A stretch of DNA of 64,000 bases from Alistipes sp. (lineage in GTDB: Bacteria; Bacteroidota; Bacteroidia; Bacteroidales; Rikenellaceae): the NCBI GenBank assembly GCA_017379015.1, contig JAFNXN010000014.1, positions 1 through 64,000 on the forward strand, written 5' to 3'. The notes under the pieces are model-generated. The model did no database searches. It was not told the DNA's origin and saw nothing but the letters and a program-made list of their open reading frames with translations. Below are positions 1 to 64,000 of the stretch, piece after piece. Position 1 is the stretch's first letter; the number at the start of each line of letters is the position of its first letter. The translations under genes and the position numbers were made by a program.

Positions 1-183
1 CAGAAAATACAGAATTTGTTATTTCCTAACGGAATTTTGTGGGACAAGGAAATTGGTAATTATCGAACTATAGATGAAAACAAGGCTCTTGCTATAATAC
101 TAAGGTTATCAGATAGTTGCAAAAATAAAAAAGAGGAAAATCCTTTCGGAAATTCCTCTTTGGTAAATTTGTGCCCAGGATAG
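1..183 (+). CDS. C-terminal fragment of a serine site-specific recombinase (5' end outside window)
   Basis: Frame 1 is open from the first base and stops with TAG at 181-183, giving about 60 residues. The stretch LLFPNGILWDKEIGNYRT near its start resembles the tail that follows the zinc-ribbon domain in Bacteroidetes large/resolvase-type serine recombinases. The frame then runs through the terminator hairpin of the opposite-strand tRNA and ends inside the tRNA gene itself. That is what one expects when an element has integrated at the tRNA 3' end and the recombinase tail reads into host DNA. The catalytic domain lies outside the window, so activity cannot be judged. The family call rests on a short C-terminal segment and is from recall of the family, not a search. 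Confidence 0.55.
   Translation, partial: QKIQNLLFPNGILWDKEIGNYRTIDENKALAIILRLSDSCKNKKEENPFGNSSLVNLCPG
121..160 (-). terminator. Terminator of tRNA-Leu
   Basis: An 8-bp perfect stem (131-138 with 153-160) holds a smaller inner TCC/GGA stem. Read on the minus strand it is followed by a T-rich run (complement of 121-130). It lies just downstream of the tRNA-Leu gene, so it most likely ends that transcript. On the plus strand it lacks a T-run and sits inside the recombinase reading frame. Confidence 0.75.
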
Positions 184-252
184 GACTCGAACCTACATGC
201 CGTTAAGCACTCGCACCTGAAACGAGCGCGTCTACCATTTCGCCACCTGGGC
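172..252 (-). tRNA. tRNA-Leu (anticodon CAG)
   Basis: On the minus strand a perfect 7-bp acceptor stem (GCCCAGG with CCTGGGC) encloses a D-arm, an anticodon stem (CTCGT/GCGAG) with a 7-base loop TTCAGGT, a long class-II variable arm and a T-arm with GGTTCGAGTCC. The anticodon reads CAG, giving leucine. The discriminator base is A and the CCA end is not encoded. The long variable arm fits tRNA-Leu. The 3' end overlaps the stop of the recombinase fragment read from the other strand, so this tRNA is a likely integration target. Confidence 0.93.
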
Positions 253-296
253 AACGAAACGTTGTCGCAAAAGTAGTATATTTTTTTTAATTTTCG

Positions 297-304
297 TATA
301 TTTG
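297..304 (+). promoter_or_regulatory. Possible -7 box for lspA
   Basis: TATATTTG matches the Bacteroidetes TAnnTTTG element, 75 bases before lspA and in the only intergenic space available. No convincing TTTG lies at the usual 19-21 base spacing upstream, so this is a half match. Confidence 0.4.
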
Positions 305-379
305 TGCAAAATTAATTTATATGTCGACAGGTGGCCGATGGCTATCTGCGGCGATTTATATGATATAACATTGTAAACT

Positions 380-976
380 ATGGGGTTAGCTAAATTATCT
401 ACAGGACATAAGATTGCTATTTGGACTATTTTGCTCGTTGCTCTTGACCAGCTTGTCAAGCTGATGGTGCATGCGCATCTTGAGGTAGGTGACCATATTC
501 AGGTCTTCCCATGGTTTAACCTCTGCTATGTCGAGAATCCCGGCTTTGCCTTCGGCATGCAGCTTGGCAGTGGCGGCGGTAGCTTCGACTGGGGAAAGAT
601 CGTGCTGAGCCTATTCCGACTAGTGATGATCGGAGCTCTCATCTACGGCATTCGCTATCTGCTGAAGAAGGGCAGCGAGGTGCCTAAGGGTGTTATTGTG
701 GGTGCTGTGCTCATCCTTGCAGGTGCTATCGGCAACATGGTTGATAGCATGTTCTACGGACTATTTATCGAGGAGCAGGGCACTGGTTTCCTCACTGGCA
801 AGGTCATCGATATGATACATCTTCCGTTGTTCAAGTGGGAGAGTTGCCCGTCGTTCCTTAGTTTCCTTGTTGGTGGCGATGGCTACTTCTTTGGTGCTGT
901 CTTTAATGTCGCCGATGCGTATATCTCGTGTGCGGTTGTCTACCTTGCAATATTCCAGTATAAGTTCTTCAAATAG
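380..976 (+). CDS. lspA: Lipoprotein signal peptidase (signal peptidase II)
   Basis: A 198-residue inner-membrane aspartyl protease that cleaves the signal peptide of prolipoproteins after the lipobox cysteine has been acylated. Hydrophobic segments lie at about residues 13-30, 75-95, 104-121 and 172-192, as in the four-helix LspA fold. The two catalytic aspartates are visible as D122 in GNMVD and D179 in FNVADAY, and the conserved ENPG stretch is at 52-55. The family is usually 150-170 residues. The extra length sits mainly between the third helix and the second aspartate, common in Bacteroidetes versions. It heads a tightly packed run with the next two genes (gaps of 8 and 0 bases). The many lipoproteins in this window would be its substrates. 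Confidence 0.95.
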   Translation: MGLAKLSTGHKIAIWTILLVALDQLVKLMVHAHLEVGDHIQVFPWFNLCYVENPGFAFGMQLGSGGGSFDWGKIVLSLFRLVMIGALIYGIRYLLKKGSEVPKGVIVGAVLILAGAIGNMVDSMFYGLFIEEQGTGFLTGKVIDMIHLPLFKWESCPSFLSFLVGGDGYFFGAVFNVADAYISCAVVYLAIFQYKFFK

Positions 977-984
977 AGCTTGTT

Positions 985-2049
985 ATGCGATATGTTGTTT
1001 GCATACTGTTGAGCCTTACTGTGGCCCTCGTTGCTCAGGCGCAAACACCATGGTCGAGGCTTCCTGCCGATGTTCAGCAGTCGGTCGTGGCATCTCGACG
1101 AACCCCTGAGCTGGTTCGTAGGGTGATGCTTGGTGACCCTTCGTTGGCGCATGTCGAGGGGTCGTCGCGTGAGGAGCTGCTGCGCTGTGTTACGTCGAAG
1201 TGCGGCGATGAGGGCGTTGCCTCGCTTAACATCCATCTCTACAACCTGTTGCGTATGCCTGATGGGGCTATGGCTGAGGAGGATATGCGTATGTTGTCGC
1301 TATATCCCGAGGCGTTGCTGGAGCTATTTACCCAAAGCGATGACCTTCTAGCCAGCTATGCCTACTCGCTGGGGCGTGCCAAGGCCCACTCTGATGCTAA
1401 GAGGTGTGGTAGGGTGATTCGTAAGCTCAGCAAGCGACGTTATACGGAGCGTTATGGTCGTACCGTTGCGCGCCTTAGTCAGGCGGTAGATGTCGTCTAT
1501 CGTTCGGAGAGTGCCTCGCAAGCCACCTTTGAGGATGTTACCCCAGCAGCTCGTTCGCCGCGATACGTGGAGCTATCCTCCGAAGAGGAGTACCTCTCGC
1601 AGCATGATCAGGTTGGTCGTCTTGTATGCGAAAATGTGGTGTCTGGAGGCAGCATAGAGCATCTGATGCGGGAAGAGTGCATGACATGGGGTAGGGGCTA
1701 TCACACTCTGTTTAAGTGCGATATGGCACGAAATGTCAGCCTCGTTCACTCGGCATGCAGCGATGGTGACTTTATCACCCTCATCGACTCCGATGGTGTG
1801 TCGTTTACCTTTGCCGACGAGCTATACATCACTAAGTCGCGTGCTATCATCGCCGTAGATCGTCGCTCTGAGTACCCATCCATCACTATTGGCACTCTCT
1901 CGCCACGTGGCGTTTTGCATATCGAGGGCAGGGTTATCATCGACCTCGGAAGGGAGATTGAGGAGGTGAGGTGCACCGAGGATTACCTCTACATAAAGGC
2001 TTCGCGTGACTCAGCGATGCAATATCTGAAGGTCTATTTGGGTAAGTAA
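985..2049 (+). CDS. Exported protein of unknown function
   Basis: A 354-residue protein with a clear N-terminal signal peptide (MRYVVCILLSLTVALVAQAQ). The middle (about 45-165) is helix-rich and contains MLGDPSLAHV and RRVMLG-like segments. The C-terminal part (about 190-354) is strand-rich, with alternating hydrophobic residues and repeated short turns. No catalytic motif or known domain is recognisable to me. It starts 8 bases after lspA and its stop codon directly abuts the first ATG of xerC, so it is very likely co-transcribed with both. Codon use looks like that of its neighbours, arguing against recent transfer. It is probably periplasmic or surface exposed; the function is unknown. Confidence 0.7.
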   Translation: MRYVVCILLSLTVALVAQAQTPWSRLPADVQQSVVASRRTPELVRRVMLGDPSLAHVEGSSREELLRCVTSKCGDEGVASLNIHLYNLLRMPDGAMAEEDMRMLSLYPEALLELFTQSDDLLASYAYSLGRAKAHSDAKRCGRVIRKLSKRRYTERYGRTVARLSQAVDVVYRSESASQATFEDVTPAARSPRYVELSSEEEYLSQHDQVGRLVCENVVSGGSIEHLMREECMTWGRGYHTLFKCDMARNVSLVHSACSDGDFITLIDSDGVSFTFADELYITKSRAIIAVDRRSEYPSITIGTLSPRGVLHIEGRVIIDLGREIEEVRCTEDYLYIKASRDSAMQYLKVYLGK

Positions 2050-2982
2050 ATGTTAGCCCCCTCGCTGCTTATGACTATTATCGATGAGTTTATCTATTGG
2101 CTTGAGGCTGAGCGTCGTTACTCGCCGCTTACGGTGCGTAACTATCGTCGCGATGCGGATGACTTTCTCAGATTTATAGGCAAGGACCGTGCGTCGTTCG
2201 TCCCCTCTGAGATCACTCGCTCGGATGTCGAGGAGTGGATCATATACCTTGCTGAGGAGCGTTCGTTGGCTGCTTCGTCGGTAAACCGCAGTGTGGCTTC
2301 GTTGCGCACGCTGTGGCACTGGATGCTTGAGCGTGGCTATGCAACGCATGATGTTGTTAGTGGCATACGCTCGCAGAGGTCTCGGCGCCGTCTTCCGGTC
2401 TTTGTTGCCGATAGCCGTATGGCGGATGTTGTGGAGCGTGTGAGGGAGGCTCTTAGGTCGGACGACTACGATGTGCGGCGTGATGCGTTGGTCGTCATTC
2501 TCTTCTACACCACGGGGCTTCGTCTCTCGGAGCTTGCATCGCTCACCCATGAGGATATATCTGCGGATTTCAGCTGCGTACGTGTGCTCGGCAAGGGACG
2601 CAAGGAGCGCATTGTGCCCCTCTTGGGATCGGTGGCTGAGATACTAAAAAAGTATTTTAGTCATAATTATTCGCAAAATATTTGCATAGATCAAAAAAAA
2701 GCGTTAATTTTATCAAAGAAAGGAGAGCCTTTGAGTCATCGCACCATGCAACGCATTGTTGATAGGGTGCTTAAGGCAGCTGGTGTTCCTGGCAAGACCT
2801 CGCCGCACGTGTTGCGCCATACGTTTGCCACCCACCTGCTAAACTTTGGGGCTGATCTCCGCGATATCCAAGAGCTCTTGGGTCACAGCTCTTTGAAGGC
2901 TACACAGGTCTACACGCACAACAACATCGAGCGTCTGCGCGACATCTATCTTGTGGCGCATCCTCGTGAGCGGGATGTGTAG
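2050..2982 (+). CDS. xerC: Tyrosine recombinase XerC
   Basis: A site-specific recombinase that, with a XerD partner, resolves chromosome dimers at dif. The N-terminal SAM-like DNA-binding domain covers about residues 8-95. The catalytic domain shows every active-site residue: R158 (TTGLRLSEL), K182 (GKGRK), H253 and R256 (HVLRHTF), H279 (LLGHSS) and the nucleophile Y288 (QVYTHNN). The XerC name is preferred because hpf follows directly, the usual Bacteroidetes order. The ATG at 2050 touches the previous stop; an internal ATG at 2071 (MTIIDEF) is an equally good start. Bases 2641-2735 are strikingly A/T-rich compared with the rest of the gene and include a run of eight A. Confidence 0.9.
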   Translation: MLAPSLLMTIIDEFIYWLEAERRYSPLTVRNYRRDADDFLRFIGKDRASFVPSEITRSDVEEWIIYLAEERSLAASSVNRSVASLRTLWHWMLERGYATHDVVSGIRSQRSRRRLPVFVADSRMADVVERVREALRSDDYDVRRDALVVILFYTTGLRLSELASLTHEDISADFSCVRVLGKGRKERIVPLLGSVAEILKKYFSHNYSQNICIDQKKALILSKKGEPLSHRTMQRIVDRVLKAAGVPGKTSPHVLRHTFATHLLNFGADLRDIQELLGHSSLKATQVYTHNNIERLRDIYLVAHPRERDV

Positions 2983-3030
2983 TGGGCGTTGTGGCTTACG
3001 TTGGCGGACAGCGGAACGGCATGCGTTCGT

Positions 3031-3060
3031 TCTGCACTATATATAAACTTAATACTTTTG
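3031..3060 (+). promoter_or_regulatory. Possible hpf promoter
   Basis: TACTTTTG at 3053-3060 matches TAnnTTTG; the upstream half is poor (TCTG at 3031-3034, spacing 18). The ATG of hpf begins only 4 bases after the box, so a transcript from here would be almost leaderless. Confidence 0.45.
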
Positions 3061-3064
3061 AGCT

Positions 3065-3364
3065 ATGAACGTACAGATTCAGTCAGTGAAATTCGATGCA
3101 GGCCAGCAGTTGCTTGACTTTATTCAGAAGAAGATGGATAGATTGGATCGCTTTGTCGATGAGAGGGCGGGTGATGTAGAGGTTGTTTTGCGCCTCGACC
3201 CCGACTCAGAGAAGGGCAACAAAGTAGTAGTTGTTTCGCTCCATGTCCCTGGTGGCGACATCCGTGTCGAGGAGCGCGCATTCACTTTCGAGGAGGCTAT
3301 CGATAACTCTATGGATGTTATCAAGCGTCAGTTGGAAAAGGCAAAGGCTAAGTTTGAGAGATAA
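3065..3364 (+). CDS. hpf: Ribosome hibernation-promoting factor (HPF/RaiA short form)
   Basis: A 99-residue protein of the HPF/RaiA family, which binds the 30S subunit in the channel used by mRNA and tRNA and keeps ribosomes idle in stationary phase. The sequence opens MNVQIQSVKFDAGQQLLDFI and ends in a lysine-rich helix (RQLEKAKAKFER), matching the beta-alpha-beta-beta-beta-alpha fold. The C-terminal dimerisation domain of long HPF is absent, so this is the short form. It sits 82 bases after xerC, the common Bacteroidetes arrangement, and has a weak promoter-like box of its own. Expression may be tied to growth phase, but nothing in the sequence proves this. Confidence 0.9.
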   Translation: MNVQIQSVKFDAGQQLLDFIQKKMDRLDRFVDERAGDVEVVLRLDPDSEKGNKVVVVSLHVPGGDIRVEERAFTFEEAIDNSMDVIKRQLEKAKAKFER

Positions 3365-3399
3365 TATCCTAACCATATTACTAACCTAGATTGATCTAC

Positions 3400-3426
3400 G
3401 ACGGCTGCCCTCGGGTGGCCGTCTTT
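3400..3426 (+). terminator. Weak terminator after hpf
   Basis: A hairpin with arms GACGGC and GCCGTC and a short inner GCC/GGT pairing is followed by only a short CTTTCG. It lies 35 bases after the hpf stop. The stem is credible; the T-run is poor. Confidence 0.45.
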
Positions 3427-3442
3427 CGTATCGTGTGGAGGC

Positions 3443-3474
3443 TTTGCTAATTTCCTATTTTTTTTATACCTTTG
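3443..3474 (+). promoter_or_regulatory. Promoter of obgE
   Basis: TTTG (3443-3446), a 20-base spacer and TATACCTTTG (the box TACCTTTG is 3467-3474) fit the Bacteroidetes promoter very well. The predicted start leaves a leader of about 20-25 bases before obgE. Confidence 0.72.
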
Positions 3475-3501
3475 CGCCGTGTTTAACTATATCGTAACGT
3501 T

Positions 3502-4518
3502 ATGGCTGGAAGTAACTTTGTTGATTATGTAAAGATATTCGCTCGCTCGGGTCATGGTGGTGCTGGTTCGTGCCACTTCCGACGTGAGAAGTTTGTTGCC
3601 TTTGGTGGTCCCGATGGTGGCGATGGAGGTAAGGGTGGCAGCATCATTCTTCAGGGTGATAGCCAGTACTGGACATTGATCCACCTCAAGTATAAGCGTC
3701 ACCAGTTTGCCGAGGATGGCGAGAATGGTCATGGCGCACGCTCTACGGGTGCCGATGCCAAGGATATTATCATCCCCGTACCCCTAGGTACTGTAGCGCG
3801 TCAGGTCTTCACCGACGAGGAGACGGGTGAGACCTATACGGAGTATGTTGGCGAGGTTACGGAGCATGGCGAGCAGCTAGTGTTGCTCAAGGGTGGTCGC
3901 GGTGGCTTGGGCAACTGGCACTTCCGCACAGCTACCAACCAGACACCACGCTATGCGCAGCCTGGCGAGGAGGGTAGCGAGGGTGCTTTCATCCTCGAGC
4001 TTAAGGTGTTGGCAGATGTGGGCCTTGTGGGCTTCCCCAATGCTGGTAAGTCGACGTTGCTCTCTGTGGTCTCGGCGGCTAAGCCTAAGATTGCTAACTA
4101 CGCCTTCACGACGCTTGAGCCTAACCTCGGCATCGTCTCGGTGCGCGACGACCACTCGTTTGTTATGGCGGACATCCCTGGTATTATCGAGGGTGCGCAC
4201 GAGGGTCGCGGACTGGGTACTCGCTTCTTGCGACATATCGAGCGTAACTCGGTGTTGCTCTTTATGATACCTGCTGATAGCGATGATATTGCCGCCGACT
4301 ATGAGGTGCTGCTTGGCGAGCTCACGCAGTATAACCCCGAGCTCCTCGACAAGCAACGCTTGTTGGCTATCACCAAGTGCGATATGCTCGATGACGAGCT
4401 TATCGAAGAGATGCGCTCACACCTTCCCGAGGGCGTCGAGTCGATATTTATCTCGTCGGTGGCGAATATGAATATCACGCAGCTTAAGGATATGCTCTGG
4501 CGAGCATTGCAGCAGTAG
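3502..4518 (+). CDS. obgE: GTPase Obg/CgtA
   Basis: A 338-residue essential GTPase linked to late 50S ribosome assembly and the stringent response. The glycine-rich Obg domain fills residues 1-160 ([21 protein letters not shown]). The G domain follows, with the P-loop GFPNAGKST at 177-185, switch/G3 [17 protein letters not shown]4 TKCD and a G5-like SSVA. The variable C-terminal OCT domain of some family members is missing, which is common in this phylum. It has its own good promoter and a strong terminator follows 37 bases after the stop, so it is probably monocistronic. Confidence 0.95.
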
Positions 4519-4554
4519 GAAGCTGCATCAAAAGAGAGCTATTGCATAAAATAA

Positions 4555-4585
4555 TTAGGGGCTGTCCACCGAGGACAACCCCTAA
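4555..4585. terminator. Bidirectional terminator between obgE and the convergent gene
   Basis: TTAGGGG/CCCCTAA and CTGTCC/GGACAa form a 12-13 bp stem with a 5-base loop. T-rich sequence (ACTTTTT) follows on the plus side and A-rich sequence precedes, so it can serve both converging genes. Confidence 0.8.
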
Positions 4586-4609
4586 ACTTTTTGATGTACT
4601 CTATTTACT

Positions 4610-5176
4610 TTAGTGCCAAATAAATACTACTGGTAGCGTATAGCTTACGGCTACTGGCTCGCCCTTCTGCTTGCCTGGCTCCCAGCGTGGTGATGAGAGC
4701 AACACACGTCGCACCTCGTCGTTAAAGGCCTTAACGCTACCTCGCAAGAATTCGATGCTGCTTGGTACGATATATCCGTGCTTGCCAATTGTAAATTTCA
4801 CAACAATCCTCACTTGGCTGGCTTTCTGGTTCTTCATCTCCTCGGGGTAGCGAAGATTCTCGGCAACCCATCGCTGGAATGTCTCAATATTTCCACCCAT
4901 AAACTCGCCAGGAGTCTCAGGGGCAATAAAGACGTGCTCCTCCTTTAGGGTGACGAGTATCACACCATTAGAGGTGTCGCCAAACCTCTCATACTCCTTC
5001 AGCTCGTCGGCATCACGTACCACGGTGAGAACATCAATATGACCCTGGCTTGTGAGCTCTTGTACCTCGCTGGCTGATACCACACATTCGTTAATGATAT
5101 AGAGAGGATCTTTCTGCTGTGCATAGGCAGTAAGTGCTGCAAGGGCAAATGTCGCAATTAAAAATAGTCGTTTCAT
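4610..5176 (-). CDS. Secreted protein with TonB-receptor plug-like segment and TonB C-terminal domain
   Basis: A 188-residue protein with a cleavable signal peptide (about 1-20, AAYAQ-like end). Residues 24-78 (PLYIINE ... TSNGVILVTLK) resemble the plug segment of TonB-dependent receptors, usually written PLYIVDG ... NGVILITTK. Residues 98-187 (RYPEEMKNQKASQVRIVVKF ... SSPRWEPGKQKG) are a TonB C-terminal domain. There is no N-terminal membrane anchor or proline-rich spanner, so it cannot work as a normal energy transducer. It is probably a soluble periplasmic protein that binds receptors or peptidoglycan. Its promoter is divergent from the adjacent two-component system, whose target it might be; that link is inference. 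Confidence 0.75.
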   Translation of the reverse strand: MKRLFLIATFALAALTAYAQQKDPLYIINECVVSASEVQELTSQGHIDVLTVVRDADELKEYERFGDTSNGVILVTLKEEHVFIAPETPGEFMGGNIETFQRWVAENLRYPEEMKNQKASQVRIVVKFTIGKHGYIVPSSIEFLRGSVKAFNDEVRRVLLSSPRWEPGKQKGEPVAVSYTLPVVFIWH

Positions 5177-5229
5177 AGTTCCTTAGATTTTTAGGTTAAA
5201 CACTGGGCAGCTGCATTTTTTTGTTAGTG

Positions 5230-5262
5230 CAAAGGTAGTGCGAGGTGGGCGAATTCTCCAAA
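5230..5262 (-). promoter_or_regulatory. Promoter of the plug/TonB-C gene
   Basis: On the minus strand TTTG (5259-5262), a 21-base spacer and TACCTTTG (5230-5237) match the Bacteroidetes consensus. The leader would be about 50 bases. Confidence 0.7.
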
Positions 5263-5345
5263 TATTTTCTGTTAAAGAGTGTTAATGCGAATGTTAAATA
5301 GTGTTAAATCTCGGGCGGATGTGTGAGAGGTTTATCGATTTTTCA

Positions 5346-5353
5346 TAACTTTG
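5346..5353 (+). promoter_or_regulatory. -7 box of the histidine kinase gene
   Basis: TAACTTTG fits TAnnTTTG but there is no clear TTTG 19-21 bases upstream. The start codon lies 4 bases after the box, as in hpf, suggesting a very short or absent leader. Confidence 0.4.
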
Positions 5354-5357
5354 TGGT

Positions 5358-6569
5358 ATGAAACGTAGCCGATTTATATCTCTGTTTGTCCTCGCCATTC
5401 TCTCTATGGCACTCCTCGCTGTGGTCGAGGTGGTGTGGAGTGTACGCTCCTATCGCGAGATGAGAGATAGCTATAACAATCAGATTGTCAGCATATTTGA
5501 TGAGTCTATATGGCGATATGCTGGTAATATCGAGGGCACAAGAAATATAACCTTAGGACCTCTTGAAGGTCTCTATGCTATAGTCTCTGAGCAGCTACGC
5601 ACGTCGGGAATTGAGACTCGCTACAGTGTCGAAATGTTGTTGCTTGTCGGTGGTGAGCCTACTATTGTGTCGCGCCACGGCGATGATACAGAGTCACTAC
5701 GCACGTTTTGTGTCGAGGCGCAAATATCATCAATCATCATACGCCTTGTGGTTGAGGACCCGCACACCAAGATTTTGGCAAGTATGCGTGGTATGATCAT
5801 TATCTCGATTATCGCCACGTTGCTGCTCATACTTACATTAATATATCTACTTGTAACACTCTTTCGTGCCAAGACCTTGGAGCGTATTCGTCGAGACCTT
5901 ACACACAACATAACGCACGAGCTACGCACACCAATTGCTGCGGCACGTGCTGCCACAGATACCCTGTTCTCGACACCCGAGATTGCCCAGAGCGAGACGT
6001 TGCGTGAGGAGTACCTGGCTATGACTCGCTCCGAGCTTGACCGTCTTAGTGTTATGGTTGACTCGATCCTTCGGAGCTCGCTTGATGATGAGTCGCCCGT
6101 GGTGCTACGCGGAGAGAGTGTCGATTTGCAGGGTGTTGTCGATGAGGTTGTCGCCTCGCTAAGACTAAAGTATAGCTCCTTGCAGATAGATTTCAGCTCG
6201 ACAATTGCCGAGTGTACAAGCGTATGGGTAGATAGGGCAAGCCTTCGCACCATCGTGCTTAATCTTGTAGATAACAGCATTAAGTATAGCGATGGTGTGC
6301 CAAATATCCATGTCGAGGCAGTGTCGACAGACGAGAAAGTCTCTTTTAGCATTGCTGACAAGGGTATAGGTATCCCCTCTTCCGAGCAGCGGCGTGTGTT
6401 TGAAAAGTTCTATCGTGTAGGGAGTGCCTATCGTCTTGATAGCCAGGGCTATGGACTTGGTCTATATCACGTTCGTACACTTGTGGAGCGCAGTGGTGGA
6501 GATATTTCCCTTGTGTCGAAGGTGGGACGTGGCACTCGCGTAACAATAACACTTCCAAAGTATGGCTAA
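5358..6569 (+). CDS. Sensor histidine kinase (RprX-like)
   Basis: A 403-residue membrane sensor kinase. Transmembrane helices at about 6-28 and 145-167 enclose a periplasmic sensor of some 115 residues. A HisKA domain follows with the phosphorylated histidine H187 in HNITHELRTPI. The ATPase domain shows the N box (LVDNSIKYSDG), the G1 box (ADKGIGIP), the F box (FEKFYR) and the G2 box (GYGLGLYHV). The stop overlaps the start of the response regulator by 8 bases, so the two are translationally coupled and almost certainly cognate. The arrangement resembles Bacteroides RprX-RprY; the signal is not evident. Confidence 0.88.
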   Translation: MKRSRFISLFVLAILSMALLAVVEVVWSVRSYREMRDSYNNQIVSIFDESIWRYAGNIEGTRNITLGPLEGLYAIVSEQLRTSGIETRYSVEMLLLVGGEPTIVSRHGDDTESLRTFCVEAQISSIIIRLVVEDPHTKILASMRGMIIISIIATLLLILTLIYLLVTLFRAKTLERIRRDLTHNITHELRTPIAAARAATDTLFSTPEIAQSETLREEYLAMTRSELDRLSVMVDSILRSSLDDESPVVLRGESVDLQGVVDEVVASLRLKYSSLQIDFSSTIAECTSVWVDRASLRTIVLNLVDNSIKYSDGVPNIHVEAVSTDEKVSFSIADKGIGIPSSEQRRVFEKFYRVGSAYRLDSQGYGLGLYHVRTLVERSGGDISLVSKVGRGTRVTITLPKYG

Positions 6570-7245
6570 GAGGAGTATAATGGTTGTAGAGGACGATGCT
6601 ACACTGCGTCGTATACTTCGTGATGTGTTTACGATCAAAGGCTACGAGGTGCTTGTGGCGTCAGATGGTGAGGAGGGTTGTCGACTCTTCTCGGAGCACG
6701 ATGTGGACCTTGTCATTGCCGATGTTATGATGCCACGTATGGATGGCTTTGAGATGGTGCGTAGGATGCGCGAGAGTGGTGCGAATACACAGTTTATCTT
6801 CCTCTCGGCGCTCGATAGTGCCGAAGATGTTGTCGAGGGCTTCCGATCGGGCGGTCACGACTATCTGCGTAAACCTTTCGATATTAGCGAGTTGATGGTG
6901 CGTGTTGAGTCGCTGCTATGCCGCCTTGAGGTGCGCATTCAGCACTCAGAACATCGCATTGGAGAGTGCCTATTTGATACTGAGACGGGTGAGCTTCGCA
7001 AGGGCGATAGGGTGGAGCACCTCTCATCGCGTGAGGCGCAGATACTTCGGATGCTGCTCGATAATCGTGGCGAGGTGGTGACCTACGAGCAGCTGCTTCT
7101 TGAAATTTGGGGCGACGATAGCTACTATAACCTGCGTTCGATGAATGTCTTTGTGTCGCACCTACGCACAAAACTCGCACGCTTAGGCTCGGTGCAGATA
7201 GCCTCGGTAAGAGGTGTGGGATACAAATTAGGCTGCAAGGGGTAA
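6562..7245 (+). CDS. OmpR-family response regulator (RprY-like)
   Basis: A 227-residue DNA-binding response regulator. The receiver domain has the acidic pocket E10-D12, the phospho-acceptor D54 (VIADVMMP) and K104 (RKPF). The C-terminal winged helix (about 130-225) carries LSSREAQILRMLL, NVFVSHLRTKL and VRGVGYKL, typical of OmpR/PhoB regulators. It overlaps the upstream kinase gene. A perfect 10-bp hairpin spans its last codons and stop. The divergent plug/TonB-C gene, with its own promoter 100 bases upstream of the kinase, is a candidate target. Confidence 0.9.
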   Translation: MAKRSIMVVEDDATLRRILRDVFTIKGYEVLVASDGEEGCRLFSEHDVDLVIADVMMPRMDGFEMVRRMRESGANTQFIFLSALDSAEDVVEGFRSGGHDYLRKPFDISELMVRVESLLCRLEVRIQHSEHRIGECLFDTETGELRKGDRVEHLSSREAQILRMLLDNRGEVVTYEQLLLEIWGDDSYYNLRSMNVFVSHLRTKLARLGSVQIASVRGVGYKLGCKG

Positions 7246-7258
7246 CCATGCAGCCTAA
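7228..7258. terminator. Hairpin overlapping the response-regulator stop codon
   Basis: TTAGGCTGCA (7228-7237) pairs perfectly with TGCAGCCTAA (7249-7258); the TAA stop is in the loop. No long T-run follows on the plus strand; on the minus strand TTTG follows. It separates convergent genes and probably acts as a terminator or mRNA stabiliser. Confidence 0.5.
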
Positions 7259-7279
7259 CGTTGTTGTTAACGCTTTCGA

Positions 7280-8224
7280 TTAGAGCGTCTTAAGATACTC
7301 TGACACGTTGTCAAAGATGCGCTTCTCGACGTCGTCTGCCTCGGCGCGCACGAACTTCTCGCCCGTAACTGCCTCGTAGAGCTCGATATATCGCTCGGTG
7401 ATGCCCTTGACAACCTCCTCGGTCATCTCGGGAACCTGCTGACCCTCCTGACCCTGGAAGCCATTCTCCATCAACCACTCGCGCACAAACTCCTTAGATA
7501 GCTGCTTCTGCTTCTCGCCACGCGCAAGACGCTCCTCGTAGCCCTCCTTGTAGAAGTAGCGTGATGAGTCGGGGGTGTGAATCTCGTCCATAAGGTAGAT
7601 GGTGCCATTCTTCTTGCCGAACTCATACTTGGTGTCTACCAAGATAAGACCCATCTTCTCGGCGATCTCAGTACCGCGCTGGAAGATAGCACGTGTGTAT
7701 GCCTCGAGCTGCTCGTACTCCTCGCGTGACACAAGACCCTGACGGATGATCTCCTCCTTCGAGATGTCCTCGTCGTGACCCTCGTCAGCCTTGGTTGTAG
7801 GGGTGATGATAGGCTCTGGGAACTTCTGGTTCTCGACCATGCCCTCGGGCATCGCTACACCACATATTGTGCGCTTGCCAGCCTTGTACTCTCTCCATGC
7901 GTGACCCGATAGGTAGCCACGGATGACCATCTCCACCTTGTAGGGCTCGCAGCGGTGACCCACTGTAACCATAGGGTCGGGCACGCCGATCTTCCAGTTG
8001 GGGAGGATGTCGGTTGTGGCATCGAGGAACTTAGCGGCAATCTGGTTCAGCACCTGACCCTTGAATGGGATACCCTTAGGCAGCACCACGTCGAAAGCCG
8101 AGATACGGTCCGACACCACCATAACAAGGTAGTCGTCGTTGATGTTATAGACGTCACGTACCTTACCTACGTAGTGACCCTTCTGACCCTCAAACTGAAA
8201 ATCGTTCTTTACAATAGCGTTCAT
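7280..8224 (-). CDS. purC: Phosphoribosylaminoimidazole-succinocarboxamide synthase
   Basis: A 314-residue SAICAR synthase: ATP-dependent joining of aspartate to CAIR in purine synthesis. The ATP-binding start GKVRDVYNI is near residue 20. [23 protein letters not shown], the substrate-binding segment [22 protein letters not shown] and DTKYEFG ... [12 protein letters not shown] follow in the usual order. The length agrees with Bacteroidetes PurC (about 310-315), longer than the E. coli form. It stands alone on the minus strand, convergent with the response-regulator gene. A -7 box lies about 60 bases upstream. No purine riboswitch is evident. Confidence 0.97.
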
Positions 8225-8284
8225 ATAGTTAATTTTTAGATTATCTTCTGCTCCACACTCTGCCCTGCACGGGCATTATACGTG

Positions 8285-8292
8285 CAAAGGTA
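8285..8292 (-). promoter_or_regulatory. -7 box of purC
   Basis: Minus-strand TACCTTTG matches the consensus; no TTTG is seen at the proper upstream spacing. Confidence 0.45.
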
Positions 8293-8341
8293 GCAAAAAA
8301 AATCTACATTATATCTTAAATCTTTAGAAACAGATGATTTT

Positions 8342-8374
8342 AGCAACAAAGGAGGTCGTCAAACCCCCTTTGCT
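8342..8374 (-). terminator. Terminator after the cysteine hydrolase gene
   Basis: AGC..CAAAGGaGG and CCcCCTTTGCT form an imperfect stem of about 10 bp with a loop of 8-9 bases. Downstream on the minus strand is AAAATC rather than a T-run, so efficiency is uncertain. Confidence 0.5.
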
Positions 8375-8390
8375 TAGATCCGTGATCGTT

Positions 8391-8942
8391 TTAGAACATC
8401 GCGATAAGCTCCTCATTCGTATAGGCATCTGCGCCGTAGCACGTCTTGAGATATGCCAGACCACTGGTGTAGTCCTCCTCGGTGAATGAGTCGGTAGCCT
8501 CCTTAGCCACCACAACATCGTAGCCCAGCGAGAAGGCATCTGCCGAGGTGTGACGCACGCACATGTGCGTATGTAGACCAGTCATGACAACGGTCTGCAC
8601 GCCAAGCTCCTTAAGCAGAATGTCGAGGTCGGTCTGGAAGAAGCCGCTGTAGCGACGCTTTGGCACAACGTAGTCGCCCTCAGCCTTGTTTAGCTCGGGG
8701 ATCACCTGAGCACCCTCAGTGCCGGCAATGGCATGGTCGCCCCAGATGCTCAGCTCGCGGTCGATACCCTTAAGATGTGCATCATTGCAGAAGATAACAG
8801 GCACATTAGCTTTGCGTGCCGCGTCGAGAAGATGCGCCGTTGCAGGAACAATAGCCTTGCCACGCTCACAGGTAAGCGCACCATAAACAAAATCGTTGAG
8901 CATGTCAACAACTAAGATAGCTGGTTTGTTTAACTTTTGCAT
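8391..8942 (-). CDS. Isochorismatase-family cysteine hydrolase
   Basis: A 183-residue cytosolic hydrolase of the isochorismatase/nicotinamidase superfamily. The catalytic triad is visible as D13 (VVDMLNDFV), K95 (VPKRRYSGF) and C128 (GLHTHMCVRHTSADAF). The cis-peptide region lies just before the cysteine, as in the family. Substrates in this group range from nicotinamide and isochorismate to N-carbamoyl compounds, and the sequence does not settle which. Nicotinamidase (PncA) is one option, but no clear metal-binding D-x-H-x-H set characteristic of PncA was identified. It has its own promoter-like site and terminator and appears monocistronic. Confidence 0.85.
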   Translation of the reverse strand: MQKLNKPAILVVDMLNDFVYGALTCERGKAIVPATAHLLDAARKANVPVIFCNDAHLKGIDRELSIWGDHAIAGTEGAQVIPELNKAEGDYVVPKRRYSGFFQTDLDILLKELGVQTVVMTGLHTHMCVRHTSADAFSLGYDVVVAKEATDSFTEEDYTSGLAYLKTCYGADAYTNEELIAMF

Positions 8943-8996
8943 AGTCTATAATTCGATAGTTAGTGATATGTGCTACGTGTTGGTATAACACTAATC

Positions 8997-9027
8997 CAAA
9001 GTTCGGAACTATTCTAAAATAAAACAA
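8997..9027 (-). promoter_or_regulatory. Possible promoter of the cysteine hydrolase gene
   Basis: Minus-strand TTG (9025-9027), a 20-base spacer and GAACTTTG (8997-9004), one base off TAnnTTTG. Confidence 0.4.
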
Positions 9028-9058
9028 TAGCTTGTCGACCAACGGGACAATAAATACG

Positions 9059-9089
9059 AAAAAGAGGCAAGAATATTACTTCTTACCTC
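9059..9089 (-). terminator. Terminator of the acyltransferase pair
   Basis: On the minus strand a 10-bp stem (GAGGTAAGAA with TTCTTGCCTC, one G-T pair) is followed directly by TTTTT. It lies about 35 bases past the stop of the GNAT-like gene. Confidence 0.82.
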
Positions 9090-9124
9090 TCGTATAATAG
9101 CTTTCAGTACGTGGATATGCTATC

Positions 9125-10015
9125 CTACCATGTTGTGTAACGCTCAAACTTATCGCGATAGATAGAATCTACAGGAACAAGAATACAGGTCTCGTAGACA
9201 TCGCCAAGCTCGGGGTTGTAGACCGAGTCAAAGACCTTCATCGAGCCGGTGAGGTTGATATATGCGTTGAACATTGGGGGTATGATCTCCTCATGCTCGC
9301 GTATGCGGCTGCGCAAGATTTTGTAGTCCTCTGCAAAGTCCTCGCCCGTGAATACCTCGGCGTAGTGGGCGTTGTCGATATTCATCTCAAGAGGCGTAAT
9401 GCCCTCGATAAGATGCTCAGTGTCAGGGTAGTACTTGCGTAGGAAGTAGAAGAACATGTTGCGTGCCTCGATGTTGTACGACGAGTACATCGTAACCTTG
9501 CCAAGGAGATACTTCACCTCAGGGTTGGTCTTGAGCAGTGCTCCGATGCCATCCCAGATGTTGTCCAGGGCATAGATGCTCTTCAGTGCGTCGCCCGAGC
9601 TCTTCACAAAGGCGCGTCCAAGCTCTAGGGTGTGGGGCATATACCTCTCACGGAAGAGGTCGCTGAAGCGGAAGTAGTGCTCTGTGGAGAGGTGCTTGGG
9701 GTGCGTCTCGTGGCTGATGATAAAGCGGTAGCCGCCGATGATCTCCTCTGACTCAGGATTCCACGCTATGAGCTGCTGGTATCCATCTGTTGCCAAGTCG
9801 TCGCTGTCGATGTCTAGTTCATTGCCGCTGCCTCCGCCACCCTCGCGGAAAGCCTCCTCGCGAAGACGTCCTACTTCGCGCATGAGGTTGGGCGAGCTCT
9901 CTGCTCTAAAGATATATATCACATTGCCACCATGGCGTGTTGTGCGTAGTGGCTCAAGCTGTGCGAGCTCTTCGCGGAGAAGTGCTCTATCTACTGCGGG
10001 GATAATCTCTTGCAT
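9125..10015 (-). CDS. GNAT-type N-acyltransferase, GlsB/OlsB-like
   Basis: A 296-residue protein of the acetyltransferase-5/OlsB family, which attaches a fatty acyl chain from acyl-ACP to an amino-acid amine. Recognisable parts are the N-terminal LREEAFREGGGGSGNELDID, the strand IIGGYRFI, and LELGRAFVKSSGDALKSIYALDNIWDGIGALL followed by KYLLGKVTMYSSY. The next gene upstream (2-base gap) is an acyltransferase of the PlsC type. The pair matches the Bacteroides GlsB/GlsA arrangement that makes glycine lipids and their N-acyl precursor. Assignment to glycine rather than ornithine lipids follows the phylum and is inference. No signal peptide; expected at the inner face of the membrane. Confidence 0.8.
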   Translation of the reverse strand: MQEIIPAVDRALLREELAQLEPLRTTRHGGNVIYIFRAESSPNLMREVGRLREEAFREGGGGSGNELDIDSDDLATDGYQQLIAWNPESEEIIGGYRFIISHETHPKHLSTEHYFRFSDLFRERYMPHTLELGRAFVKSSGDALKSIYALDNIWDGIGALLKTNPEVKYLLGKVTMYSSYNIEARNMFFYFLRKYYPDTEHLIEGITPLEMNIDNAHYAEVFTGEDFAEDYKILRSRIREHEEIIPPMFNAYINLTGSMKVFDSVYNPELGDVYETCILVPVDSIYRDKFERYTTW

Positions 10016-10017
10016 GG

Positions 10018-10812
10018 TTACTTCATTTCTAGGTTATAGGCGCATTTGCGTATGTAGTTACATTTCTCTGAACGATTGCCCTCGAGTTGCTCTACGTCGA
10101 TAGGTGCTCCAATGCGGATCTTGATGTGGTTACCGCGCTGGCGGAACATCTCGTCGACGAGCAGCACAAGCTCGATGTTTACGTTGATGTGGAGAAAGCG
10201 TCTTAAGCGGTAGATGCGGTAGAAACGCTTCGAGAGTGTGCCCTCGACAAATACGGGGACCACCTTGCGGTTGTAGCGTTGAGCATCCTTGATAAAGTGG
10301 CTCTTCCACTCGGTATCCTGTACGCGTCCGTCGATGTAGCGCGAGCAGAAGCCTGCGGGGAAGGTTAGTATCTGCTTTGTTGGGGAGCTGAGGGCGTTGT
10401 CGTAGCGCATGCTCTTCTCGGCACTCTGCTTACCATATTTATTTATTGGTATCCATAGTGGCGCGAGGTAGGTCACGTTCATGAGCAGGTCGTTGACAAT
10501 AGCTCCAGCATCGCCAAACTCCTCGATGAGAGTGTCGACAAGCAACATGCCATCAAGACCACCAAAGGGGTGGTTCGAGGCGAAGATATATCTCTCGTTC
10601 TTGTCTAGTGGGGTGGTGAACTCCACCTCGTGTGTGACGTTGAAAAATTCGAATGTTCGCTTCAGGAACTCCTCGGGTGTTGCACCCTTCGACGCTGCGA
10701 GGAGCGTGTTCATCTCATCTTGGTGGATGATCTTCTCAAGCGGGCGTGTGATAAACTTGGGGAGTCGACGCCCCATGCGCTTGCCCAATATTTCACGAAT
10801 ATCTATGTACAT
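10018..10812 (-). CDS. Acyltransferase, GlsA-like (O-acylation of N-acyl amino acid)
   Basis: A 264-residue protein of the lysophospholipid acyltransferase superfamily. The start chosen (MYIDIREILGKRMGRRLPKF) lies after a TACTTTTG promoter box; an upstream in-frame ATG at 10965 would add 51 residues translated from A/T-rich promoter DNA and is rejected. The active-site block is NHPFGGLDGM, with five rather than four residues between H and D. The second block reads FPAGFCSR instead of FPEGTRS. Both variations are typical of the hemolysin-like branch paired with OlsB/GlsB. It is co-transcribed with the GNAT-like gene. The likely reaction is transfer of a second, often hydroxylated, acyl chain to form a diacylated amino-acid lipid. 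Confidence 0.78.
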   Translation of the reverse strand: MYIDIREILGKRMGRRLPKFITRPLEKIIHQDEMNTLLAASKGATPEEFLKRTFEFFNVTHEVEFTTPLDKNERYIFASNHPFGGLDGMLLVDTLIEEFGDAGAIVNDLLMNVTYLAPLWIPINKYGKQSAEKSMRYDNALSSPTKQILTFPAGFCSRYIDGRVQDTEWKSHFIKDAQRYNRKVVPVFVEGTLSKRFYRIYRLRRFLHINVNIELVLLVDEMFRQRGNHIKIRIGAPIDVEQLEGNRSEKCNYIRKCAYNLEMK

Positions 10813-10833
10813 AGTTAGTAGTGTAATTAACTG

Positions 10834-10841
10834 CAAAAGTA
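10834..10841 (-). promoter_or_regulatory. -7 box of the acyltransferase pair
   Basis: Minus-strand TACTTTTG lies about 22 bases before the chosen start codon. No clear TTTG at the matching upstream spacing. Confidence 0.42.
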
Positions 10842-11041
10842 CAAATAATATTGCATACGGCTCATCGGTATATATACCTAATTTTGCACGTGAGTCGTTC
10901 GCTATATTATATATAGTAGTACAAATGTAGCGAAAAAAGGTGAAATATACACCATGAAAGCCCAATTATTTTCATTAGAAAGTAGCTCGGAGAGAGTTTT
11001 CAAGGAGGGCGCAGACGACGTTGCCTCTCTCAGAGACGAAA

Positions 11042-11062
11042 GAGACGCAGAGACAACAGAGA
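11042..11062 (+). repeat. Left arm of a 21-base inverted repeat
   Basis: A 21-base sequence beginning GAGACGCAGAGACAACAG is repeated exactly, in inverted orientation, at 11270-11290. The two arms bracket about 207 bases that contain the palindromic element. Confidence 0.85.
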
Positions 11063-11156
11063 CAACAGAGAGAAAAAAACAACAAAAAAATATGATGCTC
11101 GACTTCGTTCTCGTCTCTCTCGTCTCTCTCGTCTTTCTCCTCTCTCTGCTATCTCT

Positions 11157-11253
11157 GTTCGTCATTGCGAGAGCCGCAAGGCTCGTGGCAATCTCATCCT
11201 AAGCACGCTAACGAGGAGATTCCCACGGTCGCTAAAGCTCCCTCGGAATGAAC
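11157..11253. repeat. Palindromic REP/MITE-like element
   Basis: About 97 bases. The left half begins GTTCGTCATTGCGAGAGC and continues GTGGCAATCTCATCC. The reverse complement of the right half begins GTTCATTCCGAGGGAGC and continues GTGGGAATCTCCTC, so the element is an imperfect palindrome. A perfect inner hairpin GAGCC-GCAA-GGCTC lies in the left half. The CATTGCGAG ... GGCAATCTC wording is that of widely dispersed intergenic palindromes in many bacterial genomes; this is from memory. No other copy is seen in the window. Confidence 0.75.
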
Positions 11254-11269
11254 TAATTAAGTTTCTCTC

Positions 11270-11290
11270 TCTCTGTTGTCTCTGCGTCTC
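11270..11290 (-). repeat. Right arm of the 21-base inverted repeat
   Basis: Exact reverse complement of 11042-11062. It lies 20 bases before the end of the riboflavin kinase gene. Confidence 0.85.
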
Positions 11291-11310
11291 GGCCCTCTCT
11301 CCTGGTGCTC

Positions 11311-11670
11311 TTAGCTCTTGGCACCTGCTATGGAGTCGTAGTCGCGCATCAGTTGCTCCTTGAGGTCGCCTATCGATGCAAAGCGTTTCTCGTCGCGCAG
11401 CTTCTCGAGGAGTCTTACGCTGAGACGTCTGCCGTAAAGGTCGCCCTGAAAGCCTATCACGTGGGTCTCCAATAGTAGCTCCTTGCCACCTACCGAGGGA
11501 CGTATGCCCACGTTCGACATTGCTCGGTATGTCGTGCCGTCAATCGCCACCTCGGAGCGATAGACGCCGCGCTCAATATCGTAGCCGTCGAGCGACATGT
11601 TTGCCGTCGGGAAGCCCAGTGCTCGACCTATCTTTTTACCATGAATAACCTCTGCTTCGATATCTATCAT
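11311..11670 (-). CDS. Stand-alone riboflavin kinase
   Basis: A 119-residue flavokinase domain that phosphorylates riboflavin to FMN. It shows the family start VIHGKKIGRALGFPTANM with the Mg/ATP-binding PTAN, then GVY, NVGIRPSVGG and ETHVIGF-DLYG, and the C-terminal helix region VRLLEKLRDEKRF. Bacterial RibF is normally about 300 residues with an N-terminal FAD-synthetase domain; here only the kinase half is encoded. FMN made here must be converted to FAD by another protein if FAD is made at all. It is the last gene of the rsfS-ftsH-cdsA-psd operon, 15 bases after the permease gene. Nothing upstream resembles a lost adenylyltransferase domain. Confidence 0.88.
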   Translation of the reverse strand: MIDIEAEVIHGKKIGRALGFPTANMSLDGYDIERGVYRSEVAIDGTTYRAMSNVGIRPSVGGKELLLETHVIGFQGDLYGRRLSVRLLEKLRDEKRFASIGDLKEQLMRDYDSIAGAKS

Positions 11671-11685
11671 AATGTAATGTACACT

Positions 11686-12774
11686 CTAAAGTTTGCTCGT
11701 TAGACGGCGTACCACGCCATACTCTGAGAAGAACTCGCGTGCTATGACGCGTGCCACGGTGTAGAGAGGTATGGCAAGCAGCATACCCCATACTCCACCC
11801 ACATGTCCTGAGATCAGGATGACGATGAAGATCTCGAGCGGGTGAGCATTCACTCTCTCGGAGTATATCGTGGGCTGGATTATAAAGTCATCTATTATCT
11901 TAACCACACCTATTGTTGCGCCAATGACTATGGCGGTGTAGGCTATGTTGCCCTCTATGGGCGAGATGATGCCCATAGCCATCGAGATGCAGCAACCTAT
12001 AACAGGACCTGCGTAGGGTATTAGGTTCATCGTGCCCATGATGAGGCCCGTGATAAGGGCATTGCTAATGCTCATGCCAAAGAGCATCATCGCTACCGAG
12101 ATCACCAGCATGAGGATCATGCTCTCAACCATCAAGCCTCCGAAGTAGCGTGTTAGGAGTGATTGAATGGAGTCTAGGGCGTGGTAGATGTTGTCCTTGT
12201 ACTTGTCGGGGAAGAAGAGAGCTACAATCTTATGAAATAGTCCCTCGTCGCGAAGAAAGAAGAAGGTGATGAACGTCACGGAGAAGAGCCCAATGCCGAT
12301 AGATAGCATCGACGAGGCGACATTTGTAAATGTCGATACGAAGTCGGTGTCGATGAATTTAGATAGCATCTCCTCGAGGAGCTTTACAATGTCTATAATA
12401 GGCTTTGAGAAGTGACCATTTATTGACTCCTCAAAGGCTGCCACGGGGGCCTTTATCGACTCGGCAAGGCTATTCCAGTCGAGTGTTAGCAGCTCGTCTA
12501 CCTTGCTGGCGATAAGCGGGATGAAGAGTATGCCAAGAGCTCCGATGACGATCCACATCACGACGAGCGTTATGCTTGCGGCGAGTGTGCGTGATGGGTG
12601 CCACGTGCCCACCTGCAGCCTGTTTATGCGGCTCACGAGTGGTCGTCCGACGATGGCGAGCACTGCGGCAAGGAGCATGTAGACTACGATGCTCGATAGA
12701 TACCATACCACCGCCAGCACGGCTGCCACCATGCCGATGGTTATAACCCCCTTTATTACCTTGTCTAGCTCCAT
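11686..12774 (-). CDS. AI-2E/PerM-family membrane transporter
   Basis: A 362-residue polytopic inner-membrane protein. Several strongly hydrophobic helices are seen (about 8-45, 65-90, 150-175, 215-300 and 310-345), with the family's conserved regions PYAGPVIG and a C-terminal LLAIPLYTVARVIAREF. Members have been linked to export of autoinducer-2 or, in one branch, sodium/proton antiport; the substrate here is unknown. The gene lies between psd and the riboflavin kinase with gaps of about 20 bases, so it is part of the same operon, although its role with lipid genes is not obvious. Confidence 0.85.
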   Translation of the reverse strand: MELDKVIKGVITIGMVAAVLAVVWYLSSIVVYMLLAAVLAIVGRPLVSRINRLQVGTWHPSRTLAASITLVVMWIVIGALGILFIPLIASKVDELLTLDWNSLAESIKAPVAAFEESINGHFSKPIIDIVKLLEEMLSKFIDTDFVSTFTNVASSMLSIGIGLFSVTFITFFFLRDEGLFHKIVALFFPDKYKDNIYHALDSIQSLLTRYFGGLMVESMILMLVISVAMMLFGMSISNALITGLIMGTMNLIPYAGPVIGCCISMAMGIISPIEGNIAYTAIVIGATIGVVKIIDDFIIQPTIYSERVNAHPLEIFIVILISGHVGGVWGMLLAIPLYTVARVIAREFFSEYGVVRRLTSKL

Positions 12775-12795
12775 CTTCGTTTTCGCGTAACTCTT

Positions 12796-13464
12796 TTATG
12801 CTCTGCGCTTAAGGCGTGCTATTGGGGTCTGCGAGCCAATCACAGGATCGCCAATCTCAACGAATAGCTCCGAATCCTTAGGAATGAGAATGTCTACGCG
12901 CGAGCCAAACTTGATAAAGCCCATCACGCTATTCTGCTCCACGTCGTTGCCTGGCTTCATGTATGATACTATGCGTCGTGCCACGAAGCCTGCGATCTGG
13001 CGTATCAATACTTTGCGGTCATCCTTCATGCGAATTACGGTCGTTGTGCGCTCGTTCTCGGTCGACGACTTAGGGTGCCATGCTACGAGGAAGCGTCCGT
13101 GGTGGTGCTTGAAATACTCCACCGAGCCACCCACAGGGAGCCAGTTGATGTGCACGTTCGTTACCGACATAAAGATCGAGATCTGCATCATCTCCTCCTT
13201 GAGATATTCATCGTCGGTGACTACCTCGGTGACCACCACACGACCATCGCAGGGCGAGAATATAAGCTCCGAGTCGTGAATCTGCACACGGCGTGGCTCG
13301 CGAAAGAAGGCTGCTACAAAGAACCAGAAGATGAGCAGGAAGCCTGCCATGAACCACATGATGGCAATGTGCGTATCGATGAGTAGATAGACCATCAACC
13401 ATATCGACAAGCAAATAAGTCCGGTGATGCCGATTATCCAGTAACCCTCTTTGTTGATCTTCAT
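12796..13464 (-). CDS. psd: Phosphatidylserine decarboxylase, short type
   Basis: A 222-residue proenzyme that decarboxylates phosphatidylserine to phosphatidylethanolamine. Two hydrophobic segments near the N-terminus (about 10-52) anchor it. The conserved FSPCDGRVVVTE, SIFMSVTNVHINWLPVGGSVEYFKHHHGRF and FGSRVDILIP follow. The G-S pair in FGSR is the self-cleavage site that creates the pyruvoyl group on the new serine. The short length matches the archaeal/Bacteroidetes type rather than the E. coli enzyme. It follows cdsA directly: CdsA makes CDP-diacylglycerol, the precursor for phosphatidylserine, so the two genes serve one pathway. Confidence 0.93.
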   Translation of the reverse strand: MKINKEGYWIIGITGLICLSIWLMVYLLIDTHIAIMWFMAGFLLIFWFFVAAFFREPRRVQIHDSELIFSPCDGRVVVTEVVTDDEYLKEEMMQISIFMSVTNVHINWLPVGGSVEYFKHHHGRFLVAWHPKSSTENERTTTVIRMKDDRKVLIRQIAGFVARRIVSYMKPGNDVEQNSVMGFIKFGSRVDILIPKDSELFVEIGDPVIGSQTPIARLKRRA

Positions 13465-13494
13465 AAGTTTATAGATTTTGTAGTTTGTGTTAGC

Positions 13495-14343
13495 TTATAA
13501 AAAGAGCAAGAATATAAATGCGAATGGTGCAGAGATAAGCAACGCATCAAATCTGTCGAGCACACCGCCGTGACCAGGCATGATGTTGCCCGAGTCCTTG
13601 ATGCCCGCCTCGCGCTTGAACATCGACTCCACAAGGTCGCCGAGCACTCCAGTGATGGCGATGATTGCTGCAAGACCTATCCATATCTCGTATCGACCAT
13701 CAAGGAAGTATGCGCCGAGCGCACCTACGCCGATAGCTCCGATTATGCCACCAAAGAATCCCTCCCACGACTTCTTGGGCGATATGCGCTCACACAGGCG
13801 ATGCTTGCCCATGGTGATGCCCACCAAATAGGCGAACACGTCGTTGGCCCAGACGATGAAGAGATAGAATAGGAAGTACCATGGCTGCCACGTATTTCCA
13901 CCGAGGAATAGGGGAATATACATCATTAGCGACAGTGGTAGCGTAACATACACTATGCCAAGAATGGTCGTGGCGATATTGCTCATAGGTGTCTGCGAAA
14001 CCTTGAATAGCTCAATAACCATACATATTGGAATGACTAGCGAGATGGAGATGATTGTCATCGCCATCAATATTTCAATGCCCTCAAAGCTTTTATTCTG
14101 GACTCCGATGGCTGGTAGTGCTAAACCAATAAAGAGGATGATGCCTGTGGCGATGCCTGTGATAAACTGAGGCTTAGAGCCGTTGTGACGAGCCATCTTA
14201 TAGAACTCCACAAGGCCAATGACCATAATGGCGAATAGCAGCAGGGCATAGGAGTAAATACTCAACGATGCGCCAGCTACAATGGCTAGTAGCACTGCAC
14301 CACTTGCGGTGCGAACCAATAAGTTTTTCAGCTTGTCACTCAT
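13495..14343 (-). CDS. cdsA: Phosphatidate cytidylyltransferase (CDP-diglyceride synthase)
   Basis: A 282-residue inner-membrane enzyme that makes CDP-diacylglycerol from phosphatidic acid and CTP. About eight hydrophobic helices are seen. The family signature is at the C-terminal end: SMFKREAGIKDSGNIMPGHG followed by GVLDRFD. WEGFFGG earlier in the chain is also conserved. It lies between ftsH and psd with gaps of 21 and 30 bases and is clearly in the operon. Putting a quality-control protease and the CDP-lipid branch point in one transcript is common in this phylum. Confidence 0.95.
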   Translation of the reverse strand: MSDKLKNLLVRTASGAVLLAIVAGASLSIYSYALLLFAIMVIGLVEFYKMARHNGSKPQFITGIATGIILFIGLALPAIGVQNKSFEGIEILMAMTIISISLVIPICMVIELFKVSQTPMSNIATTILGIVYVTLPLSLMMYIPLFLGGNTWQPWYFLFYLFIVWANDVFAYLVGITMGKHRLCERISPKKSWEGFFGGIIGAIGVGALGAYFLDGRYEIWIGLAAIIAITGVLGDLVESMFKREAGIKDSGNIMPGHGGVLDRFDALLISAPFAFIFLLFL

Positions 14344-14364
14344 ACGATTATAATGTTCTTCGAT

Positions 14365-16422
14365 TTATTCTGTTTTCTCCTTTTCGCCCCTCTCTGTTGT
14401 AGGCTCCACGATATAGGTTATGCTAGCCTCCTCGCTCTCAACAACTTCTGCCTCGCGCACCTTCGACTCCTCCTCTTTGTTTGTTGGCTCCTGCTTTTCC
14501 TTCTCTATCTGCTGGGCACTCTTGCCAAGGATCTTCTCAACATCTTCCGAGAAGATTGTCTCCTTGTCGAGAAGAAGATCTGCAAGGCGTTCGATACTCT
14601 CTCTCTCGTCCAAGATGATCTTGCGCGTAAGCTCCACAGCCTCGTCGACAATGCGGCGTACCTCCTCGTCGATGAGTATCGCCGTCTGCTCCGAGAATGG
14701 CTTTGTGAACATGTCGCGCTGACCGGTGGCATCATAGAAGCTTATGTTGCCCACCTTTGGGCTCATGCCATAGTAGGCTACCATGGCGTATGCTGTCTTT
14801 GTCGTGCGCTCAAGGTCGTTGATAGCTCCTGTGCTTGTGATGTTGAGAAGCATCTGCTCGGCGATACGTCCTCCAAGAAGCCCTGCGAGCTTGTGCATGA
14901 AGTGCTCGACATTGTGGTTTACGCGCTCCTCAGGCAAGTACCATGTAGCACCAAGCGAGCGACCACGAGGGATGATCGTGATCTTAAGCACTGGGTCGCA
15001 GTTCTTTAATCGCCACATCACCGTAGCATGTCCCGCCTCATGGATAGCTGTCGAGCGACGCTCGCGCTCAGTCATCGGCATGTTGCGACGCTCCAAACCA
15101 CCCACAATACGGTCGATGGCAGCTAAGAAGTCCTCCTGTGTTACGCAATCCTTGTTGTTGCGGGCAGCGATGAGTGCCGCCTCGTTACATACATTTGCTA
15201 TGTCAGCACCCGCAAATCCTGGTGTCTGCTTAGCTAGGAACTCGCGATCGAGGTTTGCGTCTAGCTTAAGACGCTTGAGGTGTACGTCAAAGATCTCCTT
15301 GCGCTCCTTTACGTCGGGAAGACCCACCTCGATCTGGCGGTCGAAGCGTCCAGCACGCATGAGTGCCTTGTCGAGGATGTCTACGCGGTTGGTTGCCGCA
15401 AGCACGATGACACCTGCATTTGTCTGGAAGCCATCCATCTCGGTGAGTAGCTGGTTGAGGGTGTTCTCACGCTCGTCGTTGCCCGAGAAACCCGAGTTCT
15501 TGCCGCGGGCACGTCCTATAGCATCGATCTCGTCGATGAAGACGATACATGGTGCCACCTTCTTAGCCTGCTCGAAGAGGTCGCGGACGCGTGAAGCACC
15601 AACACCCACGAACATCTCCACAAAGTCAGAGCCCGAGATCGAGAGGAATGGAACGTTAGCCTCGCCAGCAACGGCCTTTGCAAGAAGTGTTTTACCTGTT
15701 CCTGGAGGGCCTGCAAGCAGCGCACCCTTAGGTATCTTTGCTCCAAGTGCGCGATATTTGTCCGCCTTGCGTAGGAAGTCGACGATCTCCATGATCTCAA
15801 CCTTTGCCTCCTCAAGACCTGCCACATCCTTGAATGTTATGCGCTCCTTGTTGTTCTTGTCTGCCATCTGAGCACGCGCCTTGCCAACATTCATGATCCC
15901 GCCGCCAGCACCTCCGCCGCCAGCACTGCGCATCATACCGCGCATGAATATCAGCCATACGGCGATGATGAGTATCCATGGTAGGAAGTCGAAAAGATAC
16001 TCAACCCAGCCCCTCTCCGAACGGAGATACTTGATCTTAACCTTCGCTGCCTCAATGCCATTCTCCTTGGCACGTGCCTCGGCACGCTCAATCTGCTCGC
16101 GGAAGTCCTGAACGTCACCTCCGGTGTTGAACTCTATTTGAGCACCCGTGGTGGGCATATTCTTGAAACGGTCGTCCTTGATAAGTGAGTCGACCATCTC
16201 CTGAGTGAGATAGACGCTTGCATTCTCGCGATCTTTGACCTCGATGCGTGCCACGCAACCATTCTCCACAAGACCGTTGATCATGTCCCAGTCACCCTCG
16301 ATGGGACGTGTCTCAGGTTCGCCAAATAGCGATACGCCAATAATGCCAATTGCTACTAATGCCCAGAACCACATGAAGTTAAACTTCGGCTGCATGGGCA
16401 TCTTTGCTCTGTTTTCTGCCAT
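14365..16422 (-). CDS. ftsH: ATP-dependent zinc metalloprotease FtsH
   Basis: A 685-residue membrane-anchored AAA+ protease that removes damaged membrane and short-lived cytosolic proteins. Transmembrane helices at about 16-33 and 145-163 enclose a periplasmic domain. The AAA domain has Walker A GPPGTGKT (238-245), the pore motif [11 protein letters not shown], Walker B IVFIDEID (293-300) and the second region of homology. The zinc site is HEAGH at 461-465. A Glu/Lys-rich low-complexity tail (about 640-685) follows the protease domain. The gene follows rsfS after 49 bases. Confidence 0.97.
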
Positions 16423-16471
16423 ACTAAATCCTAATTATCACACAAATCACTTTCACAAAATCCACTATTCA

Positions 16472-16831
16472 TTAGTCGCCAAACTCGTAGCGCTTCATTG
16501 GGGCATCTGCCCAAAGCTCCTCAAGACGGTAGTAGTCGCGAAGGTCGCTCTGGAAGATGTGAACGATCACATCCGAGTAGTCCATAGCAATCCAAAACGA
16601 GTTCTGACGACCCTCTACTCGCATAGGCCACTCGTGCATAACCTCGAACACCTTCTCCTCGATGCTCTGTGATATTGCATCCACCTGAGTTGTTGAATCG
16701 GCGTTGCAGACCACAAAGTGCGAGCATATAGCTCCATCGAAGCCTGAGAGATCGAGTGAGACGATGCCCTGACCCTTCTTGTCGTCGATTGCCTCTACTA
16801 TCGTATCAATGAGTTTTTGCAAATTTTCCAT
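16472..16831 (-). CDS. rsfS: Ribosomal silencing factor RsfS (Iojap family)
   Basis: A 119-residue protein of the RsfS/DUF143 family, which binds uL14 on the 50S subunit and blocks joining with 30S when nutrients are short. Visible family features are VEAIDDKKGQGIVSLDL, the hydrophobic FVVCNADSTTQVDAIS and WPMRVEGRQNSFWIAMDYSD-VIVHIF, then LRDYYRLEELW near the end. It is the first gene of the operon and has a well-formed promoter about 100 bases upstream. With hpf in the same window, two ribosome-idling factors lie within 14 kb. Confidence 0.93.
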   Translation of the reverse strand: MENLQKLIDTIVEAIDDKKGQGIVSLDLSGFDGAICSHFVVCNADSTTQVDAISQSIEEKVFEVMHEWPMRVEGRQNSFWIAMDYSDVIVHIFQSDLRDYYRLEELWADAPMKRYEFGD

Positions 16832-16931
16832 AGTCTTATTCTCTGATTTTTAGTTATTTACTTCTTGTTTTGTTCTTCTTGTCATCGCCGATGTGAGGGA
16901 TCTTTCCTCGCACGCACGCGTTTAATTCTTG

Positions 16932-16962
16932 CAAATATAAGCAAAAAATGTGAAATATCAAA
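16932..16962 (-). promoter_or_regulatory. Promoter of the rsfS-ftsH-cdsA-psd operon
   Basis: Minus-strand TTTG (16959-16962), a 19-base spacer and TATATTTG (16932-16939). Leader of roughly 95 bases before rsfS. No other good promoter is seen within the operon. Confidence 0.72.
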
Positions 16963-16993
16963 GCCTTCGTCAAAGATAGCGCAATAGAAAGAG

Positions 16994-17022
16994 TTGAGGC
17001 CGACCCGTAGGATCGACCTCAA
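16994..17022 (-). terminator. Terminator of oxyR
   Basis: On the minus strand TTGAGG-TCGA pairs with the TCGG-CCTCAA arm and is followed by CTCTTTCT. It lies about 50 bases past the oxyR stop and just upstream of the rsfS promoter. Confidence 0.65.
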
Positions 17023-17073
17023 TAGGCTCTAGAATATTAATAATATCGCTTTTTTGCCTCGTTGTTTTAAACC

Positions 17074-17973
17074 TTATATTTTCTCCTGATCTACGCACTT
17101 GAGTATCGTTGAGCGCAGTGCCTCGACGATAGATTGTTTTACGTATGTTCGGCTTACGGCAAGTGCTACACGGCGCGATGTTGCACCCTTGGCAATGCTC
17201 TTCACGCGGTTGCGTCGAGCCTGTGGTATAAACTCGAGTGCCATCTCGGGGATGATGGTCATGCACGATGTGCAGTCAACCATTCGCATGAGCGTGTCGA
17301 GTGATCCCGACTCAAAGTAGAAGTGCGATGGGATGTCGTTTGCAGCTTGACAGAGCTCGAAGATCTGATCACGCATACAGTTGCCTCGGCTAAGTAGTAT
17401 AAGATCCTTAAAATCAATATCCTCGATGCGTATGTTTGAACGCTCGAAGAGTGGGTGCGAGGGCGATAGATAGGCGTAGAAATGGTCGCTGAACAGGTCG
17501 TGTTCGGTGATGCCTTCGCCACACGTTCCTGATGCTACGAGGGCTGCATCGATGCGGTCATGCTTGAGTGCCTCTATGATGTCGGCAGTCACCATCTCGT
17601 GAATCTCGAGCTCAACCTTGGGGTACTCTTTGATGAAGGTTGGTATGAACTTGTGGAGCAGGTATGGTGCGATGGTGGGGATGACACCTAGACGCATGCG
17701 ACCAGCACACTCGCCGCGAAGCTCTGCCACAGACTCACGAATATAGTTATATGAGCGAAGTGTCTCGCGAGCCTTTTCGAGTACAACCTCTCCTACAGCA
17801 GTAGGGATAATTGGTTTTTTTGTGCGGTCGAGAAGTACTGCGCCAAGCTCCTCTTCGAGGGCCTTGATCTGCATCGAGAGTGAGGGCTGCGTTACGAAGC
17901 AGTGTTCTGCGGCAAGTGAGAAACTGCCACAGTTGGCTACCGCCATCAGATATTCAAGTTGGATAATAGTCAT
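17074..17973 (-). CDS. oxyR: Hydrogen-peroxide sensor OxyR (LysR family)
   Basis: A 299-residue LysR-type regulator. The N-terminal helix-turn-helix (about 1-60) reads LEYLMAVANCGSFSLAAEHC ... QPSLSMQIKALEEELG. The regulatory domain contains GNCMRDQIFELC, with cysteines at C199 and C208, the same numbers as the redox pair of E. coli OxyR. The neighbouring HFYFESGSLDTLMRMV also matches OxyR. This makes peroxide sensing by disulfide formation likely. The gene is divergent from trpS and has its own promoter and terminator. Typical OxyR targets (catalase, ahpC, dps) are not in the window. Confidence 0.92.
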   Translation of the reverse strand: MTIIQLEYLMAVANCGSFSLAAEHCFVTQPSLSMQIKALEEELGAVLLDRTKKPIIPTAVGEVVLEKARETLRSYNYIRESVAELRGECAGRMRLGVIPTIAPYLLHKFIPTFIKEYPKVELEIHEMVTADIIEALKHDRIDAALVASGTCGEGITEHDLFSDHFYAYLSPSHPLFERSNIRIEDIDFKDLILLSRGNCMRDQIFELCQAANDIPSHFYFESGSLDTLMRMVDCTSCMTIIPEMALEFIPQARRNRVKSIAKGATSRRVALAVSRTYVKQSIVEALRSTILKCVDQEKI

Positions 17974-18017
17974 GTCTAGTAGATGTTTTGGTTATAAGGT
18001 TGTCTGTTTGTCTGCTA

Positions 18018-18049
18018 CAAAGTTATAAAAAAAATCTATATTTCAACAA
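18018..18049 (-). promoter_or_regulatory. Promoter of oxyR
   Basis: Minus-strand TTG (18047-18049), a 21-base spacer and TAACTTTG (18018-18025). The leader is about 40 bases. Confidence 0.6.
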
Positions 18050-18078
18050 TTTTAGTAGGAATCTCACCAAATTTTTGC

Positions 18079-18086
18079 TATTTTTG
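18079..18086 (+). promoter_or_regulatory. Possible -7 box of trpS
   Basis: TATTTTTG fits TAnnTTTG, about 58 bases before the trpS start. No TTTG at the usual upstream spacing. Confidence 0.35.
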
Positions 18087-18110
18087 TCGCTTGCGAGAGT
18101 ATATATATAA

Positions 18111-19262
<1,152 letters not shown>

Positions 19263-19281
19263 TCAAGCCACCGATTGATTT

Positions 19282-21081
19282 ATGATTCAGCTAGAGCAAA
19301 AGATCAAAGATCGCATTTTTGAGGTCTTCCAAGGTCTTACCAGAGGCTTGAGGGATTCGCATGTGATGGCAATACTCGCCATCATGGTGGGTCTTTGTGC
19401 CGGTCTTGGAGCCTTTATCTTCAACACGCTGCTTCACACGATTACGGAGCTTCTCACCTCGTGGACGCCCGAGGATCAGGCTCAGTGGCTCTACTTGGTA
19501 TATCCCGGTATCGGTATCATCCTCGCTACGCTCTTTGTCAAGTACGTTGTCAAGGATGGTATCTCGGAGGGTGTCACCCGAGTGTTGTATGCCATGTCGC
19601 GTGGCGGCTCGCGAATCAAGGGACACAATACGTGGACATCGATTGTGGGTGGTGCTACAACCATCGGTTTTGGTGGTTCGGTAGGTCCTGAGGCGCCTAT
19701 TGTGCTCACGGGAGCTGCCATCGGCTCGAACATCGGTAAGCTTGCTCGCCTAAACTACAAGAATATCACGCTGCTGCTCTGTTGTGGCGCGGGTGCTGCC
19801 GTGGCTGCGATCTTCAAAGCACCAATCACTGGTGTGGTCTTCGTGCTGGAGATCTTGATGCTCGACATCACCTCGAAGTCGATTATCCCGCTGCTCATGG
19901 CGTCGATGACGGCAACCATAACGTCGCTTGTGCTGCATGGCTTCTCGCCAATCATCGCCGTGTCGCTCTCGGCAGATGATATGTTTAAGGTGGCGCAAGT
20001 GCCTCTCTTTGTGTTGCTTGGCTGCTTCTGTGGCGTTATGGCATACTACTTCACGTCGGTTAACTCGAAGGTGGGAGGCTTCTACAACGCGATGCAGAGT
20101 CAGTGGCGCAAGTGGATCTATGCTGGTGTCTCGTTGGGTCTGTTGATCTTCCTCTTCCCACCACTCTATGGTGAGGGTCACGGCAGTTTCGGTTCGCTCA
20201 TGTCGGGAAGTACCGAGGAGCTGTTCAACAACTCGATCTTCTACTCGTTCAGCGAGTCGGACTGGTTTATCATAATCTATCTGATCGCCATCATGTTGTT
20301 TAAGGTGGTGGCTATGGCTACGACAAATGCGGCTGGAGGTGTTGGTGGTACGTTCGCTCCATCGCTCTTTGTAGGTGCTTTTGCTGGTGCAACCATCGCG
20401 GTTATCTGTCGTTCGGTCTTTGGCTGGGATATATCTATCACCTCGTTTACGCTTGCTGGTATGGCGGGTGTTATGTCGGGCGTTATGAAGGCACCACTCA
20501 CGGCTATCTTCCTTATCGCCGAGCTCTCGAATGGCTATGGATTGTTCATTCCGCTGATGATCGTGTCGTGCATCTCGTTTGCCGTCAACTATGGTCTTGA
20601 CCGCGACTCGATCTATACCAAGCAGTTGCGTATGCGTGGCGAGCTTCTTACCCATGATAAGGACTCCTCGGCGTTTGTATTCTTGCGCCTCGACCAGCTT
20701 ATGGAGACCGACTTTATCCGTATTCGCGAGTCGTTGACGCTGGGAGATATTGTAAATATCATCTCGAGTGCTCGCCGTAACATCTTCCCTGTGATAGATA
20801 ACTATGGCAAGCTCCTAGGCGTGGTGCAGCTCGACGACCTGCGTCACGACATGTTTAATCGCGATAAGTGGAATACGTCGATCATTCACTATATGATCCA
20901 GCCACCAGATAAGATCCTAGAGCATGAGATGATCCAGAGCATCATGCCCCGTTTCGAGCAGAGCAACACCTGGATGCTTCCCGTTGTCGACAAGGGTGGT
21001 CACTACCTGGGATTTATCTCTAAGTCACGCATCTTGAACGCCTATCGCGAGGCACTGGTGAATGTGTCACAAGTAGATTAA
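19282..21081 (+). CDS. CLC-family chloride channel/antiporter with CBS domains
   Basis: A 599-residue membrane protein with about ten hydrophobic helices in residues 20-430. The ion-path motifs are GGSVGPEAPIV (in place of GREGP, keeping the gating glutamate position) and GGVGGTFAPSLFVGA. The C-terminal 130 residues hold two CBS domains (MQMETDFIRIRES-type start, then YMIQPPDKILEHE), probably sensing adenine nucleotides. Whether it is a channel or a 2Cl/H exchanger cannot be told from what I see. It is sandwiched between trpS and ychF with short gaps, suggesting read-through transcription. Confidence 0.9.
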   Translation: MIQLEQKIKDRIFEVFQGLTRGLRDSHVMAILAIMVGLCAGLGAFIFNTLLHTITELLTSWTPEDQAQWLYLVYPGIGIILATLFVKYVVKDGISEGVTRVLYAMSRGGSRIKGHNTWTSIVGGATTIGFGGSVGPEAPIVLTGAAIGSNIGKLARLNYKNITLLLCCGAGAAVAAIFKAPITGVVFVLEILMLDITSKSIIPLLMASMTATITSLVLHGFSPIIAVSLSADDMFKVAQVPLFVLLGCFCGVMAYYFTSVNSKVGGFYNAMQSQWRKWIYAGVSLGLLIFLFPPLYGEGHGSFGSLMSGSTEELFNNSIFYSFSESDWFIIIYLIAIMLFKVVAMATTNAAGGVGGTFAPSLFVGAFAGATIAVICRSVFGWDISITSFTLAGMAGVMSGVMKAPLTAIFLIAELSNGYGLFIPLMIVSCISFAVNYGLDRDSIYTKQLRMRGELLTHDKDSSAFVFLRLDQLMETDFIRIRESLTLGDIVNIISSARRNIFPVIDNYGKLLGVVQLDDLRHDMFNRDKWNTSIIHYMIQPPDKILEHEMIQSIMPRFEQSNTWMLPVVDKGGHYLGFISKSRILNAYREALVNVSQVD

Positions 21082-21107
21082 TGAAAATGATAAAAAACTA
21101 AAATATT

Positions 21108-22205
21108 ATGGCTTTACAATGTGGAATTGTCGGACTGCCTAACGTGGGTAAGTCGACACTGTTTAACTGTTTGTCGAATGCGCGTGCGCAGGCTGCAAAC
21201 TTTCCGTTCTGTACTATCGAGCCCAATGTGGGCGTGATTACTGTGCCCGATGAGCGTCTTACGAAGCTCGTTGAGATCGATAACCCTAAGCGTGTTGTGC
21301 CCACAACAATCGAGATCGTCGACATCGCTGGCTTGGTTAAGGGTGCTTCAAAGGGCGAGGGCTTGGGTAATAAGTTCTTGGCAAATATCCGAAATACCAA
21401 CGCCATCATCCATGTGTTGCGTTGCTTCGAGAATGAGAATATCACCCATGTAGATGGTACTGTAGACCCTGTGCGCGATAAGGGTATTATCGACACCGAG
21501 TTGCAGCTCAAGGATCTTGAGACCATTGAGAATCGTATCGGTAAGTGCCAGAAGCAGGCTACTGCGGGCGATAAGATTGCAAAGCGTCAGTACGACATCT
21601 TGTGTCGCTATAAGGAGGCTTTGGAGCAGGGTCTTTCGGCGCGTACCGTGGAGCTTACCGCTGAGGAGCGCAAGACGGTGTGGGATCTAAACCTTCTTAC
21701 CGATAAGCCAGTGTTGTATGTATGTAATGTTGACGAGGGTGCTGCCGTAAAGGGTAACGTACACACCGAGGCTGTGCGTGCTGCCATCGCTTCGGAGCAT
21801 GCCGAGATGCTTATTGTTGCAGCCTCTGCTGAGGCCGATATTGCCGAGCTTGAGACTTTCGAGGAGCGTCAGATGTTCCTTCAGGATATGGGTCTTGAGG
21901 AGTCGGGCGTGAGCCGTTTGATCAAGGCTGCCTACCGTCTTCTTGATCTTCAGACCTTCTTCACTACGGGTGCTGATGAGAGCCGTGCTTGGACCTTCCG
22001 TCGCGGTATGAAGGCCCCCGAGACTGCTGGTATCATCCACACCGACTTTGAGCGTGGCTTCATTCGTGCCGAGGTTATCAAGTATGCTGACTATGTTGAG
22101 CTTGGCTCGGAGCGTGCATGCCGCGATGTGGGTAAGATTGGTATTGAGGGTAAGGAGTATGTCGTTGAGGATGGCGATATTATGCACTTCCTATTCAATG
22201 TATAA
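21108..22205 (+). CDS. ychF: Redox-regulated ATPase/GTPase YchF
   Basis: A 365-residue Obg-related P-loop NTPase (Ola1/YchF) that prefers ATP. The P-loop is GLPNVGKSTLFN at residues 8-19 and G3 is DIAGLVKGASKGEGLGNKF. The G4 position is NVDE rather than NKxD, which explains the relaxed base preference. A coiled-coil helical domain follows, then the C-terminal TGS domain (LQTFFTTGADESRAWTFRRG ... EDGDIMHFLFNV). It is conserved in nearly all bacteria and linked to ribosomes and oxidative stress. Confidence 0.97.
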   Translation: MALQCGIVGLPNVGKSTLFNCLSNARAQAANFPFCTIEPNVGVITVPDERLTKLVEIDNPKRVVPTTIEIVDIAGLVKGASKGEGLGNKFLANIRNTNAIIHVLRCFENENITHVDGTVDPVRDKGIIDTELQLKDLETIENRIGKCQKQATAGDKIAKRQYDILCRYKEALEQGLSARTVELTAEERKTVWDLNLLTDKPVLYVCNVDEGAAVKGNVHTEAVRAAIASEHAEMLIVAASAEADIAELETFEERQMFLQDMGLEESGVSRLIKAAYRLLDLQTFFTTGADESRAWTFRRGMKAPETAGIIHTDFERGFIRAEVIKYADYVELGSERACRDVGKIGIEGKEYVVEDGDIMHFLFNV

Positions 22206-22244
22206 CTTGGAATAGATGTCTAACCTGATAAATATTTGAGCTTT

Positions 22245-22979
22245 ATGGAAAAATTGTGGAAATATATCATCTGCTCATCGGCCTTTGTTCTTGCCGCTAT
22301 GGTTCTTGCAGCAGCCTACACCTCTAGTTCGCGTAGCGAGGGTACAATCTCGGTTACAGGTCTTGGCGAGACGCAGTTTGCCTCAGACATGATCGTTGTC
22401 GAGGGTGAGTTTAGTGTTAAGAATGATGCTGCTGCTGATGGCTATATCGAGTTGGAGAATCAGCGCAAGAGAGTTCTCAGCCACCTTGTGAGCAATGGCG
22501 TATCTGAGGAGTCTATCTCGTTCAACATGCCTACGGCACGTGAGGTGTTTGAGAGCGTCTATGTTGATGGCAAGTATATCGGCGAGACCTCTAATGGTTT
22601 TATCCTCCGACAGTCGTTTATCGTTGAGTCTATGGAGGTTGATGCTGTTGAGGCTGCGTCGCGTAAGCTGCCATCACTCATGGCTGAGGGTATCATGGTT
22701 GAGGTCTACGAGCCTATGTACTATTTCACCAAGCTTGAGAGCGTTAAGCACGATCTTATCGGTGCTGCGGCTGCCGATGCCCGTGCCCGTGCCGAGCTTA
22801 TGGCTACAAATGCTGGCTCGAGCCTTGGCAAGCTCATCAGCTCACGTGCTGGTGTGTTCCAGATCACGGCGGCTACTGGCGATGAGGAGTTCTCGGCAGG
22901 AGGTTCATTCAACCTCTCGTCACGCGTTAAGAAGGCACGTGTTACGGTACGTGCTGAGTTTAAGGTTAAAAACAATTAA
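22245..22979 (+). CDS. SIMPL domain protein (DUF541), periplasmic
   Basis: A 244-residue protein with an N-terminal hydrophobic anchor or signal (about 5-27). The SIMPL/DUF541 domain follows (ISVTGLGETQFASDMIVVEGEFS ... AAADARARAELMATNAG-SSLGKLISS), a fold related to BP26/OMP28. The function of the family is poorly defined; some members are envelope stress proteins. ATG at 22245 is preferred to a TTG nine bases upstream. It lies between ychF and gltX with gaps of 39 and 13 bases. Confidence 0.85.
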   Translation: MEKLWKYIICSSAFVLAAMVLAAAYTSSSRSEGTISVTGLGETQFASDMIVVEGEFSVKNDAAADGYIELENQRKRVLSHLVSNGVSEESISFNMPTAREVFESVYVDGKYIGETSNGFILRQSFIVESMEVDAVEAASRKLPSLMAEGIMVEVYEPMYYFTKLESVKHDLIGAAAADARARAELMATNAGSSLGKLISSRAGVFQITAATGDEEFSAGGSFNLSSRVKKARVTVRAEFKVKNN

Positions 22980-22992
22980 TATTTAGGATACA

Positions 22993-24522
22993 ATGAGAGA
23001 AGTAAGAGTAAGATTTGCACCCAGCCCAACTGGTCCGTTGCACATTGGTGGTGTTCGCACAGCACTATATAACTACCTTTTTGCACGTCGTCATGGCGGC
23101 AAGATGATTCTCCGTATCGAGGATACCGACTCGCAGCGTTTCGTGCCCGGTGCTGAGGAGTATATTATTGAGTCGCTCAAGTGGTGCGGCATCGAGATTG
23201 ATGAGGGTGTGGGCGTTGGTGGTCCACATGCCCCATACCGCCAGAGCGAGCGTCGTGAGATCTATTTGAAGTATGCTAAGCAGCTTGTTGATGCCGACTG
23301 GGCATACTACGCTTTCGATACTCCTGAGGAGTTAGATGTTCTCCGTAAGGAGGCCGAGGAGGCTGGCAAGACCTTTGCCTACAACTATGAGGTGCGCGAG
23401 AAGCTCCCTACCTCACTAAGCCTATCGAAGGAGGAGGTCGAGGCACGTATTGCACGTGGCGATCAGTGGGTTGTGCGCTTTAAGATGCCTGAGAACGAGA
23501 TAGTTAAGATGGATGACTTGATCCGTGGTCATGTTGAGGTTAACACCTCGACACTCGACGACAAGGTGTTGTATAAGTCGGTTGACGCACTTCCTACTTA
23601 CCACCTAGCAAACATCGTTGATGACCATCTTATGGAGGTGTCGCACGTTATTCGTGGCGAGGAGTGGTTGCCATCGTTGCCACTGCACTATCTCCTATAT
23701 CGCGCCTTCGGTTGGACCGATACACAGCCTGAGTTCGCTCACTTGCCACTTCTGCTAAAGCCTACGGGTAGCGGAAAGCTCTCGAAGCGTGATGGCGACA
23801 AGATGGGCTTCCCTGTCTTCCCACTATTCTGGACTGCGCCCACAGGCGAGACTTCGCGCGGCTATCGCGAGGATGGCTACCTCGCTGAGGCATTCATCAA
23901 CATGCTCTCGTTGCTTGGCTGGAACCCTGGTACTGAGCAGGAGATCTTCTCTATGCAGGAGCTCATCGACTCATTCTCGCTCGACCGTGTCTCTAAGGCT
24001 GGTGCTCGCTTCCAGCCCGATAAGGCTAAGTGGTTCAACGCTCAGTATATGCACTCGCTCTCGGATGAGCAGCTTGCACCTTTTATGCAGCCTATCTTGC
24101 GTGAGCACGGCATTGAGGTTACGGACGAGGTTGCGGGCAAGGCGGCTGGTATCATGAAGGAGCGCATGACGCTTGTTACTGATATGTGGGATCTCACATC
24201 GTTCTTCTTCGTTGCTCCTACAGAGTATGAGGAGAAGCTTGTGAAGAAGCAGTGGAAGGGCGATAACCCAGCTATGCTCAAGGCTTTGCGTGGTGTGCTC
24301 GAGGCTATCGAGGACTTCTCGAAGGAGAACACCGAGGCGGTGGTACGTGCTTGGATCGAGGCTGAGGGCTACTCGCTTGGTCAGGTTATGAACACGTTGC
24401 GTCTAGCGTTGGTTGGTGCTGGTAAGGGTCCCGGCATGTTCGATGTTACGGAGTTTATCGGCAAGGCAGAGTGCTTGAAGCGTATCGACTCACTTGTTAA
24501 CAATGTCACACCTGTTGAGTAA
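22993..24522 (+). CDS. gltX: Glutamate--tRNA ligase
   Basis: A 509-residue class I synthetase. The active site has [18 protein letters not shown] near the N-terminus and the KMSKS-type loop GKLSKRDGD. The Bacteroidetes insertion [28 protein letters not shown] follows the loop in two parts, which accounts for the extra length over the E. coli enzyme. The C-terminal anticodon-binding region is helical. Its stop overlaps the next start by one base (TAATG), so the epimerase gene is translationally coupled. Confidence 0.96.
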
Positions 24523-25577
24523 TGGAGATCTTACAGCATATTTGGGGCTCTACGCCTGAGGGTGAGGGTATCATCCTCTACACGATGCGTAACGAGCGTG
24601 GCTCGGAGGTGCAGTTGTGTAATATCGGTGCCTCGATCGTGAGTGTCAAGTTTGCCGATCGCAATGGCAAGATCGATGATGTGGCACTGGGCTATGCAGA
24701 CCCCGCGAGCTATATCGGTGATGGTGCAGCGAGTGGTAAGAGCGTAGGTCGCGTTGCTGGTCGCATTGCTCGCGGTCACATGGTTGTTGACGGTGTGGAG
24801 TATCGTCTTGAGGTTAACAACGGACCTAACCACCTTCATGGTGGCTCTAAGGGATTTGCTAATCGCTACTGGGAGGGTCGTGTTGAGACCAACCGTGTGG
24901 TGTTCAGCTACATCTCTGAGGATATGGAGCAGGGCTATCCTGGCGAACTTATTGTCGAGGCGGTCTACGACTTTGACGATGAGGACAACCTCGAGATTAC
25001 CTACCTCGCCAAGTCGAACAAGACTACCGTAGTGAACCTCACTAACCACCTCTATTGGAATCTTCATGGCGAGGGCTCGGGTAAGAGCATCCTCGACCAT
25101 GAGTTGCATCTCAACTGCTCGAAGGTGCTTGAGATGGATACGGTGCAGATACCTACGGGCAAGCTCCTTGATGTCAAGGGCACGGCTCTCGACTTTACTC
25201 AGTGGCGTAGGTTTGGCGATGATATAGACTCTGAGTTCAACAATATACGCACCTATCGTGGTTATGATCACTGCTTTGCGGTGGATGGCTTTGAGAGAAA
25301 CATCCTTAAGGAGGTTGGCGAGTTGCGTTGCGAGGCTACGGGACGTAGCGTAACGATACTCTCGTCGCAGCCTGCGGCGGTGCTCTATACGGGCAACTGG
25401 CTCTCGGGTGGCTGCCCAAAGACCAAGTCGCAGAGCTACTACGATGACTATGCAGGTGTTGCCATCGAGTGTCAGGGATTTAGCGATGCCGTGAACCATC
25501 CCGAGTTCCCATCTATTGAGCTCGCGGCCGGAGAGCTGTATTGTCAGAAGATAGTCTTCAAGCTAGGCACGTTCTAG
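24522..25577 (+). CDS. galM: Aldose 1-epimerase (galactose mutarotase)
   Basis: A 351-residue mutarotase interconverting alpha and beta anomers of aldoses. Typical segments are GRVAGRIARG, NGPNHLHGGSKGFANRYW, VNLTNHLYWNLHGEG with the catalytic histidine, and YRGYDHCFAVDG. The catalytic glutamate is in VAIECQGFSDAVNHPEFPS. There is no signal peptide or lipobox, so it acts in the cytoplasm, unlike many Bacteroidetes homologues. It is coupled to gltX by a one-base overlap; no sugar-utilisation genes are near. A strong terminator follows. Confidence 0.93.
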   Translation: MEILQHIWGSTPEGEGIILYTMRNERGSEVQLCNIGASIVSVKFADRNGKIDDVALGYADPASYIGDGAASGKSVGRVAGRIARGHMVVDGVEYRLEVNNGPNHLHGGSKGFANRYWEGRVETNRVVFSYISEDMEQGYPGELIVEAVYDFDDEDNLEITYLAKSNKTTVVNLTNHLYWNLHGEGSGKSILDHELHLNCSKVLEMDTVQIPTGKLLDVKGTALDFTQWRRFGDDIDSEFNNIRTYRGYDHCFAVDGFERNILKEVGELRCEATGRSVTILSSQPAAVLYTGNWLSGGCPKTKSQSYYDDYAGVAIECQGFSDAVNHPEFPSIELAAGELYCQKIVFKLGTF

Positions 25578-25615
25578 AGCGCGTTGAGTGACGAAGATAG
25601 AAGATAAGTAGAATG

Positions 25616-25669
25616 GGGAGTTTAATATTGAGAGTGGGTCGACGGGTCATACTTTGTTAAACTCCCTTT
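25616..25669 (+). terminator. Terminator after galM
   Basis: GGGAGTTTAA and TTAAACTCCC form a perfect 10-bp stem around a 31-base loop, followed by TTTAAT. It closes the trpS-galM run. Confidence 0.75.
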
Positions 25670-25697
25670 AATGTGTCCATGAACCTATAACTTTAAA

Positions 25698-27575
25698 ATG
25701 AATAGATTTGTTTTTCTTTCCCTTCTGACACTCGCCCTAACAGCCTGTGTGCAGAGTGAAATTGACAATATTAACCATGAGGTTGGGTATCAAGATAAGA
25801 TTTATGGCTGGAGCGAGTCTGCCGCACGCGGAGTGCTTATGGTGCGTGTTGATGATCCCCAGTCGACGCTTGAGCTTGATGGTCTGAGCCTCGATGTTGA
25901 GCCTATGTTCCCAGCTGTTGAGAGCGAAAGTCTTGAGTGTTGGATGTTGGTGCGTTTCGACCGAGAGCTCGATCTAAGGGCTGTTGCCGAGAAGATCGCT
26001 AGGCTCGATGAGGTGGAGCGCGTGGAGTACTCACTTAAGATGAAGCGCATCTCGAGCGAGGCACTGCCCATGCCTACATCGCGTCCCGAGCCAACGCGCT
26101 CTGTGACGATGCCTTTTAACGATCCTGAGTTGCCATGGCAGTGGCACTACTACAACGATGGCTCTGTTGGCGACTATTGTGTTGCGGGTGCTGATATCAA
26201 TCTTCTCAATGCGTGGAGATATACGGCTGGCGATCGTCGTGTTGTGGTGGCAGTGATGGATGGTGGCGTTATGACGGATCATCCCGATCTTAAGGATAAT
26301 ATGTGGGTTAATGAGGCTGAGAAGAGTGGCGTTGCGGGTGTCGATGATGATGGTAATGGCTATGTTGACGATATTCACGGTTATAACTTTGTTAGCGATT
26401 GTGGACAAATCACGGCAGATGCCCATGGTACTCACGTGGCTGGAACTATCGGTGCGGTGAATAACAATGGCTATGCGGTATGTGGTATAGCTGGTGGTAC
26501 TGGTAACAATGATGGCGTGAGGATTATGTCTGTTCAGATCTTTGAGGATGAGGATGGTTGCTATCAGCATCAGTTGGCACGAGGCTTCCGCTATGCGGCT
26601 GACAACGGTGCGGTGTTGATCAACAACTCGTGGGGCTATGAGCCAGATGCCTATGTCTCGGATCGCGACTTTATAGCTTACGATGGTGTGCTTAAGCAGG
26701 CTATCGACTACTTCCAGGAAAATGCACGCCTTGAGGGTGTCATGGAGGGTGGTGTGGCAATCTTTGCTGCGGGCAACGAGACCCATTCGACAGCCATCTA
26801 TCCAGGTGCCTATCACGACTACATCTGTGTCTCGGCAATCGCCTCGGACTATACTGCAGCCTACTATACTAACTATGGCCCTGGATGTAATCTCTGTGCC
26901 CCTGGTGGCGATATGAACTATGGTACGGTAAACTGTATATCGTCAACCTCGACTGACCTTAAGTGGGGTTATGAGTATATGCAGGGCACGTCGATGGCTA
27001 CGCCTCACGTTACGGGTTGCGCAGCTCTCGCACTGTCGTATGCTCTGAAGCAGGGCTATACGCTTACGCCAGAGTATCTGCGAGCTCTTATCCAGACTTC
27101 GGTTCACGATATTAATCAGTATCAGAGTGGCACGAAGAGCTTCTTCGACTATGCGTCAGGCTCATATTACAACTTGCAACTCTCTAGATATGTTGATAAA
27201 CTTGGCTCAGGATATATCGATGCCCACCTGCTGCTCATGCAGCTCGACTTGACACCTTGTCTCTATCTTAAGGCAGGTGAGGCGGCGCATCTTTCGCTTG
27301 ACGAATATTTTGGTGGTGGCTCAGAGTCGCTTGCCTATAAGGGTTGTGAGCTCTCAGATGAGGTGTGCGATGCACTTGGTATCTCTCAGCGTCCTCGTAT
27401 CGAGAATGGACAGCTCTCTATAAAGTGTACAAAGCCTGGCTCGGGACGCATCAAGGTGACTGCCATTATCGGAGATAAGATTGTCGGTGGCGATGTTATG
27501 GGTGGCATGCTTGTCGAGCGAGAGTTCGAGTTGGTGGTTCGCAACGCTAAGGCCGACAATGGCGGATGGTTGTAA
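25698..27575 (+). CDS. Exported subtilisin-like serine peptidase (S8), lipoprotein
   Basis: A 625-residue surface or periplasmic protease. The lipobox LTAC places the lipidated cysteine at C17. Residues 45-120 look like an inhibitor-type propeptide (VLMVRVDD ... IARLDEVERVEYSLKMKRI). The S8 domain shows D188 (VVVAVMDGGV), H243 (DAHGTHVAGT), the oxyanion N360 (FAAGNE) and S432 (GTSMATPHVTG), so it should be active. The C-terminal 150 residues are strand-rich with no clear family. The two following genes also encode large lipoproteins, only 18 bases separating the first, so protease and lipoproteins may act together on the cell surface. Confidence 0.92.
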   Translation: MNRFVFLSLLTLALTACVQSEIDNINHEVGYQDKIYGWSESAARGVLMVRVDDPQSTLELDGLSLDVEPMFPAVESESLECWMLVRFDRELDLRAVAEKIARLDEVERVEYSLKMKRISSEALPMPTSRPEPTRSVTMPFNDPELPWQWHYYNDGSVGDYCVAGADINLLNAWRYTAGDRRVVVAVMDGGVMTDHPDLKDNMWVNEAEKSGVAGVDDDGNGYVDDIHGYNFVSDCGQITADAHGTHVAGTIGAVNNNGYAVCGIAGGTGNNDGVRIMSVQIFEDEDGCYQHQLARGFRYAADNGAVLINNSWGYEPDAYVSDRDFIAYDGVLKQAIDYFQENARLEGVMEGGVAIFAAGNETHSTAIYPGAYHDYICVSAIASDYTAAYYTNYGPGCNLCAPGGDMNYGTVNCISSTSTDLKWGYEYMQGTSMATPHVTGCAALALSYALKQGYTLTPEYLRALIQTSVHDINQYQSGTKSFFDYASGSYYNLQLSRYVDKLGSGYIDAHLLLMQLDLTPCLYLKAGEAAHLSLDEYFGGGSESLAYKGCELSDEVCDALGISQRPRIENGQLSIKCTKPGSGRIKVTAIIGDKIVGGDVMGGMLVEREFELVVRNAKADNGGWL

Positions 27576-27593
27576 CTTAAAAAATGAGTGAAG

Positions 27594-29048
27594 ATGAATA
27601 GATACCTATATATATTATTAGGCGCGTTGTTGTTTGCGGCGTGTGAGCCGACAACCCCTAAGCAGCCAGATGTGGCATTTTGCTTTGGTCCGGTAGAGGT
27701 CACTACAACTGAGAGTAGTGCTTCGATAGATCTTCTTAAGCCCTATATCACACTCGATGGAGTGAAGTATGATGATGCAGTGATCTTTTTGGAGTATTTC
27801 GCTGATGGCAACCAGGCAAGCCTAACGAGGGTTACGCAGTACTCGGCATCTAACATCGAGGGACATATCCTCTTCGAGATTGAGGGTCTTGAGCCTAATA
27901 CTCGCTATGAGGGTTGTATCTGTATTGAAGATAGTAAGTATGGTAGCCAGCGTGGTGATCGTTTCCCATTTACTACTCAGGAGCATATATCTACGTGTGC
28001 AGTTAGGTGTGATACGGAGGTTGTGGCAAAGGGTATCGTGGCAACCATCACGCTCAATAGTGTCGCATACTTGGTCGATGGTGAGGAGCAAGAGATTGAG
28101 AGTGTCGCGTTGGAGTATGCTCGCCGAGGTGCTACCATCGAGTGGACCATGCTAGATGTTACTGGTAAGCAGCTTATTGAGCTTCCTTCAAATGGCGATG
28201 ACTACCTTTATGAGAAGAGCAAATACCTCTATCGAGTGACCGTAACCCCCAAGAGTGCCGATCTTGAGCCTTTAACCTCCGAGCAAGAGGAGTTTGAAAC
28301 CGAGTATGCCGAGGTTACTGTCAACATCTCGCAGCCAGTGGTTACGCTGCAGGGGGATATGCTTAGTGTTGTGGTCGATAGTGTTGAGGTCCTATTCGAC
28401 GGTGTTAAGCTTGACGATTATCACTATCTCGACTACTATATCTACTATCGTGAGTCTGGTGGTGAGGGCTTCGTCTGGGATTCGGAGCTAGATGTCGAGA
28501 AGGAGGATGGTGGCTTGTCGCTTAAGCTCGATGCTGATGTCTTTGCTAGTGGTAAGGAGTATGAGTTTGCTGCCGTTGTAGTAGCGGGTGCGGAGCGCAA
28601 GGTGCGCATGTCGGAGATAACTACGTTTGCTATTCCTGAGCAGGGTGGCAATACACCCCCTACACCTCCGGTGAGTGGCGATGCCGATACCTCAGATTTG
28701 GTGGGTACGTGGCATCTTGCCCAGTGGCGAGGTGCTGAGCCTTCGTTCGATGTCTATATGTCGATTACAGAGGATGGCGTAGTGACGCTCTATCAGCGTA
28801 TCGAGAGTCGCGCTTGGGAGCTATTCTATAGTACTGTCGAGTTTGAAGATGGTATAATCTCGGGTACTTATACCGATGGGGTAGAGTGGGGTGCGTCGTA
28901 TAGCGTTGCGCTTGATGGCGATACGATGGTATGGACGGATACGCTCGATGCGACTGATATATCTATTTATACACGTGCGGAGTTACCCGCTGGTCTGCCT
29001 CAGAGTCAATCTGCGGTAACACGTTCCTCTGTTGAACGATTCTTATAA
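27594..29048 (+). CDS. Large surface lipoprotein of unknown function
   Basis: A 484-residue lipoprotein (FAAC lipobox, C17). The ATG at 27594 is chosen; a GTG six bases earlier is in frame. Residues 35-120, 128-235 and 238-350 look like three consecutive fibronectin-type beta sandwiches, each with a closing EGLEPNTRYEG- or FAVVVAG-like segment. The last 130 residues, after a PP-rich linker (GGNTPPTPPVSGDAD), resemble a lipocalin-like beta domain (LVGTWHLAQWRG ... GVVTLYQR ... GDTMVWTDT). It follows the S8 peptidase by 18 bases and a strong terminator follows it. Binding rather than enzymatic activity seems likely. Confidence 0.75.
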   Translation: MNRYLYILLGALLFAACEPTTPKQPDVAFCFGPVEVTTTESSASIDLLKPYITLDGVKYDDAVIFLEYFADGNQASLTRVTQYSASNIEGHILFEIEGLEPNTRYEGCICIEDSKYGSQRGDRFPFTTQEHISTCAVRCDTEVVAKGIVATITLNSVAYLVDGEEQEIESVALEYARRGATIEWTMLDVTGKQLIELPSNGDDYLYEKSKYLYRVTVTPKSADLEPLTSEQEEFETEYAEVTVNISQPVVTLQGDMLSVVVDSVEVLFDGVKLDDYHYLDYYIYYRESGGEGFVWDSELDVEKEDGGLSLKLDADVFASGKEYEFAAVVVAGAERKVRMSEITTFAIPEQGGNTPPTPPVSGDADTSDLVGTWHLAQWRGAEPSFDVYMSITEDGVVTLYQRIESRAWELFYSTVEFEDGIISGTYTDGVEWGASYSVALDGDTMVWTDTLDATDISIYTRAELPAGLPQSQSAVTRSSVERFL

Positions 29049-29065
29049 AAACCATAAAACTATAT

Positions 29066-29109
29066 AATCGGCGTAGATTGTCTTTGTGATATCTACGCCG
29101 ATTGTTTTG
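29066..29109 (+). terminator. Terminator after the S8 peptidase/lipoprotein pair
   Basis: A perfect 13-bp stem (29066-29078 with 29091-29103), 12-base loop, followed by GTTTTGT. Confidence 0.88.
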
Positions 29110-29133
29110 TGTATCAGCAAAAAGTGTGTGGTA

Positions 29134-29167
29134 TTGTGTAGATTTATAAAAAATATATCTATATTTG
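29134..29167 (+). promoter_or_regulatory. Possible promoter of the BACON lipoprotein gene
   Basis: TATATTTG (29160-29167) matches the -7 box; TTG at 29134-29136 is 23 bases upstream, slightly too far. Leader about 45 bases. Confidence 0.48.
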
Positions 29168-29212
29168 CATTACATATTTTGGACACACATTAATAACATT
29201 AACCTTTTTATT

Positions 29213-31636
29213 ATGAAAAATTTTAAACTATTGTTGCTGGCAATAGCCTTTGTTGTGGGTTTTGCATCGTGCGAGGATAAGGCACCAGTGACACCTTCAG
29301 AGGAACTTAATAAGCCTGTGCTTAAGTTCGATGCTTTGGAGGTAATCCTAGAGTCGCGAGGCTCTACCTTCGAGCTAGCCTACTCGGTAGAGAATGTGCT
29401 CCCCGAGGAGTTGCTTCCGTTGACGTTTGACTATGATGCTGACTGGCTTGAGGTTGAGGCAACCTCTTCGTGCGTTAAGTTTACAGCACCAAAGAACAAC
29501 GGTACAATCGGACGTATTGCCAATGTCGTTGTTGGCTACCAGGGTGCCGAGAGTGTTACTATCGTTGTTAAGCAGAGCCGATTTGAGGCCCCTACCGAGA
29601 ACCTATCGATCGATGTTGTTGTTACTGGCGTAGGTCCTACATCAATAACCTTTGATGTCGAGGCGTCGCATCCCGATATGACTTGGATCCCGATGGTGAC
29701 CTACAAGGAGTATTGGGATAAGAAGACAAGCGACGAGGAGATATACATCTCGGATCTTGCATACTTCGAGTATCTTGCCGAAAACTATGGCATAAGCCTT
29801 GAGGAGTTCCTCGAGGAGATGGTGGGTACAGGCTCGCAGCAGGGTATCGAGATTTCGGAGCTAACACCCGAAACCTCTTTTGTGGTTTACGTATATGGTA
29901 TCACACTAGATGGAAAACGTACTACGGATATAGTTGCTGTCGAGGCGACTACCGAGAAGCCATACGAGGGTGACATCACCTTCGAGTTTGACATCAAGGA
30001 GGAGGACTACATCATGGAGTTTGTTGTAACACCATCTCACAAGGGTGTTAACTACTACTATGGCGTGGCTACCGAGGCGGAGATCAATGAGTGGAAGCGT
30101 CTAGCGGGTAGCGATAATCTTCGCGATGCAATTCAGATCGGCGACATCGAGTCAGGTATCGAGATGTATATGTACTACGAGTTCATCGACTCGCGCAAGG
30201 AGTACTTCGATATGTGCAATGTGCTCGATACGGTGGATGATGGCTGGGAGCAGGTGAAGGCTGGCACTAAGTATATCCTCTATGCTGCTAAGTGGAACGA
30301 GAACTGCGAGCTTATGGGCGAGGTATCGTTTGCCGAGTATACTACACCTACTGCGGTGATGTCGGATAATCAGTTTACAGTAGAGATTCGCGAGGTTAAC
30401 CAGTCACAGGTTACCGTGTCGGTTAAGACCACAAATTACGATCCATACGTTGTTATCCCTGTCAAGAGCGAGGAGATTGAGGGTATGACCGATGCCGAGA
30501 TCTACAACCTGCTGATGACCAAGTATGACTATCTTGTATCGGAGTATATCGCTACGGGTGATATGATCCGCACATTCTCGCGCATGCGTCCCGAGACAGA
30601 CTATACAATCCTTGTGTTTGGTAGCAAGGCGGGTACTCAGACTACAGATATGGTCAAGGTTGAGGTGACAACTACAGCCTCGGGCGATCCTAAGGATTGT
30701 ACCTTTAAGTTCAACGTAGTGCCAGGGGCAGACAATGCTTGGCTCGAGATTGATCCTTCGGATAAGGGTCACTTCTACAACTGGATGGTCTATCCAGCAA
30801 ACTACACTGCCGACGATGCTAAGGCCTATATCAACACTATCCTTAATAACTATTATGATGGTGATATACCAGCCTTCTCATCGTGGGAGCTTACTCAGGG
30901 ATATATTACCACCACGGCGTGGGATCTTCGTCCTTTGACCGACTATAAGATTGGTGTTGTAATCATGGATTACGATAGCGCGGAGTTCCTCACCGATGTC
31001 TACTTTAGCGATGTCTTCACAACCACCGATATGGAGTATGCCGATATCAATATCTCGGTGGAGTGGAGCGAGTATTGGGATGGCGAGGCACTCTTTGAGT
31101 ATGGCTACTCGCAGTTCGAGGGTTGCGATAATGAGGCTGTCGTACCTCTTCAGGTGAATATCGAGGGTGACTACGATGAGTTCTACTTTGCAATCTACAA
31201 CCGCGACCTTACGGATGAGACCCAGTTCCCCGATGATATGTTCTACGAGGATCTAAATTATGGTTACTCTATGAAGAACATTATCATCTCGGTGCCAATG
31301 GATACGGAGATGACCGTCGTTGCTGTGGCTTACGACAGTATGTTTATGCCAAGCCGACTCTTCCGCAAGATCATCAACCTCTCGAAGGAGGGTGCTTCTG
31401 CTCCTGAGACCTTTAAGGCTTATGGTGGCGAGCCATCAGCCTTGGTAGCACGATCTCTAGTTATGCCAGATGTTGAGGTGGTAAGTGCTAGCGTTAAGCG
31501 TGAGCAGAGTGTCGAGATCGAAGTTAGCGATGCCGACCGTAGGGCGATTGAGCTTGAGCGCAAGGGTGCTATTAAGGCAGATCTCGAGCGTCGTAGCAAC
31601 TCGCGCAAAGATGATGTTCGTCGCATAGCGCGCTAG
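29213..31636 (+). CDS. Large BACON-like/Fn3-like surface lipoprotein
   Basis: An 807-residue lipoprotein; the start at 29213 gives a clean signal and lipobox (FASC, C20), while an upstream in-frame ATG lies in promoter DNA. Residues 35-125 resemble a BACON domain (DADWLEVEATSS ... NGTIGRIANVVVGYQGAESV-TIVVKQS). At least three related units of about 110-160 residues follow, each ending TPETSFVVYVYGIT, GTKYILYAAKW, ETDYTILVFGSKAG or PLTDYKIGVVIMD. The C-terminus is charged and helical. It is probably an adhesin or ligand-binding scaffold. It lies beside the S8 peptidase pair but has its own transcription signals. Confidence 0.78.
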   Translation: MKNFKLLLLAIAFVVGFASCEDKAPVTPSEELNKPVLKFDALEVILESRGSTFELAYSVENVLPEELLPLTFDYDADWLEVEATSSCVKFTAPKNNGTIGRIANVVVGYQGAESVTIVVKQSRFEAPTENLSIDVVVTGVGPTSITFDVEASHPDMTWIPMVTYKEYWDKKTSDEEIYISDLAYFEYLAENYGISLEEFLEEMVGTGSQQGIEISELTPETSFVVYVYGITLDGKRTTDIVAVEATTEKPYEGDITFEFDIKEEDYIMEFVVTPSHKGVNYYYGVATEAEINEWKRLAGSDNLRDAIQIGDIESGIEMYMYYEFIDSRKEYFDMCNVLDTVDDGWEQVKAGTKYILYAAKWNENCELMGEVSFAEYTTPTAVMSDNQFTVEIREVNQSQVTVSVKTTNYDPYVVIPVKSEEIEGMTDAEIYNLLMTKYDYLVSEYIATGDMIRTFSRMRPETDYTILVFGSKAGTQTTDMVKVEVTTTASGDPKDCTFKFNVVPGADNAWLEIDPSDKGHFYNWMVYPANYTADDAKAYINTILNNYYDGDIPAFSSWELTQGYITTTAWDLRPLTDYKIGVVIMDYDSAEFLTDVYFSDVFTTTDMEYADINISVEWSEYWDGEALFEYGYSQFEGCDNEAVVPLQVNIEGDYDEFYFAIYNRDLTDETQFPDDMFYEDLNYGYSMKNIIISVPMDTEMTVVAVAYDSMFMPSRLFRKIINLSKEGASAPETFKAYGGEPSALVARSLVMPDVEVVSASVKREQSVEIEVSDADRRAIELERKGAIKADLERRSNSRKDDVRRIAR

Positions 31637-31655
31637 ATGACATAGATGTCGTGCG

Positions 31656-31690
31656 GGAGCTTAGGGAGTGATCTCTAAGCTCCTGTTCGT
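31656..31690 (+). terminator. Terminator after the BACON lipoprotein gene
   Basis: GGAGCTTAG and CTAAGCTCC form a perfect 9-bp stem with a 10-base loop; TGTTCGTTT follows. Confidence 0.75.
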
Positions 31691-31835
31691 TTGTGGCTAG
31701 TCGTGGGGATGCGATAAGCATATTTCTGATTATTTCTGCGTTGAACAGTTAGAAAAAATCGGGGTCAAAAATATGTTAACATGCTAAATATTAGGTGTTT
31801 AACGTTTCTGTGAAAAAAAAGAGTGTGCCAAGTAG

Positions 31836-31864
31836 TTGCATCTTTGGAAAAATTAGTATCTTTG
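31836..31864 (+). promoter_or_regulatory. Promoter of the rplM-rpsI operon
   Basis: TTG (31836-31838), an 18-base spacer and TATCTTTG (31857-31864). Leader of roughly 65 bases before rplM. Confidence 0.6.
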
Positions 31865-31932
31865 CAAGCCCGAAATAGTGCTTTCGGGTATTGGATTACA
31901 ATATTTTAAGTATTAATTAAACGTAAACAAAA

Positions 31933-32394
31933 GTGGATTCAAGAAGCTACAAGACAATCTCGGTCAAGGCAGAGGACGCTCAGAAGGAGTGGTTCGTGAT
32001 TGACGCTACGAACGAGATTTTGGGACGCCTTGCTTCGCAGGTGGCTAAGATCCTCCGCGGCAAGAACAAGCCTAGCTACACCCCACACACTAATTGCGGT
32101 GACTTCGTTATCGTAATTAATGCTGATAAGGTGAAGCTTACAGGCGCAAAGATGACCAATAAGGTCTACACACGTTACACCGGCTTCCCCGGTGGTCAGC
32201 GTTTCGCTACTCCTGAGGATTTCCTTACAACAGACAAGAAGCCTCAGTTCGTTGTTGAGCACGCTGTTCGTGGCATGTTGCCTAAGACCCGCCTTGGTGA
32301 GGCAATCATGAAGAATTTGAAGGTTTATGCAGGTGCTGAGCATCCTCACGCTGCACAGAACCCAAAGGAGATTAAGTTAAACGAGATTAAGTAA
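31933..32394 (+). CDS. rplM: 50S ribosomal protein L13 (uL13)
   Basis: A 153-residue ribosomal protein that binds early to 23S rRNA. The reading frame begins with GTG (GTG GAT TCA AGA AGC TAC, giving MDSRSYKTIS), which matches the usual Bacteroidetes start MDxxSYKTIS; there is no ATG nearby. Family parts are WFVIDATNEILGRLASQVAKIL, YTGFPGG and AVRGMLPKTRLG. rpsI follows after 5 bases, the universal pair. The promoter lies about 70 bases upstream. Confidence 0.97.
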   Translation: MDSRSYKTISVKAEDAQKEWFVIDATNEILGRLASQVAKILRGKNKPSYTPHTNCGDFVIVINADKVKLTGAKMTNKVYTRYTGFPGGQRFATPEDFLTTDKKPQFVVEHAVRGMLPKTRLGEAIMKNLKVYAGAEHPHAAQNPKEIKLNEIK

Positions 32395-32399
32395 GAATT

Positions 32400-32786
32400 A
32401 TGGAAGTTGTAAACACCGTAGGTCGCCGTAAGGCAGCTGTTGCTCGCGTATTCGTGAAGCCAGGTACTGGTAAGATTACAATCAACCACAAGGAGCTTGA
32501 GGTTTACTTCCCCTTGCACATTCTCCAGTATGAGGTCAAGCAGCCTTTGATGGTTACTAACACCTTGGAGAACTACGACGTTACTATCAACCTCGTAGGT
32601 GGTGGTATCAAGGGTCAGGCTGAGGCTGCACGTATGGGTATCGCTCGTGCACTTTGCCAGATCGATGCAGAGATGCGTCCTGTATTGAAGAAGAATGGCT
32701 TCCTTATGCGTGACTCACGTGAGGTTGAGCGTAAGAAGCCAGGTCAGCCAGGCGCACGTCGTAAGTTCCAGTTCAGTAAGCGTTAA
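32400..32786 (+). CDS. rpsI: 30S ribosomal protein S9 (uS9)
   Basis: A 128-residue protein at the P site of the small subunit. It starts VNTVGRRKAAVARVFV, has GGGIKGQAEAARMGIARAL in the middle and ends KKPGQPGARRKFQFSKR, the basic tail that touches the P-site tRNA. It is co-transcribed with rplM. A 233-base spacer with folded RNA potential separates it from rpsB. Confidence 0.98.
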   Translation: MEVVNTVGRRKAAVARVFVKPGTGKITINHKELEVYFPLHILQYEVKQPLMVTNTLENYDVTINLVGGGIKGQAEAARMGIARALCQIDAEMRPVLKKNGFLMRDSREVERKKPGQPGARRKFQFSKR

Positions 32787-32815
32787 TCCTTACCGTCCTA
32801 CTTTCGGCAAAAGCA

Positions 32816-32982
32816 CAATCGAGGTTCCGAAATCCTGCGGACTACACCTTGGCTGCTTGAGTGCGGCTAGATATGGTTGCCCGAGCGTAGCATAAATATG
32901 TTGAGGTGTGCTGCCACAGCGATTGCCCGATTGCGATTAAACCTTCGAGAACCTTACCCCTTGGGGGTGTTACTCGTGGGTT
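32816..32982 (+). promoter_or_regulatory. Structured leader upstream of rpsB
   Basis: The rpsI-rpsB spacer can fold into a multi-helix structure. CAATCG (32816-32821) can pair with either of two CGATTG copies (32920-32925, 32928-32933). ACACCT (32844-32849) can pair with AGGTGT (32904-32909). A nested hairpin fills 32940-32982 with stacked pairs AACC/GGTT, CGAG/CTCG, AAC/GTT and ACCCC/GGGGT. Position before rpsB suggests autoregulation by S2, as known for rpsB leaders in other phyla. The fold is my hand reading, not a calculation. Confidence 0.5.
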
Positions 32983-33019
32983 GATAAAAGAGTTAAAAAA
33001 ATAAAAAAAAGAGAAAACA

Positions 33020-33847
33020 ATGCGTACAGATTTTAATACTTTGTTGGAGGCTGGCGTACACTTCGGTCACTTGAAGCGTAAGTGGAACCCTAAAATGGCT
33101 CCCTATATCTTCATGGAGAAGAACGGCATCCACATCATCGACCTTCACAAGACTGCAATTAAGCTCGACGAGGCAGCTGCTGCACTTAAGCAGATCGTAA
33201 AGAGCGGTCGTCGTGTATTGTTCGTAGCAACTAAGAAGCAGGCTAAGGAGATCGTTGCCGAAAAGGTAGCAGCCGTAGGTATGCCTTACGTTACAGAGCG
33301 TTGGGCAGGCGGTATGCTTACAAACTTCCCAACTATACGTAAGTCCGTTAAGAAGATGGCTACCATCGACAAGATGACCAACGACGGTACTTATGACAAT
33401 TTCTCAAAGCGTGAGAAGCTTCAGATCGCTCGTCAGCGTGCTAAGCTCGAGAAGAACCTCGGCTCTATCGCTGATCTTAACCGTCTTCCTGCTGCCCTCT
33501 TCGTTATCGACGTTCAGAAGGAGCAGAACGCTGTTAAGGAGGCTAAGCGTTTGAGCATCCCCGTATTTGCTATGGTAGATACTTGTTGTGATCCAACCGA
33601 CATTGATTACGTTATTCCAGCAAATGACGACGCTGCAAAGTCAATCGCTACTATCCTTGATGTAGTTTGCGGTGCTATTGCAGAGGGTGCTGAGGAGCGC
33701 AAGCTTGAGAAGGAGAAGGAGGCTCAGGAGGCTGAGGTAGCTGAGAACGCAAAGCAGGCAAAGCCACGTATCAAGAAGGCAGTTAAGGCTGCTGTTGATG
33801 CTGAGGAGGCTATCGTTGCTGAGGTTGTTGCTGCTACCGAGGAGTAA
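33020..33847 (+). CDS. rpsB: 30S ribosomal protein S2 (uS2)
   Basis: A 275-residue ribosomal protein. Family segments are LLEAGVHFGHLKRKWNPKMAPYIF, GRRVLFVATKKQAKEIV, ERWAGGMLTNFPTIRKS and VFAMVDTCCDPTDIDYVIPANDDA. The last 50 residues are an Ala/Glu/Lys-rich extension beyond the usual core, as seen in some Bacteroidetes. tsf follows after 113 bases that contain a terminator-like attenuator. A purine-rich but Shine-Dalgarno-free sequence (AAAAGAGAAAACA) precedes the start. Confidence 0.97.
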   Translation: MRTDFNTLLEAGVHFGHLKRKWNPKMAPYIFMEKNGIHIIDLHKTAIKLDEAAAALKQIVKSGRRVLFVATKKQAKEIVAEKVAAVGMPYVTERWAGGMLTNFPTIRKSVKKMATIDKMTNDGTYDNFSKREKLQIARQRAKLEKNLGSIADLNRLPAALFVIDVQKEQNAVKEAKRLSIPVFAMVDTCCDPTDIDYVIPANDDAAKSIATILDVVCGAIAEGAEERKLEKEKEAQEAEVAENAKQAKPRIKKAVKAAVDAEEAIVAEVVAATEE

Positions 33848-33884
33848 TCCACCCCACAACTCACTGCCGCGAGGCAAAACTTTA

Positions 33885-33927
33885 CCGAGAGCGGGTAGGC
33901 ATCGTAGTCCGCTCGCCTCGGTTTTTT
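33885..33927 (+). terminator. Terminator or attenuator between rpsB and tsf
   Basis: CCGAG/CTCGG and AGCGG/CCGCT form a two-part stem with a 3-base bulge, followed by TTTTTT. In most bacteria rpsB and tsf are co-transcribed, so this probably lets only some transcripts continue into tsf. Confidence 0.7.
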
Positions 33928-33960
33928 AGAATTATTTAACCGAAAAAAATATTTACAGAT

Positions 33961-34791
33961 ATGGAAATCAAAGCAGCTGATGTAATGAAGCTCCGCAAGA
34001 TGACCGGCGCAGGTATGATGGATTGCAAGAAGGCTCTTCAGGAGGCAGAGGGCGATTTCGAGCGCGCTAAGGATATCATCCGCGAGAAGGGTAAGCTCGT
34101 AGTAGCTAAGCGTTCTGATCGTACCGCTACTGAGGGTGTTGTTGTAACTAAGATCGTTGACCAGAAGGGCTATATCCTTTGCCTTGCTTGCGAGACTGAC
34201 TTCGTTGCTCAGAACGTTGAGTTTGTTGCTTCTGCAGAGGCAATCCTTGCTATCGCTGTTGCTGCTGATGCAGCTGACCGTGATGCTCTCTTGGCAGCTA
34301 AGAATGCTGAGGGTAACACAGTTGAGGAGATGGTAACTGAGAAGTCTGGTCAGACTGGTGAGAAGGTTGAGCTTGCTTACTACGCTCGTATCGAGGCTCC
34401 TTACTGCGTATCATACGTTCACTTCAACAAGAAGCTCGGTAGCGTTCTTGGCTTCAACAAGGCTATCGACGAGGAGACTGCTAAGAAGGTAGCTATGCAG
34501 GCAACTGCTATGGCTCCACTCTCAATCGACGAGAACGACTGCCCAGCAGAGATTGTTGAGAAGGAGAAGGCTATCCAGATGGAGATGATGAAGCAGGATC
34601 CTAAGAACGCTAACAAGCCTGACGCTATCCTTGAGAAGATCGCTGAGGGTAAGATGCGTAAGTTCTTCGAGGAGAACACTCTTCTTAACCAGTGCGTAGT
34701 TGGTGAGAAGGAGTCTATCCGTGAGTTCATCCAGAAGGCTGATAAGGAGGCTACTGTTGTAGCTTACAAGCGTTTTGCTCTCGAGGCATAA
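33961..34791 (+). CDS. tsf: Elongation factor Ts
   Basis: A 276-residue nucleotide-exchange factor for EF-Tu. The N-terminal UBA-like part has VMKLRKMTGAGMMDCKKAL, the core has LACETDFVAQN with the TDFV segment that contacts EF-Tu, and the C-terminal dimerisation region is helical. Length fits the family. It is last in the ribosomal-protein cluster, preceded by an attenuator and followed by a strong terminator. No promoter of its own is obvious. Confidence 0.98.
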   Translation: MEIKAADVMKLRKMTGAGMMDCKKALQEAEGDFERAKDIIREKGKLVVAKRSDRTATEGVVVTKIVDQKGYILCLACETDFVAQNVEFVASAEAILAIAVAADAADRDALLAAKNAEGNTVEEMVTEKSGQTGEKVELAYYARIEAPYCVSYVHFNKKLGSVLGFNKAIDEETAKKVAMQATAMAPLSIDENDCPAEIVEKEKAIQMEMMKQDPKNANKPDAILEKIAEGKMRKFFEENTLLNQCVVGEKESIREFIQKADKEATVVAYKRFALEA

Positions 34792-34829
34792 TTTCTTGTG
34801 ATTAGGGGTCATCTGCGACCTCTCAATCC

Positions 34830-34880
34830 AAAGGGCGAATGGGAAATACGTTAAGTATGTCCCATCCGCCCTTTCTCTTT
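34830..34880 (+). terminator. Terminator after tsf
   Basis: AAAGGGCG/CGCCCTTT and ATGGGA/TCCCAT stack into a stem of about 14 bp (34830-34874) with single mismatches, followed by CTCTTT. It ends the ribosomal-protein cluster. Confidence 0.88.
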
Positions 34881-34993
34881 ACATCTAACCCCCTCTTACA
34901 AGAAATAGGTCGAGGGGATAATGACGGTTGTGATTAGTGAGAATACGCCACTCTCCTAAAATTTTCTATACGTGATGACGCTCTCGAGGTCCG

Positions 34994-35018
34994 AAGAGCT
35001 TAATATCTTGAAGCTCTT
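34994..35018. terminator. Hairpin downstream of the DUF2807 gene
   Basis: AAGAGCTT and AAGCTCTT form a perfect 8-bp stem with a 9-base loop. No T-run follows on either strand, so it is only a possible terminator for the minus-strand gene. Confidence 0.4.
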
Positions 35019-35043
35019 AACTCTATTAGTGCACCTTTATAGT

Positions 35044-35820
35044 TTAGTCATCTATGCCCTTGTGCTCTACGTTTGCTGCGCCTGATGAGCTAATATTCTT
35101 TGTTGCTGGGTTGCCCGCATAGTATACGTCAGCACTGCCCGAGGCCACGACAGTAAGGTTATTTGAGGCGTACACATTAACATCGGCACCTCCCGAGGCT
35201 GATACCTCCACCTGCTCGGCAACGAGCATCTTAGCATTTAGGTCTGCACCTCCCGAGGCTAATACGTATAGCTGCTGGCTTTTGCCTCTTAGCTCTACGT
35301 CCGCTCCTCCCGAGGCAGATACTTTTAGTCGCTGACTTTCACCCTCTAGCACCACGTCTGATCCTCCCGAGGCTGAGAGCTCTATGCTCTCGCTCTGGGT
35401 GGTTATCGCTACGTCGGCACCACCTGATGCGGCTATTGCGAGATCTTGTGACGTGCAGTTGTGCCACTTTAGGTCGGCACCTCCCGATATTGCCACGTTG
35501 CTATAGTCGAATGCTGGGATTCTCACCGAGAGGGTCTCAGCTCTAAGTTCTCTGTTTTTAAGCTTGATGTTGAGGGTCGTATCATCTATGTATATCTCTA
35601 CGCTCTCCATTAGGTCGCTGTGTGTAACAACTTCTATCTCATCGAGTGGCATTGTGGGATCTACCGTTACGTCAAATCCATGAGATATGGCTAGGGCTTT
35701 AGGTTCGCCACTTATTGCTAGTCTCTGCTTGATGATCTCTCCCTTTGCCATCTCTCGAACTACTACGGCGCATGATGTTAGCGATAGGGTAACAGCTAAG
35801 ATTGTAATAAGTCGTTTCAT
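35044..35820 (-). CDS. DUF2807 (head GIN domain) lipoprotein
   Basis: A 258-residue lipoprotein (LTSC lipobox, C17). After an N-terminal strand region, residues 108-245 consist of seven repeats of 19-20 residues built on SASGGADV or close variants, the pattern of the DUF2807 beta-helix. The same periodicity is visible in DNA as a recurring TCCCGAGG at 57-60 base steps. The family has been called putative adhesin; its role is not settled. It lies 47 bases after the TonB-dependent receptor gene and is presumably co-transcribed, so it may share that promoter's switching. Confidence 0.85.
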   Translation of the reverse strand: MKRLITILAVTLSLTSCAVVVREMAKGEIIKQRLAISGEPKALAISHGFDVTVDPTMPLDEIEVVTHSDLMESVEIYIDDTTLNIKLKNRELRAETLSVRIPAFDYSNVAISGGADLKWHNCTSQDLAIAASGGADVAITTQSESIELSASGGSDVVLEGESQRLKVSASGGADVELRGKSQQLYVLASGGADLNAKMLVAEQVEVSASGGADVNVYASNNLTVVASGSADVYYAGNPATKNISSSGAANVEHKGIDD

Positions 35821-35867
35821 ATCGTTATGGGTATTTACTTGATTAATAACAGTTTATAGTTTGTGTA

Positions 35868-38255
35868 TTAGTTGTTGCCACCAAGACGGCTGCGATCCTC
35901 CGCCGAGCCACTCTCGACGCTCTTTGCCTGGAACTTTTTACCTGAGTTGAAGTTGTACGATATTGAGAAGTTTACTGCGGGGCGCATCCATGGCTGGTCG
36001 ACGGTCATTGTGCGCTTGAATGTAGGCTCCTCCATTGTTATGGTCTGCTTCACCGGTATAACGTTGTCCACACCCAGCTTTAGTGTAAGTCTCTTTCCTA
36101 TGAGGTGTTTCTTTACAGAGATGTCTAGGTTTCCGAAATCCTTGATCTTGGTGTTACCCGCCACCATGCCGTGTGCATATCTGCCGCTAGCCTCGATGAT
36201 AAAGTCCATGGGTAGGGTGAATGCCATCTGGCAATTACCAGTAGCCATAAAGTTGCGTCGCAATGGCTCTTCAGGGTAGATGCGCTGACCCATATACATT
36301 CCCGTGATATTTATGTTTGCCGACCACCACTTTGTGATCTGGAATGGTAGGTTTGCCGAGACGAAGAAGTTGTTGAGCGTAGGGTAGTTTATTGTCTGCA
36401 AGATTAGCAACTCAGGGTTCTTCTTATCCACGATTGTTGTCTGCTGGATAGCATTCTGCATTATCTGCATACCGATGGTTATGGTGTACTTATACTTTAG
36501 CACGCCAGTTAGCGATAGCGAGTTGTTGTACGAGGGCTTAAGGTTGGGGTTTCCACGCTGTATCATATACTCCGAGATCTTTGTCTCGTTTGGCGATAGT
36601 GCCCAGAACGAGGGTCGAGATATGGTGCGTGAGTACTGCGCTATGAGTGAGTATGCTCCATCCTGGGTTAGGGCATACGATACGTTGGCATTTGGAAATA
36701 GGTCTAGGTAGTTCTGCTTCACCTCTCCATCTGCCGAACGAAACCATGTGTACTCTCCGCGCAGACCACCCACAAGGCTTAGGCGACCCATGCGTGATGT
36801 GGCTATAATATATGCTGCAGCGATATTCTCCGTGTAGCCTATGTTGTAGCTGTTCTCCTCGTTTTTGAGCCATGACTCTCCATTTAGGTACTCGTACAAT
36901 CCGTCGTTGCTGTTGGTGTTATAGGTGTACTTTGCGCCCGCTTTAAGTATTAGCTTTGGTGATATGATCTTCTCTAGGGCAAGTGTTGCAGTGCCTAGTT
37001 GGTAGTGGCTATAGGTGTTGCTACGGTAGGTCGAGTCGCGTCTAAATGGCTGCTCGATGATTGTTGTGGTGTCAAAATAGTTGTTCCTGTTTGGCGTGCG
37101 CGAGTCTGTGTAGTCGCCGATAAACTTAATCACCGAGCCCATGTTGTCGAGCTTGTAGATGTAGTTTGCCGTGGCTGTTGTCATCTGGCTATGGTATTTG
37201 TTTGTGTAGTTGCCATCAGTACGTGTTGTCATGCCACCCATGTGGTGCTCTGTCCATGTATCTGTCTGGCTACCACCGCCATAGTAGTTGTATTGCACCT
37301 CCAGACCTACGGAGTGCTTTAAGTTGATGTCGTAGACCATGCCTATGTTAGCACCTCCCCAATGTGTCTTATCTGTCTGGTTTGAGGCTGCGTCTATCTT
37401 GGTTAGTGATGCGTAGTCGGTATGTTCGCCCATTATGTAGTCCTGATTGTTTAGTCCCGTCCACGCACGACCATAGGCATTTAGCTTGTCGCGGTTGTAG
37501 TTGAGCGATACCGAAGGCATTAGGTGGTGGTTGCCCTTGGTTGCGCGTAATGATAGCGATGCTGAGCCCATCAGACCAGTGTCGACGCGTCGCTTAGTGG
37601 TGATCTTGATGATACCACCCGACGATGATGCGTCGTAGTCTGCACCCGATTGGGGCACTACCTCAATACGCTGAATATCGTTTGCCGTGAGCGAGCGAAG
37701 GTATGCCATGAGCTGCGCATCGTCGAGCTTCACCTCGCGATCGTTTAGGTAGACCTTTGAGCCCGATGCACCGTTTATCGAGATCTTATCATCCTGAATC
37801 CATACTCCTGGGGCACTCTTAAGCAGCTCCTCACCATCCTTACCCATGGCAATGGGGGAGTTGGCAACGTCGACCACGAAGCGGTCTGCCTCGCGACGTA
37901 TGAGCTGAGCTGTTACCACTACCTCGTCGATCTGCTCAGAGTCGCTCTTAAGAGTGATGTCGCCGAGCGATGTGTTCTTCGTAAGTTCTAATTGCTGGGT
38001 ATGTGTGGTGTAACCTATGTAGCTGATTGTTAGTGTGTACTCACCCTCTGGAGCGTAGAGAGCAAAGCCTCCACTCTCCGATGTGGCTCCACCGGCTGCC
38101 TGCCCCGCGGGTGTGGTGAGCACCACGGTTGCGTATGGGATGTTTTGCGCATTCTCGTCAATGACACGTCCTGTAAGTTCTAATTTTTGGGCCGATAGTG
38201 TGGCAACGCTCATCACTGCAACAAGTGTTGCGACTATTGTTCTTAAGTCTTTCAT
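35868..38255 (-). CDS. TonB-dependent outer-membrane receptor (outer membrane beta-barrel family)
   Basis: A 795-residue outer-membrane protein with signal peptide (ending LSAQ, about 1-22). A carboxypeptidase-regulatory-like domain (LTGRVIDENAQNIPYATVVL, about 26-110) precedes the plug (EVVVTAQ ... GVWIQDDKISINGASGSKVYLNDREV ... IEVVPQSGADYDASSSGGII). The rest is a beta-barrel with alternating aromatic strands. It is of the OMP-barrel type without a SusD partner, so its ligand is unknown (metal chelate, peptide or other). It is followed by a DUF2807 lipoprotein and controlled by a promoter with a G9 tract. An A/T-rich 394-base region lies upstream. Confidence 0.9.
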   Translation of the reverse strand: MKDLRTIVATLVAVMSVATLSAQKLELTGRVIDENAQNIPYATVVLTTPAGQAAGGATSESGGFALYAPEGEYTLTISYIGYTTHTQQLELTKNTSLGDITLKSDSEQIDEVVVTAQLIRREADRFVVDVANSPIAMGKDGEELLKSAPGVWIQDDKISINGASGSKVYLNDREVKLDDAQLMAYLRSLTANDIQRIEVVPQSGADYDASSSGGIIKITTKRRVDTGLMGSASLSLRATKGNHHLMPSVSLNYNRDKLNAYGRAWTGLNNQDYIMGEHTDYASLTKIDAASNQTDKTHWGGANIGMVYDINLKHSVGLEVQYNYYGGGSQTDTWTEHHMGGMTTRTDGNYTNKYHSQMTTATANYIYKLDNMGSVIKFIGDYTDSRTPNRNNYFDTTTIIEQPFRRDSTYRSNTYSHYQLGTATLALEKIISPKLILKAGAKYTYNTNSNDGLYEYLNGESWLKNEENSYNIGYTENIAAAYIIATSRMGRLSLVGGLRGEYTWFRSADGEVKQNYLDLFPNANVSYALTQDGAYSLIAQYSRTISRPSFWALSPNETKISEYMIQRGNPNLKPSYNNSLSLTGVLKYKYTITIGMQIMQNAIQQTTIVDKKNPELLILQTINYPTLNNFFVSANLPFQITKWWSANINITGMYMGQRIYPEEPLRRNFMATGNCQMAFTLPMDFIIEASGRYAHGMVAGNTKIKDFGNLDISVKKHLIGKRLTLKLGVDNVIPVKQTITMEEPTFKRTMTVDQPWMRPAVNFSISYNFNSGKKFQAKSVESGSAEDRSRLGGNN

Positions 38256-38300
38256 AGCTTATCTCTGTTTTATATTCTCATGTCTTGATGTTACTGTCTA

Positions 38301-38331
38301 CAAAGTTAACACTTTCCCCCCCCCATCCAAA
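38301..38331 (-). promoter_or_regulatory. Receptor promoter with a nine-G tract in its spacer
   Basis: On the minus strand TTTG (38328-38331), a 19-base spacer and TAACTTTG (38301-38308) fit the consensus. The spacer contains nine consecutive G (38316-38324 as C on the plus strand). Slippage in this run would change the -33/-7 spacing by single bases and so could switch or grade expression. The leader is about 42 bases. Confidence 0.7.
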
Positions 38332-38426
38332 TTTTTCACTCTCTTTTTGATGGTTAAGTATAGTTTTTTCTTTATAAGACGTTTTTGACCTCTGTTTGTA
38401 ACGTAAATCGGCTATTATATCAGCCT

Positions 38427-38450
38427 AGTGTATTACTTAACTAATACACT
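38427..38450. promoter_or_regulatory. Operator-like palindrome at the distal receptor promoter
   Basis: AGTGTATTA and TAATACACT are perfect inverted repeats separated by 6 bases. It sits immediately downstream of the distal -7 box, over the expected transcription start, where a dimeric repressor would block initiation. It could also be a 5' mRNA hairpin. Confidence 0.55.
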
Positions 38451-38451
38451 G

Positions 38452-38483
38452 CAAATGTATGCTCTTATTTTCTAAATTCCAAA
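38452..38483 (-). promoter_or_regulatory. Distal promoter of the TonB receptor
   Basis: Minus-strand TTTG (38480-38483), a 20-base spacer and TACATTTG (38452-38459) match the consensus. It would give a leader of about 190 bases that crosses the G-tract promoter. Confidence 0.6.
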
Positions 38484-38603
38484 TTTTAGGCTGATTATTT
38501 TAGTGAGAATTTGCAACACTTACATAATAGTTGCGCGCGCTCGCGAGTAGAAAAAATAGATTTTTTTGTTCTCTAATTTTTCGATTAATTTCGTAAATTT
38601 TCG

Positions 38604-38611
38604 TATCTTTG
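38604..38611 (+). promoter_or_regulatory. -7 box of the plsC-parE-parC run
   Basis: TATCTTTG fits TAnnTTTG, 38 bases before plsC. The upstream element is not evident at the usual spacing. Confidence 0.5.
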
Positions 38612-38649
38612 CAAAATTGAAGATATAGTCGTTTAAAACGAAGTTTATT

Positions 38650-39384
38650 ATGTTAAGTTTACTCTATTACCTTATTGTTTTGGTTGTTGCATTGGTGCTC
38701 TATGTAGCATCTTTCGTGGCTCTTGTTGTGTGCTATCCGTTTGATCGTAAGCGTGTTGTGGTACACACATTATCAAAGTGGATCACAGATGTTATCTTTG
38801 GCTTGTCACCTCGAATGGAGCGAGTTGTTATAGGAGCTGAGAATATTGATCCATCGAAGGCATACGTCATGGTGCTCAACCACAACTCTATGGCAGATAT
38901 TATCACCATCTACAACCTGCCTCTAGTCTTTAAGTGGGTGTCGAAGAAGGAGGTATACCGCATCCCTATCGTTGGTCGTCTGTTGTTTGCCCATGGCGAC
39001 ATTGTGATCAACCGTGCTAGCACCAAGGAGGCTATGCATTTGGTGCATACCCGAGGCATGGAGTGGCTTAAGAAGGGTGCTTCGGTATCTATCTTCCCTG
39101 AGGGCACACGCTCGAAGGATCGTGAGATTCACAACTTCAAGGCTGGAGCATTTCTTCTTGCCAAGGATGCAGGTGTTCCGATCCTGCCTGTGGTGCTCGA
39201 TGGAACCGATCGCATGATGCGTAAGGGTATCTTCATGAATTGGTCTAATAAGATAACAATCAAGATATTGCCAGAGATCTCTAGGGAGGAGATCGAGGCT
39301 AAAGCTACTAAAGAGATTATTGCCGAGGTGCACGATATGATGGTGGATGCTTTGGCTGAGATTCGTGCAAACAATAGCAAGTAA
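38650..39384 (+). CDS. plsC: 1-acyl-sn-glycerol-3-phosphate acyltransferase
   Basis: A 244-residue membrane enzyme that makes phosphatidic acid from lysophosphatidic acid. A hydrophobic N-terminal helix (about 1-30) is followed by NHNSMAD, the HX4D catalytic motif, then IVINRASTKEA and the substrate-binding FPEGTRSKD. VPILPVVLDGTDRM is the fourth conserved block. It differs from the GlsA-like protein at 10018-10812, which has the five-residue spacing variant. parE starts 12 bases downstream, so the two are likely co-transcribed. Confidence 0.93.
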   Translation: MLSLLYYLIVLVVALVLYVASFVALVVCYPFDRKRVVVHTLSKWITDVIFGLSPRMERVVIGAENIDPSKAYVMVLNHNSMADIITIYNLPLVFKWVSKKEVYRIPIVGRLLFAHGDIVINRASTKEAMHLVHTRGMEWLKKGASVSIFPEGTRSKDREIHNFKAGAFLLAKDAGVPILPVVLDGTDRMMRKGIFMNWSNKITIKILPEISREEIEAKATKEIIAEVHDMMVDALAEIRANNSK

Positions 39385-39396
39385 GTGAGGTAAGAT

Positions 39397-41271
39397 ATGG
39401 CTGAACAGAATTTGATGAACCAACCAGCGCAGTACGACAAGGACTCGATTAAGACGCTCTCGCCCCGAGAGCATATACGCTTGCGCCCTGGTATGTATAT
39501 CGGCAAGCTTGGTGATGGTACTCAGGCAGATGATGGTATCTACGTGCTCCTTAAGGAGGTCGTTGATAACTCTATCGATGAGTTTATCATGGGTGCCGGT
39601 AAGCGCATCGAGATTCGCATTGAGGAGGATAGGGTGTCGGTGCGTGACTACGGACGTGGTATTCCACTTGAGGCACTCTCGGATGCGGTGAGCAAGATGA
39701 ACACTGGTGGTAAGTATGGTGGCGACGCTTTCAAGAAGACCGTTGGTCTTAATGGTGTGGGTGTCAAGGCTGTAAATATGCTGTCGAGCCACTTCCTTGC
39801 GCGCTCGGTGCGTAATGGCGAGGCTCGCACCGTGACATTCTCGCAGGGTATCGAGCTCTCGGATCGCTCGGAGAGTGGCTTGAGCGAGGCTAATGGTACG
39901 TATGTGGAGTTCGTCGTCGACCGTGAGGTGTTTGGCGAGTATAGCTACAACCTCGAGTATGTCGAGCAGATGGTCAAGAACTACACCTACCTAAACCTCG
40001 GTCTTACCGTACAGCTTAATGGTCAGTCGTACGTATCGAAGAATGGTCTGTTGGATCTTGTCAACGACAATATGTCGAGCGACCCACTCTACACCCCTAT
40101 CCATATCTCGGGCGAGGATATAGAGGTGGTTATCACCCATGGTAATAGCTATGGCGAGGCGTACTACTCGTTCGTAAATGGTCAGTATACTCCTCAGGGA
40201 GGTACCCATCAGGCGGCATTCCGTGAGGCTATAGCTAAGACTATCAAGGAGTTCTATCATAAAGATTACGAGCCAGCCGACATTCGTACCTCGATCATTG
40301 CAGCTATCTCGGTGCGTGTGAACGACCCAATATTCGAGTCGCAGACCAAGACTAAGCTCGGCTCGAAGGATAAGGAGGAGGGCGTTACGATGCGCCAGTT
40401 TGTGGGCGACTTCCTCGCTACAAACCTCGATAACTATCTGCATAAGCACCCCGAGGTGGCGCAGACTCTGCAACGTAAGATCGTTGAGAATGAGAAGGAG
40501 CGCAAGGCTATTTCGGGTGTGCAGAAGAAGGCGCGTGAGGCGGCAAAGAAGGTGTCGCTCAACAATAAGAAGCTGCGCGACTGTAAGATACACTATACCG
40601 ACAAGTCGGAGCTTGCCGATAAGACTATGATATTCATCACCGAGGGTAACTCTGCTTCGGGATCTATCACCTCGAGCCGCGATCCACGTACTCAGGCGGT
40701 CTTCTCGTTGCGCGGTAAGCCTATGAATAGCCATGGACTCTCGAAGCGCGTAGTATATGAGAATGAGGAGTTTAACCTCCTTCAGGCTGCGCTCAACATC
40801 GAGGAGGATATGGATAACCTGCGTTACAACAAGGTGATCATCGCTACCGATGCCGATGTCGACGGTATGCACATTCGTCTGTTGCTGTCAACCTTCTTCT
40901 TGCAGTACTTCCCCGACCTCATTCGCTTAGGTCACCTCTACATCTTGCAGACACCACTCTTCCGTGTGCGTAACAAGAAGGAGACGCACTACTGCTATAA
41001 CGACGAGGAGCGTCAGGTGGCTATTAAGAAGTGCGGTGCTCAGGCTGAGATCACCCGATTTAAGGGTCTAGGTGAGATCTCGGCTGCCGAGTTTAAGGAG
41101 TTTATCGGCGAGGGCATGCGCCTCGATAAGGTGCGCCTTACGAAGGATGATCCGATACACGATATGTTGGAGTTCTACATGGGCAAGAATACGCCCGACC
41201 GTAAGGATTTCATCGTAGACAATCTGCGTGTTGAGGAGGATATTATTGAAAACCTGAAAATGCTTAACTAA
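39397..41271 (+). CDS. parE: DNA topoisomerase IV subunit B
   Basis: A 624-residue type II topoisomerase ATPase subunit. The GHKL domain has [10 protein letters not shown] and [17 protein letters not shown]. The TOPRIM domain has [12 protein letters not shown] and [13 protein letters not shown], with the acidic metal-binding residues present. It ends with [17 protein letters not shown], as in other family members. In this phylum the subunit is often labelled only as gyrase B-like; it is named ParE here because parC follows with a one-base TAATG overlap, unlike the separate gyrA/gyrB genes. Confidence 0.9.
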
Positions 41272-44027
41272 TGGAGGATAACAGAGATATTATGGAGAAG
41301 GAGGAGCTTGTTACGCTTGACGAAGAGGCTCAGGATGTCGACACGGCTGACGACGTGCCTAAGGGCAAGTATGGTCAGATCACCTCGGCAGAAGATAACA
41401 TGCGCCGCCTTACGGGAATGTTCAAGAACTGGTTCTTGGACTACGCCTCGTATGTTATCCTCGAGCGTGCTGTGCCCCACTTGGAGGATGGTTTGAAGCC
41501 TGTGCAACGTCGTATTTTGCACGCCATGAAGTGTGTTGAGGATGGTCGCTACAATAAGGTGGCAAACGTCGTAGGTCAGGCTATGCAGTACCACCCACAC
41601 GGCGATGCCTCGATCAAGGATGCTCTGGTGCAGCTCGGACAGAAGGGCCTGCTCATCGATATGCAGGGTAACTGGGGTAATATCCTCACGGGTGACGAGG
41701 CTGCTGCAGCACGATATATTGAGGCACGCCTCTCGAAGTTCGCACTCGAGGTGGTCTACAACAAGAAGACTACGGAGTGGATGTTGGCATACGACGGCCG
41801 TAAGGAGGAGCCTGTGACTCTGCCAGTTAAGTTCCCGTTGCTACTTGCGCAGGGTGCCGATGGTATCGCTGTGGGTCTTGCATCTAAGATCCTACCTCAC
41901 AACTTTGTAGAGCTTATCAACGCCTCGATAGCCTATCTTCGTGGCGAGGAGTTCCAACTATTGCCCGACTTCCAGACTGGTGGTGTGATGGATGCCAGCA
42001 ACTATAACGATGGTCTGCGTGGTGGCTCGGTGCGTGTGCGTGCCCGCATCTCGAAGATCGACAAGCGTACGTTGGCAATTACCGAGATACCATTTACCAC
42101 AACCTCGGAGAGCATCAAGGACTCCATCATCAAGGCCAACGACAAGGGTAAGATAAAGATTAAGAAGGTCGATGATAACACTGCCGAGAAGGTGGAGATC
42201 ATCATTCAGGTGGCTGCCGATGAGTCGTCGGATAAGACCATCGACGCGCTATATGCCTTTACCGATTGCGAGGTGTCAATATCGCCAAACTCATGTGTCA
42301 TTGTCGACAACAAGCCTGTGTTTATGGGCGTAAGCGACATCCTTCGCTACTCGACAGATCATACACGAGGGCTGCTGGGCAAGGAGCTTCAAATTAGACT
42401 CGACGAGCTTAATGAGGCTTGGCACGCAGCATCGCTCGAGCGCATCTTCATCGAGAATAAGCTCTATCAGCTAATCGAGGGTTGCCGTACGCGCGAGGCG
42501 GCCTACGAGGCTGTGGATAAGGGTCTTGAGCCATTCAAGAAGCAACTACGACGCGAGGTTACGTTGGAGGATGTGCAGCGTCTTACGGAGCTTAAGTTCA
42601 TCCGTATCTCGCGCTATGACTCCGAGAAGGCCGATAACGAGATTAAGCAGATCGAGAAGGATATCAAGCAGACTAAGTATGACCTTGAGCACCTTACCGA
42701 CTACACCATTGCCTACTTCGAGCGCATCTTGCAGAAGTATGGCGAGGGGCGTGAGCGTCGCACCGAGATCCGTGAGTTCGACACTATCGAGGCGTGGAAG
42801 GTTGCCTCGTCGAATGCTAAACTCTATGTTGACCGCGAGGAGGGCTTCTTCGGCTATGGCAAGAGCATGAAGGACTCGGAGTTTGTCTGCGACTGCTCGA
42901 ACCTCGACGATGTGATAATCATCCTCAAGGATGGTCGTTATAAGATCACCAAGATCTCGGATAAGGCATTCTTCGACAAGGGTATCTACTATATTGGCAT
43001 CTACAAGCGTAATGACGAGCGCACGATCTATAATATGCTCTATCGCGATGGTCGTGGTGGCGCAATCATGATGAAGCGTTGTGCTATTAAGTCGGTTACG
43101 CGCGACAAGGAGTACGACCTTACGAAGGGTACGCCCAAGAGCGAGCTCTTGTATCTGTCGGTAAATCCCAATGGCGAGGCAGAGGTGCTTAAGATCTACC
43201 TACGCCCACGTGCCCGTCTTAAGAAGTGCATCATCGACCTCGACCTCTCGACGCTTGCCATCAAGGGTCGTCAGAGTGTGGGTAACCTCGTTACGCGCTA
43301 CTCGATAAACAAGATTGTCCTTAAGGAGCGTGGTGCTTCGACACTTGGAGGGCAGAATATATGGTACGACGACGATGTGCGTAGGCTCAATGCCGATGGT
43401 CGTGGTCAGCTACTCGGTGAGTTCAAGGGTGACGATAAGATTGTGGTGTGGACCTCGAAGAACCAGTACTACATTACGGGTTACGACCTCCAGCAACACT
43501 TCCCCGACGATACCATCCGTGTGGAGCGTTATCGCGAGGATCGCATATATGCCTTGTGCTACTACGATGGTGAGCAGGAGTACTACTATCTGAAACGTTT
43601 CCAGCTCGAGAAGGGCGACAAGACGCAATACTTCCTCGACGAGGGTGCTCCGATGCGCTTTGTGGCTATAACCGATAGGGCGGGAGCAAAGCTTGCCGTT
43701 GAGTTTGGTGGTCAGCATGAGCAACGACCACTCGAGCTTATTGATGTTGATGAGTTTATCGGTCTTAAGAGCCATCGTGCTAAGGGTAAGCGTATTACAA
43801 CTTACGAGGTGGCTAAGCTAACCTTTATAGAGCCTGAAGAGCCTGAGCTAGAGGAGGATGTTGAGGCTGGACTTATGGAGGACGATATGGTGGATGAGGG
43901 TGAGGAGCTCTCGATTGATGCTCAGGAGCTCATGGGCGATGACATCAAGGCTGATCCCAATGTCAACTATCGCGCTAAGAGCGAGATAGATGATGATGCA
44001 ATGGTTGCGCAGTTGGACCTCTTTTAA
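41271..44027 (+). CDS. parC: DNA topoisomerase IV subunit A
   Basis: A 918-residue DNA-cleaving subunit. The winged-helix core has YASYVILERAVPHLEDGLKP-VQRRILHAM and the nucleophile tyrosine in EAAAARYIEARLSKF. A coiled-coil region (about 380-460) follows. The C-terminal part forms the beta-pinwheel (EFVCDCSNLDDVIIILKDGR and related blades) and ends in a very acidic tail. It is longer than E. coli ParC (about 750) because of this tail. Its start overlaps the parE stop. The aroK start lies 9 bases after its stop. Confidence 0.9.
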   Translation: MEDNRDIMEKEELVTLDEEAQDVDTADDVPKGKYGQITSAEDNMRRLTGMFKNWFLDYASYVILERAVPHLEDGLKPVQRRILHAMKCVEDGRYNKVANVVGQAMQYHPHGDASIKDALVQLGQKGLLIDMQGNWGNILTGDEAAAARYIEARLSKFALEVVYNKKTTEWMLAYDGRKEEPVTLPVKFPLLLAQGADGIAVGLASKILPHNFVELINASIAYLRGEEFQLLPDFQTGGVMDASNYNDGLRGGSVRVRARISKIDKRTLAITEIPFTTTSESIKDSIIKANDKGKIKIKKVDDNTAEKVEIIIQVAADESSDKTIDALYAFTDCEVSISPNSCVIVDNKPVFMGVSDILRYSTDHTRGLLGKELQIRLDELNEAWHAASLERIFIENKLYQLIEGCRTREAAYEAVDKGLEPFKKQLRREVTLEDVQRLTELKFIRISRYDSEKADNEIKQIEKDIKQTKYDLEHLTDYTIAYFERILQKYGEGRERRTEIREFDTIEAWKVASSNAKLYVDREEGFFGYGKSMKDSEFVCDCSNLDDVIIILKDGRYKITKISDKAFFDKGIYYIGIYKRNDERTIYNMLYRDGRGGAIMMKRCAIKSVTRDKEYDLTKGTPKSELLYLSVNPNGEAEVLKIYLRPRARLKKCIIDLDLSTLAIKGRQSVGNLVTRYSINKIVLKERGASTLGGQNIWYDDDVRRLNADGRGQLLGEFKGDDKIVVWTSKNQYYITGYDLQQHFPDDTIRVERYREDRIYALCYYDGEQEYYYLKRFQLEKGDKTQYFLDEGAPMRFVAITDRAGAKLAVEFGGQHEQRPLELIDVDEFIGLKSHRAKGKRITTYEVAKLTFIEPEEPELEEDVEAGLMEDDMVDEGEELSIDAQELMGDDIKADPNVNYRAKSEIDDDAMVAQLDLF

Positions 44028-44036
44028 TCGGTTGTT

Positions 44037-44555
44037 ATGCGACTCTTTATCATAGGATATGCTGGCTCGGGCAAGAGCACTATAGCGCGTCGTCTTACGC
44101 ATGATACGGGTATTCGATCGGTAGATACCGATAAGCTCGTCGAGCAGCGTGTTGGGGCCTCCATTGCCGACATCTTTCTCTATGAGAGTGAGGAGTATTT
44201 CCGCGAAGCAGAGCGCAGCGCAATTGAGAGTATTACTGCCGAGGGTGACGTTATCGTTGCTACGGGTGGAGGACTACCCACGTGGCGCGATAATATGGAG
44301 TGGATGAATGACGAGGGTGTGACGATATATCTTCGACGAACGGCAGAGCAGATACTTAAGCGTCTGTCGGATTATGGTCGGCAGAAGCGTCCCATGTTTC
44401 GTGGCAAGAGCGACGAGGAGTTGCTTGAGTTTATGACTCAGCAGATGGTAGATAGGGAGCGTTACTATGCTAAGGCTCAGTATATTATTGATTGTTCGGT
44501 GATGTCGGACGACGATATTGTTAATTACATTAGACAACTTATAACTAGACTCTAA
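44037..44555 (+). CDS. aroK: Shikimate kinase
   Basis: A 172-residue enzyme that phosphorylates shikimate in aromatic amino-acid synthesis. The Walker A loop is IGYAGSGKSTIARRL at residues 4-18, followed by the shikimate-binding SVDTDKLVEQRVG, FREAER and VATGGGLP. The LID region KRPMFRG carries the arginine that closes over ATP. It is coupled to murI by a one-base overlap (TAATG). Confidence 0.94.
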   Translation: MRLFIIGYAGSGKSTIARRLTHDTGIRSVDTDKLVEQRVGASIADIFLYESEEYFREAERSAIESITAEGDVIVATGGGLPTWRDNMEWMNDEGVTIYLRRTAEQILKRLSDYGRQKRPMFRGKSDEELLEFMTQQMVDRERYYAKAQYIIDCSVMSDDDIVNYIRQLITRL

Positions 44556-45361
44556 TGAGTGGTGCGAAGATAGGTGTTTACGATTCAGGTTTTGGAGGGT
44601 TGTCGGTGTGGCGTGAGCTGCGTCGACTGCTCCCTAGTGAGTCGCTTATCTATCTGGGTGATGGCAAGAACTGCCCCTATGGTGGTCGCTCGCGCGAGGA
44701 GATCACGCGCTTTGCCGAGGAGGCTGTTGAGCGTCTTGTTGCTGAGGGTGTTAAGATGGTTGTTGTAGGTTGTAACACAGCGACTACGGCTGCTATCGAA
44801 CATCTTAGGGCTAGGTGGACGAGCTTGCCTATTGTGGGTCTTGAGCCAGCTGTTAAGCCAGCATGTCTTACTACGCAGACACGTCGTATAGCGGTGCTTG
44901 CCACGGAGCATAGCCTGCGTAGCGACATGTTTCTGCGTACGGCAAATCGATATGCCTCTGATGTCGAGGTTGTTAAGGTCGTAGGGCGCGATTTTGTGGA
45001 GATTGTTGAGGCTAACGAGGAGCATACCGAGCGCGGCATGAGGGCTGTGCGAAGTGTTGTTGAGCCTCTTGTTCGACAGCGTGTTGATAAGATAGTCTTG
45101 GGGTGTACCCATTACCCCTTCCTACGTCACTTGATTGAGGAGGTTGTGGCGGGTTATGGCATCGAGGTTATCGACTCGGGCGAGGCTGTGGCACGTAGGG
45201 TGAAGTGGCTCTTAGAGCGTTACGATATAGCTGCCAAAGAGGGTGCAGTGCCCGAATTTAGCTTTATCACGTTTGCCGATGAAGAGTATCGCAGACGATT
45301 GGAACTTAAGGCATTGGCTATCGAGGAGGAGCTGCAAAGAGAGAGTGTGCATCAAATATAG
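44555..45361 (+). CDS. murI: Glutamate racemase
   Basis: A 268-residue enzyme that makes D-glutamate for peptidoglycan. Catalytic cysteines are in VVGCNTATTAAIEHL and LGCTHYPFL; DSGFGGLSV near the start and the glycine-tyrosine segment CPYGGRS are the other signatures. It is between aroK and ftsK in a run of short gaps. In LpxC-type envelopes D-Glu is essential, so the gene is probably essential. Confidence 0.95.
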   Translation: MSGAKIGVYDSGFGGLSVWRELRRLLPSESLIYLGDGKNCPYGGRSREEITRFAEEAVERLVAEGVKMVVVGCNTATTAAIEHLRARWTSLPIVGLEPAVKPACLTTQTRRIAVLATEHSLRSDMFLRTANRYASDVEVVKVVGRDFVEIVEANEEHTERGMRAVRSVVEPLVRQRVDKIVLGCTHYPFLRHLIEEVVAGYGIEVIDSGEAVARRVKWLLERYDIAAKEGAVPEFSFITFADEEYRRRLELKALAIEEELQRESVHQI

Positions 45362-45373
45362 TGACATTTGATT

Positions 45374-48049
45374 ATGACAAAGAAAACTACTAAAAAGAGT
45401 GCAAAGGTAACTACTGAGGCTAGTGCTCAGATAGCTACTCGACGTGAAAATATACGCTGGATGTCGGGCTTTATGGTCCTCGTTATGGGACTCTTCATGG
45501 TCTGCTCCATAGTCTCGTTCTTCTTCTACTGGCGCGAAGATATGAGTGCTATGGACTTCAGCAGTAATCCGCAGTATAACCCCATCTACAACAACGTATG
45601 CGGCTATCTCGGTGCTAAGGTGTCAATGCTCATGGTGGGTCGTGGCTTTGGTGTTTTCGCACTCATCATCCCGCTCTATCTGCTTATCATCGGCTGGCGT
45701 CTGTTTCGTAGCCATAGGTTGCGTCTAGTCTATATCACCGTGAGCTCAAGCCTGATACTGATCCTCGGCTCGTTGACCCTTGCCTACATCTTCGATACAC
45801 GTTGGGAGCTCTATGGCTCGGGACTCGGTGGTGGCTTTGGCTTGGAGCTCTGTCACTACCTTGAGGGACTTATTGGTAGTATAGGTACACTGTTGAGTAT
45901 CATTGCCTTATGGATACTCACAGGACTCTTCATCAACCGTAACTTCTTGCGCGCTGTCGATAGTGCTGGCGAGCATGTGGCTGGTGGCATCACGGGTGCT
46001 GCCTCGTGGGTTTGGGGCAAGGTGCGTCGTGAGAGGGTAGTGGGTGAGGAGCCTGAGCTAGATGAGAGGGTTGAGAGTAGCCCCCTTGTGGAGACTTCGG
46101 ATCTGCATAATGGTGCTCCCCAGCAGCCTGTAACTCCTGTTGAGCAACCTCTTGTTAGCCCTGCCAGCCCCTTTGCAGCTGTGGAGCGCACGGCGAAGGT
46201 TGAGGTTGACGCTGAGGGCAATGTGCGTCTTGCGGGCAATCAACCATCACAACCAGCCAACGACGCAAGGGTCGATGACTACCCATTTAAGGAGCCTACA
46301 GCACCTATCGAGGAGCCTAGTGCTATGGGCTATGTCCAGCCTAATGAGCCTCAGAGTGAGCCTAGCGAGGAGCTTGATCCTCAGAATACTAGCGTATTCA
46401 CTACCGTGCCACTTACACCGCAGCCTAGCGAGCCAAAGGAGGAGTTTAAGGATGAGGGTATCATAATCACCGTTGAGCAGCCTAAGCCCAAGATTATCGA
46501 CGATGAGAAGATCGAGATTGAGCTTTACGATCCGTTGCGCGACCTCTATAGCTACGAGCCTCCCATGCCTTCGCTGCTTAAGGAGTACAAGAACGTTGAG
46601 TCTAACAACGAGCACGAGATATTCGAGAATAAGGAGCGCATCCGCGAGACGTTGCTCAACTTCGGTATTCCTATTCGCAGTATGCACGCTACGGTAGGTC
46701 CTACCGTGACCCTCTATGAGATTGTGCAGGAGCAGGGCGTTAAGATCTCTAAGATCCAAAATCTTGAGAATGATATTGCTCAGAGCCTTAAGGCTTTAGG
46801 TATTCGTATCATAGCCCCTATACCTGGTCGCGGTACTATCGGTATCGAGGTGCCCAACATCACCAAGCAGACCGTGTCGATGCACTCGGCAATCTGTTCG
46901 CGTGAGTTCCAGGAGTCTAAGGCGCAGCTTCCGGTGGTCATCGGACGCACAATCCAAAATCAGAACTACACCTTCGACCTTGCCAAGATGCCGCACTTGC
47001 TCGTTGCCGGTGCTACGGGACAGGGTAAGTCGGTGGGTCTTAATGCGATCATCACCTCGTTGCTCTATCGTAAGCATCCTGCCGAGCTTAAGTTTGTGCT
47101 TATCGACCCTAAGATGGTGGAGTTCTCGCTCTTTAACAAGCTTGAGAAGCACTTCTTGGCTAAGATGGAGTCCGAGGATGAGGCTATTGTGACTGATCCA
47201 CGCAAGGCGGTATATACGCTCAACTCGTTGTGTGCCGAGATGGAGAACCGTCTGGAGCTCTGCAAGCAGGCGCATGCTCGTAATATTGTCGAGTACAACG
47301 ATAAGTTCACGCAGCGTAGCCTTAACCCCGAGCACGGACATCGCTTCATGCCATATATCGTTGTTGTAATCGACGAGTTTGCCGACCTCATCATGACCGC
47401 TAAGGAGGTAGAGGCACCCGTTATGCGTCTTGCACAGAAGGCACGTGCCGTAGGTATCCACCTCATTGTGGCTACGCAGCGTCCCGATGTGCGAGTGATC
47501 ACGGGAGGTATCAAGGCCAACTTCCCAGCACGTATCGCCTTCCGCGTGATGCAGATGACCGACTCGCGTACGATTATCGACCAGCCAGGAGCTAACCAGC
47601 TCATTGGTCGTGGTGATATGCTGCTCTCGAACGGTGGCGAGCTAACACGTATCCAATGTGCCTTTGTCGACACCCCCGAGGTGGAGCGCATCGTCGACCA
47701 TATTGGTCGCCAGCAGGGCTATCCCGCAGCATACGCACTTCCCGACTATACCCCTGAGCAGGGTGCGGGCGAGGCATCTGTGTCGTTTGGCTCGGAGGAG
47801 AGTGGCGCACCGCAGAAGTACGACCCTAAGTTTGGTGAGATTGCCCGCGAGGCAGTTACTAGCGGCGTGATCTCTACGTCGATGATACAGCGTAACTTCG
47901 AGGTGGGCTTCAACCGTGCGGGTCGCATCATGTTGCAGCTCGAGAGGGCTGGCATCGTAGGACCTCAGATAGGCTCGAAGCCACGCGAGATAAAGTACTA
48001 CGATCTGCAAAGTCTTGAGGCTCGCCTACAAGAATTGGGCATCTTCTAG
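45374..48049 (+). CDS. ftsK: FtsK/SpoIIIE DNA translocase
   Basis: An 891-residue septal DNA pump. Four or five hydrophobic helices (about 35-195) anchor it. A Pro/Glu/Gln-rich linker (about 215-400) follows. The motor has Walker A VAGATGQGKSVGLNA and Walker B PYIVVVIDEFADLIMTA. The C-terminal gamma domain (QRNFEVGFNRAGRIMLQLER) recognises orienting DNA sequences and activates Xer recombination, linking it to xerC at 2050. The ATG at 45374 is chosen; a TTG six bases upstream is in frame. Confidence 0.96.
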   Translation: MTKKTTKKSAKVTTEASAQIATRRENIRWMSGFMVLVMGLFMVCSIVSFFFYWREDMSAMDFSSNPQYNPIYNNVCGYLGAKVSMLMVGRGFGVFALIIPLYLLIIGWRLFRSHRLRLVYITVSSSLILILGSLTLAYIFDTRWELYGSGLGGGFGLELCHYLEGLIGSIGTLLSIIALWILTGLFINRNFLRAVDSAGEHVAGGITGAASWVWGKVRRERVVGEEPELDERVESSPLVETSDLHNGAPQQPVTPVEQPLVSPASPFAAVERTAKVEVDAEGNVRLAGNQPSQPANDARVDDYPFKEPTAPIEEPSAMGYVQPNEPQSEPSEELDPQNTSVFTTVPLTPQPSEPKEEFKDEGIIITVEQPKPKIIDDEKIEIELYDPLRDLYSYEPPMPSLLKEYKNVESNNEHEIFENKERIRETLLNFGIPIRSMHATVGPTVTLYEIVQEQGVKISKIQNLENDIAQSLKALGIRIIAPIPGRGTIGIEVPNITKQTVSMHSAICSREFQESKAQLPVVIGRTIQNQNYTFDLAKMPHLLVAGATGQGKSVGLNAIITSLLYRKHPAELKFVLIDPKMVEFSLFNKLEKHFLAKMESEDEAIVTDPRKAVYTLNSLCAEMENRLELCKQAHARNIVEYNDKFTQRSLNPEHGHRFMPYIVVVIDEFADLIMTAKEVEAPVMRLAQKARAVGIHLIVATQRPDVRVITGGIKANFPARIAFRVMQMTDSRTIIDQPGANQLIGRGDMLLSNGGELTRIQCAFVDTPEVERIVDHIGRQQGYPAAYALPDYTPEQGAGEASVSFGSEESGAPQKYDPKFGEIAREAVTSGVISTSMIQRNFEVGFNRAGRIMLQLERAGIVGPQIGSKPREIKYYDLQSLEARLQELGIF

Positions 48050-48072
48050 CGTTAGTATAAAAACGAAGAACT

Positions 48073-48675
48073 ATGAAATATCTAGTATCACTACTCTTTA
48101 GCCTGCTCCTCACCGTGTCGAGTCTCTCGGCACAGAGCACGGCAACTGGCTGGCTCTCGGCTCTTAACGCGTCGCTCGGAAGTCGCTATGCGTTGGACTT
48201 TTCGGTAGCTGTTGACGGAGAGCAGCTTTCGGGCTACTATATGGTTGATGGCGATGGTTACTACATGTCGCTAGGTGTGATGGAGGTATATAGCGATGGC
48301 AAGCTGCGTTACGAGATCAACAACGAGCGTCGCGAGGTCACCGAGGACCGTGTAAACCTTAAGGCGCAGGACCTGTTGACAAACCCTACGCGTGCCTTCT
48401 ATTTCGTTGAGAGTGAGTATGAGGTTAGCATCGTAAGTGAGAGTGCTTCGGATGTGGTGCTCAGCCTTGTTCCTCGTGGCTCTGAGCTCGACTTTAGCCA
48501 TATTGTCCTTACGCTGGGGCGTAGCAACGCTCGGGTGTTGCCCCGTAAGATTGTCTATAGCTACGAGGGCGATACGATGACTATTGTGCTCCTTGAGCGA
48601 GCAACTGCTGGCGCGAAGCTTCCACGCTGGGATAAGACGAAGTATGGTGATTATGATATTGTGTCATTTTTGTAA
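48073..48675 (+). CDS. LolA-like outer-membrane lipoprotein carrier
   Basis: A 200-residue periplasmic protein with signal peptide (ending SLSAQ, about 1-20). The rest forms the half-barrel of LolA-like chaperones: ALDFSVAVDGEQLSGYYMVDGDGYYMS, YSDGKLRYEINNERREV and NPTRAFYFVE. LolA ferries lipoproteins from the LolCDE complex across the periplasm. The position right after ftsK is the usual one for lolA in this phylum. Sequence identity to E. coli LolA is low, so the name is functional by similarity of pattern. Confidence 0.8.
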   Translation: MKYLVSLLFSLLLTVSSLSAQSTATGWLSALNASLGSRYALDFSVAVDGEQLSGYYMVDGDGYYMSLGVMEVYSDGKLRYEINNERREVTEDRVNLKAQDLLTNPTRAFYFVESEYEVSIVSESASDVVLSLVPRGSELDFSHIVLTLGRSNARVLPRKIVYSYEGDTMTIVLLERATAGAKLPRWDKTKYGDYDIVSFL

Positions 48676-48694
48676 CTTGTTAAATATTAAGTAG

Positions 48695-49387
48695 ATGAAG
48701 AAAATTATTGTGCTGTTGGCTATTTTGACCTTCGTTGCTTGTGGCAAGGAGTGGGTCGACGATGTTAAGCCTCGTCTATATGTTGAGAGCTTTGAGCAGC
48801 CTATCGATGAAGACTTTCAGTATGGATATGAGAGCGACCACTTCCGTTTTGAACACTTTTATAACGAGGAGTTTGGCTACTGGGGTGGCTTTGCATGGAC
48901 GAAAATGTTTGATAACGATGCTACGCATGGACTCTACGAGAATCAGTTTGCAGTATATAATGAGACGGCATCTCATGGCAGTGGGGCACTAGTCTACTAC
49001 TACGATAGCTATAATGCACCTTGCGACATCCGTCTTATGCGCGATGTTACGCTTGTTAGCGTGCGCCTTAACCTAACCACATACACCTACGCCTCTATCA
49101 CTGATGAGGAGATCAACTCCTTTGCTCGTAAGTTTGAGGATGGCGACTACTTTAAGGTGGTCTTTACCTCGCTTCAAGGCGATAAGGAGGTTGGCAAGGT
49201 GGAGTGCTACGTTGTCGACTATCGCGATGGCAAACGCCTTATGGCTACCCACTGGGATCTCTTCGATCTCACAGCCCTTGGTAAAGATTACCAGCGTGTT
49301 AGGGTTACTATCGAGACTACCGATGTGGGCGATTGGGGTGCTAACACACCTCTCTACATCGCCCTCGATGAGTTGTCGTTTATGTAG
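48695..49387 (+). CDS. DUF4465 lipoprotein
   Basis: A 230-residue lipoprotein (FVAC lipobox, C16). The segments FGYWGGFAWTKMFDN, HGLYENQFAVYNETASHGSGAL, CYVVDYRDG and WDLFDLTALGKDYQRV, ending NTPLYIALDELSF, match the DUF4465 family, a beta-sandwich fold common in Bacteroidetes surface proteins, sometimes linked to corrinoid or carbohydrate uptake loci. Nothing else here supports a particular ligand. It follows the LolA-like gene by 19 bases and ends the long plsC-parE-ftsK run; a strong terminator lies 47 bases downstream. Confidence 0.8.
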   Translation: MKKIIVLLAILTFVACGKEWVDDVKPRLYVESFEQPIDEDFQYGYESDHFRFEHFYNEEFGYWGGFAWTKMFDNDATHGLYENQFAVYNETASHGSGALVYYYDSYNAPCDIRLMRDVTLVSVRLNLTTYTYASITDEEINSFARKFEDGDYFKVVFTSLQGDKEVGKVECYVVDYRDGKRLMATHWDLFDLTALGKDYQRVRVTIETTDVGDWGANTPLYIALDELSFM

Positions 49388-49434
49388 TGTGTGAAATCAG
49401 AGCGAAGATAGATCATAGATAACAGATAATAGAG

Positions 49435-49492
49435 CGACGGCGCGGACAAAAGACTGGGTAGTACTAGTCAATGATGTCCGCGTCGTCGTTTT
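49435..49492 (+). terminator. Terminator after the DUF4465 gene
   Basis: CGACGGCGCGGAC pairs with GTCCGCGTCGTCG (one G-T pair) in a 13-bp stem around a 28-base loop, followed by TTTT. Confidence 0.82.
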
Positions 49493-49573
49493 GTCATAAT
49501 GTGACTGTGTCGCTCTCTTAGCTCTCATCACTATCCTTTATAATCTAAAATTGTGCCGTTTGGTTGAAATGTT

Positions 49574-49604
49574 TTTGAGGTCAAGGAAAAAGAGATTACT
49601 TTTG
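49574..49604 (+). promoter_or_regulatory. Promoter of the small-peptide/fimbrillin operon
   Basis: TTTG (49574-49577), a 19-base spacer and TACTTTTG (49597-49604). A leader of about 95-100 bases precedes the small reading frame. Confidence 0.75.
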
Positions 49605-49705
49605 CCGCACCTCTTCCCCCTTCATGCGCGTGCGCGTAATGTGCGCTCGCGAGTTGTGGTGTCGAGAATAACCCTTGAAAAATTAATACTAAATAATACC
49701 AAAAG

Positions 49706-49837
49706 ATGAAAAAGAATTTTTATGTTTCCCCCGAGATTGAGGTGGTGGAGTTTGCTGTTGAGGCGGGTTTCTCGCTCAGCGGTATTGTAGGTGGTGAGGA
49801 CTATGGCGATGGTGGCGAAGGCTCCGAGATGGATTAA
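49706..49837 (+). CDS. Small peptide of 43 residues, function unknown
   Basis: Bases 49706-49837 encode MKKNFYVSPEIEVVEFAVEA followed by GFSLSGIVGGEDYGDGGEGS and EMD. The opening MKKxYxSPEIEVVEF-VEAGF is a pattern I recall from many tiny Bacteroidales proteins. The acidic, glycine-rich tail follows a VGG that could be a double-glycine processing site: hydrophobic residues at -4 (I) and -7 (L) fit, -12 (E) does not. It has its own promoter, A-rich translation start and a 22-base gap to the fimbrillin-like lipoprotein, so it is probably a real gene. Alternatives are a leader peptide controlling the lipoprotein or a secreted peptide. Confidence 0.7.
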   Translation: MKKNFYVSPEIEVVEFAVEAGFSLSGIVGGEDYGDGGEGSEMD

Positions 49838-49859
49838 TCACTTAAAACAATTCACAGTT

Positions 49860-51380
49860 ATGAGAAAGATTTTTATTGCTTTGGCAGCTATTGCTGCTGC
49901 GGTGGGTTGTTCTAAGGAGAATGCCCCTATGGAGGTTGTCGAGCACGATAGCTTTATGATGAATGCCTCAATCGTGCTTGACGACACACGTGTTACGGTT
50001 GAGGGTGAGAAGTTTACCGATGTTAAGTGGGTCAAGGGTGACAACGTAGCTCTTAGCTCAGCGGCTGGTGCTTCAGCAACCCTTGTTGCTGAGGCTGCGG
50101 GCGACACATCTGTTCGCTTTGTGGGCGAGGGTGTTGCTGTGGCTGATGCAGATACCTACTTTGCGATCTATCCTAAGATGGAGATCGTTGATGGCATTGC
50201 CATGGTTGACCTTATGGCGCAGTCGGGCGATGATGCAGCTGTGCTAGTCTCTAAGGCTCAGGGTAATAGAGGCGAGGCTATCGATATGACATTCCGTCCA
50301 GCTAATGCGCTGTTGCACGTTGCGGTAAGTGGTGTGGAGTCGCTTGCTAAGGCTGAGTTCATGGCCTTTAACGAGGCGTCACTCCCTCAGGGCTTTGCCT
50401 ACCTGTTCGAGTCGGAAATGACTCAGAGCTATGGCGAGGTAGCATCATACACTATCGAAAACCCATCTCTCGATGGTTTCTTCTTCTCGTTGCCTGCCGA
50501 CCTCGATATGTCAGCTGGTTACGTAGTGCGCCTTACTGATGCTCAGGGCAACATCTGCTCAAAGGCATATAACGGAAAGATCTTCACAAAGGCTACAACC
50601 ACACGCGTAGCTATCGAGTGGTCGACCCCATCGGTAACTCTCGGCGCAAAGACTTCGTATAGCTACTATCTGCTTAACCAGCCAGCGACGGCTAATAGCT
50701 CGGCAAATGACGTTATCTACTTCTCGGGTGACTGCGCCTCTAGCTATGCAGGTATTCAGAATGCCTATATCTCGGAGGTTGGCTTCAAGGTAGATGGCAC
50801 AACATATAGCTCAGCAAGTGGCAATGTTACGTGGAATAAGTCTGAGAAGAGCTTCTCGATGGACAATCTAGCTGTGTCGGAGAAGCGTGGCTACGCTGTT
50901 GAAGCATACATCGTAACCAAGGAGCACGGCACAATCACATCTTCTAATACTCTCTATATCACTGGCTTGCCATATACACTTAATACGTCAGCAAATGACG
51001 GTACTTGGACCGAGAAGGAAAATGTAGCTTGGAACGGCAATTCTGGTGTGAAATTGGGATCTTATCAGTGGGGTGGTGAAGCCTCTATTCAAAAGTCGGA
51101 CTTTGTTTTGCCTGCTAACGTAAATATTCAGCTTGTGGGTAGTGGTAAAGTAAACGGAACGGGTTCATGGATTAAGGTTAAAAATACCGCATCGTATATT
51201 GTGTCTGGTAGCACATTGTTTAGCAAGACGGCTAATGGTAATAGTCCTCAGTCGTACAATATCAATGTAACAGGTACTATGAGCACATCTAATCCATCAG
51301 TAAAGATTAATAGCTCATACAATCTTGAGCAGGCATATGTTATTACCTATTCGTTGAGTATTAACTATAGCAGCAGATAA
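49860..51380 (+). CDS. Fimbrillin-like surface lipoprotein
   Basis: A 506-residue lipoprotein; ATG at 49860 gives signal and lipobox AVGC (C17). An upstream in-frame ATG at 49791 overlaps the small peptide and would hide the signal peptide. Residues 30-240 resemble the FimA/Mfa clan: DDTRVTVEGEKFTDVKWVKGDNVAL, FAIYP, DMTFRPANALLHVAVSGV and FSLPADLDMSAGYVVRLTDAQG. The C-terminal half (about 260-506) is Ser/Asn/Thr-rich and strand-forming, and its DNA is more A/T-rich than the first half, which hints at a variable or exchanged domain. No fimbrial anchor or usher genes are nearby. Confidence 0.72.
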   Translation: MRKIFIALAAIAAAVGCSKENAPMEVVEHDSFMMNASIVLDDTRVTVEGEKFTDVKWVKGDNVALSSAAGASATLVAEAAGDTSVRFVGEGVAVADADTYFAIYPKMEIVDGIAMVDLMAQSGDDAAVLVSKAQGNRGEAIDMTFRPANALLHVAVSGVESLAKAEFMAFNEASLPQGFAYLFESEMTQSYGEVASYTIENPSLDGFFFSLPADLDMSAGYVVRLTDAQGNICSKAYNGKIFTKATTTRVAIEWSTPSVTLGAKTSYSYYLLNQPATANSSANDVIYFSGDCASSYAGIQNAYISEVGFKVDGTTYSSASGNVTWNKSEKSFSMDNLAVSEKRGYAVEAYIVTKEHGTITSSNTLYITGLPYTLNTSANDGTWTEKENVAWNGNSGVKLGSYQWGGEASIQKSDFVLPANVNIQLVGSGKVNGTGSWIKVKNTASYIVSGSTLFSKTANGNSPQSYNINVTGTMSTSNPSVKINSSYNLEQAYVITYSLSINYSSR

Positions 51381-51414
51381 TTGTTTGCAAACGATTTCTT
51401 TTCTACTGCTCGGC

Positions 51415-51437
51415 TCTTGAGAGTCGGGCAGTTTTTG
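51415..51437 (+). terminator. Terminator after the fimbrillin-like gene
   Basis: ACTGCTCGgCTC and GAGtCGGGCAGT form an imperfect 11-bp stem with a TTGA loop, followed by TTTTTG. Confidence 0.85.
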
Positions 51438-51447
51438 TTTATAATAT

Positions 51448-51479
51448 TTTGCGGTTTACATAATTTTTTCTTACCTTTG
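51448..51479 (+). promoter_or_regulatory. Promoter of the rsmI-mazG-lytT run
   Basis: TTTG (51448-51451), a 20-base spacer and TACCTTTG (51472-51479). No other strong promoter is seen until after 58335. Confidence 0.75.
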
Positions 51480-51513
51480 ATACGTTGTATATATATCTAT
51501 ATCGGTCAAAAGT

Positions 51514-52434
51514 ATGATTAAGCACATTGAGGATAGAGTATCGCGTCTTTCGGCTCTTGTGAAGGGCTGGAAGCAACTAGCCAACGTACCACGCATCGAG
51601 CGTGATCTGGCTCTTGACGAGCTTCGCAAAATATATGATGCTCTGCTTACTATCGAGTCGGGCAACGCCCCAACGAAGAGCGTCGATGAGGTTAAGCCAC
51701 GAGAGCGTGCAGTTGAGAGGCGTGAGACAGAAGAGCTTAAGGCAAAGCCTGCGAAGGCGTTGCCCAAGGAGCATGTTGAGGAGCGCGTTGCCGACCCTAT
51801 GGCTGACTTCGATGATGCTCTCGACATTGATGCTCTACTAGGCATTACAGATGAAGATGCCGAGCCTCAGGTGCTGTCTACGCAGGAGCCGATAGCCCCT
51901 TCAGAGCCAGAGGCAGAGGTGACACCCGCAGCTGGAGGTGGCCTCTTTGCCATCGAGGATATTCCTGTGCGAGGCAAGACGGGTCGCAAGATGATCAACC
52001 TCTACAACTCGCAGCAGGGTGTCTCTGAGCCTAAGGTGCAAGAGCCTGTGTCAGCAGCAGCTCAACCCTCTATGCCTACTGCGCCTCAGGCGACACATGC
52101 CGTGGCCGATGTCCCAGCACCTCAGCGTCTGGGCGATGTGCTTGGTAGCGGTGTGAAGGTTGTGGGCGATGTAGATCCTCAGGAGGGTGTGCCCATAGCA
52201 CCGATGAACAAGATCGACGATATACGCAAGGCGATAGGACTAAACGATAAGTTCCTACTCTTGCGCGACCTCTTTGCTGGCGACGTGGCACTCTACGAGC
52301 GTACGATAGATCGACTCAATAGCTTCGAGGATCTCGACGAGTGTATGATATATATAGTGGAGAATTTCCGCTGGAACCCCGACTCTGAGGGCGCGCGAAT
52401 GCTCGTGTCGCTCATCGAGCGTAAGTTGGCTTAA
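51514..52434 (+). CDS. Conserved-looking cytosolic protein of unknown function
   Basis: A 306-residue protein without a signal peptide. Residues 1-50 form a helix pair (HIEDRVSRLSALVKGWKQLA ... LALDELRKIYDALL). A long Glu/Pro/Ala-rich linker spans about 50-225, probably disordered. A compact C-terminal helical domain follows (IDDIRKAIGLNDKFLLLRDL ... RTIDRLNSFEDLDECMIYIV ... WNPDSEGARMLVSLIERKLA). I know this layout only as hypothetical proteins in Bacteroidetes. The two ends joined by a flexible linker suggest a scaffold. It is the first gene of the transcript with rsmI. Confidence 0.75.
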   Translation: MIKHIEDRVSRLSALVKGWKQLANVPRIERDLALDELRKIYDALLTIESGNAPTKSVDEVKPRERAVERRETEELKAKPAKALPKEHVEERVADPMADFDDALDIDALLGITDEDAEPQVLSTQEPIAPSEPEAEVTPAAGGGLFAIEDIPVRGKTGRKMINLYNSQQGVSEPKVQEPVSAAAQPSMPTAPQATHAVADVPAPQRLGDVLGSGVKVVGDVDPQEGVPIAPMNKIDDIRKAIGLNDKFLLLRDLFAGDVALYERTIDRLNSFEDLDECMIYIVENFRWNPDSEGARMLVSLIERKLA

Positions 52435-52444
52435 TCTTGTAATC

Positions 52445-53164
52445 ATGGCAAAGCTCTATATTGTCCCAACCCCCATTGGCAACCTCGAGGACATAACACT
52501 TCGAGCGATCAATACGTTGCGCGATGTCGACTTTATCCTCGCCGAGGATACTCGCACAACATCGCACCTCTTGCGACACTTGGGCATCGACAAGCCTATG
52601 TACTCGCACCATAAGTTCAACGAGCACGCCACCGTAGGTCGTGTGGCAGAGGCTATTGCGGCGGGTCGCGATGTGGCGTTAGTCTCCGATGCTGGTACTC
52701 CAGGTATCTCAGACCCTGGCTTCCTCCTTGTGCGTAAGTGTGTCGAGGAGGGTATCGACGTGGTGACACTTCCAGGTGCTACGGCACTTATCCCTGCAGT
52801 AGTGCAGAGTGGCTTCCCTTGCGATAAGTTCTGCTTCGAGGGCTTCCTGCCCCAGAAGAAGGGTCGCCAGAAGCGTATTGCGGAGCTTAGCTCGGAGCCT
52901 CGTACCATAATCCTCTATGAGTCGCCCTACCGTGTGGTGAAGTGTCTTGAGCAGCTTGCCGAGGCATTTGGCGCGGAGCGTCGTGTGGCTGTGGTGCGCG
53001 AGATCACCAAGAAGTTCGAGGAGACGGTGCGTGGAACACTCGCTGAGGCGATAGCCCACTTCAAGGCTCACGAGCCTAAGGGCGAGTTTGTGATTGTTGT
53101 GGCGGGCTACGATGCTAAGGCTGAGCGTGCCACAGAGGAGGAAGAGGAGGATAACGACGAGTAG
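52445..53164 (+). CDS. rsmI: 16S rRNA (cytidine-1402-2'-O)-methyltransferase
   Basis: A 239-residue SAM-dependent methyltransferase of the tetrapyrrole-methylase fold that modifies C1402 in the ribosomal P site. The signatures are LYIVPTPIGNLEDITLRA at the start, EDTRTTSHLLRHLGI, SDAGTPGISDPGFLLV, and GATALIPAVVQSGFP with GFLPQKKGRQKRI. The E. coli C-terminal extension is shortened, and the end is acidic (ATEEEEEDNDE). It lies 10 bases after the unknown gene and 1 base before the glycosyltransferase start. Confidence 0.95.
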   Translation: MAKLYIVPTPIGNLEDITLRAINTLRDVDFILAEDTRTTSHLLRHLGIDKPMYSHHKFNEHATVGRVAEAIAAGRDVALVSDAGTPGISDPGFLLVRKCVEEGIDVVTLPGATALIPAVVQSGFPCDKFCFEGFLPQKKGRQKRIAELSSEPRTIILYESPYRVVKCLEQLAEAFGAERRVAVVREITKKFEETVRGTLAEAIAHFKAHEPKGEFVIVVAGYDAKAERATEEEEEDNDE

Positions 53165-53165
53165 C

Positions 53166-54167
53166 ATGGCACGACTGAGCGTAGTCATACTCAACTGGAA
53201 TGGTCGTCGCCACCTCGAGCGATACCTGCCAAGTGTCGTTGCGCACACCTCGGGCGATGCTGAGCTTATCGTTGCCGACAATGGATCTACGGATGACTCG
53301 CTCGAGTATCTGCGCTTAAACTATCCCGATATTCGTGTTATACGCCTTGACCGAAACTATGGCTTTGCCGAGGGGTATAACCGTGCACTTAGCGAGGTAG
53401 AGTCGGAATATGTGCTACTGCTCAACTCCGATGTGGAGGTTACCGAAGGGTGGTGGCAACCCCTTGTTGAGGTGCTCGATACTCAGAGCGATGTTGCTGC
53501 CGTAGCTCCTAAGCTCCTTGCCGCAAGTGAGCGCGATAGGTTTGAGTATGCCGGGGCGTCGGGAGGCTTTATCGACTACCTAGGCTACCCCTTCTGCCGT
53601 GGTCGCATACTCTCCACGGTTGAGCGTGATGAGGGTCAGTATGACGATCGTAGAGATATATTTTGGGCGAGTGGTGCTGCGCTGTGCTGCCGTCGTAAGC
53701 TCTTTGTTGAGCTGGGAGGCTTCGATACCGACTTCTTTGCCCACATGGAGGAGATCGACCTTCAGTGGCGCATGCAGCTTGCTGGGTGGCGTATCGTCGT
53801 TGAGCCTTGCTCGCATGTCTACCACCTCGGTGGTGGCACACTTCCCGCCTCGTCACGCAAGCTCTTTCTCAACCATCGCAACAACCTTGCGATGTTGTAT
53901 AAGTGCTCCTCTACTCACCAGCGCATTGTTGTTGCTGTGGTTCGCCCCTTTACCGACCTAGCTGAGGCGTTGGCTTACCTAGTTACGTTGCACCCACATC
54001 GTGCGTGGGCTGTGGTGCGTGCCTGGGGCGAGTTTATCGCGTGGCATGCGAGGCTTAGTGCTAAGCGTAAGGCTATAGTACGACGCAAGGAGGTGCGTAA
54101 TATATACCATTTCTCGATCATCGTGCGTTACCTCTTTGGAGGTCGCAAGTTTAATAATATGATGTGA
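53166..54167 (+). CDS. Family 2 glycosyltransferase
   Basis: A 333-residue GT-A fold enzyme. The start MARLSVVILNWNGRRHLERYL at 53166 directly follows rsmI; an earlier in-frame ATG at 53094 would overlap rsmI by 71 bases and is rejected. Conserved parts are VADNGSTDDSLEYL, LLLNSDVEVTEGWW (the DxD-like metal site), FWASGAALCCRRKLF and FFAHMEEIDLQWRMQLAGWR. The type resembles rhamnosyl- or dTDP-sugar transferases such as WbbL. The last 70 residues include a hydrophobic segment and may associate with the membrane. Acceptor and sugar are unknown. Confidence 0.88.
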   Translation: MARLSVVILNWNGRRHLERYLPSVVAHTSGDAELIVADNGSTDDSLEYLRLNYPDIRVIRLDRNYGFAEGYNRALSEVESEYVLLLNSDVEVTEGWWQPLVEVLDTQSDVAAVAPKLLAASERDRFEYAGASGGFIDYLGYPFCRGRILSTVERDEGQYDDRRDIFWASGAALCCRRKLFVELGGFDTDFFAHMEEIDLQWRMQLAGWRIVVEPCSHVYHLGGGTLPASSRKLFLNHRNNLAMLYKCSSTHQRIVVAVVRPFTDLAEALAYLVTLHPHRAWAVVRAWGEFIAWHARLSAKRKAIVRRKEVRNIYHFSIIVRYLFGGRKFNNMM

Positions 54168-54880
54168 TGAAACGACTGATTATCATACCTACATACAACG
54201 AACGTGAGAATGTCGTGCGTATGATCCGTCGCCTTATGGCTATGGACGAGTGCTTCGACCTGCTCATTGTCGACGATGGGTCGCCCGATGGCACTGCTGA
54301 GCTGGTGCGTGGCGAGCAGCAGCACTATGCCCAGCGTCTGCATCTTATCGAACGTGAGGGAAAGCTCGGTCTTGGCACCGCCTATATCTGCGGCTTTAAG
54401 TTCGCCCTGGAGCGTGGCTACGACAGAGTCTTCGAGATGGACTGCGACTTCTCGCACAACCCCGATGACCTAAGTCGCCTCGATGCTATGCTCTCAGATA
54501 GGGATGTGGCTATAGGCTCGCGCTATTCGCAGGGGGTGAATGTTGTCAACTGGCCAATGGGTAGACTGCTCATGTCTTACTTTGCATCGAAGTATGTGCG
54601 TATAGTGACACGTATGCCTGTGTGTGATGCTACGGCGGGCTTTGTTGCCTATCGCCGCGAGGTGCTCGAAGCTATCGACTTCGATCGTGTGAAGATGAAT
54701 GGCTATGGCTTCCAGATCGAGATGAAGTACACCGCGTGGCGTCTTGGCTTTAAGCTGGGCGAGGTGTCGATAATCTTTATAGATAGGGTAGAGGGCACGT
54801 CTAAGATGTCGTCGGGAATCTTCGGCGAGGCATTCTTTGGAGTCATGCAACTACCATTTAGAAGTATAAAACGTAAATAA
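54167..54880 (+). CDS. Polyprenol-phosphate mannosyltransferase-like (DPM1 type)
   Basis: A 237-residue GT2 enzyme. MKRLIIIPTYNERENVVRMI, LLIVDDGSPDGTAELV and FEMDCDFSHNPDDLSRLDAM (DxD), then ATAGFVAYRREVLEAI and NGYGFQIEMKYTAWRLGFKL, are those of Dpm1/Ppm1 synthases, which put mannose or another hexose on a lipid carrier for periplasmic glycosylation. The ATG at 54167 overlaps the previous TGA; a GTG three bases upstream is in frame. No C-terminal membrane domain is present, so it is the short type. Confidence 0.9.
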   Translation: MKRLIIIPTYNERENVVRMIRRLMAMDECFDLLIVDDGSPDGTAELVRGEQQHYAQRLHLIEREGKLGLGTAYICGFKFALERGYDRVFEMDCDFSHNPDDLSRLDAMLSDRDVAIGSRYSQGVNVVNWPMGRLLMSYFASKYVRIVTRMPVCDATAGFVAYRREVLEAIDFDRVKMNGYGFQIEMKYTAWRLGFKLGEVSIIFIDRVEGTSKMSSGIFGEAFFGVMQLPFRSIKRK

Positions 54881-54888
54881 ATATATAT

Positions 54889-55668
54889 ATGGAGAGAAGA
54901 GAGGCAGAGATGGCAACAACACGTCTGCTAGATGTGATGGATAAGCTCCGTGCGGAGTGCCCCTGGGACCGTGAGCAGACATTCGACTCACTGCGAAATA
55001 ATACTATTGAGGAGACCTATGAGCTTGCCGATGCCATCACCGATAAGAATATGGAGGGCATCAAGGAGGAGCTTGGCGACTTGCTACTCCACGTGGTGTT
55101 CTACTCGAAGCTGGGTGATGAGGCTGGTGCATTTAACTTTACCGACGTGGCTAATGGCGTGTGCGACAAGCTAATATATCGCCATCCACATGTGTATGGC
55201 GACATTCATGCCGACACCCCCGAGGAGGTTAAGCAGAACTGGGAGGCACTAAAGCTGCGTAAGAAGAAGCGCAAGAGTGGCACGCTGGGAGGTGTTCCTG
55301 TGTCGCTTCCCGCTATGGTCAAGGCCTATCGTATTGGCGAGAAGGCTGCGGCTACGGGCTTCGACTGGCAGAGGCGCGAGGATGTATGGGGCAAGGTGCG
55401 CGAGGAGCTTAAGGAGGTAGATGCCGAGCTTGAGGCTAAGGACCACGAGCGACTCACCGACGAGATGGGCGACCTCTTCTTTGCGCTCATCAACGCCTGT
55501 CGCCTCTATGGTATCGACCCTGAGGGCGCGTTGGAGCGTACCAACAAGAAGTTTATCCGCCGTTTTAACCATCTCGAGAGCCGTGCCGAGGAGCAGGGAC
55601 GCTCGCTGCACGATATGACACTCGAGGAGATGGACGGCTACTGGGATGAGGCAAAAAGACTTGAATAA
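54889..55668 (+). CDS. mazG: Nucleoside triphosphate pyrophosphohydrolase MazG
   Basis: A 259-residue enzyme that hydrolyses NTPs to NMP and pyrophosphate, clearing abnormal nucleotides. Two MazG domains are seen. The first has CPWDREQTFDSLRNNTIEE-TYELADAI and EELGDLLLHVVFYSKLGDE; the second has EVDAELEAKDHERLTDEMGD and LFFALINACRL. The ExxE metal ligands are intact in both. An in-frame ATG at 54910 (MATTRLLDVM) is an alternative start. It lies 8 bases after the mannosyltransferase-like gene. Confidence 0.95.
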   Translation: MERREAEMATTRLLDVMDKLRAECPWDREQTFDSLRNNTIEETYELADAITDKNMEGIKEELGDLLLHVVFYSKLGDEAGAFNFTDVANGVCDKLIYRHPHVYGDIHADTPEEVKQNWEALKLRKKKRKSGTLGGVPVSLPAMVKAYRIGEKAAATGFDWQRREDVWGKVREELKEVDAELEAKDHERLTDEMGDLFFALINACRLYGIDPEGALERTNKKFIRRFNHLESRAEEQGRSLHDMTLEEMDGYWDEAKRLE

Positions 55669-55686
55669 CAAAAACTTAATACGTAT

Positions 55687-56217
55687 ATGGCATTGATTAG
55701 AAGTGTTCGTGGCCACGAGCCCGAGATTGGTAATGATACATGGTTGGCTGAGAATGCCACCATCATCGGTAATGTTAAGATTGGCGAGAACTGCTCGATA
55801 TGGTATAACGCTGTGTTGCGTGGCGATGTGAATGCTATCACCATCGGTAACAACTCGAACATCCAGGATGGCGTGGTTATCCACACCCTCTTCGATGGCT
55901 CGAAGCACCCCTCACAGACACACATCGGCGACTATGTGTCGGTAGGACATAATGCTGTGATCCACGGTGCTGTCATCGAGAACGACTGCCTTATTGGCAT
56001 GGGAGCTACCATTCTCGACAACGCTGTGGTGGGCACTGGATGTATCGTTGCAGCCAACGCCCTTGTGCTCTCTAACCAGAAGCTCGAGCCCTACTCGGTC
56101 TATGCTGGTGTGCCAGCCAAGAAGGTTAAGGATGTAACCCCCGAGCAGCGCGACGAGATCATTAAGCGTACGGCACGCGACTATCGTATGTATGCGTCGT
56201 GGTACGAGCAAGAGTAG
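55687..56217 (+). CDS. Gamma-carbonic-anhydrase-like hexapeptide protein
   Basis: A 176-residue left-handed beta-helix protein. Hexapeptide repeats run from about residue 20 to 130 (IIGNVKIGENCSIWYNAVLR ... GAVIENDCLIGMGATILDNA). Metal-binding histidines are visible in VVIHT and SVGHNAVIHG, as in the gamma-carbonic anhydrase/PaaY/YrdA group. Many members of this group have no proven carbonic anhydrase activity, so the substrate is open. It lies between mazG and the LytS-type kinase with gaps of 18 and 6 bases. Confidence 0.9.
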   Translation: MALIRSVRGHEPEIGNDTWLAENATIIGNVKIGENCSIWYNAVLRGDVNAITIGNNSNIQDGVVIHTLFDGSKHPSQTHIGDYVSVGHNAVIHGAVIENDCLIGMGATILDNAVVGTGCIVAANALVLSNQKLEPYSVYAGVPAKKVKDVTPEQRDEIIKRTARDYRMYASWYEQE

Positions 56218-56223
56218 TTAAAA

Positions 56224-57558
56224 ATGAAGAAGTTTAAGTCAAGCATAGGAGTACATCTGATTGTCGCTGTGGCACTTAGCCTCGTGATCAATTTCTCGTA
56301 TCTGCTCGTGCCGATAATCACCGATCAGGGTGTGCGTCAGCGTGGTACGCATCAGGACGAGAGTGAGCACAGCGTTGGTGTGTTGCACATATCGCCCGAC
56401 TTGCATGGCTACATCATCTGCGAGTGCGAGCAGCGCGATAGTACCTATGTCTCGGGGTGGCAGGTGCGCACCTTCAAGCTTCAGGAGGGCGACACACTTA
56501 AGTTTACCACCAAGCAGCCGCAGATGAATGCTGGTAGTGGGCTTCGCGGAGTCCATCCTCGACTCGATGATGTGGTGATGCGCAATGGCGAGAAGTTTAG
56601 CCTAGATGTGATATACGACAGCCCTAGCCGCACGGTGGAGTTTATCTGGCAGATAGCCTACTACGCCGTGATCGCCTTTGTGCTGATCTATATCTTTATC
56701 TCGGGACGTCGTCGCGAGGGTGTATCTATCTGGGTATCACTAATGTATCTCCTTGTTGCCGTTGGCGTAGCTTCTCTTGCACTCTACTGCGCTCCTGTTG
56801 TCGCATTTAAGGATGGCATGATGCGCATTGTCTTCTTCTTCGAGAGCCAGCCACATGATAATGTCTACTTTGTGGTGCTTACGAAGATACTATTTATGCT
56901 CGTGGTGTCGGCTCTATACGCCTTTGTCTACACACTTATGCAGCAGCGACAGAGGTTTGTGCTTGAGAACGAACGACTCAAGAACGAGAACCTATCGACG
57001 CGCTACAACATGCTTATGGGTCAGATAAATCCGCACTTCTTCTTCAACTCGCTCAACTCCTTGGCGATGCTCATTCGCGAGAAGGATGATGAGCGTGCGT
57101 TGGAGTATATCGACCAGCTATCGTACACCTTCCGCTACATCATTCAGAATGGTCAGAGCGAGGTGACAACGCTAAAGAGCGAGCTTGAGTTTGCCGAGGC
57201 ATACGCCTATCTCTTTAAGATTAGATATGCCGACAAGCTCTTCTTCGATTTCGATATTGAGCCGAGATACCATAAGTGGACCTTGCCCGCTTTGTCGCTT
57301 CAGCCACTCATTGGCAATGCCGTGAAGCACAATAGCATAACCACGAAGAATCCCCTGCACGTCTCAATTCGTGTTCGTGAGGGTGTGCTCGAGATTGAGA
57401 ATCCGAAGCATCCGAAGCTCGATGTTGAGCCCTCGACAGGAATTGGACTTGTCAACCTTAGCAGTCGCTGGGAGATTATCACCGGACGTAAGATCGAGGT
57501 TGTCGATGAAGACGACCGCTTTATTGTGCGTCTACCCCTAGAACAGCCTAAAGCATAA
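56224..57558 (+). CDS. LytS/YehU-type sensor histidine kinase
   Basis: A 444-residue kinase of the His_kinase (PF06580) family. Transmembrane helices lie at about 10-30, 142-160, 168-188 and 218-238, with a periplasmic segment of some 110 residues after the first. A short coiled coil (240-262) leads to QINPHFFFNSLNSL with the phosphorylated H271. The ATPase domain has LQPLIGNAVKHN and GIGLVNLSSRW. The LytTR regulator follows 6 bases later, forming a cognate pair. Being last in a transcript with rsmI and mazG, it may be expressed constitutively. Confidence 0.9.
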   Translation: MKKFKSSIGVHLIVAVALSLVINFSYLLVPIITDQGVRQRGTHQDESEHSVGVLHISPDLHGYIICECEQRDSTYVSGWQVRTFKLQEGDTLKFTTKQPQMNAGSGLRGVHPRLDDVVMRNGEKFSLDVIYDSPSRTVEFIWQIAYYAVIAFVLIYIFISGRRREGVSIWVSLMYLLVAVGVASLALYCAPVVAFKDGMMRIVFFFESQPHDNVYFVVLTKILFMLVVSALYAFVYTLMQQRQRFVLENERLKNENLSTRYNMLMGQINPHFFFNSLNSLAMLIREKDDERALEYIDQLSYTFRYIIQNGQSEVTTLKSELEFAEAYAYLFKIRYADKLFFDFDIEPRYHKWTLPALSLQPLIGNAVKHNSITTKNPLHVSIRVREGVLEIENPKHPKLDVEPSTGIGLVNLSSRWEIITGRKIEVVDEDDRFIVRLPLEQPKA

Positions 57559-57564
57559 CAGAGT

Positions 57565-58335
57565 ATGAGGAGAGTTATAATTGTTGAGGATGAGACGGCA
57601 GCTGCCGTAAACCTGCGTAATATGCTTAAGACCATAGCCCCCGACCTAGAGGTTGTCGAGGTGCTTGAGTCTGTCGAGGAGTCTGTTGAGTTCTTCTCCA
57701 ATGAGGTGGATGCCGACGTGGTGTTCATGGATATTCACTTGGCAGATGGCGACTCGTTTCGCATATTTCGCAGCGTAGATATTAACTTGCCTATAATCTT
57801 CACTACGGCGTATGACGAGTATGCCCTTGAGGCATTTAAGGTCAATAGCATCGACTATCTGCTCAAGCCATTCAAGGAGGAGGATCTACGTCGTGCCCTC
57901 GATAAGCTGCACCGCCTTACCGCCTCGGAGCGCAACGTGGAGCGTGAGCGTCGCGAGAGCTTTGTGGAGAGTGTTGCGAGTGAGACCATGCATACGCTGC
58001 TTGTGCGCTATAAGGATAAGATCATCCCGGTGAAAAATGATGAGGTGGCATTCTTCTACACCTCCGATGATCATGTGGCACTCACCACGCTTGATGGTCG
58101 TAGCTACCCCTTCGAGAAGACCCTCGAGGCTCTGACGCAGCAGCTACCCTCGGATAGGTTCTACCGCGCAAATCGTCAGTTTATTGTGTCGCGTAGTGCC
58201 GTGAAGGATATTGCTGTATGGTTCGGAAGCCGTCTTGCGCTCAACCTTACGGTCGATACCCCCGAGCGAATAATCATCTCCAAGGCTCGAGTCCCCGATT
58301 TCAAGCAGTGGCTACAGTCGGTTCACCTCGTCTAA
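57565..58335 (+). CDS. LytTR-family response regulator
   Basis: A 256-residue regulator. The receiver has acidic residues E8-E10, the phospho-acceptor D56 (VVFMDIHLADGDSF) and K101 (YLLKPFKEED). After a linker the LytTR DNA-binding domain spans about 150-255 (LVRYKDKIIPVKNDEVAFFY ... RFYRANRQFIVSRSAVKDI). LytTR proteins bind direct repeats upstream of targets. Candidates here are the small secreted protein and the TonB receptor that follow, but no direct-repeat site was recognised. A long inverted repeat lies downstream. Confidence 0.92.
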   Translation: MRRVIIVEDETAAAVNLRNMLKTIAPDLEVVEVLESVEESVEFFSNEVDADVVFMDIHLADGDSFRIFRSVDINLPIIFTTAYDEYALEAFKVNSIDYLLKPFKEEDLRRALDKLHRLTASERNVERERRESFVESVASETMHTLLVRYKDKIIPVKNDEVAFFYTSDDHVALTTLDGRSYPFEKTLEALTQQLPSDRFYRANRQFIVSRSAVKDIAVWFGSRLALNLTVDTPERIIISKARVPDFKQWLQSVHLV

Positions 58336-58395
58336 TGGGTGGTTGGGCGTTGCGATTGGACGTTTGACCACGTCGTGAGGTCGAAATAGTGGTTT

Positions 58396-58450
58396 AGGGT
58401 TGTAATTTTGTTCCAAGAGAAGTGAACAAATTTTCAACCCTTAAATTTTT
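58396..58450 (+). terminator. Long inverted repeat after the LytTR gene
   Basis: An 18-base arm beginning AGGGTTGTAATTTTGTTC pairs with its partner ending TTTTCAACCCT with 16 of 18 matches, around a 10-base loop, and TAAATTTTTA follows (terminator-like). The left arm also contains TAATTTTG (58403-58410), a -7-box match that could serve the next gene, so the same sequence may be both terminator and operator. Confidence 0.65.
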
Positions 58451-58456
58451 ACTACT

Positions 58457-58816
58457 ATGAAAAAGATGCTATTTTTGACCCTCGTGCTATCGGCGATGGC
58501 TGTGGGTAGTGCAAGTGCAACTAACCTCTCATCGTGCGAGGAGCGTGGCCCAAAGAGGGTGGACGTAAATATCGTGGTGCCATCACCTCTAACTCCATGC
58601 TATGGTCCTGTGGCAGCCCATCCGCACCATAGACATATATGCTCGAAGCCACACCCTGCAAAGCGTCATGGCTCGGCGTTTAGCCACAAGCCTACACGCA
58701 AGCCAGAACATGGTGATACGAGCTATCGTCCAGGGCGTAAGCCTCATAAGTCGCCAGCCTCAAGGGGTGATTTTAGGGGTGAGCGTGGCAAGCGTAGAGG
58801 TGCAGATCGTAGGTAA
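58457..58816 (+). CDS. Small secreted His/Pro/Arg-rich protein
   Basis: A 119-residue protein with a signal peptide (MKKMLFLTLVLSAMAVGSAS, cleavage after SASA). Two cysteines at 27 and 48 may form a disulfide. The mature part is rich in H, P, K, R and G: AAHPHHRHICSKPHPAKRHG then RKPEHGDTSYRPGRKPHKSP and a strongly basic end. It is predicted to be unfolded and cationic, fit to bind metal (histidines) or polyanions such as LPS or nucleic acid. I do not recognise a family. It sits between a LytTR regulator and a TonB receptor, and terminators separate it from both. Confidence 0.65.
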   Translation: MKKMLFLTLVLSAMAVGSASATNLSSCEERGPKRVDVNIVVPSPLTPCYGPVAAHPHHRHICSKPHPAKRHGSAFSHKPTRKPEHGDTSYRPGRKPHKSPASRGDFRGERGKRRGADRR

Positions 58817-58831
58817 AAGCACTAAAAACGT

Positions 58832-58861
58832 GGGGTGATCAGGCGACTGACACCCCTTTTT
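58832..58861 (+). terminator. Terminator after the small secreted protein gene
   Basis: GGGGTG-A-TCAG pairs with CTGA-CACCCC around GCGA, followed by TTTTT. A second small hairpin (GGGCG-TTT-CGCC) with ATTTT lies right behind. Confidence 0.85.
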
Positions 58862-58883
58862 GGGCGTTTCGCCTATTTTGGGG

Positions 58884-58913
58884 TTGATAATTGCAAAAAA
58901 AATATTACTTTCG
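58884..58913 (+). promoter_or_regulatory. Possible promoter of the second TonB receptor
   Basis: TTG (58884-58886), a 19-base spacer and TACTTTCG (58906-58913), one base off TAnnTTTG. Leader about 65 bases. Confidence 0.48.
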
Positions 58914-58984
58914 CGATGCGAAAGGTTGTGAACGATAACGCAATTAGTCGTGCTAATTCAGAAAATAATAACTAAAGATTGATA

Positions 58985-61924
58985 ATGAAGAGGTTTTTAA
59001 CACTTGTTTTGATGTTGTGCGTGGCACTGCCAGCCATGGCGCAGTCGGGGCGTGTCGTGGCAAAGGTCATCGATATGGAGACTAAGGATGGTATCATCGG
59101 TGCTATTGTGGAGGTTACGTCAAAGAAGAATGCTAACTATCGTAAGCACAATACCACGGGTGCTGGTGGTAGTGTTACCATTTCGGGTCTTCCCGCTGGC
59201 GACTACACTATGACGATCTCATTTATCGGATACACTTCGATTAATAGAGACGTAACAGTGTCGGGTACCACAGACCTTGGTACTATTGAGCTGGCTCCGG
59301 GTGTGGCAATCGAGGCGGTCGTAAAGGAGGTTCAGGCGTTGCGTACCTCGCAGAATGGCGATACGCTGGCCTATAACGCTGCGGCGTTTAAGGTGGCTGC
59401 CGATGCCGATGTCGAGGGCCTTCTAAAGAAGATGCCCGGTATCACCATTACAAATGGATCGGTAGAGGCTCAGGGTGAGCAGGTTAAGAAGATCTTCGTC
59501 GATGGCAAGGAGTTCTTCGGTGAGGATGTCTCTACGGCACTCAACTCGCTACCAGCGCAGGCTGTCGAGCGCATCGAGGTCTTCAATAAACTCTCAGATA
59601 ATGCTGAGTTCTCGGGTATGGACGATGGCGAGGGCTACAAGGCTATCAACATCATCACTCGCTCAAATATGCGTCAGGGTGTCTTCGGTAAGCTCTATGC
59701 TGGTTATGGCTATCAGCCAGACATCGATGGTGGTGCGCCTACCGATATGGAGTTTCAAAATGGAGCGATATACATCCCTGTAGTAGGTGATGTTACATCG
59801 CACCACAAGTATAATCTAGGTGGTAATGTAAATATCTTCCATGGCAATCACCGAGTATCTGTCATCGGACTTCTCAACAACGTCAACCAGCAAAACTTCT
59901 CGTTCGAGGATATCATCGGTGTCTCTGGTGGCGGCGGTGGAGGTCATCGTGGCCGTGGCGTAGGTCAGTATATGGTGCGTCCACAGAGTGGTGTTGCAAA
60001 CGTTGGGTCTATCGGTACTCAGTACACTGGTACGTGGGGTGAGAAGGATGCTATAAAGCTCAATGGCTCATACTTCTTCAACGACACTCGCACACGCAAC
60101 AAGAGCCTTGTGAAGAAGTGGTATGAGATCCCATCGCCCGATGACGACCTCGTGCAGGAGGGCGAGTCTGAGTCGCATAACTTTAACCACCGTTTCAATG
60201 TTCGTTTCGACTGGAATATCAACGAGAATATGTCGCTCATGTCACGCACGAACTTTAGCTTGCAGGGCAATGACTCATATAGCCAGCAGTATGGCGAGCT
60301 CACGGGCGAGACTCCTCAGAGCAAGGGTCTGCCCTACGAGACTCTACATAATGGTTCAGATGGTCTGTCGCGTGCCTTCCGCTTCTCGGAGTTCTTGCAG
60401 TATCGCCTCAAGCTTGGTAAGCCTGGTCGTACAATCACTCTCGATGGCCGCTACTCGGTGCGTAACACACCACGCTCATGGACTCATAGCTACTCTACGC
60501 TATCTACACTCTACGATGCCGAGAGCGCAATGTGTCTCCCTGATTTGCGCTATGTGTCGTCGCTAGCACCTCAGGGCGAGACCGACATTCGTGCAAACTT
60601 CACCTATACTGAGCCCGTCTCGAAAAATTCGCAGGTTAGCTTCCAGTATCGCTTCGACTATGAGGATCAGTTTATCGAGAAGAGTGCCTATGTTACTGGT
60701 AACGACTACAATATCACGGGTCTTGTTCCCGATCCAGACCTATCGTCGTTCACCAATAGCCTCAGCATGGAGCACCGCGTAGGTCCTGGCTTCCGCTATG
60801 CTAAGGGACGTAACACCTTTATTACCAATATCTACTACCAGTACTCTACGCTCAATGGTATGATTAATGGCAAGGATGTGAAGCGCGACTTTAACGATCT
60901 AACGTACTTTGTGATGGGTAACGTGGCGTTCAACCCACAGAACTCTATCCGTGTGTTTATCAACTCATACACTCACAACCCAGATGTGCGTAACCTTCAG
61001 GATATCTACGATGTGTCGAACGCACAGTATATCTCAAAGGGTAATCCAGAGCTTAGATCGTCGTATAACCACCGCATCAACTTCCACTACGTGCGCTCAA
61101 ATATCGAGAAGGGTCGCACCTTCATGTGGATGTTCTCGGGACAGATTACTCAGCGATATATCGGTCAGAAGATAACCTATAACCCTGAGAGCATCACAGT
61201 AGGTGATAAGGTCTATAACCCATTGCAGTTTACCGAGTACGCAAATATGAATGGCTCAAGCTCGTTGCGTACACACCTTAGCTACGGCTTCCCTATTGCG
61301 CCTATCAAGTGTAACCTCAATGTAATGGTTGGCTATAACTGGAATCGCACCCCATCTATGATCAACGATGAGCTTAACATTACAAGCAACATGGGTTACG
61401 ATGCCACCGTGTCGCTGGGTAGTAACATCTCGGAGAATATAGACTTTACACTGCAGTGGAACGGTGCTTACAACAACGCTACGCAGTCATTGGCTCAGCG
61501 CAACGGTCGTAACGAGTACTTCAACCACACCGCATCGGGAACGTTGAAGTGGGTATTCTGGAGGGGCTTCACATTCACAGCTGCCGTAACCTACAACCAG
61601 TATATTGGCTTTACCAACGACTATAACGAGGATTACCTCCTCTGTAATGTCTATCTCGGCAAGAAGCTCTTCAAGAATAAGCAGGGCGAGCTACTTATCG
61701 GCGTGAACGACCTCCTAAACCAGAACACAGCCTTTGCTCGTACCGTGGGTAGTGGCTTTACTCAGAACTCATGGAATAGTGTTATAGGTCGTTACTTCAC
61801 CGTCCAGTTCAACTACAACCTCCGTTACTTTGGTAAGCGAGGCTCAACCAACATTGATGACTACGAGGGAATGGGTGGATCAGGTGGTAAGCGTCCTGCC
61901 TTTGGGCCTCCTATGCACCACTAA
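58985..61924 (+). CDS. TonB-dependent outer-membrane receptor (second)
   Basis: A 979-residue outer-membrane protein. ATG at 58985 is preferred to TTG six bases earlier. The signal peptide ends at PAMAQ (about 1-19). A carboxypeptidase-regulatory-like domain (GRVVAKVIDMETKDGIIGAI, about 22-105) is followed by a plug region (LLKKMPGITITNGSVEAQGE ... KIFVDGKEFFGEDVSTALNSL) and a large beta-barrel ending in an aromatic last strand. A glycine stretch GGGGGGHRGRG lies near residue 320 in a likely surface loop. No SusD-like gene is adjacent, so a glycan substrate should not be assumed. The last codon lies in the first copy of a 26-base direct repeat. Confidence 0.9.
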   Translation: MKRFLTLVLMLCVALPAMAQSGRVVAKVIDMETKDGIIGAIVEVTSKKNANYRKHNTTGAGGSVTISGLPAGDYTMTISFIGYTSINRDVTVSGTTDLGTIELAPGVAIEAVVKEVQALRTSQNGDTLAYNAAAFKVAADADVEGLLKKMPGITITNGSVEAQGEQVKKIFVDGKEFFGEDVSTALNSLPAQAVERIEVFNKLSDNAEFSGMDDGEGYKAINIITRSNMRQGVFGKLYAGYGYQPDIDGGAPTDMEFQNGAIYIPVVGDVTSHHKYNLGGNVNIFHGNHRVSVIGLLNNVNQQNFSFEDIIGVSGGGGGGHRGRGVGQYMVRPQSGVANVGSIGTQYTGTWGEKDAIKLNGSYFFNDTRTRNKSLVKKWYEIPSPDDDLVQEGESESHNFNHRFNVRFDWNINENMSLMSRTNFSLQGNDSYSQQYGELTGETPQSKGLPYETLHNGSDGLSRAFRFSEFLQYRLKLGKPGRTITLDGRYSVRNTPRSWTHSYSTLSTLYDAESAMCLPDLRYVSSLAPQGETDIRANFTYTEPVSKNSQVSFQYRFDYEDQFIEKSAYVTGNDYNITGLVPDPDLSSFTNSLSMEHRVGPGFRYAKGRNTFITNIYYQYSTLNGMINGKDVKRDFNDLTYFVMGNVAFNPQNSIRVFINSYTHNPDVRNLQDIYDVSNAQYISKGNPELRSSYNHRINFHYVRSNIEKGRTFMWMFSGQITQRYIGQKITYNPESITVGDKVYNPLQFTEYANMNGSSSLRTHLSYGFPIAPIKCNLNVMVGYNWNRTPSMINDELNITSNMGYDATVSLGSNISENIDFTLQWNGAYNNATQSLAQRNGRNEYFNHTASGTLKWVFWRGFTFTAAVTYNQYIGFTNDYNEDYLLCNVYLGKKLFKNKQGELLIGVNDLLNQNTAFARTVGSGFTQNSWNSVIGRYFTVQFNYNLRYFGKRGSTNIDDYEGMGGSGGKRPAFGPPMHH

Positions 61925-61948
61925 TTTTTGATGATAAGGCCGCATCTG
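61923..61948 (+). repeat. 26-base direct repeat, copy 1
   Basis: AATTTTTGATGATAAGGCCG followed by CATCTG overlaps the stop codon of the TonB receptor gene. Copy 2 lies 126 bases downstream with two mismatches. Confidence 0.8.
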
Positions 61949-61972
61949 TGGCACATCCCAAAAAGTAAGAGA

Positions 61973-62015
61973 CCTCGGGCTGTACGTCTTGTACTATCCC
62001 GAGGCATCTTCTTTT
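61973..62015 (+). terminator. Terminator after the second TonB receptor
   Basis: CCTCGGG and CCCGAGG form a perfect 7-bp stem; GTAC/GTAC extends it inside. CATCTTCTTTT follows. Confidence 0.78.
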
Positions 62016-62048
62016 GCGATGCACCACATCTACGACCCTCTAATCAAA

Positions 62049-62074
62049 AATTTTCGATGATAAGGTCGCATCTG
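62049..62074 (+). repeat. 26-base direct repeat, copy 2
   Basis: AATTTTCGATGATAAGGTCG followed by CATCTG, 24 of 26 identical to 61923-61948. It lies between the two terminators. Confidence 0.8.
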
Positions 62075-62084
62075 CTTTCCTCTT

Positions 62085-62130
62085 AAAAATTGGGCTGAAT
62101 GGGATATAGATGTGCCCCATTCAGCCCAAT
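62085..62130 (-). terminator. Terminator of the dipeptidase gene
   Basis: A perfect 15-bp stem (62089-62103 with 62116-62130) with a 12-base loop; on the minus strand it is followed by TTTTTAAG. It lies about 40 bases past the dipeptidase stop. Confidence 0.9.
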
Positions 62131-62167
62131 GGTTGAGAGTCCGAGAATGACCCCTTATCGCAAGAAT

Positions 62168-63532
62168 TTACTCGGCGAAGTACTTGTAGAAGTAAGGCAA
62201 AGTCTCCAAGCCCTTGTCGAACTGATCAAGACCATAGCTCTCATTAGGCGAGTGGATAGCATCCTTCGAGAGACCGAAGCCTAGCAAGATAGACTTGATG
62301 CCGAGGATGTTCTCGAAGCCCGAGATGATTGGAATCGAACCGCCCGAGTAGAATGGTAGTGGCTTGATGCCGAATGTTGTCTCAACGGCCTTCTCGGCAG
62401 CCTTGTATGCTGGTAGGTCGGTAGGCGATACGTATGGAGCACCACCGTGCAAGAATTCAACCTTAACCTTTACGCTCTTAGGTGCGATGCGGCGGAAGTG
62501 CTTCTCGAAGAGCTTTGCGATCTTCTTGAAGTCCTGGTTAGGAACAAGTCGCATAGAGATCTTTGCTGAGGCCTTTGATGGGATCACAGTCTTAGTACCC
62601 TCGCCAGTGTAGCCACTCCAGATGCCATTTACGTCAAGCGATGGACGGATACCTGTGCGCTCCATTGTGGTATAGTCAATCTCGCCAGCTACGTCGCCAA
62701 GGTCGAGAGCCTTCTTGTACTCATCGAGTGAGAAAGGAGCCTTGTTCAGTGCCTTGCGCTCTGCCTCGCTGAGGATGCGAACGTCATCGTAGAAGCCAGG
62801 GATGGTAACGCGACCAAACTCGTCGGTGAGCGATGCTACGAGCTTTGCAAGCACGTTTGCTGGGTTAGCCACAGCACCACCGAACAAGCCTGAGTGAAGA
62901 TCCTTGTCAGGACCTGTTACCTCCACCTGCATGTAGGTAAGACCACGCAAGCCAGCAGTGATAGTAGGGCAGTCGAGGCCAATCATCGAGGTGTCCGACA
63001 CAAGGATAATATCGGCCTTGAGCATCTTCTTATTATCGGCACAGAACTTATAGAGGCTTGGCGAGCCAATCTCCTCCTCGCCCTCAAGCATAAACTTAAC
63101 GTTGCAAGGGAGGGTGTTGGTAGCCACCATTGCCTCGAATGCCTTGGCGTGCATGAAGAGCTGACCCTTGTCGTCGTCAGCACCACGACACCAGATGCGA
63201 CCATCCTTGATCTCTGGCTCAAATGGATTTGTCTTCCACTCGTCGATAGGATCCTCTGGCATCACGTCGTAGTGGCCATATACCAATACTGTCTTAGCCT
63301 TAGGGTCGATGATCTTCTCGGCATATACCACTGGGTTACCCTCGGTTGGCATCACCTCGGCACGGTCGGCACCAGCCTTAACGAGCGATTGAGCAAGCCA
63401 CTCGGCACAACGCACCATATCCTGCTTGTGAAGCGATGGCTGTGCGCTGATCGATGGAATGCGAAGAAGGTCGAAAAGCTCCTCTAGGAAACGCTCTCTG
63501 TTTTGCTTGATGTACTCTGTTGCAAGTTTCAT
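62168..63532 (-). CDS. M20-family dipeptidase
   Basis: A 454-residue zinc dipeptidase (CNDP/PepV-like). Metal ligands are visible in VYGHYDVMP (His), WCRGADDDKGQLFMHAKAFE (Asp) and FMLEGEEEIGSPSL (the general-base and ligand glutamates). The dimerisation/lid domain lies in the middle (about 190-390), and SGGSIPIISGFE ... GFGLSKDAIHSPNESYGL near the end carries the last histidine ligand. No signal peptide, so it is cytosolic and probably cleaves imported dipeptides. It starts 24 bases after the glmM stop and is likely co-transcribed with it. Confidence 0.93.
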   Translation of the reverse strand: MKLATEYIKQNRERFLEELFDLLRIPSISAQPSLHKQDMVRCAEWLAQSLVKAGADRAEVMPTEGNPVVYAEKIIDPKAKTVLVYGHYDVMPEDPIDEWKTNPFEPEIKDGRIWCRGADDDKGQLFMHAKAFEAMVATNTLPCNVKFMLEGEEEIGSPSLYKFCADNKKMLKADIILVSDTSMIGLDCPTITAGLRGLTYMQVEVTGPDKDLHSGLFGGAVANPANVLAKLVASLTDEFGRVTIPGFYDDVRILSEAERKALNKAPFSLDEYKKALDLGDVAGEIDYTTMERTGIRPSLDVNGIWSGYTGEGTKTVIPSKASAKISMRLVPNQDFKKIAKLFEKHFRRIAPKSVKVKVEFLHGGAPYVSPTDLPAYKAAEKAVETTFGIKPLPFYSGGSIPIISGFENILGIKSILLGFGLSKDAIHSPNESYGLDQFDKGLETLPYFYKYFAE

Positions 63533-63556
63533 AATAGTATAGTTTTAAGGTAAAAT

Positions 63557-64000
63557 TTACTCTTTGCAAATTTGTTCTATTTCGGAAATAAATCGCTTTG
63601 CCAATGTGTCGGCCTCAGCCTTTGTCTTTGCCTCTGTATAGATGCGGATAATAGGCTCGGTATTCGACTTGCGAAGGTGTACCCAGTTCTCGGCAAAGTC
63701 GATCTTGACACCGTCAATATCGTTAATCCTTTCGCCTGAGTATCTTTGCTTTATGGTTGCAAGAATCTTGTCAACGTCGATCTCGGGCGTAAGCTCGATC
63801 TTGTTCTTCGAGGCGTAGTATGCTGGATATGTCTTGCGAAGCTCCGACATGGTCATATTGAGTCCTGCAAAATAGGTCAAAAACAGACCTACGCCAACAA
63901 GCGCATCGCGACCGTAGTGGAGCTCTGGGTAGATCACTCCGCCGTTACCCTCGCCACCGATTACTGCACCCGTCTCCTTCATCTTTTTGACCACATTAAC
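63557..64000 (-). CDS. glmM: Phosphoglucosamine mutase, C-terminal part (gene continues beyond window)
   Basis: An open frame of 147 codons from the window's right edge. The segment GAVIGGEGNGGVIYPELHYG-RDALVGVGLFL carries the sugar-binding GEGNGG loop of alpha-D-phosphohexomutases. The C-terminal phosphate-binding loop RKSNTEPIIRIYTEAKTKAEA is intact. The active-site serine lies outside the window. GlmM interconverts glucosamine-6- and -1-phosphate for peptidoglycan and LPS. Bacteroidetes members are hard to separate from phosphomannomutases, so the substrate name is tentative. Confidence 0.8.
   Translation of the reverse strand, partial: VNVVKKMKETGAVIGGEGNGGVIYPELHYGRDALVGVGLFLTYFAGLNMTMSELRKTYPAYYASKNKIELTPEIDVDKILATIKQRYSGERINDIDGVKIDFAENWVHLRKSNTEPIIRIYTEAKTKAEADTLAKRFISEIEQICKE

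Follow-up and report, generated by a model that had tools for sequence, protein, structure and literature searches.

In Neisseria meningitidis, a poly-G tract lies between the promoter boxes of porA, and one G more or less alters transcription; at hifA/hifB of Haemophilus influenzae, repeat number sets the promoter-box spacing for a surface structure (both as described in the available portion of PMC3899988). The initial annotation of the DNA analyzed here had called homopolymer slippage in a promoter spacer an established switch for surface proteins in other bacteria, with Neisseria and Haemophilus as examples. G tracts of this kind are hypermutable in other bacteria; those of Campylobacter jejuni are described, in the available text of PMC8355987, as mainly G9–G10 through opposite biases in G8 and G11. 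Within the Bacteroidales, surface-molecule phase variation is represented by the invertible promoters of Bacteroides (PMC12632263), and phase variation in gut members of the order is described as DNA inversion in the available portions of two reviews (PMC12632263; PMC11868660), in keeping with the annotation's statement that inversion is the known route in this group. The words 'slipped' and 'homopolymer' are absent from the available portion of the former review, and the accessible part of PMC3090145 goes only as far as suggesting slippage for a coding gene of B. fragilis. In a search of mainly open-access literature for slippage or homopolymers in Bacteroidetes, Bacteroides, Bacteroidales or Alistipes, none of the papers listed could be recognized by its title or abstract as describing promoters of this type in these groups.

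We analyzed a 64-kb stretch of DNA from a gut Alistipes (hereafter termed the window) in which a promoter with a G9 tract in its spacer precedes a gene for a receptor-like outer-membrane protein. Read on the minus strand, positions 38301–38331 comprise TTTG-GAT-GGGGGGGGG-AAAGTGT-TAACTTTG, wherein the −33 box TTTG occupies 38328–38331, the −7 box TAACTTTG occupies 38301–38308, and the 19-nt spacer consists of GAT, G9 and AAAGTGT. The tract itself, which is the presumed slippage site, spans 38316–38324 on the minus strand (C9 on the plus strand); no other run of G or C in the window exceeds 5. Rereading of the minus strand thus reproduced exactly the coordinates first assigned to TTTG and TAACTTTG, 19 bases apart with nine Gs between. 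Both boxes agree with the consensus for the primary sigma factor of Bacteroidota, given in the available text of PMC7366714 as TTTG near −33 and TAnnTTTG at −7, and 45 nt separate the −7 box from the receptor ATG.

The receptor gene (35868–38255, minus strand) is an ORF for 795 amino acids with Pfam matches to an OMP_b-brl_3 barrel and a carboxypeptidase-regulatory-like N-terminal domain; no Pfam match to a plug domain was obtained at E 0.001. Relatives of this receptor are present in 180 of 180 genomes of the genus. A DUF2807 lipoprotein gene, identified as an ORF and by Pfam, follows 47 bp behind it (35044–35820, minus strand) and is probably co-transcribed. The annotation had placed this lipoprotein under the same control, which is plausible given that the gene adjoins the receptor at 16 of 23 named loci, but the arrangement is not general. 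These 23 loci come from metagenome-assembled genomes labeled Alistipes sp. (21, from ruminant guts according to their records) or Rikenellaceae bacterium (2). With a best identity of 81%, none of them was accepted as another assembly of the window's species.

Genomes were scanned with the pattern TTTG-N0–15-G7+-N0–15-TAnnTTTG, and the reversed pattern served as a control. A homopolymer between both promoter boxes, which is the feature of the porA type, was found at 38301–38331 and in 103 of the 180 genomes of the genus, with 232 matches (nested ones included) versus 3 for the reversed pattern, or 77 times the control. An exact G5 in the same position gave 107 matches versus 46 reversed. At the level of the family, 115 of 268 genomes carry the pattern. 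Its representation outside the genus but within the family is weak (12 of 88 genomes; 15 matches versus 6 reversed). Across the phylum, 24 of 395 genomes carry it, window included, with 28 versus 14 reversed among the matches listed. Hereafter, class a denotes promoters with the tract near −33 and class b those with the tract against −7. One genome of another Bacteroidota class recovered in the phylum scan (G550) contains four class-b-like sites, for example TTTGGAAATGTCATG12TAGTTTTG, and these are possibly the same device arisen independently.

A version of the pattern with C7+ produced 14 matches in 8 of the 180 genus genomes versus 2 reversed. Half of these matches (7 of 14) reside in a single genome (G088); in these seven promoters (e.g., L094) the spacer is 21 nt long and C9 follows directly after TTTG, at a place where relatives have G9. 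One similar promoter each was found in G053 and G093, and the idea that the tract must be G is therefore rejected. An ORF is present at four of six C-run loci inspected, and each of the four ORFs has an exported-like start as judged by eye.

To describe the genes behind tract promoters, we examined 130 loci (L001, L032–L060 and L136–L235) taken from the matches listed. Among them are 125 distinct tract promoters, whose spacers measure 17 to 23 nt, and a downstream gene, defined as an ATG-initiated ORF of at least 60 amino acids within 250 bp, accompanies 110 of them. By our own simple signal-peptide rule, the first gene looks exported in 103 of these 110 cases, versus 28 of 66 behind tract-less promoters (from the window, L002–L059 and L091–L121). 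The 110 first genes form 45 protein clusters, among which are the receptor (18 of 110), an exported family of about 180 amino acids (11; its member L038 lacks a Pfam match), lipoproteins that are BACON-like with a Pfam score below its cutoff (10), and M16 peptidases (9). A GntR regulator (L159) is one of the seven exceptions that do not look exported. It counts against a switch that some of the long G tracts in the genome from which the window derives lie near no exported gene. Nor do all tracts examined fit: one precedes a thioredoxin-reductase-like gene, and several are intergenic with no evident role.

Because the tract promoter recurs before many surface-protein genes throughout the genus, it is probably an on/off switch driven by slippage. 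We consider it likely, judging from the sequence, that the G9 tract at the receptor is a contingency switch that operates by slipped-strand phase variation through promoter spacing. Slipped-strand mispairing at replication would cause the tract to gain or lose Gs, and the distance from the −33 TTTG to the −7 TAnnTTTG would thereby lengthen or shorten one base at a time. Since the promoters of this genome mostly have spacers of 19 to 20 nt, the tract as assembled (G9, 19 nt) is predicted to be ON; a 20-nt spacer would probably be ON as well, and spacers of 18 or 21 nt would be weak or OFF. The outcome would be a population mixed for the receptor, and probably for the DUF2807 lipoprotein too, on top of transcription from a distal promoter. 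The receptor switch would be one of a genus-wide set located before genes for exported proteins. The sequences themselves show the anatomy of these promoters, their enrichment, the class of gene behind them, the shift in spacer length and the indels between species; from these we infer hypermutation within strains, consequences for transcription and selection that favors heterogeneous populations.

In line with a switch, spacer lengths differ between tract promoters and ordinary ones. For homopolymer-free promoters of the window and loci, the spacer measures 18, 19, 20 and 21 nt in 5, 39, 46 and 3 cases, respectively, and the first 100 of 253 matches to ordinary promoters in the window's own genome give 7, 29, 29 and 6. 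The description of 19 bases as an ideal spacing is borne out by these peaks at 19 and 20, and the concentration of ordinary promoters at 19 to 20 nt implies that host promoters may be sensitive to spacer length. For 140 de-nested tract promoters among the matches listed, the corresponding counts are 56, 40, 6 and 15, with 23 elsewhere. Note that the P value for this comparison (8e-14) treats orthologs as independent and is therefore descriptive only. In the 38 receptor upstream regions, 21 tract promoters are present, 16 with a spacer of 18 nt and 5, including the window copy, with a spacer of 19 nt, whereas 30 distal promoters in these regions have spacers of 20 nt (25) or 19 nt (5).

The foremost alternative is that G9 is a fixed cis-element, either the site of an unknown regulator or a stretch of stiff DNA, that tunes a regulon of exported proteins and whose length is selected and constant within a strain. 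Tract lengths are indeed narrow, with G9 in 101 and G8 in 23 of the 140 promoters among the matches listed, and a mode of exactly 9 both suits a fixed element and counts against a switch; opposite biases in G8 and G11 like those of Campylobacter would account for this mode. Also in favor of a fixed element, the spacer of class a receptor promoters stays at 18 nt in 11 of 13 species, and TTTGGAAAATTCGTG9TAAATTTG, the class b sequence, recurs uniformly before unrelated genes. A pronounced coding-strand bias toward G rather than C points the same way; it goes far beyond what slippage predicts, and the rarity of C-run promoters counts against the switch. Nevertheless, a C9 version does exist in one genome.

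The position of the tract argues against a fixed element. The 30 close orthologs of the receptor comprise 13 with a class a promoter, 5 with class b and 12 with no tract promoter, and on a quick 30-row receptor tree the tract states need 6 changes (class b alone, 3). Because the tract can be found at either end of the spacer, the spacer is the target, and the position inside it is not fixed. In support of the switch, spacer length rises with G number in class b (r = +0.73; 61 promoters among the matches listed). We rejected the idea that tract length is offset by the rest of the spacer, since such compensation is absent from class b (r = +0.23, 61 promoters) and weak in class a (r = −0.21, 66 promoters).

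Sister species can carry tracts of different lengths. Among 181 distinct G7+ tracts there are 20 homologous pairs that can be compared across the tract, and the length is the same in 11, which counts against a switch, and different in 9. Four of the nine differing pairs have a spacer that is otherwise identical (G9/G10, G8/G10, G9/G8 and G11/G9), an outcome not expected of a fixed element, and two others have a G-to-A change at the tract edge while the spacer stays at 18 nt. At one lipoprotein promoter (G034 versus G045), G8 versus G5 yields spacers of 18 versus 15 nt, and this difference is the sole gap in the alignment, which has 430 columns and 395 identities. In eleven checked pairs, flank gaps number 0 to 4 in seven and 6 to 7 in four (about 240 columns), and the latter four indicate that the tract is not always the sole indel, a point against the switch.

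Long G tracts also occur inside coding regions, which is again at odds with a fixed promoter element. In the window's own genome, an in-frame G9 is located in the genes for three exported proteins: a DUF3575 protein, in its signal peptide (L002); a 366-amino acid protein with no Pfam match, in its hydrophobic start (L009); and a SusC-like receptor, in the regulatory-like domain that precedes its plug (L022). The DUF3575 gene carries two G9 tracts (C1:43195 and C1:43370), one upstream and one in the signal peptide. With the evidence on both sides considered, we view a fixed element as unlikely. Phase variation by slippage, which the initial annotation had called likely, is the reading that best fits tracts that occur genus-wide before exported-protein genes, at either spacer end, and in some cases with G-only indels between sister species that alter spacer length.

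Some tracts have other settings. In a relative (G102), a PAPS-reductase-like gene (L256; C9:64527) is frame-broken at a G11 tract, as if the assembly had captured it OFF. Two genomes have long G tracts 86 to 276 bp upstream of fimbrillin-like genes, and four of five such genes were confirmed as DUF6562. These upstream tracts (L020, L028, L245, L248 and L251) are G9–G10 followed by A(A)TTT and lie outside any TTTG/TAnnTTTG frame; they are perhaps a second type of tract promoter.

Transcription of the receptor may have further sources. A distal promoter, TTTG-N20-TACATTTG (38452–38483, minus strand), was identified from the sequence and has a counterpart in 30 of 38 receptor upstream regions, with a spacer of 20 nt in 25 and 19 nt in 5. 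Just behind its −7 box lies an operator-like inverted repeat, AGTGTATTA-N6-TAATACACT (38427–38450, minus strand), for which a script pattern matched in 27 of the 38 regions and which may be the binding site of a repressor of the GntR type. A possible promoter element, GTTACAAA..CGTCTTAT (38370–38403, minus strand), perhaps of the ECF type, separates the distal promoter from the tract promoter; a similar GTTAC..CGTTA element occurs in 17 of the 38 regions, although the window copy fails the strict pattern. With the distal promoter, its palindromic operator and perhaps an ECF-type element in place, the receptor would not necessarily be turned off by a change in the tract, and the presence of these other promoters upstream counts against the switch. 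It could even be that the tract slips and matters little at this gene, with the distal or ECF-type promoter making most of the transcript. Retention of the distal promoter and palindrome in most upstream regions is compatible with such a minor role, as is the lack of a tract promoter in 12 of 30 close orthologs. However, the tract promoter is kept in 21 of 38 orthologs with its boxes intact and near the gene, and we judge a minor role to be quite improbable.

The tract also stands out from the run-length background. In the window there are 23 G or C runs of length 5, none of 6, 7 or 8, and one of 9, where a first-order model expects 0.09 runs of at least 9 per window. In the whole 1.71-Mb assembly, G8, G9 and G10 runs number 2, 14 and 1, respectively, and the 122 overlapping G6 words leave 55 for shorter runs (the number of G6 runs plus twice the number of G7 runs). 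This second peak at 9 in the window's own genome is therefore not a decaying background. Runs of length 4 to 9 number 632, 83, 0, 1, 2 and 11 in 251 kb comprising the window and the 23 receptor loci, which are biased toward the tract promoter. A long-tract excess at many surface-gene loci, as in Campylobacter, is thus evident from the second peak at G9, the 45 clusters and the 103 of 110 exported-like first genes. Two long G tracts of the same genome (L006 at C3:39465 and L024 at C32:259) have a similar upstream stretch, TTGCTAACTA..GA.TATTAGAA, which is perhaps a repeated element. A chance run or an assembly artifact is hardly credible: the window genome is a draft at 78% completeness and assembled homopolymer lengths may be off by one, but the promoter recurs in 103 of 180 assemblies (one with a 1.88-Mb contig) at 77 times the reversed control, and the genus and phylum scans together with the G5 comparison make chance unlikely.

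Mismatch repair is lost in some multilocus phase-variable species, although this is not a required feature. MutS_I is present in the window's own genome, in 161 of 180 genus genomes and in 69 of the 70 good ones. We thus reject a loss of mismatch repair as the cause, and the presence of MutS counts against the switch. On balance, we favor the broader proposal that Alistipes, perhaps with two sister genera, possesses a multilocus G9 phasome, with many tracts in promoter spacers, that would independently randomize dozens of exported-protein kinds (45 clusters seen) and whose tracts would have been repeatedly gained, lost and moved. Since many assembled copies have spacers of 18 or 21 nt, which are predicted to be weak or OFF, different cells of a strain would expose different and changing sets of surface proteins, much as in Campylobacter. 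If this proposal is true, individual strains are predicted to be heterogeneous in their receptors, lipoproteins and fimbrillin-like proteins, which would affect persistence, escape from phages and recognition by the immune system, and a large G-tract set in a commensal genus would bear directly on the inversion-centered view of gut Bacteroidales.

The Alistipes tract promoter is a candidate member of the porA kind, as both have poly-G in a promoter spacer. Unlike porA, the Alistipes promoters have TTTG/TAnnTTTG boxes, belong to a commensal host of the Bacteroidota, and occur at many loci. The hifA/hifB system uses a TA dinucleotide repeat in a bidirectional promoter, whereas the Alistipes promoters use a G run. 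Campylobacter jejuni, as far as the available text describes it, resembles Alistipes in having many G tracts, with a mode of 9 to 10, in both intergenic and coding positions, but its tracts are mostly coding, whereas the promoter spacer is a main site in Alistipes. The Bacteroides systems share with our candidate a promoter-level action in Bacteroidales, but they rely on DNA inversion by an invertase rather than on homopolymer slippage. In our best reading, what would be new here is switching by spacer slippage in a Bacteroidota promoter, at many loci of a commensal genus, by a principle known from porA.
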